From PVC group bacterium (lineage in GTDB: Bacteria > Auribacterota > Erginobacteria > Erginobacterales > Erginobacteraceae): DNA of 34,988 nucleotides. Below, in pieces: positions 1 through 34,988 of the stretch; the stretch's first letter is position 1; each line of letters starts with the position of its first letter. Position numbers and translations under genes: made by a program. The notes beneath the pieces are model-generated. The model did not search any database. It had not been told where the DNA came from and saw only the letters and a program-made list of their open reading frames with translations. The DNA lies in the NCBI GenBank assembly GCA_003561965.1, contig PWXJ01000161.1:1-34988 (forward strand), read 5' to 3'.

Positions 1-135
1 GGCGGGGATTACCTCCCGGTCTCCTGGTGAAGGGGAGTCGGGGGCATCATTCCGGTCGCCGAGTTCTTGCTTTTTCGAAATCCAGAGATATGTAATAATG
101 CCCCGCTTAACGTTAACCCTTTCCGGAGATAATTT

Positions 136-3100
136 ATGAATCGCAGAATCTTCTTTCTGGCGATGGTTACGGCCGCCGCCCTGATCGTTATCCCCGGTCA
201 GGGCGATCTTTTTGCCCGCTCTCTCCCTGCCGCCTCCGGGTTCGACCGGGAAGAACTCTCCGCCGGGGCCGAGCCCGGCCGGGCAGTAAACCGGACTCCG
301 GGCCGGGTTCCGGAGAAGGCCGCCGTCCCCGGGAAAACCGCCGCCGCCCCCGACGGTGAGCTCCCCTGGCGGGAGGGAGTCCTCCGGATCAAGGTCACCG
401 ATAAGGCCCGTCCCGGGGTGAAGATCTCCGCCGCCCCCGACGGCATCAAGCGTCTCGGACCGGACTCTCTCGACGATCTTAACCGCCGGTTTGAGGCGAC
501 CGAGATCCGTCCGGTCTTTCCCACCGACCCCCGCCACGCCGAGCGGCACCGGAAATGGGGGCTCGACCGGTGGTTCGAGATCCGTCTGGCCACGGCTGAG
601 CGGGTGCCCGAGACGGTGGCCGCCTACCGGGCCGACCCCCACGTCGAGGTCGCCGAGCCGATCTACCGCAAACAGCTCCACTGGCTCCCCGACGACCCCC
701 GGTTCGACGAGCAGTGGCACTACCGGAACACCGGTCAGACCGGGGGCACCCCCGGGGCCGACATCGATCTGGAATCCGCCTGGGAGATCGAGCGGGGCGA
801 CCCCGCGGTGATCGTCTGCGTGGTCGACAGCGGTATCGACCTCAACCACCCCGACCTCATTCCCAACCTCTGGGTCAACCCCGACCCCGACCCGGCCAGG
901 AACGACATCCACGGCTGGAACTTCGCCGACGGGAACGACGATATCCAGGACACCAATGGCCATGGAAGCCACGTGGCGGGGACGGTCGCCGCGGTCAGCA
1001 ACAACGCCGTCGGGGTGGCCGGGGTGGCCGGCGGTTCCGGAACCGGCGACGGGGCCCGGATTATGGTCGCCCGGGTCTTCGGCGACGGTGAACCAGACGG
1101 CTTCGCCGAGGCCATCGTCTACGGCGCCGACAACGGGGCGGTGATCTCCCAGAACAGCTGGGGTTACATCTTCCCCGGGATCTATGAGGAGGCGGTCCTC
1201 GTCGCCATCGACTACTTCATCGCCGAGGCCGGCGACTACCCCGGCTCCCCGATGCGGGGGGGGATCTTCGTCAACTCGGCCGGCAACTCCAACTCCTCCG
1301 CCGACTACTACCCCGGCTATTACCCCCCGGCCCTGGCCGTGGCCGCCACCAACCATAACGATCACCGGGCCTGGTACTCCAATTACGGCGACTGGATCGA
1401 CATCTCCGCCCCGGGCGGGGAGACCATCTTCAACCGGAGCGAGGGAGTCCTGAGCACGGTGGTGGACGGTTACGATTTCTACCAGGGGACCTCGATGGCC
1501 TCCCCTCACGTCTCCGGGGTCGCCGCCCTGGTCGCCTCCCGTTTCCCCGGTCGGACCAGTGACTTCGTCGAAACCCTTCTGATCAGCTCCGCCGACAATA
1601 TCGACGCCCTCAACCCGGACTATTTCGGGCTGCTCGGGTCCGGCCGCCTCAACGCCCACCGGGCCCTGACCCTGACCCTGTCGGTGACCCCGGGTCCGGG
1701 GTTCGTCTCCAGCGGGGAGCGGGGCGGGCCGTTTACCCCTGATTCCCAGACCTACACGCTGACCAACGTCTCCGAAGCTCCCCTGGACTGGACGGCGGAA
1801 GTGAGCGAAACCTGGGTCGAGGTCGCGCCCGCCGGCGGGACCCTGGCGCCCGATTCCGGGGCGGATATCGTTCTCAGCCTGACCGCGGCGGCGGAGGGTC
1901 TCCCGGCCGGGGTTTACACCGACACCCTCACGGTGACCGACACCACCTCGGGCGAAGAGTTCCGTCGTGGAGTTAGGCTGACCGCCAACCCGAGCCTCTG
2001 CAAGGCGGTGGACAACTGCGACCTGGACTGGATTAGCTGGGGTCACGACCAGTGGTTCGGCCAGCTGGAGGAATCCCACGACGGGGTGGACGCGGCCCAG
2101 AGCGGTCCGATCACTCACAACCGGGAAACCTGGCTGGAGACCGTGGCCGAGGGTCCGGGGACGCTTTACTTCTGGTGGAAGGTCTCCTCGGAGGCGGACT
2201 ACGACTGGCTGGAGTTCCATCTCGGCGAGGCCGGTCAGGATACGGTCCTCCAGGACCGGATCTCGGGGGAGGTGGACTGGCGGGAGGAGGCTTATGAGCT
2301 GCCGCCCGGCTTCCAGCACCTGCAATGGGTGTACACCAAGGACGGATCGGTATCCCTCGGCCGGGACTGCGGCTGGCTCGACCAGGTCCGGATCGAGTCC
2401 CTCCTGGTCCAACCGTTGGACGAATTCTTCGCCCGGGGGAACCAGGGCGGCCCTTTCCCTTCCCGGACCTACACCCTGAAAAACACCTCCACCGATCCGC
2501 TGGAGTGGACGGCGGCGGTCAATGAACCCTGGGTCGAGGTCTCGCCCGGCGGGGGCAGCCTGGCGCCCGGCGCCGAGGCGGTGATCGAGGTCGGTTTCAC
2601 CGTCGCGGCCGAGGCCCTGGCCCCGGGGAGTTACACCGATACCCTGACGGTGACCGATACCACCTCCGGGACGGATTACGAACGCGCCCTGGCATTGAGG
2701 GTGGAGGTTGAACTCTGCCAGGCACTGGACAACTGCGACCTGGTCTGGTCCACCGGGGGTGACGCCGAGTGGTTCGGCCAAGACGAGGAGTCCCACGACG
2801 GGGAGGCCGCGGCCCGGAGCGGCGAGATCTCGGATGACGAGTTTTCCTGGTTGGAGACCGAGGTAGAGGGGCCGGGGTTCCTGAGTTTCTGGTGGAAGGT
2901 CTCCTCGGAACCCGGCTGGGACTGGCTGGATTTTTACCTCAACGGGGACCTGACGGCCTGGATCTCGGGCGAGACGGACTGGGAGGAGCTGGAATTCGAG
3001 TTGGGGGAGGGGACTAACACGCTCTACTGGGAGTACGTCAAGGACGAGTCGATCAGCCTCGGCCGGGACTGCGGCTGGGTCGACCAGGTCGCCTTCCGGT

Positions 3101-4923
3101 TCAACCCCCTCTCCGTGCCCGACGAGGCCTTCGCCTCCACCGGCCTGGAAGGAGGGCCCTTTACCCCGGAATCGAAAACCTACCGCCTGGTGAATGTCGG
3201 GGCGGAGTCCCTCGACTGGTCCGCTTCCGTCTCGGAAACCTGGCTGGAGGTTTCGCCGTCCGGTGGAACCCTGGCCCCGTCCGGTGAGGTGGACGTCAGC
3301 GTCGGTCTCGCCGCCCCGGCGGCCTCGCTGCCCCTGGGCCTTTACTCCGACGTCATCGAGTTCTCCAACCTCTCCGCGGGAACCGCGGTCGAGCGGCCGG
3401 CCCGGCTGATCGTCGAGGCCCCGCTCCTCCACGACAACGGTCCGATCGTCACCCATCCCGGAGGCGGGGATGGCGGAGCGGATGTCAGCGTTCTCCAGAT
3501 GGACCTGGGGATGGATACTCTGGGATTCGGCCATCAACTGGCGGTTGGGAACCGGATCGCCGACGATTTCACGGTCCCCGGCCCCGAGGGCTGGCATATA
3601 CGGTCGCTGACCTTCCTTCCCTACCAGACCGGTTCCGGTCTCGACTCCACCATCACCGGCATCTATCTCCAGATCTGGGATGGTCCTCCCGGAGACCCCG
3701 GTTCCTCGGTGGTCTTCGGCGATCTGACCACCGACCGGCTGGAATATTCGATCTGGAGCGGGGTTTATCGGACCCTGGACGATCAGCTGGAAAGCACCCT
3801 CCGGCCGGTAATGGAGGCTGCCGCCGCGGTCGATCTCCACCTGCCGCCGGGGACCTACTGGATCGACTGGATGGTTGACGGTTCGCTGGCCTCCGGCCCC
3901 TGGGCGGTGCCGATCACCATCCTCGGCCAGACCTCCACCGGGAACGCCCTCCAGTATACCGGAAGCTGGGACGAGGCAGCTGACAGCGGGACCGGGACCC
4001 CCCAGGGATTTCCCTTCCTGATTCGGGGTGAGGTCGTCGATCCGCCGCCGACCCCGACACCCTCCGCCACCCCGCCCCCCACACCCTCGGCCACCCCGAC
4101 CCCGGAGGGTTACAGGACCCCCACCCCCACCCCCACCCCGCCACCGCCGCCTTACCTGGTCCTGGACGGGGGGGATTACACGGGTGACGGGACCAGTGAG
4201 ATCGCGGTCTTCCGGCCCGCCTCCGGCCTCTGGGCGATCCGGGATTTAACCCGGGTTTACTTCGGCAGCCCCGGAGATCTCCCGATTCCCGGGGATTACA
4301 GCGGTAACGGTCGGACCGATATCGGAGTCTTCCGGCCGACTTCGGGACTCTGGGCGATCCGGAACCTGACCCGGGTTTACTTCGGGTCTCTCTCCGATAT
4401 CCCCGTGCCGGCCGGTTACTCCGGCGACGGGGACAGCGAGATCGCGGTCTTCCGGCCGGCTGCTGGCCTCTGGGCGGTCCGGGGACTGACCCGGGCTTAC
4501 TTCGGCGCCCCCGGCGACCTTCCGGTCCCGGGAGATTACCTGGGCGGGGGATATGACCAGATCGCCGTCTTCCGTCCCGCCACCGGCCTCTGGGCGGTCC
4601 GGGGGATAACCCGGGCTTACTTCGGGCGGGAGGGCGACCGGCCGGTTCCCGGTGTTTATCACTGGTACGGGGGAGCGGGGATGATGTCGCCCCAGTTCAA
4701 GACCCAGATCGCCGTCTTCCGTCCCTCGACCGGTCTCTGGGCGATTCGGGGAGGGGAGAGGAGCTACTTCGGCACCTCCGGCGATTTCCCGCTGGCCGGC
4801 GGTTTTGCCGGGTTTGTTCTCGACGACATCGGGATCTTCCGCCCTTCGACCGGCCTCTGGGCGATCCGGGGGGTGACCCGACTCTACTTCGGCGGCCCCG
4901 CCGACCTCCCGGCGACCCGGTAA
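136..4923 (+). CDS. Secreted S8 (subtilisin-like) serine protease with repeated Ig/BACON-like and CDNCDL..WF domains, a Pro/Thr linker and six C-terminal FRPxxGLWAIRG repeats
   Basis: Signal peptide MNRRIFFLAMVTAAALIVIPG; catalytic motifs VVDSGIDLNHPDL, NGHGSHVAGT, GTSMASPHVSG; internal duplications; PTPTPSATPPPTPSATPTP linker. Confidence 0.95.
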   Translation: MNRRIFFLAMVTAAALIVIPGQGDLFARSLPAASGFDREELSAGAEPGRAVNRTPGRVPEKAAVPGKTAAAPDGELPWREGVLRIKVTDKARPGVKISAAPDGIKRLGPDSLDDLNRRFEATEIRPVFPTDPRHAERHRKWGLDRWFEIRLATAERVPETVAAYRADPHVEVAEPIYRKQLHWLPDDPRFDEQWHYRNTGQTGGTPGADIDLESAWEIERGDPAVIVCVVDSGIDLNHPDLIPNLWVNPDPDPARNDIHGWNFADGNDDIQDTNGHGSHVAGTVAAVSNNAVGVAGVAGGSGTGDGARIMVARVFGDGEPDGFAEAIVYGADNGAVISQNSWGYIFPGIYEEAVLVAIDYFIAEAGDYPGSPMRGGIFVNSAGNSNSSADYYPGYYPPALAVAATNHNDHRAWYSNYGDWIDISAPGGETIFNRSEGVLSTVVDGYDFYQGTSMASPHVSGVAALVASRFPGRTSDFVETLLISSADNIDALNPDYFGLLGSGRLNAHRALTLTLSVTPGPGFVSSGERGGPFTPDSQTYTLTNVSEAPLDWTAEVSETWVEVAPAGGTLAPDSGADIVLSLTAAAEGLPAGVYTDTLTVTDTTSGEEFRRGVRLTANPSLCKAVDNCDLDWISWGHDQWFGQLEESHDGVDAAQSGPITHNRETWLETVAEGPGTLYFWWKVSSEADYDWLEFHLGEAGQDTVLQDRISGEVDWREEAYELPPGFQHLQWVYTKDGSVSLGRDCGWLDQVRIESLLVQPLDEFFARGNQGGPFPSRTYTLKNTSTDPLEWTAAVNEPWVEVSPGGGSLAPGAEAVIEVGFTVAAEALAPGSYTDTLTVTDTTSGTDYERALALRVEVELCQALDNCDLVWSTGGDAEWFGQDEESHDGEAAARSGEISDDEFSWLETEVEGPGFLSFWWKVSSEPGWDWLDFYLNGDLTAWISGETDWEELEFELGEGTNTLYWEYVKDESISLGRDCGWVDQVAFRFNPLSVPDEAFASTGLEGGPFTPESKTYRLVNVGAESLDWSASVSETWLEVSPSGGTLAPSGEVDVSVGLAAPAASLPLGLYSDVIEFSNLSAGTAVERPARLIVEAPLLHDNGPIVTHPGGGDGGADVSVLQMDLGMDTLGFGHQLAVGNRIADDFTVPGPEGWHIRSLTFLPYQTGSGLDSTITGIYLQIWDGPPGDPGSSVVFGDLTTDRLEYSIWSGVYRTLDDQLESTLRPVMEAAAAVDLHLPPGTYWIDWMVDGSLASGPWAVPITILGQTSTGNALQYTGSWDEAADSGTGTPQGFPFLIRGEVVDPPPTPTPSATPPPTPSATPTPEGYRTPTPTPTPPPPPYLVLDGGDYTGDGTSEIAVFRPASGLWAIRDLTRVYFGSPGDLPIPGDYSGNGRTDIGVFRPTSGLWAIRNLTRVYFGSLSDIPVPAGYSGDGDSEIAVFRPAAGLWAVRGLTRAYFGAPGDLPVPGDYLGGGYDQIAVFRPATGLWAVRGITRAYFGREGDRPVPGVYHWYGGAGMMSPQFKTQIAVFRPSTGLWAIRGGERSYFGTSGDFPLAGGFAGFVLDDIGIFRPSTGLWAIRGVTRLYFGGPADLPATR
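4201..4920 (+). repeat. Six in-frame C-terminal repeats, 40 aa (120 bp) period
   Basis: IAVFRPxxGLWAIRGxTRxYFGxxGDxPVPGDY; the repeat ATC codon occurs at 4201, 4321, 4441, 4561, 4708 and 4828 (one 27-nt insertion). Confidence 0.9.
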
Positions 4924-4997
4924 CCGGGGTCGGACCTGCGCAAGTATCTCTGGAGCAAGGGAATAGGGAGAATATACCCCCTGTATATGGCTTAAAG

Positions 4998-5023
4998 CCT
5001 CAATTTCGACCCCGAAATTGAGG
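4998..5023. terminator. Perfect 11-bp inverted repeat, 4-nt loop, between convergent genes; possible bidirectional terminator
   Basis: CCTCAATTTCG-ACCC-CGAAATTGAGG. A second IR, ATATAC-N5-GTATAT, lies at 4972-4988. No clear T-run. Confidence 0.5.
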
Positions 5024-5073
5024 TTCTAAACATTAAATCTTCCCCGGTTTTCTCTTCGCAGGGGGCTATTGGG

Positions 5074-5406
5074 TTAGATTCCCAGGTCGGCCAGGGCGTT
5101 GCAGAAGGAGTTGACGACCGAGACCAGCCCGGGGTGGGAGGCCTCGAACTTTTCCACCGCCGTCTTCAGTTCCTCGATCGTGGAATCCAGGCCCGGTCCG
5201 CCGTCATCGGTCCGGGTCGCCTGGTCGGCCGAAATCCGGGTCTTGTCGGTGATGTTGACGGCGCTGTCGTGATGGGTCTCCGCCAGCCCGGCGACCTCGG
5301 TCTTCAGCTCCGCCAGGAGTTTCAGCAGTTCCGCCCTTCGCTTTTCCGAGAGGCTGGACGCCCCGGCCAGGGTTTCCTCGATCTGTCCGATCGTCTTCTC
5401 GATCAT
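5074..5406 (-). CDS. DUF4404 family protein
   Basis: 110 aa; IEETLAGASSLSEKRRAELLKLLAELKTEVAGL...FEASHPGLVSVVNSFCNALADLGI matches my memory of DUF4404. Confidence 0.75.
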   Translation of the reverse strand: MIEKTIGQIEETLAGASSLSEKRRAELLKLLAELKTEVAGLAETHHDSAVNITDKTRISADQATRTDDGGPGLDSTIEELKTAVEKFEASHPGLVSVVNSFCNALADLGI

Positions 5407-5442
5407 TTTCTCCTCCTTTGGTGTTTGAATCTATATTCGATT

Positions 5443-5464
5443 GGGGCACGGCATGCCGTGCCCC
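5443..5464 (-). repeat. 22-bp perfect palindrome GGGGCACGGCATGCCGTGCCCC touching the codB stop codon
   Basis: Read directly; related copies at 17576-17597 and 19603-19622. Confidence 0.85.
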
Positions 5465-6789
5465 TACAGCTCGTGGCCGACAAGGTTTTCCGATCCCGGG
5501 AACAGCCGGTCGATCAGGGCGTGGCCGAGTCCGGCGGTTAGGATCCCGTTCAGGGGCGGGATCAGGAACCCGGTCCGTTCGCTGATCCAGGCGGCTAGGA
5601 CCCCGAGGACGCCGGCGATCAGGGCCCCCGGACGGTAGTTGACCCGCCGGATCTCCTCCAGCGGGGGGAGCCGTCGCCTCCGGACCAGGTAGTAGTCGCT
5701 TAAGATCACCCCGCCCAGCGGGGGGACGAGGATTCCCAGGGCGGCCATCCAGTTGGAGACGTAATTGTAGGCTCCGCTGATCGCGATCAGGAAACCGAAG
5801 ACCCCGCAGAAAAGGATGAAAGGGCGCTTCCGGTTGAAGTGGAAGAGGGCGGTCCCCGCCACCCCGAAGGCGTAGGCGGTGTTGTCGTTGGTGGTCCAGA
5901 CGTTGAGGACCATCAGGACCAGGCCCAGCCCGAGCAGACCCTGGATCTTGAGGACGGCGGCGAAGTCGGGCTGGCCGTAAACGTTCCCCCCCACCGCCCC
6001 GAACCAGAGCATCAGCCCGTTGCCGAGGAGGAAGGCCAGCAGCCCGGCCAGGAAGGCGATCCGCCGGGTCCGGGCGAACCGGGCCCAGTTGGGGGCCTGG
6101 GTCCCCCCGGAGGCGAAGGTCCCGACGATCAAAGTCATCGCGGCGGCGAAACTGAGCTCTCCGGAAGGGACGATCCTCGAGATTCCCCCGACCGTCTGGC
6201 GGGCGTGGGCGAAGGAGTTGACCGCCATCAGGGTCCCCAGGGCCAGGACACAGGGCACGGCGATCAGGGAGAGGGTCTCCATCCCCTTGTACCCGAAGTA
6301 GGCGGTGGAGATGAAGGCCGCCGACCAGACCAGGCACCAGAAGACCATTGTTCGCGTATCCGCCCAGTCCAGCCCCAGCCAGTCGACGAAAGGTTTGGCC
6401 ATCAGGGCCACCGTCACCCCGAACCAGCCCAGCTGCGTCCCCCCCAGGATCAGATCGCTCACCCGCGCCCCCTTGTTTCCGAAGGCGTAGCGGGCCAGCA
6501 AAACCGTGGTCAGTCCGCTATCGGCGCTGACCGCGCAGAGGCCGGCCACGTAGAGGCCGAGGATCAGCGACCCGGCCCCGATGATCAGGAAGAGGTCGGG
6601 CCAGTAACGGCAGGCGTGGCCGATCTCGGCCCCGGCGTACATCGTCGGGTAGAAGAAGGTGAAGCCGAGCAGGACCACCGAGATCGAGACCAGCCCGCGG
6701 CGGGCCGCGGCCGGCACCGGGGAGAGCGGGTAATCCGGATCCGGCCGGGAGATATCGCCGAAGATAAAATTCCGCAGCAGCCTTTTCAT
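5464..6789 (-). CDS. NCS1/cytosine permease family transporter (CodB-like)
   Basis: 441 aa polytopic; N-terminal VPAAARRGLVSISVVLLGFTFFYPTMYAGAEIG and DSGLTTVLLARYAFGNKGA motifs of CodB-like permeases. Confidence 0.85.
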   Translation of the reverse strand: MKRLLRNFIFGDISRPDPDYPLSPVPAAARRGLVSISVVLLGFTFFYPTMYAGAEIGHACRYWPDLFLIIGAGSLILGLYVAGLCAVSADSGLTTVLLARYAFGNKGARVSDLILGGTQLGWFGVTVALMAKPFVDWLGLDWADTRTMVFWCLVWSAAFISTAYFGYKGMETLSLIAVPCVLALGTLMAVNSFAHARQTVGGISRIVPSGELSFAAAMTLIVGTFASGGTQAPNWARFARTRRIAFLAGLLAFLLGNGLMLWFGAVGGNVYGQPDFAAVLKIQGLLGLGLVLMVLNVWTTNDNTAYAFGVAGTALFHFNRKRPFILFCGVFGFLIAISGAYNYVSNWMAALGILVPPLGGVILSDYYLVRRRRLPPLEEIRRVNYRPGALIAGVLGVLAAWISERTGFLIPPLNGILTAGLGHALIDRLFPGSENLVGHEL

Positions 6790-6793
6790 TGCT

Positions 6794-6835
6794 CGATCGC
6801 TATCGGGATCGCTATCGCTATCGGGATCGTATCCG
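6794..6835 (-). repeat. Hexamer tandem array (7 units) just upstream of the codB-like start
   Basis: Minus strand: CGGATA CGATCC CGATAG CGATAG CGATCC CGATAG CGATCG AGCA-ATG. Confidence 0.85.
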
Positions 6836-6852
6836 GCTGCTCGGGAAAAGGC

Positions 6853-7740
6853 TTATAACAGCGCGGTGCTGAAATACCGCTCCGCCCGGTCGGGGAGGAT
6901 GGTGGCGATGTTGCCCGGGATCTTCTCCGCCATCCGTCGCGCCCCCCAGACGTTGGCCCCGGCCGAGATTCCCACCAGCAGGCCCGCCTCCCGCCCCAGC
7001 TGCCGGGTGGTCTCGATGGCTTCGGCGTCGGTGACCTCGATCACCTCGTCGACGATCGCCGGGTCGAGGACCGCGGGGACGAAGCCGTCGCCGATCCCCT
7101 GGATCTGGTGGAGCCCCGGCTCGTGGCCGAGCAGGGCGGCGGCGTTCTTCGGCTCCACCGCCACCAGGACCACCTTCGGGTTATATTCCTTGAGGAAGGT
7201 CCCCACCCCTTGGAGGGTTCCCCCGGACCCTACCCCGGCCACGAAGCAGGCGACCTCCCCGGACATCTGCCGCCAGAGTTCGTGGGCGGTCTCGTTGTAG
7301 TGGCAGAGGGGGTTTTCCGGGTTCTCGAACTGCTGGGGGATAAAGATTCGGGGATCCTCCCGGGCCATCGCCTCGGCCGCCTTCACCGCCCCCGGGATCC
7401 CGTCCTTGTCCGGGGTCAGGATCAGTTCCGCCCCCAGGGCCCGGATTAGTTTCTTCCGTTCCTCGCTCATCCCGTCCGGCATCACCACCCGGACCCGGTA
7501 GCCCTTGAGCCGCCCGACCAGGGCGAAGCCGATCCCGGTGTTGCCGCTTGACGGTTCGACGATGATCGACCCCGGCCGGAGTTTTCCGTCGCGCTCCGCC
7601 GCTTCGACCAGGGCCCGGGCCACCCGGTCCTTGACCGAGCCCCCGGGGTTTAAAAACTCCGCCTTGGCGTAGATCTTCTCGTTCTTCAGCCGGATCAGGG
7701 GCGTGTTTCCGATCAGGTCGAGGATGTTGTCGGTCAGCAT
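6853..7740 (-). CDS. cysK: Cysteine synthase A / O-acetylserine sulfhydrylase
   Basis: MLTDNILDLIGNTPLIRL, PGGSVKDRVA (PLP lysine), EPSSGNTGIG, GVGSGGTLQG. ORF trimmed to the ATG at 7740. Confidence 0.93.
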   Translation of the reverse strand: MLTDNILDLIGNTPLIRLKNEKIYAKAEFLNPGGSVKDRVARALVEAAERDGKLRPGSIIVEPSSGNTGIGFALVGRLKGYRVRVVMPDGMSEERKKLIRALGAELILTPDKDGIPGAVKAAEAMAREDPRIFIPQQFENPENPLCHYNETAHELWRQMSGEVACFVAGVGSGGTLQGVGTFLKEYNPKVVLVAVEPKNAAALLGHEPGLHQIQGIGDGFVPAVLDPAIVDEVIEVTDAEAIETTRQLGREAGLLVGISAGANVWGARRMAEKIPGNIATILPDRAERYFSTALL

Positions 7741-7876
7741 TGTCGATCTCCCGGTTGGTTCCGGTGATGAAATGAAGCGGAAAATATTAACACCGAACCC
7801 GGAGAATGACAAGCGCCGCCCTGCGGACGGCACTTGGGGCTTGATTTATCCCTCCGCCTGGCCAATAATCCCGGCA

Positions 7877-9121
7877 ATGAAACTGGACGGACAGCTTGCC
7901 GGAGAAAAACCGCGACCCGGTCCGGATCGCTCGCCCTCCGGTTGGCGGGCGCCCGGCGGGAAGGGACAGAAGAAGACCATCGGCATCGGGATGATCGGGT
8001 GCGGGGGGATGGGACGGGTCGTCCCCCGGGCGGTCCGGAAGCGGACCCGGAGGGTGGTCACCACGGATCTCTGCGACCCGGAGGAGCAGTCGCTCTCCGC
8101 CGCCCTCGAGGAGTTGAACCCGGACGCCCGAATTCACCGGGACTACCGGGAACTGGTCCGGGCTCCGGAAGTCGACTGGGTCCTGATCGCTTCCTGGAAT
8201 CGCGACCACCGGGACCACGCGGTGGCCGCCTTTGAGGCCGGCAAGGACGTCTTCTGCCAGAAGCCCCTGGCCACCAGCCTGGAGGACTGCCTGGCGATCA
8301 AACGGGCCTGGGAGAAGAGCGGCCGGGTTTTCTTTATTGGTTTCGTCCTCCGCTTCGCCCCCCACTACCGGAAGATCCGCCGGCTTCTCGACCGGGGGGC
8401 GGTCGGCGAGATCATCAGCCTGGAGTTCAACGAAACCCTGGAGTTCAACCACGGCGGGTTCATTATGGGGGACTGGCGCCGGCTGAAAAAGTACGCCGGC
8501 TCCCACCTCCTGGAGAAGTGCTGCCACGACATCGACCTCGCCAACTGGTTCGTCGGCAGCCGCCCCCGGCGGGTGGCCTCCTTCGGGGGTCTGGATTTCT
8601 TCGTTCCGAAAAACCGGCGGCACATCGAACGACTGGGCCGGGACCGGAAAGACCGCCCGGCCTACCGGAGCTGGGGCGGTATGATCGATCGGAACCCCTT
8701 CACCTCGGATAAGGACATCGTCGACAACCAGGTGGCGATCATCGAATACGAGAACAATGTTCGGGCCGCCTTCCACACCAACCTCAACGCCGGGATCCCC
8801 GAGCGGCGGATGTATATCCTCGGTACCGAGGGTGCCCTCCGCGCCGACCTTCTCCGGGGCAGCATCGAGGTCGGCCGGATCGGTTTTCGCGATCGGGTGA
8901 AGAAGTACCGTCTCCGGGTCCGGGGCGGGCACGCCGGCGGCGACGCCGTGCTCGGCCGGGTACTGGCGGACTGTATGACCCGGGGCGGGGAACCCGGGGT
9001 CGGTATGGAAGACGCCCTCAGGGCCTCGGTCGCCTGCTTCGGGATCGACCGGGCGATGGAGACCGGCCGGGTGGTCGATCTCGGGCCGGACTGGGAGCGG
9101 GCCGGAGGCGGAGTTGTTTGA
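7877..9121 (+). CDS. Gfo/Idh/MocA family oxidoreductase
   Basis: GMIGCGGMGR Rossmann motif, QKPLATSLEDC (EKP-like), HLLEKCCHDIDLANWF. Start trimmed to 7877. Confidence 0.88.
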   Translation: MKLDGQLAGEKPRPGPDRSPSGWRAPGGKGQKKTIGIGMIGCGGMGRVVPRAVRKRTRRVVTTDLCDPEEQSLSAALEELNPDARIHRDYRELVRAPEVDWVLIASWNRDHRDHAVAAFEAGKDVFCQKPLATSLEDCLAIKRAWEKSGRVFFIGFVLRFAPHYRKIRRLLDRGAVGEIISLEFNETLEFNHGGFIMGDWRRLKKYAGSHLLEKCCHDIDLANWFVGSRPRRVASFGGLDFFVPKNRRHIERLGRDRKDRPAYRSWGGMIDRNPFTSDKDIVDNQVAIIEYENNVRAAFHTNLNAGIPERRMYILGTEGALRADLLRGSIEVGRIGFRDRVKKYRLRVRGGHAGGDAVLGRVLADCMTRGGEPGVGMEDALRASVACFGIDRAMETGRVVDLGPDWERAGGGVV

Positions 9122-10212
9122 TGGAACAGCCTGTCCGGGAACCCGCGGCTCCTCCGCCCTCTCTCCTCTTTCTCGACAAGGTCCTGGCCGGTCCCTGCCG
9201 GCGACCCCCCCGGGGTGTGGAACTCTTCAACCTCAACCTGATCGGCGGCCTGGCCCGGCGGGGACACCGGGTGACCGCGCTGGTCCACCCCGACTGGTCG
9301 GACCCGATCCGCCGGGCGGCCGGAGATTGCCCGGTCAACCTGGTCGGACCGGACTCCGCCGGGGGAAAAAACTTGCCCCGGGGCTGGATGATCCGGGCCG
9401 CCTCCCGGCAGCGGGCGGATATCCTCCTCCTGGCCAACGTGGCCAACCGGCTGCTCCCCGTCCTGCTCTGGCTCCGCCTGATCCGGGCGGCCCGGCATTG
9501 CGTCCTGATCGCCCACCGGGAACCGTCGCGCCGTTCGCTCCGGGCCCAGAAAGCCTGGCCCTCGACCGTGGTCGCCGTCAACCGGGTTATCGCCGGCCGT
9601 TACCGCCGGGCCGGGTTCGACCGGGTCAGCGTCTATTACGGGGTCACCGACGCCGACCGCTTCTTCCCCGCCCCGGCGCGGACCGGGGGAGAGGTGGTGA
9701 ATTTCTGCGTCGCCGGGGACCTCGACAACACCTGGAAGGGCAGCGACACCGCGGTGTCCGCCTTCGGGCGGCTCGCCCCCGAGGTCCGCGAGGGTTGCCG
9801 GCTCCACCTGGCGTCGTTCCGCCGTCCGCCGGAATTCGACGATCCCCGGATCGTCGGCTACCGCTGGATGGAGGCCTCGGAGATGCCGGACTTCTTCCGC
9901 CGGATGGACGTGATGCTCGTCCCCTCCCGGGACCGGGGGGTGATGATGGAGACCTTCTCCCAGGTGATGGTCCAGGGGATGCTCAGCGGGCTGCCGGTGA
10001 TCGCCGGCCGGCTTCCGGTCCTGGAGGAGAAGCTCGACCGGGGCGGCGGGCTGGTCTTCGACGACGTCCCCGGTCTGGCGGCGGCGATGACCCGGCTGGC
10101 CGGCGACCCCGCCCTCCGGCGGGAGATGGGCCGGGCCGGTCGAAAGACCGCCCTGGCCCGGTACGTCTGGGATACCGGCCTCTTTTCCGAGAAGTACCTC
10201 CGACAGCATTGA
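9121..10212 (+). CDS. Glycosyltransferase family 4-like (group 1)
   Basis: RGVELFNLNLIGGLARRGHRVTAL; C-terminal EASEMPDFFRRMDVMLVPSRDRGVMMETFSQVMVQGMLSGLPVIAG; TGATG overlap with the upstream gene. Confidence 0.82.
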   Translation: MEQPVREPAAPPPSLLFLDKVLAGPCRRPPRGVELFNLNLIGGLARRGHRVTALVHPDWSDPIRRAAGDCPVNLVGPDSAGGKNLPRGWMIRAASRQRADILLLANVANRLLPVLLWLRLIRAARHCVLIAHREPSRRSLRAQKAWPSTVVAVNRVIAGRYRRAGFDRVSVYYGVTDADRFFPAPARTGGEVVNFCVAGDLDNTWKGSDTAVSAFGRLAPEVREGCRLHLASFRRPPEFDDPRIVGYRWMEASEMPDFFRRMDVMLVPSRDRGVMMETFSQVMVQGMLSGLPVIAGRLPVLEEKLDRGGGLVFDDVPGLAAAMTRLAGDPALRREMGRAGRKTALARYVWDTGLFSEKYLRQH

Positions 10213-10234
10213 CCGAAGCATTGAATTAGAAACG

Positions 10235-13200
10235 ATGGAGAACCGGGAACAGTACAGCGTGGGGATCTGCCTCGGGGCGTCGCGGGTGACGGCGGTCAGG
10301 ATCCTCTACCGCTCCGGCCGGGTGGAATCGATGGACAGTTACGGCCTCTACCACGGCGGCCGGGTGAAGAGCGCCCTGCGGGCCTTGCTGGAAGAGAACC
10401 GGCTCTCGGTTTACCCGACGGCCGTGACCGGCCGGAAGTTCAAGAACCTGGTCACCCTCTCCCGGATCTCCGAACCGGAAGCGGTGGAACTCGCCTACGG
10501 GGCGGTCAGGGACCGCTACCCCCCCGCCGGGGCCATCGTCAGCGCCGGCGGCGAGACCTTTATGGTTTACCGCCTCGACGATTCCGGCCGGATCAGCTCC
10601 GTCCATACCGGGGGAAAGTGCGCCTCCGGCACCGGGGAGTTCTTCCTCCAGCAGATCAAGCGGCTGGGGATCGGGATCGACCAGGTCCCCGACCTCCAGG
10701 ACCTCCGGGACCCCTACCCGTTGTCCGGCCGCTGCTCGGTCTTCTGCAAGAGCGACTGCACCCACGCCCTGAACAAGGGGGAAAGGAAGGACCGGGTCCT
10801 GGCCGGCCTCTCCCGGATGATGGCCGAGCGGATCATCGAGCTGCTGGGGAAGGCCGGGGCCGGGGAGATCATCCTCACCGGGGGGACCGCCCGGAACCGG
10901 AATATGGTCCGGTTTCTCCGGGAGAGCCTGGAGCGGGTGACGGTCCCCGAAGAGGCCGGGTATTTCGAGGCCCTGGGAGCGGCGATCTGGGCGGCGGAGA
11001 ATGAAAGTCCCCCCCCGGGGAAAACCCTCTTCCGGGAGAACTCCACCTCCTTCCAAACCCTGCCCCCGCTGGCCGCCGCCGCCGGCAAGGTCACCTACCA
11101 TACCCCGGAGTATCAGCCCGCCGCCGACGGGGACCGGTGTATCCTGGGGATAGACGTCGGTTCGACCACGACCAAGGCGGTCCTGGTCCGGGAGGCCGAC
11201 GCGGTCTGCCTGGCCGGGGTTTACCTGAGGACCGACGGGGACCCGGTCGGGGCGGCCAGAAAATGCTACCGCGGCCTGGCCGCCCGGATCAACGGCGCCG
11301 GGGTCAGGATAATCCAGCATAGCGTCACCGGTTCCGGTAGGCACATCGTCGCCCTCCAGGGGATGTCGGACTGCGTCGTCAACGAGATCATCGCCCACGC
11401 CGAGGCCGCCCTCTACTTCGACCCGGAAGTCGACACCATCTTCGAGATCGGCGGCCAGGACGCCAAGTACACCTCGATCACCGCCGGGATACCCTCCGAC
11501 TACGCGATGAACGAAGCCTGCGGCGCCGGGACCGGCTCCTTTCTCGAGGAGGCGGCGGCGGAGTCGCTGAACATCGGGACGGCCGAGATCGCCGACCGGG
11601 CGATGGGGGGCAGAAACCCGGTCAATTTCAACGACCAGTGCGCCGCCTTCATCTCCAGCGACATCAAGAACGCCATCCAGGAAGGGGTCTCCGCCGAGGA
11701 CATCTCCGCCGGCCTGGTCTACTCGGTCTGTATGAACTACTCCCACCGGGTCAAGGGCAGCCGCCCGGTCGGGAAGAAGATATTTATGCAGGGCGGGGTC
11801 TGCTACAACCGGGCCGTCCCGGCGGCGATGGCCTCGCTGACCGGCACCAGTATCGTCGTCCCCCCCGACCCCGGGCTGATGGGGGCGTTCGGGGTCGCCC
11901 TGGTCGCCGCCCGTCGGCTCCGGGAAGGGGTGCTGAGCGAGAAAACGGTCTCCCTGGACACCCTCTCCGGACGGGAGATCGCCTACCGCCGGCCCTTTAC
12001 CTGCCGGGGTGACGACCGGGACTGCGACCGGAAATGCTCGATCTCCGTGGTCGAGATCGAGGGGAAGCGGTATCCCTTCGGCGGGATCTGCAACCGCTAT
12101 GACAACCTGTTCGAGGATGACGGCGCCCCGGGGAGGGGAGAGGACCTGGTCTCGTTCCGGGAGAAACTTCTCCACCGGGCAGGCTTGGTCCGGGCCGGGG
12201 GAGAGCGGACCGGCCGGCCCCGGGTCGGGATCAACCGGTCCTTGAACAACCTCACCCTGCTGCCGCTCTTCTCCGGCTTCCTGGCCGAACTCGGGCTGGA
12301 GACGGTCCTGCCGGAGAGGATCGATCCGGAGGGGATCGCCCGGCAGTCGGCGCCTTTCTGCTACCCGGTGGAGATCAGCCACGGCTATATGGCCGACCTC
12401 CTCCGGCTGGAGCCGGATTATATCTTCCTGCCCCAGGTCAAGGGACTCCGGGTCCCGGGGGGGCTGGCCAAGGGTGTCGCCTGCGTCCTCTCCCAGGGCG
12501 AGCCCTACTACCTGAAGGCGGTCTTTCCCCGCCTCCGTTCCCCCCGGGTCATCTCCCCGGTGCTCGACTTCAGCCGGGGTTTTGCATCCGCCGAAAAAGA
12601 GTTTATGGCGGCCGGCCGCCAACTGGGTTTTTCTCCGCGGCGTTCCCGGCGGGCCTACGCCGCGGCGGTTGGGGTTCAGCTGGAGTTCCAGCGGGAGCTG
12701 AAGAGAACCGGCCGCCGGGTCCTCGAACAGCTGCGGCGGGATCCCGGCCGGCGGGCGATTGTCGTCTTCGGCCGGCCCTATAACGCCTTCGCCTCCTCGG
12801 CGAACAAGGGTATCCCCCGGAAGCTGGCCACCCGGGGGGAGACGGTGCTCACTATCGATATGCTGGACCTGGAAGACGTCGCCCCCCCCTCCACGATGTA
12901 CTGGGCCTCCGGCCAGGCGATTATGCAGGCCGCCGAGCTGGTCGCCCGCCACCCGCAACTCTTCGGCGTTTACGTCACCAATTTCAGCTGCGGCCCGGAC
13001 TCCTTTCTCACCGGGTACTTCCGGAGACGGATGGGGGAGAAGCCCTCGCTGATCCTGGAACTGGACAGCCACACCGCCGACGCCGGGCTGGATACCCGGA
13101 TCGACGCTTATCTCGACATCATCGGCGGGTACTCCCGGCTGGAGAAAAGCTCCCCCCGCCCCCCCCGGTCGGCCGGGCCCTTCCGACCCGCCCGGATCAC

Positions 13201-14545
13201 CCCCGGCCGCGGCGGCCTGATGGTGACCGATTCCTCGGGAGAGAGCGTCTCTCTCCGGGATGACCGGGTCCGGGTGCTGCTGCCCTCGATGGGCAGCCTG
13301 GTCTCCCGGGGCTTTGCCGCCGCCCTGGAGCATTGCGGGATTAAGGCCACCCCGGTCCCCGACCCCGGGGAAGAGGAACTGAGGAGGGCCAAGGCCTACT
13401 CGACCTGCAAGGAGTGCCTGCCCCTCCAGCTCACCCTGGGCAGCCTCCTCAAGTACCTCGACCGCCCCCGGGACCCGGAGGAGATCCTGGTCTATTTTAT
13501 GCCCCGGTCCGACGGCCCCTGCCGCTTCGGCCAGTACAGCGTGCTGATGAACAACCTCCTCGAGGACCTGCGGATCCCCGACGTCGCCCTGCTCTCCCCG
13601 ACCTCGACCGACAGTTACGCCGGGCTCGACCGGAGGTTTGCCCGGAAGGCCTGGTCGGGGCTGGTTACCGCCGACGGATTGGAATGCGTCCGCAGCTCCC
13701 TGCTGGCCCTGGCCGAAGACCCGGCCGGGGCGCTGGAGATCTTCGGAGAGGAATCCGAACAAATCTTCCGGGCGCTGGCCGGCCCCTCCGGGAGCGGATT
13801 CCGAAAAACCCTGGCCCGGTCGGCGGAGCGGTTTTCCCGGATACCCCTGAAGAAGCCCTATTCCCGGGCCGGGAAGGTTCTCCTCTCCGGCGAGATCTAT
13901 GTCCGCACCGACGCCTTCTCCCGGAGGGGCCTGGTCGAAAAACTTGCCGCCCGGGGGATCGTCACCCGGATCGCCCCGGTCTACGAGTGGCTCTACTACA
14001 CCGATTACTGCGTGCGCAACGACCTGGAATTCGACCGTTCCCCGTTCGCCGCCAAGCTGGCCAACCGGCTGGAAGGCGGCTGGCGGCGATGGGTGGAAGG
14101 CCGGATCCGGAAGATTCTGGCCGCTTCCGGGCTCTGCGAGAGCCGCCCGGTGGACGTCCGCCGCTATATCGAGGCGGCCCGGGGCTCGATCTCCCCCCAC
14201 GTCACCGGCGAGGCGATCCTGACCATCGGCTCGGCCTACACCGAGATCATCGACGAGGTCTCCGGGGGGATCTCCCTCGGTCCCTTCGGCTGTATGCCCG
14301 CCAGGCTGGCGGAGTCGGTGATCTCCAGCCGCCTCTCCGAGGAGAAACGGCGGCTGACCGGGGATGACGGGGTGGCCGCCCGGGTTCTGGAGGAATTTCC
14401 CGTCCTGCCGTTTCTCTCCCTGGAGACCGACGGCAACGCCTTTCCCCAGGTGACCGAGGCCCGGCTGGAGGCTTTCTCCCTCCAGGTGGAGAGGCTCACC
14501 GGCCGGCTGCATTCCCCCCTTGACCGGCCCGCCCCGATCAAGTAA
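10235..14545 (+). CDS. Giant acyl-CoA dehydratase activase-type protein (two BadF/BadG/BcrA/BcrD ATPase domains, DUF2229, 2-hydroxyacyl-CoA dehydratase-like region)
   Basis: 1436 aa; CASGTGEFF and CGAGTGSFLEEAAAE; LGIDVGSTTTKAVLV; EIGGQDAKYTSI; KRYPFGGICNRYDN; CYPVEISHGYMADLL. Confidence 0.92.
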   Translation: MENREQYSVGICLGASRVTAVRILYRSGRVESMDSYGLYHGGRVKSALRALLEENRLSVYPTAVTGRKFKNLVTLSRISEPEAVELAYGAVRDRYPPAGAIVSAGGETFMVYRLDDSGRISSVHTGGKCASGTGEFFLQQIKRLGIGIDQVPDLQDLRDPYPLSGRCSVFCKSDCTHALNKGERKDRVLAGLSRMMAERIIELLGKAGAGEIILTGGTARNRNMVRFLRESLERVTVPEEAGYFEALGAAIWAAENESPPPGKTLFRENSTSFQTLPPLAAAAGKVTYHTPEYQPAADGDRCILGIDVGSTTTKAVLVREADAVCLAGVYLRTDGDPVGAARKCYRGLAARINGAGVRIIQHSVTGSGRHIVALQGMSDCVVNEIIAHAEAALYFDPEVDTIFEIGGQDAKYTSITAGIPSDYAMNEACGAGTGSFLEEAAAESLNIGTAEIADRAMGGRNPVNFNDQCAAFISSDIKNAIQEGVSAEDISAGLVYSVCMNYSHRVKGSRPVGKKIFMQGGVCYNRAVPAAMASLTGTSIVVPPDPGLMGAFGVALVAARRLREGVLSEKTVSLDTLSGREIAYRRPFTCRGDDRDCDRKCSISVVEIEGKRYPFGGICNRYDNLFEDDGAPGRGEDLVSFREKLLHRAGLVRAGGERTGRPRVGINRSLNNLTLLPLFSGFLAELGLETVLPERIDPEGIARQSAPFCYPVEISHGYMADLLRLEPDYIFLPQVKGLRVPGGLAKGVACVLSQGEPYYLKAVFPRLRSPRVISPVLDFSRGFASAEKEFMAAGRQLGFSPRRSRRAYAAAVGVQLEFQRELKRTGRRVLEQLRRDPGRRAIVVFGRPYNAFASSANKGIPRKLATRGETVLTIDMLDLEDVAPPSTMYWASGQAIMQAAELVARHPQLFGVYVTNFSCGPDSFLTGYFRRRMGEKPSLILELDSHTADAGLDTRIDAYLDIIGGYSRLEKSSPRPPRSAGPFRPARITPGRGGLMVTDSSGESVSLRDDRVRVLLPSMGSLVSRGFAAALEHCGIKATPVPDPGEEELRRAKAYSTCKECLPLQLTLGSLLKYLDRPRDPEEILVYFMPRSDGPCRFGQYSVLMNNLLEDLRIPDVALLSPTSTDSYAGLDRRFARKAWSGLVTADGLECVRSSLLALAEDPAGALEIFGEESEQIFRALAGPSGSGFRKTLARSAERFSRIPLKKPYSRAGKVLLSGEIYVRTDAFSRRGLVEKLAARGIVTRIAPVYEWLYYTDYCVRNDLEFDRSPFAAKLANRLEGGWRRWVEGRIRKILAASGLCESRPVDVRRYIEAARGSISPHVTGEAILTIGSAYTEIIDEVSGGISLGPFGCMPARLAESVISSRLSEEKRRLTGDDGVAARVLEEFPVLPFLSLETDGNAFPQVTEARLEAFSLQVERLTGRLHSPLDRPAPIK

Positions 14546-14556
14546 TTTATCCCATT

Positions 14557-14736
14557 ATGAATAGAGTTGCCGACAGGCCGATCCGAAAAACCGGCAGGCT
14601 CGTGCTCCCGGTCCTCCTCCTGGCCGCCGCCGCCATATTTCTCTCCGGCTGCGCCGCGCCCGAGGGCGGGTCGTCCATACCCTGGGCGGAACCGGAACCC
14701 TGGGAAAGCCAGCCCAGCTTCGGCGTTCCTTACTGA
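14557..14736 (+). CDS. Small (59 aa) predicted lipoprotein, below the ORF-track cutoff
   Basis: MNRVADRPIRKTGRLVLPVLLLAAAAIFLSGCAAPEGGSSIPWAEPEPWESQPSFGVPY*; lipobox LSGC; ATG 12 nt after the upstream stop. Confidence 0.7.
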   Translation: MNRVADRPIRKTGRLVLPVLLLAAAAIFLSGCAAPEGGSSIPWAEPEPWESQPSFGVPY

Positions 14737-14781
14737 TCCAGTCCCTTCCGGTCCGGGGCTTCCCCGCGGGCGGGTAAGACC

Positions 14782-15993
14782 GTGAAAAATCTTCTCCTGG
14801 CATTGACGATCGTGGTGTTGCCGGTTCTCGCGGCCCCCGCCGCGTCCGCCCGTCCGGTCCGGGAAGCCCGGGGCCTCTGGGTGGATTGCGAGGGGACCGA
14901 GCGGACCCTGGACACCCGGGAGGGGATCGACCGGCTGGTCAGCCGCGCCGCCGAGGGCGGGTTCAACCTGATCTTCGCCCAGATTTACCGCCACGACCGG
15001 GCCTGGTACGACTCGGAGTACGCCGACACCACCCCCTTCCGGGAGATTTCCCGGAAAGAGGAGATCGACCCCCTGGCCTACCTGGTCGAGCGGGCCTCGG
15101 AGCGGGGTATCCAGGTCCACGCCTGGCTGAATATGTTCCGGATCGGGCGGGACCGGAAGTCGCCGGTCCTGCGCCGGTTCGGGGAGGATATCGTCACCCG
15201 GGACGGCAAGGGCGTCTCCCTCCTCGATTATCCGGCCGCCCGCCTCCCCGACGGCGGTTACTGGATCGACCCCGGCGACCCCCGGGTCTCGCTCTACCTG
15301 AGGCACCTGATCGCCGAGGTGATCCGGAAGTACCCCGGGATCTCCGGGATCCACCTCGACTTCATCCGTTACCCCTTCAACTCCCCCTACGCCGGTTCCT
15401 TCTGGGCCAACCGCCACGACCTCGGCTACGGCAAGGAGTCGGTCCGGCGTTTCCGGGAGAAGACCGGGATCGACCCCCTGACGATGGAGATCACCCGCTC
15501 CAACTGCCAGGCCTGGGACAACTGGCGCCGGCTCCAGTTGAATAATTTCGTCGCCGACGCCGGGGAGCTGGTCCGGAGGATGAACCCCGCCCTGGCCTTC
15601 TCCGTGGCCGGGATCGCCTGGGCCGACCGGGCCTACCTCAGTTCCTTCCAGGACTGGCGGAGATGGCTGGAGGAGGGCAAAGTGGACTTCGTGGCCACGA
15701 TGAATTACGGGGTCGACCCCCGCCTGGCCAGGTACCTGACCTGGTCGGCCCTGGCCGCCCGGGGCGAGCGCCAGGTCTACGTCGGTCTCGGCGAGTACCT
15801 GCTCAAGGACCAGCCGGAAGTTCTGCTGAGGCAGATCGCCGACGCCCGGCAGGCCGGGGCCGACGGGATCGTCCTCTTCTCCTACGACTCGATGGTCTCC
15901 ACCCCGGAAATCTTCTCGAAGCTCCGGAAGTCGGTCTTCCGCCAGCCGGCCGTCGTCCCGGAGATGCCCTGGAAGAAGACCGGTAATCAGTAG
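14782..15993 (+). CDS. Secreted GHL10-type (DUF187/COG1649-like) glycoside hydrolase-like protein, GTG start
   Basis: Signal peptide; EARGLWVDCEGTERTLDTREGIDRLVSRAAEGGFNLIFAQIY..., GIHLDFIRYPF, QADARQAGADGIVLFSYD-like C-terminus. Confidence 0.85.
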   Translation: MKNLLLALTIVVLPVLAAPAASARPVREARGLWVDCEGTERTLDTREGIDRLVSRAAEGGFNLIFAQIYRHDRAWYDSEYADTTPFREISRKEEIDPLAYLVERASERGIQVHAWLNMFRIGRDRKSPVLRRFGEDIVTRDGKGVSLLDYPAARLPDGGYWIDPGDPRVSLYLRHLIAEVIRKYPGISGIHLDFIRYPFNSPYAGSFWANRHDLGYGKESVRRFREKTGIDPLTMEITRSNCQAWDNWRRLQLNNFVADAGELVRRMNPALAFSVAGIAWADRAYLSSFQDWRRWLEEGKVDFVATMNYGVDPRLARYLTWSALAARGERQVYVGLGEYLLKDQPEVLLRQIADARQAGADGIVLFSYDSMVSTPEIFSKLRKSVFRQPAVVPEMPWKKTGNQ

Positions 15994-16072
15994 TCAGTAA
16001 TCAGTGGTCAGTGAGCAGCGACCAGCAACCGGAATCCTGCTGCTGATTACTTGATCACCGATCACTGAACCC
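15983..16072. repeat. Heptamer tandem array (7 units) followed by inverted heptamers
   Basis: GTAATCA GTAGTCA GTAATCA GTGGTCA GTGAGCA GCGACCA GCAACCG, then GATTACT TGATCAC CGATCAC TGAACCC (16045-16072). Confidence 0.85.
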
Positions 16073-16074
16073 CA

Positions 16075-16186
16075 CGGCCTCGCGCCGCGGATAAGATCCC
16101 TGCCGGCTTGACCGGCAGGTGAATCAATTCATTAAATCGAGGTAAAATCATAGACCCTATAGGCCCCCGCGGCCTCGCGCCGCGGG
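16075..16186. repeat. Cluster of GC-rich hairpin repeats before the amidohydrolase gene
   Basis: CGGCCTCGCGCCGCGG at 16075-16090 and 16170-16185; CCTGCCGG-CTTGA-CCGGCAGG at 16099-16119; CCCGCGGC-CTCGC-GCCGCGGG at 16166-16186. Confidence 0.8.
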
Positions 16187-16200
16187 TGAATAAGTTCAGA

Positions 16201-17538
16201 ATGATTATCAGGAACGGACAGGTCGTCCTCCCCGGACGGGAAGAACCGGAGGCGCTGGATATCCGGATCCGGGATGGAAAGATCGTCGAACTGGGACCGG
16301 GCCTCTCCGGGGACGAGGAGGTCGTCGAGGCCCGGGGGATGCTGGTCCTCCCCGGGGGGATCGACCCCCACGTCCACTTCGACGACCCCGGTTTCACCGA
16401 CCGGGAGGACTTCGCCGCCGGGAGCCGTTTCGCCGCTTCCGGGGGGATCACCACCGTGATCGATATGCCCTGCACCTCGATCCCCCCGGTGACCACGGTC
16501 GCCAACCTGGAAGAGAAGCTTAAGGCGGTGGAGAAGAAGGCGGTGATCGACTACGGGTTCTACGGCGGGGTCTGCTGCCAGTCGATGGGAGAAGGTTATC
16601 CGGACAACTTTCTCCGGCTGGCCGAGATCGTCTTCGGCTTCAAGGTCTACTACATCTCCGTGATGGAGCTCTTTTCGGCGATCAACACCTTCCAGTTCCG
16701 GCTGATCCTCCAGCGGGCGGCGGAACTGGGGGTGACGGTGCTGCTCCACGCCGAGGATTTCAGCTACGTCTCCGCCGCCACCGAGTACTATCTGGCCCGG
16801 GGCGACACCCCGGTTTACTATTATAACTCCCGCCCCGAAATGGCCGAGATCCTGGCCGTCCGTTCCGCCCTCGAGCTGGCCGAAGAGGCCGGGGCCGACC
16901 TCCACCTGGTCCATCTCTCCACCGGTAAGGCGGCCCGGCTGACCGCGGCCGCTTCCGCCACCTGCGAGACCTGCCCCCACCTGCTGGAGTTCAACCTCGA
17001 CGACTTCATCAGGCTGGGTTCCCCTCTCAAGACCCCCCCGCCGGTTAAACGGGCGGGGAACCGGGAGGAGCTCTGGGATCTGTTGGCCTCGGGTGGCATC
17101 GACTTCGTCGCCTCCGATCACGCCCCCTGCCCGGCGGAGGGGAAGAATACCGGCTCGGTCTGGACCGATTACGCCGGTATGCCCGGGACCGGGACCCTGC
17201 TGCCCTACGTCTTTTCCGAGGGCTATCTCCAGGGGCGTTTGAGCCTGAAGCGCCTGGTCGAAGTCACCTCGGAAAACGCCGCCCGCCGCTACGGCCTCTA
17301 CCCCGACAAGGGGGCGATCGAGACCGGGACCGACGGCGACCTGGTCCTGATCGACCCCGGCCAATCCTGGAAGGTGACCGGGGCCGACTTCCTCTCCAGG
17401 GGTCACATCACCCCCTTCGAGGGGCGCGAGTTCAAAGGCCGGGTGATGGAGACCATTGTCCGGGGCAGGACCGTCTACCGCGCCGGCGCCGGCATCCTGG
17501 CCGAAGGGGGATACGGACGTTTCCTGACCCGGGGATAA
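16201..17538 (+). CDS. Dihydroorotase/allantoinase-like cyclic amidohydrolase
   Basis: LVLPGGIDPHVHFDDPGFTDREDF, GFKVYY (carbamylated Lys candidate), LLHAED, LHLVHLSTGKA, FVASDHAPCP. A GTG at 16186 is an alternative start. Confidence 0.88.
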   Translation: MIIRNGQVVLPGREEPEALDIRIRDGKIVELGPGLSGDEEVVEARGMLVLPGGIDPHVHFDDPGFTDREDFAAGSRFAASGGITTVIDMPCTSIPPVTTVANLEEKLKAVEKKAVIDYGFYGGVCCQSMGEGYPDNFLRLAEIVFGFKVYYISVMELFSAINTFQFRLILQRAAELGVTVLLHAEDFSYVSAATEYYLARGDTPVYYYNSRPEMAEILAVRSALELAEEAGADLHLVHLSTGKAARLTAAASATCETCPHLLEFNLDDFIRLGSPLKTPPPVKRAGNREELWDLLASGGIDFVASDHAPCPAEGKNTGSVWTDYAGMPGTGTLLPYVFSEGYLQGRLSLKRLVEVTSENAARRYGLYPDKGAIETGTDGDLVLIDPGQSWKVTGADFLSRGHITPFEGREFKGRVMETIVRGRTVYRAGAGILAEGGYGRFLTRG

Positions 17539-17575
17539 CCCGGTCCCGGAATTTCTGGTGGGTTTTGGTTTTGTA

Positions 17576-17597
17576 GGGGCACGGTATGCCGTGCCCC
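17576..17597 (+). repeat. 22-bp palindrome GGGGCACGGTATGCCGTGCCCC (one mismatch)
   Basis: Same family as 5443-5464, opposite orientation when judged by flanks GTA...AAYGG/AATCG. Confidence 0.85.
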
Positions 17598-17646
17598 AAC
17601 GGGGTATTGTATCGCGCGGCGCCTTACTGATTTTACGAATTGCGTC

Positions 17647-17674
17647 TTGACGTCTATACTAACGTGTATATACT
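17647..17674 (+). promoter_or_regulatory. Sigma70-like promoter with embedded inverted repeat (possible VapBC operator)
   Basis: TTGACG (17647-17652)-N16-TATACT (17669-17674); TATAC-N6-GTATA at 17655-17670. Confidence 0.65.
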
Positions 17675-17682
17675 ATTCGGGT

Positions 17683-17913
17683 ATGAAAACAGCCAAACTA
17701 TTCAAGAACGGGCAGAGCCAGGCCGTCCGGCTCCCCAAGGAATTCCGGTTCTCCGGGAAGGCGGTTAATATCCAGCGCCTGGGGAACTGCGTGGTTCTGC
17801 TTCCCGAGGACGACCCCTGGAAGTCTATGTTTGAAGCCTCCCGGCACTTCACGGATGACTTTATGTCTGATCGCGATCAGGATACCGTCCCCGAGCGGGA
17901 GAGCCTGGATTGA
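17683..17913 (+). CDS. vapB: VapB-type antitoxin (AbrB/SpoVT-like)
   Basis: MKTAKLFKNGQSQAVRLPKEFRFSGKAVNIQRLGNCVVLLP; followed by an overlapping PIN toxin gene. Confidence 0.9.
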   Translation: MKTAKLFKNGQSQAVRLPKEFRFSGKAVNIQRLGNCVVLLPEDDPWKSMFEASRHFTDDFMSDRDQDTVPERESLD

Positions 17914-18338
17914 TGCGCTACCTCCTGGATACCAATATCTGTATCTATATCATCAAGCGCTCCCCTCCTGAACTGTATGCCCGTTTCCGGAAACTCCAGG
18001 TCGGGGATGTCGGAGTCTCGGCGATCACCTATTGCGAACTCCAGTTCGGGGTCTCCCGCAGTTCGCGGCCGGAAGAGAATCAACTGGCCCTGACCGAATT
18101 TCTCGGCCCGTTGGAGTTGCTGGATTTTCCCTCCGCCGCCGCCATCAGGTTCGGCGAGATCCGCGCCCGCCTCCAGGCGGCGGGAACTCCCATCGGCGGC
18201 TACGATCTCCTGATCGCCGCCCACGCCCTCCACGAAGGGCTGATCCTGGTCACCAACAACACCCGGGAATTTCTCCGGGTCCCCGATCTGAAGCTGGAAA
18301 ATTGGCTCACCCCGGCCGGTTCCGCCGGCCGGAAATGA
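17913..18338 (+). CDS. vapC: VapC-type PIN-domain ribonuclease toxin
   Basis: MRYLLDTNICIYIIK, ISAITYCELQFGV-like, GGYDLLIAAHAL, LVTNNTREFLRVPDLKLENW; TGATG overlap with vapB. Confidence 0.92.
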   Translation: MRYLLDTNICIYIIKRSPPELYARFRKLQVGDVGVSAITYCELQFGVSRSSRPEENQLALTEFLGPLELLDFPSAAAIRFGEIRARLQAAGTPIGGYDLLIAAHALHEGLILVTNNTREFLRVPDLKLENWLTPAGSAGRK

Positions 18339-18357
18339 ACCCGGCGAGGAATTGACG

Positions 18358-18891
18358 GTGGGCCAGACCCGACAACCCCGGCCGGTCAAGCTGATCTGCG
18401 GCCTGCTGGCCGCCGGTTCCGATCGGCTGGAGCGGGGCCGGGCGGCCCTGACGGAGCGATTCGGACCGGTGGATCTTCAGAGCGCTGCCTTCCCCTTCGA
18501 CTTCACCTCCTATTACGACGAGGAACTGGGGGAGGGGATTCTCCGCCGTTATCTCTCCTTCGAGAACCTGGTCGGTCCCGGGGAACTGGCGGAGACCAAG
18601 CTGGAGACCAACCGGCTGGAGGAGGAACTCTCCGAGGGGGGGAAGCGGACGGCCAACCTCGACCCGGGTTTCCTCGACCTGTCGAAACTGGTCCTGGCCA
18701 CCACCAAGGACGCCACCTACCGGGTCTATCTCGGCCGGGGGATCTACGCCCAGTCCACCTGCTATTTCCAGGACGGGAGCTACCACCCCTGGGAGTGGAC
18801 CTACGCCGACTACCGGACCCCGGAGGCGATCGGTTTCTTCAACCGGGTCAGGCGGGAGTTTAAACGGCAAAAGGACCGGCCGGAGGGATAG
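18358..18891 (+). CDS. DUF4416 family protein
   Basis: VKLICGLLAAGSDRLERGRAALTERFGPVDLQSAAFPFDFTSYYDEELG...KLVLATTKDATYRVYLGRGIYAQ matches the DUF4416 signature as I recall it. Likely GTG start. Confidence 0.8.
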   Translation: MGQTRQPRPVKLICGLLAAGSDRLERGRAALTERFGPVDLQSAAFPFDFTSYYDEELGEGILRRYLSFENLVGPGELAETKLETNRLEEELSEGGKRTANLDPGFLDLSKLVLATTKDATYRVYLGRGIYAQSTCYFQDGSYHPWEWTYADYRTPEAIGFFNRVRREFKRQKDRPEG

Positions 18892-18918
18892 GTAACCTGG
18901 AAATCCGCCCCGCGGATT

Positions 18919-19218
18919 TCAAGCCCCGAAGGACTCGGCGGGGGAGGGGTGGATGTTGACCGAGTCGATGTAACCGACGCAGACCGCCCGGACCACCCCG
19001 GTCGACCCGGTCTCCAGGACCTGGCGGGCGCTGTTACCTTCGTCGATCATCAGGACCACGTCGCCCTCGCCCGCCTGGCAGCGGTCGAAGGCCACCACGG
19101 TCTCGGGGGTATCGGAACCGTCGGGGTCGAGGATCCGGGCCAACAGCAGTTTTTCCCCGGCGTACTGGTCCAGCTTCAGGGTCGAGACGACGGTTCCGAT
19201 TATCCGGGCGATCTTCAT
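18919..19218 (-). CDS. BMC pentameric vertex protein (EutN/CcmL, BMC-P) 1
   Basis: MKIARIIGTVVSTLKLDQYAGEKLLLARILD...VVAFDRCQAGEGDVVLMIDEGNSARQV. Confidence 0.93.
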   Translation of the reverse strand: MKIARIIGTVVSTLKLDQYAGEKLLLARILDPDGSDTPETVVAFDRCQAGEGDVVLMIDEGNSARQVLETGSTGVVRAVCVGYIDSVNIHPSPAESFGA

Positions 19219-19241
19219 TAGGGATAATTTCCGTGTTGGGT

Positions 19242-19300
19242 TCCGGGCGGCGCGGCGTATGTTTTCGGCGCCTGATGTTTGTATCCGGGCGGCGCGGCGT
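19242..19300. repeat. 17-bp direct repeat TCCGGGCGGCGCGGCGT (two copies)
   Basis: Copies at 19242-19258 and 19284-19300, flanking the gap between BMC-P genes 1 and 2. Confidence 0.8.
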
Positions 19301-19578
19301 TATTTTTGCCGGGCGGCCAGGGAAACCTCGTCGACTATCGATGTTATGGTGGCGTCGGAGGGGTTGAAGGGTTCGGGCAGCGGCAGCGAGGCCTCCCGCC
19401 CGCCGATGAAGGTGACGATCTGCCCCGGCCCGGCCTGCTGGGTGTCGCAGGCCACCACCGGCTCGCCCCGGACCTTGAGGTCCTCGTCGAGGGGCTGGAC
19501 GATCAGCAGCTTGACCCCGTCGAAGGATTCCACCTTCCGGGTGCTGATCACGGTGCCGATTACCCTTCCCAGGTTCAA
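19300..19578 (-). CDS. BMC pentameric vertex protein (EutN/CcmL, BMC-P) 2, TTG start
   Basis: MNLGRVIGTVISTRKVESFDGVKLLIVQPLDED...VVACDTQQAGPGQIVTFIGGREASL; GGAG upstream of TTG. Confidence 0.92.
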   Translation of the reverse strand: MNLGRVIGTVISTRKVESFDGVKLLIVQPLDEDLKVRGEPVVACDTQQAGPGQIVTFIGGREASLPLPEPFNPSDATITSIVDEVSLAARQK

Positions 19579-19602
19579 AATAGTTCTCCGAAAAAATTGT
19601 TC

Positions 19603-19622
19603 GGGCGAGGCGTGCCTCGCCC
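19603..19622 (-). repeat. Palindrome GGGCGAGGCGTGCCTCGCCC between BMC-P genes 2 and 3
   Basis: Minus strand: GGGCGAGGCACGCCTCGCCC followed by GAACAATTTTTT. Confidence 0.75.
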
Positions 19623-19627
19623 CGGCA

Positions 19628-19918
19628 TTATATTTTCCGATATTTCTCCGCCCCGCCGACTTCCCACTGGTCGACGATGCCGCAGATTACGGCGTCGTTG
19701 GGGCGGTCGCGGGTGATCTCTGTCTGGCGGGCGGAACTTCCCTTGGAATAAATGACCACCTCTCCCCGGTCGGCCCCGACCGGGTCGGCGGCGATCACCG
19801 AGCCGCCGCTGGGGCGGTTTTCCAGGTCGAGGTCCTTCAGGACCAGGAAGCGGACCCCGACCATCTTCTCGTCTTTTCTCGAAGCCACCACCGTTCCCGC
19901 TACCTGCGCCAGCTGCAT
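19628..19918 (-). CDS. BMC pentameric vertex protein (EutN/CcmL, BMC-P) 3
   Basis: MQLAQVAGTVVASRKDEKMVGVRFLVLKDLDLEN...VIAADPVGADRGEVVIYSKGSSARQT. Confidence 0.92.
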   Translation of the reverse strand: MQLAQVAGTVVASRKDEKMVGVRFLVLKDLDLENRPSGGSVIAADPVGADRGEVVIYSKGSSARQTEITRDRPNDAVICGIVDQWEVGGAEKYRKI

Positions 19919-20002
19919 TATAATTTTTCCTCGGGAAATAATATTGTTAGGGAAATCATCTTGGGAGCTATTACTTATAGCAAAAATCCGCGGTTAGACC
20001 AG

Positions 20003-21418
20003 TTATTTTTTCCCCTCGTCAACAGGGAAGATCTTGCCGGGGTTGAGGATGTTGCCGGGGTCGAGGGACCGCTTGATCGACCGCATCGCCGCGATCGCCG
20101 CCGGATTCAGGGCCAGGGAGAGGTAATCCCGCTTGCTGAACCCGATCCCGTGTTCGCCGGAGATCGTTCCCCCCAGCCGGACGGCGAGTTGGAAAAGCTC
20201 GGGGACGGCCTTCCCGACCGCCTCCCGCCATCCGGCCTCCTCCCGGTCCCGCTTCAAAAAGTTGACGTGGACGTTGCCGTCGCCGGCGTGCCCGTAGGAG
20301 ATGATCTCCACCCCGCGGCTCTTGCCGATCTGTTCGATCCCGGCCAGGAGCGCGGCGATCTCCATCCGGGGGACGACCACGTCCTGGCTGACCTTGACCG
20401 GGCTGACGGTCTTGATCGAGTCCCGCAGCTTCCTCCGGGTCTCCCAGATCTGTTCCTGGTAGCGGGGGGAGTCGGCGACCCTGATATCCGCCGCCCCCCC
20501 CTCCAGGCAGATCTCCCCGATCGCCTCGTAGCGTTTCTCCACCCGGCCGGGTTCGTCCCCGTCGACCTCGATCAGGAGGTGGGCGGCGGCGTCGTCGAAG
20601 GGGACCGGGTTCTGGAGGACCCGCCGGCTGATCTCCAGGCATTGCCGGTCCATAAACTCGATCGCGGTCGGCGCCAGCCGGCGCTTCTGGATGGCGGCCA
20701 CGGCCTCCACCGCTTCCCGGTAGGAGGGGAAGGGGACCAGGAGGTCGACCCGGATCTCCGGTTTGACCAGGAGCCGGGCGGTGATCCGGGAGGCTATCCC
20801 CAGCGTCCCCTCCGACCCGATCAGGAGGTGGAGGAGGTTGTAGCCGGTGGCGTTCTTGACCGTCTTTCCGCCGTAGTCGATGATCTCCCCGCCGGGGAGG
20901 ATCGCTTCCACCCCGGTCAGGTAATCCCGGGTCACACCGTACTTGACCGCCCGGGGACCCCCGGCGTCCTCGGCCAGGTTGCCCCCCAGGGTGCAGCTGT
21001 CGAGACTGGCGGGGTCGGGGGGATAGAATAGTCCCCGCTCCTCCACCGCCCGGTGCAGGTTTTCGGTGATCACCCCGGCCTCGACCACCGCCATCATATT
21101 CTTCTCGTCGATCTCCACCACCCGGTTCATCCGCTCCAGGCCGATCACCAGTCCCCCGTGGACCGGGACCGCTCCCCCGGTGACCCCGGTCCCCCCCCCG
21201 CGGGCCAGGACCGGGAACCGGTACTCGTTGGCCAGTTTCAGCAGGGCGGAGATCTCCCCCGCCGTCCCCGGCCGGACGGCCGCCTCCGGCCGGGCGCTCA
21301 GCCCCGGGGTTTCGTCCCGTCCGTAGTCCTCCAGTTCCTCGGGGAGGGAGAGGAGGTTCTCCGTCCCCACCACGTCCTCGATTCTTTTCCGGAGATCGCT
21401 GTCGATTTTTTCGTACAT
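20003..21418 (-). CDS. FAD-binding oxidase, GlcD-like ((S)-2-hydroxyacid oxidase/D-lactate dehydrogenase family)
   Basis: PVLARGGGTGVTGGAVPVHGGLVIGLERMN; YGVTRDYLTGVEAILPGGEII; ISGEHGIGFSKRDYL. Start trimmed to MYEK. Confidence 0.92.
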   Translation of the reverse strand: MYEKIDSDLRKRIEDVVGTENLLSLPEELEDYGRDETPGLSARPEAAVRPGTAGEISALLKLANEYRFPVLARGGGTGVTGGAVPVHGGLVIGLERMNRVVEIDEKNMMAVVEAGVITENLHRAVEERGLFYPPDPASLDSCTLGGNLAEDAGGPRAVKYGVTRDYLTGVEAILPGGEIIDYGGKTVKNATGYNLLHLLIGSEGTLGIASRITARLLVKPEIRVDLLVPFPSYREAVEAVAAIQKRRLAPTAIEFMDRQCLEISRRVLQNPVPFDDAAAHLLIEVDGDEPGRVEKRYEAIGEICLEGGAADIRVADSPRYQEQIWETRRKLRDSIKTVSPVKVSQDVVVPRMEIAALLAGIEQIGKSRGVEIISYGHAGDGNVHVNFLKRDREEAGWREAVGKAVPELFQLAVRLGGTISGEHGIGFSKRDYLSLALNPAAIAAMRSIKRSLDPGNILNPGKIFPVDEGKK

Positions 21419-21448
21419 CGTTTTCCGCCCCCGGCCGAAGAAAAAATG

Positions 21449-21478
21449 TTGACCCGCCGGGTTGACCTGATCCATAAT
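21449..21478 (+). promoter_or_regulatory. Candidate sigma70-like promoter for the rpiB-like/deoC genes in the divergent intergenic region
   Basis: TTGACC (21449-21454)-N18-CATAAT (21473-21478). Confidence 0.4.
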
Positions 21479-21529
21479 AACACGGTTGTTTTACCCGGGA
21501 AAACTTCTTAATTCAAACAGCAGGTATAG

Positions 21530-22096
21530 ATGGACCGGAACCGGATCGAACGCATCGTCGAGGAAGTGATCAGCCAGACTGGCAGGATCTCCCCCGCCCC
21601 CGCCAACCAGGCCCCGATGAGCAACGTTACGGAAAACAAGGGGACGGTGAAGAAGATCGCCATCGGGGCCGATCACGGCGGCTTCCCCCTCAAGGAGTCG
21701 CTGGTCAAGTTTCTGGAGAGCAAGGGGTACCGGGTCGCCGACCAGGGCACCGACTCGAGCGCGGCCGTCGATTACCCCGACTTCGCCGTGAAGGTGGCCC
21801 GGGCGGTCGCCTCCGGTGATTGCGACCGGGGGATTATGATCGATTCGCTGGGGATGGCCTCGGCGATGGCCGCCAACAAGGTCCGGGGGATCCGGGCGGC
21901 GATGTGCTACGACCTGACCACCGCCCGCTCCTCCCGCGAGCATAACGACGCCAATGTCCTGACCCTGGGCGGAAAGATCCTCGAGTTTGCCCTGGCCGCC
22001 GAGATCGTCGATCTCTGGCTGACCACCGCCTTCGCCGGCGGTCGCCACTGGCCCCGGGTCAACAAGGTAATGGCCATCGAGCGCCGGAGACAATAA
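21530..22096 (+). CDS. RpiB/LacAB-family sugar-phosphate isomerase homologue with N-terminal amphipathic extension; BMC-associated
   Basis: [56 protein letters not shown]-terminus [19 protein letters not shown] plus Pro/Ala linker. Active-site loop is IDSLGMA instead of ICGTGIG. Confidence 0.9.
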
Positions 22097-22164
22097 TCGG
22101 TCCGCTTCCGGTTTCGTGTTTACAATCAATTGAACACCAGGATTATTTGGAGAAGAATTTACTG

Positions 22165-23070
22165 ATGGATACCCAGTTACTGGTTGATCGGGTCACCCGG
22201 GAGGTGATGACCGCCCTCCGGGGGACCACCCGGACTGCCCCGGCCGCGTCATCCGCCGCCTGCGCCCTGGAAAACGGGCTCAGCTGTGAGGAATGCGGGC
22301 AATGCGTGACCAACCGGCCCGACTTCATCGAAGGCCTGATCTCCGGCGGGGTCTGCCGGCTGAGCACCCAGTTGGGGATCGGGCCGGTGGAGGCCCGGAT
22401 CGCCCGGATGATCGATCACACCCTGCTCAAGCCGGACGCCACCGAGGAGCAGATTACCCAGCTCTGCCGGGAGGCGGCCACCTACTGCTTCGCCTCGGTC
22501 TGCGTCAACCCGATCTGGGTCGACCTCTGCGCCAGGCTGCTCCGAAGGTCCGGGGTCAAGGTCTGCACGGTGATCGGCTTCCCCCTCGGGGCCACCACCA
22601 CCGGGGCCAAGGCCTACGAGACCCGGGATACGATCGGAAAGGGGGCGGGCGAGGTCGATATGGTGATCAACGTCGGGCTGATCAAGTCCCGGCAGTACTC
22701 CCGGGTCCGGGAGGACATCCGGGCGGTGGTCCGGGCCACCCGGCCCAACATCCTGGTCAAGGTGATCCTCGAGACCTGCCTGCTGACCGACGAGGAAAAG
22801 GTCAGGGCCTGCCAGCTCTCGGTGGAGGCGGGGGCCGATTTCGTCAAGACCTCGACCGGTTTCTCCACCGGCGGGGCGACCGTCGAGGATATCGCCCTGA
22901 TGCGCCGGACCGTGGGGCCGGAGATCGGGGTCAAGGCCTCCGGCGGGGTGAGAAACTTCGAGGATGCCGAGGCGATGGTCAAGGCCGGGGCGACCCGGCT
23001 CGGGGCCAGCGCCGGGTTGAAGATTATCAAGGCCCAGGACGCCGCCGGTTCCGGCGGAACCAATTACTGA
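22165..23070 (+). CDS. deoC: Deoxyribose-phosphate aldolase with N-terminal extension (BMC-associated)
   Basis: [63 protein letters not shown] (Schiff-base Lys), GVKASGGVR; about 80-aa N-terminal extension. Confidence 0.93.
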
Positions 23071-23172
23071 TCGACCCCCGGCCTCTGGTTTTTTCCCGTC
23101 CCGGGTCGCGGATCCGGTTTAACCGGGCGGGGTGTGCCGGGGAACCGCCCCCAGGAGAGCGAGGTGACCGAG

Positions 23173-24207
23173 ATGGAAGAGAGATTGCCGCCCAACGCCC
23201 CGGTTTACGTGGTCAGAAAGAAGAAAGTCTGGCCGAAGGTCCTGCTCTGGGTCCTCTTCACCGGCCTGGCCGGAGGTCTGCTGATCAGCCTGATCGTCAA
23301 CGCCGTCCTGGTCCAGGGGTTGGCTCGCGAGCCCGCCCGGGCGCGCCGGGAACGGTTTACCGAGGTGGTCGTTGAAGGGGTGGGGGAGGACAAGATCGTC
23401 CTGATCCCGGTCCGGGGCCTGATCACCTTCAGCGAGCCCCGGTCGATCTGGGAGCGGGAGAGCCTGGGGCAACAGGTGGTGGAGCGGCTCCGGTCCGCCG
23501 CTGAGGACCCGGCGGTCAAGGCGGTGGTTCTGCAGATCGACAGTCCGGGAGGGGGGATCACCGCCAGCGACATCATCTACCACCGGGTTAAAGAACTGGC
23601 CGAATCCGGGAAAGTGGTGGTGGCCGCCCTCGAGGATCTGGCCGCCTCCGGCGGTTACTATGTCGCCTGCCCCTCCGACTGGATCGTCGCCCACCCGACC
23701 ACGATTACCGGCAGTATCGGGGTGATCATCCAGACCCTGAACCTGGAGGTTCTGATGGAGAAGATCGGGGTCCGGGACGTCACCATCAAGCGGGGCGAGG
23801 AGAAGGACGTCCTCTCCCCCTTTCGGGACCTCACCCCTTCGGAGCGGGCGATGCTGGAGGGGGTGATTGAAGAGATGTACCAGCGGTTTCTGAACGTGGT
23901 GGCCGAGGGCCGCCATCTCGACGGTGACCGGCTGGAGGCGGTGGCCGGGGGGGCGATCTTCACCGGGACCCAGGCCCTCGATTATGACCTGGTGGACGAG
24001 GTCGGCTACCGGGATACGGCGATCGCCCGGGCCCGCGAACTGGCCGGGATCGAGGAGGCGACCGTGATCAAGTATCGCCGGGTTCACTCCTTCTTCGATC
24101 TTTTCCGGGGCCGCCTCGGCCGGGGGTTGTCCCCCGCTGCCGGGTTCGATTTCCAGGAACTCTTCAAACCCCAGACCCCGAGGCTGCTCTACCTGTGGAC
24201 ACTGTAG
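23173..24207 (+). CDS. sppA: Signal peptide peptidase SppA-like, S49 family
   Basis: N-terminal TM; VVLQIDSPGGGITASDIIYHRVKEL; ASGGYYVACPSDWIVAHPTTITGSIGVI. GTG 23164 is an alternative start. Confidence 0.9.
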   Translation: MEERLPPNAPVYVVRKKKVWPKVLLWVLFTGLAGGLLISLIVNAVLVQGLAREPARARRERFTEVVVEGVGEDKIVLIPVRGLITFSEPRSIWERESLGQQVVERLRSAAEDPAVKAVVLQIDSPGGGITASDIIYHRVKELAESGKVVVAALEDLAASGGYYVACPSDWIVAHPTTITGSIGVIIQTLNLEVLMEKIGVRDVTIKRGEEKDVLSPFRDLTPSERAMLEGVIEEMYQRFLNVVAEGRHLDGDRLEAVAGGAIFTGTQALDYDLVDEVGYRDTAIARARELAGIEEATVIKYRRVHSFFDLFRGRLGRGLSPAAGFDFQELFKPQTPRLLYLWTL

Positions 24208-25109
24208 AAAGAAAAGTCACCTCTTACACCGTGAAACTGGACGTCGCCCAGGGCCGGGCCCTCCGGGAAGGCCTGGAGAAGAAGGGCTTCCAGTTCAAGA
24301 AGGTACCCCATACCCATTTCGGGGCTTCCCGGGGCAAGCTCTCGGTCAACTACTACAAGTCGGGCAAGCTGCTGATTCAGGGCCGGGAGACGGCGGAGTT
24401 CGTCCAGTTCTTCCTCGAGCCGGATATCCTCAAGGAGGTCCGGTTCGGCTACGAGGAGGTCCTCAACGAGTTCACCGGCGACCGGATCGGGGTCGACGAG
24501 AGCGGCAAGGGCGATTACTTCGGCCCGCTGGTGGTGGCCGGGGTCTTTCTCAACGCGGAGACCGAGAAGAAGCTGAGGAAGCTCAACGTCCGCGACAGCA
24601 AGAAGATCTCCCCCCGGAAAATCCAGGAACTGCGGAAGGTGATCCGCCGGGAGTGCCGCTACTCGGTGGTCGCCATCGGCCCCGAGCGTTACAACCAGCT
24701 CTACACCACGATGGGCAACCTCAACCGGATCCTGGCCTGGGGCCACGCCCGGGTGATCGAGAATATCCTCTCCAAGACCAACTGTCAGAAAGCCATCCTC
24801 GACCAGTTCGGCCGCAAGGACCTGGTCTTGCGGGCGCTGATGAAGAAGGGCCGCTCGATCGAGGTCGAGCAGCGGGTCCGGGGGGAGTCGGACCTGGCGG
24901 TGGCGGCGGCCTCGATCCTGGCCCGGGGGGAGTTCGTCCTCAGGCTGAAAAAGCTCTCCGAGGAGTTCGAGGTCAAGCTTCCCCTGGGGAACCGGAAGGA
25001 CCTGGTGATTCCGGCCGGGAAGGAGATCGTCAGGAAAGAGGGGATGGAGGCCCTGGTCCGGGTGGCCAAGGTCCAGTTCAAGACCACCCGGGAGATCCTC
25101 GGCGCCTGA
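24195..25109 (+). CDS. rnhC: Ribonuclease HIII
   Basis: N-terminal TBP-like domain; GVDESGKGDYFGPLVVAGV; RDSKKISPRKI; ESDLAVAAASILARGEF. Overlaps sppA by 13 nt. Confidence 0.92.
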   Translation: MDTVERKVTSYTVKLDVAQGRALREGLEKKGFQFKKVPHTHFGASRGKLSVNYYKSGKLLIQGRETAEFVQFFLEPDILKEVRFGYEEVLNEFTGDRIGVDESGKGDYFGPLVVAGVFLNAETEKKLRKLNVRDSKKISPRKIQELRKVIRRECRYSVVAIGPERYNQLYTTMGNLNRILAWGHARVIENILSKTNCQKAILDQFGRKDLVLRALMKKGRSIEVEQRVRGESDLAVAAASILARGEFVLRLKKLSEEFEVKLPLGNRKDLVIPAGKEIVRKEGMEALVRVAKVQFKTTREILGA

Positions 25110-25325
25110 CCCCCCGCCTCGCCCCCCTTTATTTAACCGCTAATCCTCGCTAATCTTCACGAAAAGGCCCCCGCCCCGCCCCCTTTTTTGGTTCACTAAT
25201 TACACGAATTACCACTAATTTAGATTTTAATCCCCCCGCCCCGCCCCCTTTTTAAACCACGAATCCCGCGAATCTTCACGAAAAGGCCCCCGCCCCGCCC
25301 CCTTTTTTGGTCCACTAATTACCCG
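25110..25325. repeat. Four C-tract/T-tract units (about 54-65 bp apart), arranged as a tandem duplication of about 120 bp
   Basis: CCCCCGCCYCGCCCCC(T)n at 25111, 25168, 25232 and 25287; AATCTTCACGAAAAGGCCCCCGCCCCGCCCCCTTTTTTGGTYCACTAATTAC at 25152-25203 and 25271-25322. Confidence 0.88.
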
Positions 25326-25333
25326 GATTGCGC

Positions 25334-25417
25334 TGATTACCGATTACCGATTACTGATTACTGATCACTGTTTCCTGCTTACTACTCCCCACTCCCCACT
25401 CCCCACTGCCCACTATG
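25334..25417 (+). repeat. 12-unit degenerate heptamer array ending on the start codon of the PHP gene
   Basis: TGATTAC CGATTAC CGATTAC TGATTAC TGATCAC TGTTTCC TGCTTAC TACTCCC CACTCCC CACTCCC CACTGCC CACTATG (84 nt = 12 x 7). Confidence 0.9.
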
Positions 25418-26659
25418 TTCGCCCACCTCCACTGCCATTTCTTCGGTTCCTACTCCGACAGTCTTCTTGACCCGGAGCGGGTGCCCGGATACCTCCGGGA
25501 TATCGGCCAGCAGTCCATCGCCCTGACCGACCACGGGGTGCTCGATTACGCCGTCCCCTTTCACCGGGCCTGCCGGGCGGTCGGTATCCACCCGGTGATC
25601 GGCTGCGAGGTCTACTTCGTCGAAGACGCCCGGCGGAGCATCGAACGCGGCGACAACTACCGCAACCACCTGGTGCTCCTGGCCCGGGACGACCGGGGAC
25701 TGGCCAACCTCCTGGGCCTGGTCAACGACAGCTGGCTGGAGAACTCTTTCCGCCAGGTCAGGGGACTGGTGGACTGGAAACTCCTGGAGAAATACCACCG
25801 GGGGCTGATCGCCCTCTCCGGGTGTTTCTGGGGTTCGCTCCCCCGGAAGTACGTCACCGGGGGGATCGGGGAAGCCGAAGCCGAGTTCCGGCGCTACTAT
25901 GAGATCTTCGGCCGGGATTTCCATCCCGAGCTCGGCCGCCACGGGATCGAGGAGGAAGAAGAGGCCAACCGGGGGTTGATCGAGCTGTCCCGTCGTTTCG
26001 GGGTCACGCCGGTGGTGACCAACGACTCCCACTACCAGAGGCCGGAGGACTGGGAGTTTCACGATATCCTGATCAAGACCCGCTTCGGCCGGGCCACCGA
26101 TTTCACCCTCGACTCCCGCCAGTACTGCCTGAAGACCGAACGGGAGATGCTCGACCTCGGCTTTCCCGCCGAATACTGCCGGGTCTCGGAAGAGATCGCC
26201 CGGCGCTGCCGGGCCGATCCCGCCCCCCTGGCGGCCGATCTCACGGTTGAGACGACCGACACGCTTGAAGAGAAGGTCTTCGCTTCCCGGCGGGAAGTCA
26301 TCGACGGCCCCCGGGCGCTTCAGCACGTGGCCGCGGTCCGGAAGATCGGCTCCCCGGAACTGGAGGGAATTCTCGCCCCCCTCCCGGGAGGGATTACCAT
26401 GGCCGATGCCCGCCGGTCTTCCCCGGCTCTCGAGAACTGGATCTCCCGCCATCCCGGGACCGGAGAAGCGGCGGGCAAACTGGAGGGGATTCCCCGGCGG
26501 ATCGTCCCCGACCGGGAGACGGTGATCCCGGTTCCCCTCGAACGGCTCCGGGGTCGGATCCCGCTCCGCCGGGCCGGCGGGTCGGTCATCGCTTCCTGCC
26601 CCCGCCGGGTCCTGGAGGAACTCGGTGTCCCCCTCCGGCCGGCCCCTAAACCGGCCTGA
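25415..26659 (+). CDS. Stand-alone PHP-domain protein resembling the N-terminus of DNA polymerase III alpha (DnaE)
   Basis: MFAHLHCHFFGSYSD, IALTDHGVLDYAVPFHRACRAVGIHPVIGCEVYF, NHLVLLARDDRGLANLLGLV, GLIALSGC, VVTNDSHY; ends at 414 aa without a polymerase core. Confidence 0.85.
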   Translation: MFAHLHCHFFGSYSDSLLDPERVPGYLRDIGQQSIALTDHGVLDYAVPFHRACRAVGIHPVIGCEVYFVEDARRSIERGDNYRNHLVLLARDDRGLANLLGLVNDSWLENSFRQVRGLVDWKLLEKYHRGLIALSGCFWGSLPRKYVTGGIGEAEAEFRRYYEIFGRDFHPELGRHGIEEEEEANRGLIELSRRFGVTPVVTNDSHYQRPEDWEFHDILIKTRFGRATDFTLDSRQYCLKTEREMLDLGFPAEYCRVSEEIARRCRADPAPLAADLTVETTDTLEEKVFASRREVIDGPRALQHVAAVRKIGSPELEGILAPLPGGITMADARRSSPALENWISRHPGTGEAAGKLEGIPRRIVPDRETVIPVPLERLRGRIPLRRAGGSVIASCPRRVLEELGVPLRPAPKPA

Positions 26660-26668
26660 CGGTTTCCT

Positions 26669-26696
26669 TTGCTTTTCCCCGTCCGAACAGTATAAT
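26669..26696 (+). promoter_or_regulatory. Sigma70-like promoter
   Basis: TTGCTT (26669-26674)-N16-TATAAT (26691-26696), 26 nt upstream of the ATG at 26723. Confidence 0.5.
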
Positions 26697-26722
26697 TTCC
26701 GGTCAATCGAGGCTTCTGGCTG

Positions 26723-29167
26723 ATGAGCCCAAAGACGACATTCTGGGACCGGGTCGGGGATTACCCGGTCTGGCGGCTGATGGCCGGGGTCTTTCTCTTC
26801 GCCCTCTCCGCCCGTCTGGTGGTCACCCTGATCTTCTTTTCCCGCTGGGGATGGCACACCGTCAGCGGGATCGAGCTCTGGTTCTACTACGGGGTGGCCA
26901 AGGGGACCTTCGACCTCTATTCGATCTGGGACCCGACCTGGTGGTTTCTCGGGACGGTCGGCGCTCTCTTCCGGGGGGAGGGGATCCTCTACGCCACCTT
27001 CCTGACCTCCTCGCTCCACTCCTCCCTCAACGCCGCGGTCTTCTGCCTCTTCGTCTCCGAACTCCACGGGAAGAAAACCGGGCTGATGGCCGGGCTGATC
27101 TACGGGACGATGGTCCTGCCGATGTTCAACAGCGCCGGGACGGTCACCCACGACATCTTCGCCTATCCCTGGCTGATCCTCACCCTTTACGGGACTCTGA
27201 TGGCCTTCCGGAGAAAGGGCTGGGTCCGTCTCCCCTTCGCCGCCCTGGCCCTGGTCTCGCTCTGGCTCGGGGCCAACGTCGGGCCGACGATAATGGTCGC
27301 CGCCGGCACGGTCCTGATCTACCTCATCTGGCGGGGGGCGAAAGCCCTGGCCGGCCCCCGCCGGGGGGAGGGATACCTGTTTTTCCTGGTCTCCCTGGGG
27401 GTGATCGTCGTCATCCTCCTGCTGGCCAAGTTCTTCCTGATGCCCCCGATGATGGAGAGGATCTTCGACCTCGCCCTGGAGACCCGGGGGATCGACGTCC
27501 GGGCCCAGATCCGGGCCGGCTCGGGGGACCTGCTGGGCAGTTCGCTGGGGGATTACTGGCTCCGTTTCAACTTTCTCTTCTTCTTCCTCCCGGTCGGGGT
27601 CTACGTGGCGGTGAAGAAGAAGGATATGCTGGGGTTGGTCCTGCTGATGACCGGATACCTCGCCTCCCGCACCGCAGACCGGGGGACCCGCCCCCTCTCC
27701 TTCGGCTTCGCCCTGATGGGGGCCCTGGCCTTTGTCAACTGGAAGCCGGCCTACGGCTGGATCCTGGCCGCCTGGATGACCTACATCATCGGCGAGTTCG
27801 GCGGTAGGTATTCGACCGAGTACGCGGTCTTCTTCCCGGTCTATGCCCTCTTTATCTATTACTTCATCCAGTGGCCGGCGAGCCCGCGGCGGTCGGGGAC
27901 TTCTCTGGCCGTCTTGCTGCTCAGCCTCCTGGCCGTCTTCTCCGGGTTTGTTCTGCTTTCCAGCCCCGGCCTCCGGGAGAGCTGGGGGGTGTTCACCGTA
28001 CCCTCTGTCCCGGGGGGCCTGTTGAGAACGGCCTCCGGATTTACCTACCTCTTTATTTTCTTCGCCCTGGCAACAATGGGGGTGATCGTATATACGCTCC
28101 AGCAATGGATCGCCCGCTCCCGGAAACCGGGCTGGATCTGGTCGGTGGTCTCCCTGACCGTTCTCTGGGTGATGATCGGCGCCATCCTCGGCGGAGCGAT
28201 GTTCCAGGCCCGGGAACTGGGGAAACCCGACCAGATCCGGCTTCTGGAGGGGATCACCAGTCTGCCCCGGGCCGCTCAGGTCGAGGCCGTCAACTCGATC
28301 CTGAGCCGGGTCCGGGAGATCAACGACGTCGTTCGCCGTTACTGGACGGTCCAGCTCTGCCTCCTGGTCGCCGGTCTCTTGATGGTCCTGCTGGCGGCCA
28401 CCCGCCCCCGGCCCGGCCGGAAGGAGAGAAAAAAAACATATCTCTACCTGAGGTCGGCTTCCCTGGCCGTCATCGTCATTCTGGCCGGCCTATTCCTGGT
28501 TATGGGGCCGGAGTGGTTCTGGAGGAATCTCCGTTTTCTCGCCCCCCCTCTATTCGGGACCCTGGTCTGCTTTTTCTACCTGCCCGGGGATACCAGAGAT
28601 TACCGCCGTTTCCCCACCGGGGTGGCCCTGGTCTGCTGGCTCTTCGCCACCGTGATCCCCTCGATGAACCAGACCCCGAAGAGCACCGAGGGCGAGTACC
28701 GGCTCTACCGCTGGCTGGAAGAATATTCCGGAGGGGAGGGGAGGGCTTTCGTCCCCTGGAGCGACGGCTATATGGTCGAAGCCATCTCCGGGGTCGAATC
28801 GGAACTCTCCCCGGAAAACATCGACTTCCAGCTGCCCCGTCTCTACTGGATGAGCGAAGAGGCCGCCGCCCTCTCGATGAGAGCCCGAAACCTCGATTAC
28901 ATCGTGGTCTCGACGAAGTACTTCAAGCTTCTCCGTTACAGTCCGGAGTCCGGGGAATTCCAGTACAGCTTCTCCCCGGATATCATCTACCGGCCCGAGC
29001 AGATGGGTATTCGTACGATGGACCGCCTCCAGGAGACCGCCCTCTTCAAGATGCTCTACCGGACCCGGGAACTGGAACACTTTCAGCTGCTCCACTACGA
29101 GGAGGACCCGGCCGTCAACGAGACCTTCCTCCTCTTTCGGGTCCGGCCCGGCGATAATTCCCCTTGA
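26723..29167 (+). CDS. Polytopic membrane protein with GT-C/STT3-Dpy19-like organisation
   Basis: 814 aa; many TM helices in the N-terminal two-thirds; soluble C-terminus EGEYRLYRWLEEYSGGEGRAFVPWSDGYMVEAISGVES...YIVVSTKYFKLL reminiscent of STT3 WWDYG and C-terminal regions. Confidence 0.55.
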   Translation: MSPKTTFWDRVGDYPVWRLMAGVFLFALSARLVVTLIFFSRWGWHTVSGIELWFYYGVAKGTFDLYSIWDPTWWFLGTVGALFRGEGILYATFLTSSLHSSLNAAVFCLFVSELHGKKTGLMAGLIYGTMVLPMFNSAGTVTHDIFAYPWLILTLYGTLMAFRRKGWVRLPFAALALVSLWLGANVGPTIMVAAGTVLIYLIWRGAKALAGPRRGEGYLFFLVSLGVIVVILLLAKFFLMPPMMERIFDLALETRGIDVRAQIRAGSGDLLGSSLGDYWLRFNFLFFFLPVGVYVAVKKKDMLGLVLLMTGYLASRTADRGTRPLSFGFALMGALAFVNWKPAYGWILAAWMTYIIGEFGGRYSTEYAVFFPVYALFIYYFIQWPASPRRSGTSLAVLLLSLLAVFSGFVLLSSPGLRESWGVFTVPSVPGGLLRTASGFTYLFIFFALATMGVIVYTLQQWIARSRKPGWIWSVVSLTVLWVMIGAILGGAMFQARELGKPDQIRLLEGITSLPRAAQVEAVNSILSRVREINDVVRRYWTVQLCLLVAGLLMVLLAATRPRPGRKERKKTYLYLRSASLAVIVILAGLFLVMGPEWFWRNLRFLAPPLFGTLVCFFYLPGDTRDYRRFPTGVALVCWLFATVIPSMNQTPKSTEGEYRLYRWLEEYSGGEGRAFVPWSDGYMVEAISGVESELSPENIDFQLPRLYWMSEEAAALSMRARNLDYIVVSTKYFKLLRYSPESGEFQYSFSPDIIYRPEQMGIRTMDRLQETALFKMLYRTRELEHFQLLHYEEDPAVNETFLLFRVRPGDNSP

Positions 29168-29200
29168 AAACCACCAGGTGATTCACCTATCCTGATCCGC

Positions 29201-29235
29201 CGGTCACCGAATACCGATCACCGGATACTCCGATG
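29201..29235 (+). repeat. Short heptamer array ending on the start codon of the TPR gene
   Basis: CGGTCAC CGAATAC CGATCAC CGGATAC TCCGATG. Confidence 0.7.
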
Positions 29236-29874
29236 CCGAGAAAAAAAGTAACCGTCAAGGAGATGAAGCACGACGGCCTGGTCGACGCGGTCGCCGCTTC
29301 CGCCTCCTTCTTCCAGCGCCACCGGCTCGGGCTGATTGTCCTGGCGGTCGCGGTGGTAGCCGCGGCGGTGGTCTTCGCGGTCTCCTCCTACCGGGCCTCC
29401 AGCCGGGAGGCCTCGGCCGCCGAGGCCCTCAGCGCCGCCCAATCCGGCCAGGATCTGAGAGTCGTTTACGAGAACTACCCCGAGACCCCCTCGGCCCCCC
29501 TGGCTCTGATCCAGGCGGCGGCCTTCGAATTCTCCGAGGGGAATTTCGCGGCGGCCCGCTCTTCCTATCTGCTGTTCCAGGAGAGGTATCCGGAACATCT
29601 CCTGGCCCCCTTCGCCCAGGTCGGCCTGGCTTCGACCCTGGAGGCCGAGGGCCGCCGGGACGAAGCGATCGATAATTACAACCTGGTCATCGCGCGGTAC
29701 CCGGACTCGGCCGTGGCCCCGGAAGCGGCGTTCAACCGGGGGCGCGCCCTGCTGGAAGCGGGCCGCGCTGACGAGGCCCGGTCGGCCTTCGGGGAGTTAT
29801 TTCAGAGATACCCCGAGAGCCCCTACGCCCTGCTGGCCCGGGATGAATGGGTGGCTTTAGAGTATTCTCAATAA
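29233..29874 (+). CDS. Membrane-anchored tetratricopeptide-repeat protein (YfgM/YbgF-like)
   Basis: Single TM LGLIVLAVAVVAAAVVFAV followed by TPR-like units (YLLFQERYPEHLLAPFAQVGLAS..., YNLVIARYPDSAVAPEAAFNRGRALLEAGR). Confidence 0.82.
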   Translation: MPRKKVTVKEMKHDGLVDAVAASASFFQRHRLGLIVLAVAVVAAAVVFAVSSYRASSREASAAEALSAAQSGQDLRVVYENYPETPSAPLALIQAAAFEFSEGNFAAARSSYLLFQERYPEHLLAPFAQVGLASTLEAEGRRDEAIDNYNLVIARYPDSAVAPEAAFNRGRALLEAGRADEARSAFGELFQRYPESPYALLARDEWVALEYSQ

Positions 29875-30053
29875 CTGTCAGGATAATTCGAGTTGGTCCG
29901 GCGATTTTATTCTTGACCGCGGCGGCGGATTTTTGGTATTCATATCCCCTCAAAGTAACCACCGGATTTTCCCGGCCTCCTGTTGCGCGCGGCCCGGACG
30001 CCGGTGTTAGGTAAATAGATACAATACAACCGGCATTGATGGAGGATGTTAAT

Positions 30054-31373
30054 ATGAAGAAAGTGCTGGCAGTCTTGCTGGCGGCGGCGATGATCGCCTC
30101 CGCCGCGTCGTCCGCTTACGCGGCGGTGCAGAACGTCCGCCTGGGGGGAGATATCCGGACCCGGGCCTACTACAACCGGAATCTTTTCAGTGTCGATGAC
30201 ACGGAAAAGCACGAGGATTTCTACATCCGCCAGCGGAGCCGGCTCTCGGTCGAGGCCGACCTGACCGATAACGTCTGGGCGGTGGCCACGGTGGAGGCCG
30301 ACGGTCTCTGGGGCCGGGAGGTGGTTGATGAAGAGGGTAACTGGCGGGCCGAAAACGAGTGGGACGTCAATGTCGCCGAGGCTTATCTCCAGCTCAGCGA
30401 GATCTACTATACCCCCTGGACCACCCGGGTCGGCCGGCAGTATCTCAACTACGGCCGGGGCTTTCTTATCAGCAGCCGGGAATGGGAATACAAGTTTGAC
30501 GCCTGGCGAAACATCCTGGATTTCTATCCCTGGACGATCGATATCTTCTATTCCCGACTGGCGGAGTCCAATTTGCCGGGCGGCCGGGGAAGCGATAGCG
30601 CCAGCGATTCCGAGGACCTCTTCGGCGCGAATATGAACTTTATGGCCGACTACTGGACGATGGAAGGTTACGTCTTCGCTAAGCGGGATGCGTTGGATGT
30701 GGTGGATGATTACGGCTACACCAAGAATGCCCCGGTGGCGGTCGGACTGAGGTTTGATGCCTCCCCGGTGGAGGCTTTCGATATCTGGGGCGAGTTCGCC
30801 TACCAGTTCGGGAATTACCGGCAAGTCGGGATGACTTCCGACGAGTCAATCCGGGCCTTCGGCTTCGATCTCGGGGCGGTTTACGTCTTCGACGTGACCT
30901 GGGAACCGGCGATCGCCCTCGCCTATACCTTCGCTTCCGGCGACAGAGGCAACGATCCGACCAACCCGAGCGAGAAGATGTTCGACCCGATGTTCAACTA
31001 CAACTACTACGGTTACGCCTTCTCGCCGAGGCTCTCCAACATCGGGATCTTCAACGCCCAGCTCAGTGTCCTCCCCTCCGACGCCTGGACCCTGGTTCTG
31101 GATTTCTACTATTATGCGCAGCACCAGAGTCGTTCGATGGTAATGGGCAACCCCGATATGGATAACGGCGGGGTGTCGGCGATGACCAACGGTAATGATA
31201 AGGACCTGGGTATGGAGCTGGACGTCATCCTCGAATACGACTACACCGAGGACGTCAGCGCCCAGCTGGTCGGAGCCTGGTTCAAGCCGGGTAAGGCCTA
31301 CGAAGTTCCGGGGAACAGAAACAGCCCCGACGATGTCTTCGAACTCCGGGCCGAGCTCCGGATCAGCTTCTGA
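30054..31373 (+). CDS. Outer-membrane beta-barrel protein (porin-like)
   Basis: Signal peptide MKKVLAVLLAAAMIASAASSAYA; alternating amphipathic strands; C-terminal Phe (LRAELRISF); GGAGG 8 nt before the ATG. Confidence 0.82.
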   Translation: MKKVLAVLLAAAMIASAASSAYAAVQNVRLGGDIRTRAYYNRNLFSVDDTEKHEDFYIRQRSRLSVEADLTDNVWAVATVEADGLWGREVVDEEGNWRAENEWDVNVAEAYLQLSEIYYTPWTTRVGRQYLNYGRGFLISSREWEYKFDAWRNILDFYPWTIDIFYSRLAESNLPGGRGSDSASDSEDLFGANMNFMADYWTMEGYVFAKRDALDVVDDYGYTKNAPVAVGLRFDASPVEAFDIWGEFAYQFGNYRQVGMTSDESIRAFGFDLGAVYVFDVTWEPAIALAYTFASGDRGNDPTNPSEKMFDPMFNYNYYGYAFSPRLSNIGIFNAQLSVLPSDAWTLVLDFYYYAQHQSRSMVMGNPDMDNGGVSAMTNGNDKDLGMELDVILEYDYTEDVSAQLVGAWFKPGKAYEVPGNRNSPDDVFELRAELRISF

Positions 31374-31437
31374 ATTTTCCCTTCGGGGAAATTCAGGGAA
31401 AAAAGGCCGTCCCCCGTCCAGGGGGACGGCCTTTTTT
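31370..31437 (+). terminator. Tandem hairpins: UUCG-capped hairpin over the stop codon, then a strong intrinsic terminator
   Basis: CTGAATTTTCCCTTCGGGGAAATTCAG, then AAAAAAGGCCGTCCCCC-GTCCA-GGGGGACGGCCTTTTTT. Confidence 0.93.
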
Positions 31438-31440
31438 AAT

Positions 31441-32835
31441 ATGAACAAGCCGCGCTTGATTTACTTGAAATGGCCGGCCCTGCTGCTGGCGGCGGCGGGG
31501 TTTCTCTGGCTGAAGCGGCAGGGGTTCCAGTTCACCGCCGGCGGGGACGAAAACACTTATTACTATATGGCCCGGCTGATGACCGAAGGCCGGATCTTCT
31601 ACCGGGACTTCTTCTACGCCCACCCCCCGCTCAACCTCCTGGTCCTCACCCTGGTCTACCGGGTCTTCGGCTTTCACCTGGCGGCTTTGAAACTGACCGC
31701 CTCCCTCCCGGTCTTGATCGCCGCCGTTCCCCTCTACCTCCGGTTCTGGCGGAAGAACCGGGGGTGGAGCGGGATCTTCTTTCTGGCGATCCTCCTCTTC
31801 GGTTACGAACTGCTCAAGGTCACCAACCCCCCCTTCGGGGTCAGCCTGTCCGCAGCCTTCCTGATGTTCAGCCTCTATTTCTTTCTCGAGGAGCGACCGC
31901 TGGCCACCGGATTTTCCTGGGGGCTGGCCTCGGTGACCGGGCTATACGCTCTCCCCTGGGGAGCGGTCCCGGCGGTGTTTTACCTCCTCAACCCGGAGCG
32001 CCGGCGGTCCCTGCCCGGCTTTCTCCTCGGCTTCCTCCTGGTCTTCGGGACCGTCAACGGTCTCGCCCTACTCTTCTTCGGCGCCCGTTACTCCACCCCG
32101 GTCTATCTCTACCACCTCCTCAAGCCGCCCAGTCCCGAACCGGTCTCCGACATCTATATCCGGACCGTCCGGAGGAACCTCCCGGTCTTCTTTCTGCCTT
32201 TCCTCTACGCCTGGGCCCCCCGGACCCCGAAAAGGACCGCCGTCTTCGCGGCCGGGTTCGGCTACCTGGTTATCCTGGCGGCGCTCAACCCGCTCTTCAC
32301 CCAGTATTTTATGCTCCCGATCCCCTTCCTGGCCTGGATCGGCGCGGTCTCCCTGGCCGGGACGGTCCGGAGTTTTTCCCCGGCCGGGCGGCGGGCGGCG
32401 GCGCTTGGCGCCGCCCTCCTGCTGCTGGCCGCGTTCACCCGGGATAACGTCGCCCGGTACATCGAGCGGGAGAGAATCATCGGTTTTCAGACCTGGGAAG
32501 AGTGTCGGGATTTCGTCCGGGAAAATTCCGCTCCCGGCGACCTGCTCTTCGGCCAGGTCACCGTCACCCCCCTGCTGGCGCTTCTGACCGGTCGGGAGAT
32601 CGCCCTGGATATGGTCGATACCAATCATATGCGTTTCCGGTCCGGGCTGGCCGACTTCGACCGGGTGATGGACGAACTGGAAGCCGAGGAGAGACTGAAG
32701 TTCATAATCGTCCAGGAGAGCCGTTTCTGGAACTCCGCCGAAGTTCAGTCCCGGCTCGCCCGGTATCGTCCGGCGGCCGTCTTCGCCGAGCCCCGGGCCC
32801 GGATCGTGATCTACGACTGCCGCCCGGAACCATAA
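31441..32835 (+). CDS. GT39/PMT-like membrane glycosyltransferase
   Basis: GGDENTYYYMARLMTEGRIFYRDFFYAHPPLNLLVL motif typical of PMT_2 family; multiple TM segments; start trimmed to MNKPRLIYLKW. Confidence 0.8.
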   Translation: MNKPRLIYLKWPALLLAAAGFLWLKRQGFQFTAGGDENTYYYMARLMTEGRIFYRDFFYAHPPLNLLVLTLVYRVFGFHLAALKLTASLPVLIAAVPLYLRFWRKNRGWSGIFFLAILLFGYELLKVTNPPFGVSLSAAFLMFSLYFFLEERPLATGFSWGLASVTGLYALPWGAVPAVFYLLNPERRRSLPGFLLGFLLVFGTVNGLALLFFGARYSTPVYLYHLLKPPSPEPVSDIYIRTVRRNLPVFFLPFLYAWAPRTPKRTAVFAAGFGYLVILAALNPLFTQYFMLPIPFLAWIGAVSLAGTVRSFSPAGRRAAALGAALLLLAAFTRDNVARYIERERIIGFQTWEECRDFVRENSAPGDLLFGQVTVTPLLALLTGREIALDMVDTNHMRFRSGLADFDRVMDELEAEERLKFIIVQESRFWNSAEVQSRLARYRPAAVFAEPRARIVIYDCRPEP

Positions 32836-32907
32836 AAACGGGCTGGCGTTTACGGTGAACAAATGCTATGCAATGAACGTAATAATAGAAGCAACCGCTG
32901 CCTTCCG

Positions 32908-32936
32908 TTGATTATTGTCACTTCCAAGCGTATTAT
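32908..32936 (+). promoter_or_regulatory. Sigma70-like promoter
   Basis: TTGATT (32908-32913)-N17-TATTAT (32931-32936) upstream of the lipoprotein gene. Confidence 0.6.
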
Positions 32937-32981
32937 TTTTCCGTCGGCTCCCCGGGCCGGAGGAGATTCAAGGAGCTTACA

Positions 32982-33791
32982 ATGAGTAAGATGCCGACAG
33001 CCCCGCCCCGCCGGTTCCGGCCGGTATTGATCCTGACCGGGTTGGTTTTCGCCCTGGTTTCCTGCGCGACCACGCCCCCTCCGGTCTGCTATAACGTGGA
33101 AGTCCACACCATTGACAACGAGCAGATCAACCTCTGCGACTTCCGGGTTTACGAGAAGAACCACAACCTGGAGAGTCACGCCTTCCGGGCCCGCTGGCGG
33201 GACAGTCTCGACCTGGTCGCCATCCCCTTTGACGATGTCGCCGCCGCCCGGCAGATCGGTCGGTTCGATACCCGGGTCCTGTTCCGGGACGGGACCGAGG
33301 ACGATTTTTCCGAGTTTTTCGTCGACGAGTACATCCTCAAGGGCTGGTCGGATTATGGCCCCTTTCAGATCAATGCCGCCCTGGTCCGGGGCCTGGTCTT
33401 TGTCGATGACTGGGGCAACCCGGTCGGGGGACCCGATGCCGGCTATATCCCCCCCCGGATCCCCCCGCCCCTGGAAGAGGACCGCTTCGTCACCTTTGAC
33501 GGGGATATCGTCTCCGGTCAACTGGAAGCCACGGAGTTCACCATCCGGACCGCTTACGGGACCCTGACCATCGACCGGGACCTGATCAACGAGATTATGG
33601 TCGACCGGGAAGCCGAGATTATGCAGCAGGTGGCCCGGCTCACCAACGGCGATATCATCTCCGGATTTCTGGAACCGACCCAGGTCCGGATGCTGATCCC
33701 CGGCGACCAGGCGGTGACCCTGGATATCGATCAGCTGAGCCGGACCCGCTTCTCCCGGCCGGTGGCCGGAGAGGGGAGCCTGGATCGCTGA
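32982..33791 (+). CDS. Predicted lipoprotein of unknown function
   Basis: TM plus lipobox VLILTGLVFALVSCATTPPP; GGAG upstream; two similar tails (FVTFDGDIVSGQLEATEFTIRT / ARLTNGDIISGFLEPTQVRM). Confidence 0.75.
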   Translation: MSKMPTAPPRRFRPVLILTGLVFALVSCATTPPPVCYNVEVHTIDNEQINLCDFRVYEKNHNLESHAFRARWRDSLDLVAIPFDDVAAARQIGRFDTRVLFRDGTEDDFSEFFVDEYILKGWSDYGPFQINAALVRGLVFVDDWGNPVGGPDAGYIPPRIPPPLEEDRFVTFDGDIVSGQLEATEFTIRTAYGTLTIDRDLINEIMVDREAEIMQQVARLTNGDIISGFLEPTQVRMLIPGDQAVTLDIDQLSRTRFSRPVAGEGSLDR

Positions 33792-33818
33792 ACCGGGTTA
33801 ATCCCCCGGACCGCCGTT

Positions 33819-34184
33819 ATGAATCCCCGCGAAGACAGATCCCCCGGCTGCCTCTTCTGCCGGATCCGGGACGGGGAGATCCCGGCCGATATCGTTTACC
33901 GCCGGGACGGGGTTCTGGCCTTCCGGGATATCGACCCCCGGGCCCCGGTCCACATCCTGGTGATCCCGGAAAAACATATCTCCGGTCTCCCGGAAGCCGA
34001 GGACTCCGACCGGGAGCTGCTGGGCCGGATCTGCCGGGCCGCGGCCCTGATCGCCCGCCGGGAGTCGATCGAACGTTCCGGCTACCGCCTGGTCGTCAAT
34101 TCCGGGCCCGACGCCGGTCAGGCGGTCGGGCATCTCCATTTTCACCTGCTCGGGGGCCGGGGCCTCGGCTGGCCCCCGGGGTGA
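33819..34184 (+). CDS. HIT (histidine triad) family protein
   Basis: CLFCRIRDGEIPADIVYRRDGVLAFRDIDPRAPVHILVIPEKHI...GQAVGHLHFHLLGGRGLGWPPG. Confidence 0.94.
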   Translation: MNPREDRSPGCLFCRIRDGEIPADIVYRRDGVLAFRDIDPRAPVHILVIPEKHISGLPEAEDSDRELLGRICRAAALIARRESIERSGYRLVVNSGPDAGQAVGHLHFHLLGGRGLGWPPG

Positions 34185-34186
34185 TG

Positions 34187-34627
34187 ATGGAGATCCGGAT
34201 CAAGAAGAAACCGGGATACGAGGACTTCGAACTCCCCCGGTATATGAGCGGGGGAGCGGCCGGGATGGACCTCCGGGCCGCGGTCGAAGGGGAGATTGAA
34301 CTGCGGCCGGCGGAGATCCGGTTCATCCCGGCCGGGATATATATCGCCCTCCCCCCCGGTTATGAAGCCCAGCTCCGGCCCCGGAGCGGCCTCGCGCTCC
34401 GGCACGGCCTGAGTATCGTCAACTCCCCGGGGACGGTGGACGCCGATTACCGGGGTGAGATCGGGGTGATCTCGGTCAACCTGGGCAAGGAACCGATAAC
34501 CGTCCGCCGGGGGATGCGGATCGCCCAGATGGTGATCCAGAAGGTGGAGACGGCCCGATGGGTGGAGGTGGCCGAACTGGAAGCCACCTCCCGGGATTCC
34601 GGCGGTTTCGGACATACCGGGGAATAG
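34187..34627 (+). CDS. dut: Deoxyuridine 5'-triphosphate nucleotidohydrolase (dUTPase)
   Basis: GAAGMDLRA, LRPRSGLALRHGLSIVNSPGTVDADYRGEIGV, RIAQMV, RDSGGFGHTG. ATG 34184 is an alternative start. Confidence 0.94.
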   Translation: MEIRIKKKPGYEDFELPRYMSGGAAGMDLRAAVEGEIELRPAEIRFIPAGIYIALPPGYEAQLRPRSGLALRHGLSIVNSPGTVDADYRGEIGVISVNLGKEPITVRRGMRIAQMVIQKVETARWVEVAELEATSRDSGGFGHTGE

Positions 34628-34647
34628 GGAATGGGGAATAGGGAATA
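34620..34647. repeat. Four-unit heptamer array overlapping the dut stop codon
   Basis: GGGAATA GGGAATG GGGAATA GGGAATA; the dut TAG stop is at 34625-34627. Confidence 0.85.
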
Positions 34648-34687
34648 GCCGACTCGTCCGAAGCGTCCGACAGGGAGGAAAAATATT

Positions 34688-34988
34688 ATGCCAGAAGCGG
34701 AGATCGGGATCATCGGCGGCAGCGGCCTCTACGAGATGGCCGAACTGGAGAATCGGCGGTCGGAGCCGGTCGAAACCCCGTTCGGTGAACCTTCCGACGA
34801 ATATCACCTGGGGACGCTCGGCGGCCGGAAGGTGGCCTTCCTCTCCCGGCACGGCTTAGGGCACCGCTATATGCCCGGCGAACTCAACTACCGGGCCAAT
34901 ATCTGGGGGTTCAAGAAACTGGGGGTGGATTGGATAATCGCCGTCAGCGCGGTCGGGAGCCTGAAGGAGGAACTGCGGCCGCTGGATA
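34688..34988 (+). CDS. mtnP: S-methyl-5'-thioadenosine phosphorylase/PNP family, truncated by the window end
   Basis: MPEAEIGIIGGSGLYEMAELENRRSEPVETPFGEPSDEYHLGTLGGRKVAFLSRHGLGHRYMPGELNYRANIWGFKKLGVDWIIAVSAVGSLKEEL; GGAGG upstream. Confidence 0.88.
   Translation, partial: MPEAEIGIIGGSGLYEMAELENRRSEPVETPFGEPSDEYHLGTLGGRKVAFLSRHGLGHRYMPGELNYRANIWGFKKLGVDWIIAVSAVGSLKEELRPLD

Follow-up and report, generated by a model that had tools for sequence, protein, structure and literature searches.

A locus that encodes three BMC pentamers (BMC-P, EutN/CcmL family) and a GlcD-like flavoenzyme, divergent from an RpiB-like protein and DeoC, raises the question of where the rest of its shell is encoded and which class of BMC it serves. 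The locus lies in the window, a stretch of 34,988 nucleotides (nt) that is an entire contig of a MAG of Ca. Auribacterota (Erginobacteria; 2.32 Mb, 319 contigs, approximately 76% complete; hereafter G000). Family assignments in the window were made by Pfam and TIGR profile matches, and missing parts were sought by whole-genome profile searches (Table 1). The gene content originally read from the letters was confirmed by Pfam, far above chance. Nucleobase-related genes, for a cytosine permease and an allantoinase-like hydrolase, lie nearby.

Table 1 Features of the window locus and of the main half on contig C185.
Feature	Position (nt)	Strand	Evidence or remark
Cytosine permease	5464-6789		nucleobase-related
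Allantoinase-like hydrolase	16186-17538		nucleobase-related
BMC-P P1, 99 aa	18919..19218	-	PF03319 (EutN_CcmL), E=4.9e-20; last gene of triplet
BMC-P P2, 92 aa	19300..19578	-	PF03319, E=1.1e-23
BMC-P P3, 96 aa	19628..19918	-	PF03319, E=2.5e-27; first gene of triplet
GlcD-like FAD-linked 2-hydroxyacid dehydrogenase, 471 aa	20003..21418	-	PF02913, 1.1e-64; PF01565, 2.5e-42
Putative sigma-70-like promoter for rpiB-deoC, TTGACC-N18-CATAAT	21449..21478	+	10/12 consensus match only; divergent intergenic region
RpiB-like sugar-phosphate isomerase	21530..22096	+	PF02502, 2e-52; N-terminal extension of about 38 aa
Asp105 codon	21842..21844	+	site of RpiB catalytic Cys; MIDSLGMAS vs ICGTGxGxS, alignment to PDB 3ph3 and 1nn4
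DeoC, 2-deoxyribose-5-phosphate aldolase	22147 (or ATG 22165)..23070	+	TIGR00126, 299 bits (cut-off 117), 1.5e-89
Putative DeoC encapsulation peptide, 19 residues	22165..22221	+	conserved in ten Auribacterota DeoC
Four-Cys motif C39-x7-C47-x2-C50-G-x-C53, candidate metal site	22261..22305	+	DeoC linker
Main half	G000:C185:21547-27615		CcmP-like BMC-T, BMC-H, fourth BMC-P (P4), AldDH, PduS, PduT-like BMC-T, class II aldolase, HTH_17

The rest of the shell was found on a second contig, C185, at least 28 kb from the window locus. As the original prediction had proposed, a genome-wide search with PF00936 and PF03319 recovered a locus with BMC-H and AldDH, together with two BMC-T and a fourth BMC-P; the genomes hold four BMC-P genes each. 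All PF00936 matches and the sole PduP/EutE-type AldDH (PRK15398, 647 bits against a cut-off of 403) lie on C185, in keeping with the absence of BMC-H, BMC-T and AldDH from the 35 kb. In tetranucleotide composition C185 and the window are close (correlation 0.98, compared with 0.62–0.94 for the relatives' loci). The window locus is very probably the satellite half of one SPU-type (sugar phosphate utilising) BMC divided over two genomic sites.

The predicted split recurs in relatives. The single BMC-P and the triplet are on different contigs in eight further genomes (G001, G002, G004, G011, G019, G026, G031 and G033), and because the same division appears in several MAGs, including the 133–249 kb contigs that carry the two halves in G026, an assembly artefact was rejected as its source. 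Other BMC genomes of the phylum Auribacterota have a comparable main and satellite locus, with the halves staying apart phylum-wide, and the BMC genes of a closed genome (G055) are likewise scattered. The window agrees with the satellite-locus definition of PMC8217296 (shell genes, alone or together with enzymes, at a distance from the main locus) but not with the strict one of Axen 2014, which admits only PF03319 or PF00936 and no further BMC-related genes; since BMC enzymes are present, it is 'satellite-like' in that scheme.

With more than 280 loci spread over 26 phyla, SPU ranks among the most widely distributed BMC types (PMC8217296); it is defined by PF01791 and PF02502, with AldDH (PMC4207490, PMC8217296). 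The window holds the first two, in DeoC and the RpiB-like protein, and C185 holds the core AldDH as well as the BMC-H and BMC-P shell genes. In other lineages, the genes of canonical SPU compartments form one locus in the order AldDH-PduS-PduT-RpiB-BMC-P(s)-DeoC, that is, the main half plus the satellite half; the window is therefore the split-off RpiB/BMC-P/BMC-P/DeoC module, with one extra pentamer and GlcD. This match, the DeoC and RpiB-type pair and the AldDH on C185 support the SPU-like class that was initially suggested. In the pentamer tree, P1 clusters with one BMC-P per canonical SPU locus (support 97/90), P2 belongs to a second triplet clade to which other SPU loci also contribute (support 100/96), and both cluster with BMC-P genes sited between RpiB and DeoC in the SPU loci of other lineages; P3 and the main-locus pentamer P4 fall in separate clades of the same broad group.

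The compartment resembles the SPU BMC of Axen 2014 and Sutter 2021 (PMC4207490, PMC8217296) in its DeoC, RpiB-like protein, AldDH, PduS and several BMC-P, and C185 shares a CcmP-like BMC-T with some SPU subtypes, but it differs in the two-site split, an added class II aldolase, the four BMC-P and the adjacent GlcD. It differs also in PduL (PF06130), which was not found in the 18 genomes searched, with control genomes positive; CoA recycling is thus unaccounted for, and this counts against the reading as a divided SPU-type BMC. PduL is found in most, not all, SPU loci, and Marinimicrobia have an SPU BMC without it. The SPU-like BMC of Latescibacteria shares AldDH, PduS, an RpiB-like protein and a class II aldolase, but has PduL and acetate kinase and is without the DeoC that is present here (PMC4207490). 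HO and FRAG BMCs also have a BMC-P triplet and satellite loci, and some HO genomes have an N-extended DeoC at another site (PMC8217296), whereas the RpiB-DeoC pair of the window lies with the triplet, and PduS and a class II aldolase are part of the main half.

The description 'RpiB-like' stood for the family but not for ribose-5-phosphate isomerase B activity, as the window protein and the DeoC-paired homologues examined carry Asp in place of the catalytic Cys that the published SPU pathway assumes. The protein shares with canonical RpiB (PDB 3ph3, 1nn4) the Asp/His, His and Arg residues conserved at the substrate site, and differs in this Asp, in the Thr two positions on (Leu, Ala, Val or Thr) and in its N-terminal extension. 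Of the 42 homologues, 25 have Asp at the site and 16 have Cys, divided by genomic context: each DeoC-paired 'RpiB' locus examined has an Asp copy, and housekeeping copies retain Cys. Replacement of the Cys abolished activity in RpiB of L. donovani (C69S) and T. cruzi (C69A) (PMC4783025). The substitution would imply that another general base acts here, perhaps on another substrate. The catalytic Cys is outside the Pfam-based SPU definition, and SPU membership is still allowed because DeoC-paired homologues in SPU loci of many bacterial groups share the change; the window protein scores above the rpiB equivalog cut-off, so standard annotation conceals it. In the main text of open papers we found no description of an Asp-type RpiB in BMCs, and both this Asp and the four-Cys motif of the DeoC linker are apparently unreported.

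The solved structures nearest to DeoC are DERA (for example, 6d33), and its active-site residues are invariant. From its likely start, ATG 22165, it has an N-terminal extension of approximately 80 residues with a putative encapsulation peptide, for which AF2 gave a helix at residues 9–25 with modest confidence. The four-Cys motif is invariant in ten Auribacterota DeoC, and roughly half of the DeoC compared from other lineages (20 sequences) have a similar one; AF2 modelled this linker with low confidence (block means 31–48), with metals outside the model and an alignment of 10 rows. The extension of the RpiB-like protein likewise holds a putative encapsulation peptide (at least 16 residues), and such extensions are found in DeoC-paired Auribacterota RpiB paralogues and are missing from most housekeeping RpiB. 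In a hydrophobic-moment test, too weak for use alone on targeting peptides, the DeoC peptide exceeded all but 2.5% of shuffles, and the window RpiB and AldDH were unremarkable. These sequence features suggest that both window enzymes may be encapsulated. The divergent region has four sigma-70-like sites, against 0.5 expected, with a similar TTGAC...AATAAT in G003.

GlcD most likely starts at ATG 21418 (MYEK..., common to relatives), not at the longest-ORF start of 21475, and scores 409 bits with TIGR00387, under the cut-off of 568. Its identification as a GlcDEF glycolate oxidase was rejected for want of the GlcF Fe-S partner: as had been remarked of its neighbourhood, no PF02754 was found in G000, G001, G003 or G004, and f9 relatives have a GlcD-GlcF pair. 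The LctBCD electron-bifurcating lactate dehydrogenase (PDB 7qh2), whose LctD (7qh2_C) is the nearest solved structure, was rejected too; LctBCD needs EtfAB, and in G000 EtfAB, with a ferredoxin-type domain, occurs only at C244, not adjacent to GlcD. EtfAB is present in the phylum whether or not a BMC-linked GlcD is.

That GlcD is lumen cargo, an encapsulated 2-hydroxyacid oxidase, was part of the original prediction, and we now judge it quite improbable. All five genomes of the order have it beside the triplet, including G004, where RpiB-DeoC is elsewhere, and the GlcDs linked to BMC genes group in a single clade (support 100/100). In G004, however, it is convergent with the triplet rather than co-directional, and it has no N- or C-terminal extension relative to LctD. 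A contig scan of 44 GlcD loci found BMC-P beside GlcD only in three Erginobacteria loci, and GlcD was neither in 20 DeoC loci of other lineages nor beside other Auribacterota BMC loci. The expected linkage to BMC-P held within the order and was not found outside it in these surveys, whereas that of RpiB, BMC-P and DeoC held in canonical SPU loci. Given this confinement to the order, the lack of a targeting extension and of a detected GlcF-type partner, GlcD is probably an accessory enzyme.

Three further readings concern the two halves together. One shell might serve two interchangeable programmes, with C185 alone forming a class II aldolase BMC with P4 vertices and the window locus, under its own control, swapping in its pentamers and RpiB/DeoC cargo on deoxyribose-type substrates. 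C185 encodes BMC-H, BMC-T, BMC-P and AldDH besides a class II aldolase of its own and so qualifies alone as a main locus, and the divergent promoter region of the satellite, the four pentamer genes and the phylum-wide separation also fit; canonical SPU loci, however, join both halves without a class II aldolase, which makes permanent joint function the simpler assumption, and exchange possible but doubtful. Operation in reverse, as an aldehyde and electron sink, seems unlikely. DeoC and EutE-type AldDH are reversible, so that AldDH could reduce acetyl-CoA to acetaldehyde, from which DeoC with glyceraldehyde-3-phosphate would make deoxyribose-5-phosphate as carbon storage; the failure to find PduL would fit, as would a carbon-storage proposal for Atribacteria (Nobu et al. 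2016, as cited in PMC6281690). The nucleobase-related neighbours fit scavenging better, though, and the class II aldolase hints at a further catabolic entry; the evidence on direction is weak on both sides. That the satellite is the remnant of a decaying BMC is highly improbable: a genome search of G003 (94% complete), which carries the satellite, found neither a PF00936 gene nor AldDH, and G029 has no AldDH and only one BMC-T, but a single missing contig would account for G003, the main half is present in G000, G002 and G004, and the window reading frames are all intact, with 60–80% identity across genera.

In the favoured reading of one SPU-type BMC at two sites, C185 would supply the facets (BMC-H, CcmP-like and PduT-like BMC-T), pentamer P4, and the acylating AldDH, PduS and class II aldolase, the last as a second aldehyde-producing entry. 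The window would add three vertex pentamers and two lumen enzymes with targeting-like extensions, of which the RpiB-like enzyme would handle a pentose phosphate. GlcD would most likely be a co-localised cytosolic enzyme oxidising a downstream 2-hydroxyacid of the D-lactate or glycolate type. A natural gene set with two aldolases and four pentamers, divided into two modules, offers a way to ask whether vertices and cargo can be swapped.

More tentatively, and with somewhat less than even confidence, we propose that the SPU 'RpiB' is a separate Asp-type isomerase subfamily, either not a ribose-5-phosphate isomerase or one with another base, that DeoC has a metal-binding Cys linker, and that one Erginobacteria shell serves two separately sited aldolase modules with a solo flavoenzyme attached. 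The proposed SPU function rests on enzymes read as DeoC and ribose-5-phosphate isomerase; if the Asp-type reading is true, the accepted SPU pathway needs rewriting, and the missing catalytic Cys makes the SPU substrate question testable with one purified enzyme.

Searching the whole genome that contains the window with PF00936 and PF03319 places all of its BMC-H and BMC-T genes, together with a fourth BMC-P, on a second contig, C185. An aldehyde dehydrogenase (AldDH) accompanies them, as the original prediction had anticipated. This main locus is ordered CcmP-like BMC-T, BMC-H, BMC-P, AldDH, PduS-like, PduT-like BMC-T, class II aldolase and HTH_17. The acylating AldDH (PRK15398) scores 647 bits against a cut-off of 403, and the CcmP-like BMC-T 291 bits, under the CcmP cut-off of 340. 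The closing gene, encoding a small excisionase-like HTH_17 protein and a candidate regulator, is kept there in G002, G019, G026 and G031. PduL was found in none of 18 genomes searched. Reckoned from contig ends, the two loci lie at least 28 kb apart. Because the tetranucleotide correlation between the contigs is 0.98 and G001, of the same genus, has both halves at 78–98% identity, they very probably come from a single organism.

The window is an entire 34,988-nt contig, C269, of this 2.32 Mb genome (319 contigs, approximately 76% complete), and Pfam bears out the genes first read there: three BMC-P (EutN_CcmL) genes, P1–P3, and a GlcD-like oxidase, divergent from RpiB-like and DeoC genes. At equivalog level, NCBIfam assigns the names DeoC (299 bits against a cut-off of 117) and rpiB (164 bits against 139); GlcD is under its cut-off (409 versus 568 bits). 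Among named records, Candidatus Euphemobacter frigidus (L081), of the class Erginobacteria in phylum Ca. Auribacterota, is the closest. Two other genes of the window are circumstantially compatible with nucleic-acid scavenging: one for a cytosine permease (NF008241; 386 bits against a cut-off of 326) and one for an allantoinase/dihydroorotase-like cyclic amidohydrolase, which also adjoins the triplet in G001 and G002. A MazE/AbrB-type antitoxin and PIN-domain toxin pair lies just upstream of DUF4416 and the triplet, and a 1,436-aa BcrAD_BadFG/DUF2229 protein is a large ATPase resembling 2-hydroxyacyl-CoA dehydratase activases.

Coordinates of BMC-related and neighbouring features
Feature	Location	Strand or orientation	Source
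EutN_CcmL gene	window 18919-19218	minus	Pfam
EutN_CcmL gene	window 19300-19578	minus	Pfam
EutN_CcmL gene	window 19628-19918	minus	Pfam
GlcD-like FAD-linked oxidase	window 20003-21418	minus	Pfam
RpiB-like	window 21530-22096	divergent from GlcD-like and EutN_CcmL genes	Pfam
DeoC	window 22147-23070	divergent from GlcD-like and EutN_CcmL genes	Pfam
Cytosine permease	window 5464-6789	minus	NF008241
BcrAD_BadFG/DUF2229 protein	window 10235-14545	plus	
Cyclic amidohydrolase	window 16186-17538	plus	
Antitoxin-toxin pair	window 17647-18338	plus	
Main BMC locus	C185:21547-27615 = L009:7548-13616		
HTH_17	L009:13335-13616 (C185)		
BMC-H before triplet (G011, G026)	L046:8691-8981; L050:8736-9026		
Tandem RpiB-like genes	L183:7005-8382; L193:5725-6608		

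A search of 384 genomes with a profile of the window's DeoC (A3) was followed by a reading of the best-scoring loci. Single-locus SPU operons (L178, L181, L184) are ordered BMC-P, AldDH, PduS, PduT, RpiB-like, one or two more BMC-P and DeoC, with BMC-H at one end wherever the stretch extends that far. In a BMC-P tree of short proteins with several long branches, P1 and P2 fall into two clades, each including BMC-P genes located between RpiB and DeoC in these operons; P3 and the C185 pentamer fall in the remaining group. It follows from this operon order and clade membership that the window holds an SPU operon's 3′ module, to which P3 and GlcD are added, and that C185 holds the 5′ module, with class II aldolase, CcmP-like BMC-T and HTH_17 as additions. 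The 20 other DeoC loci yielded no GlcD and no class II aldolase. The two-site BMC is a variant of the known SPU type, with modules at two sites rather than one.

The core idea of a split SPU-like BMC is right; both the second half, now located, and the conservation pattern support it. EutN_CcmL genes occur in 14 of 59 genomes searched, this one included. The cassette P1-P2-P3-GlcD / RpiB-DeoC-SppA is kept here, in G002 (with one additional ORF between GlcD and P3) and in G003; G001 is consistent with it, interrupted by assembly breaks. In five genomes of other families (G011, G019, G026, G031, G033), three different contigs carry the main shell locus, the BMC-P triplet and the RpiB-DeoC pair with N-terminal extensions; fragmentation therefore goes far back in this phylum, and two of the pieces are united in the window. 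Nor is dispersal solely an assembly effect, since the closed, one-contig G055, outside the phylum, has BMC-H, BMC-T, three BMC-P, AldDH, DeoC and RpiB-like genes scattered across 3.3 Mb. In G003 (Ca. E. frigidus; L042, L081; 94% complete), the satellite is present and neither a PF00936 protein nor AldDH was found: either the assembly has a gap or the main locus has been lost. A further BMC-H, 87–89% identical to the main BMC-H of our genome, precedes the triplet in G011 and G026, placing a facet gene in both satellite and main locus.

GlcD had been proposed as candidate cargo; that status is not supported. In G004 (same order, other family), GlcD still adjoins the triplet, convergently, although RpiB-DeoC is on a separate contig, which argues for some functional link. 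Four BMC-linked GlcDs form one clade (support 100/100) and carry no extension relative to LctD (PDB 7qh2). Searches of G000 (the window's genome), G001, G003 and G004 turned up no CCG-domain Fe-S partner; G011 and G026, which belong to another family, have a separate GlcD-GlcF pair, and EtfAB is encoded elsewhere in all nine genomes checked.

Putative targeting peptides are suggested by conserved extensions rather than strong statistics. Between the putative targeting helix and aldolase domain of DeoC, C39, C47, C50 and C53 are invariant in ten Auribacterota sequences, and about half of 20 DeoC of other lineages have a similar motif. This linker, of low confidence in the AF2 model, may be a metal site. 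The metabolic direction of the SPU-type compartment is one that we infer.

What is likeliest to surprise specialists is the replacement of Cys by Asp in the SPU isomerase, a change absent from the original prediction; we found no mention of it in the papers searched. The 'ICGTGxGxSIAANK' of solved RpiB structures aligns with '[14 protein letters not shown]' in the window. Cys is the general base of RpiB, C69S (Leishmania) and C69A (Trypanosoma) being inactive, and M. tuberculosis RpiB uses Glu75 instead (PMC4783025). Among 42 RpiB sequences, picked by DeoC similarity so that frequencies are not unbiased, this position is Asp in 25, Cys in 16 and Gly in one. Of the 25 Asp copies, 24 have an N-extended DeoC no more than about 2 kb away, the odd one out being in G055. 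Fourteen Cys copies are housekeeping-type, away from N-extended DeoC; each of the other two is the second member of a tandem pair with an Asp copy. These tandem pairs, in the SPU loci L183 and L193, join an Asp-type gene (DGTGGG) to a Cys-type gene (CGSGNG) and recall LacA/LacB hetero-oligomers. On the RpiB tree, Asp takes two changes and Cys one, against approximately 13 for shuffled labels. Across the Auribacterota set, the substrate-site residues Asp48/His49, Asp81-Tyr82-Pro83, His138 and Arg172/Arg176 do not vary. The Asp may serve as a carboxylate base or signal a different substrate.
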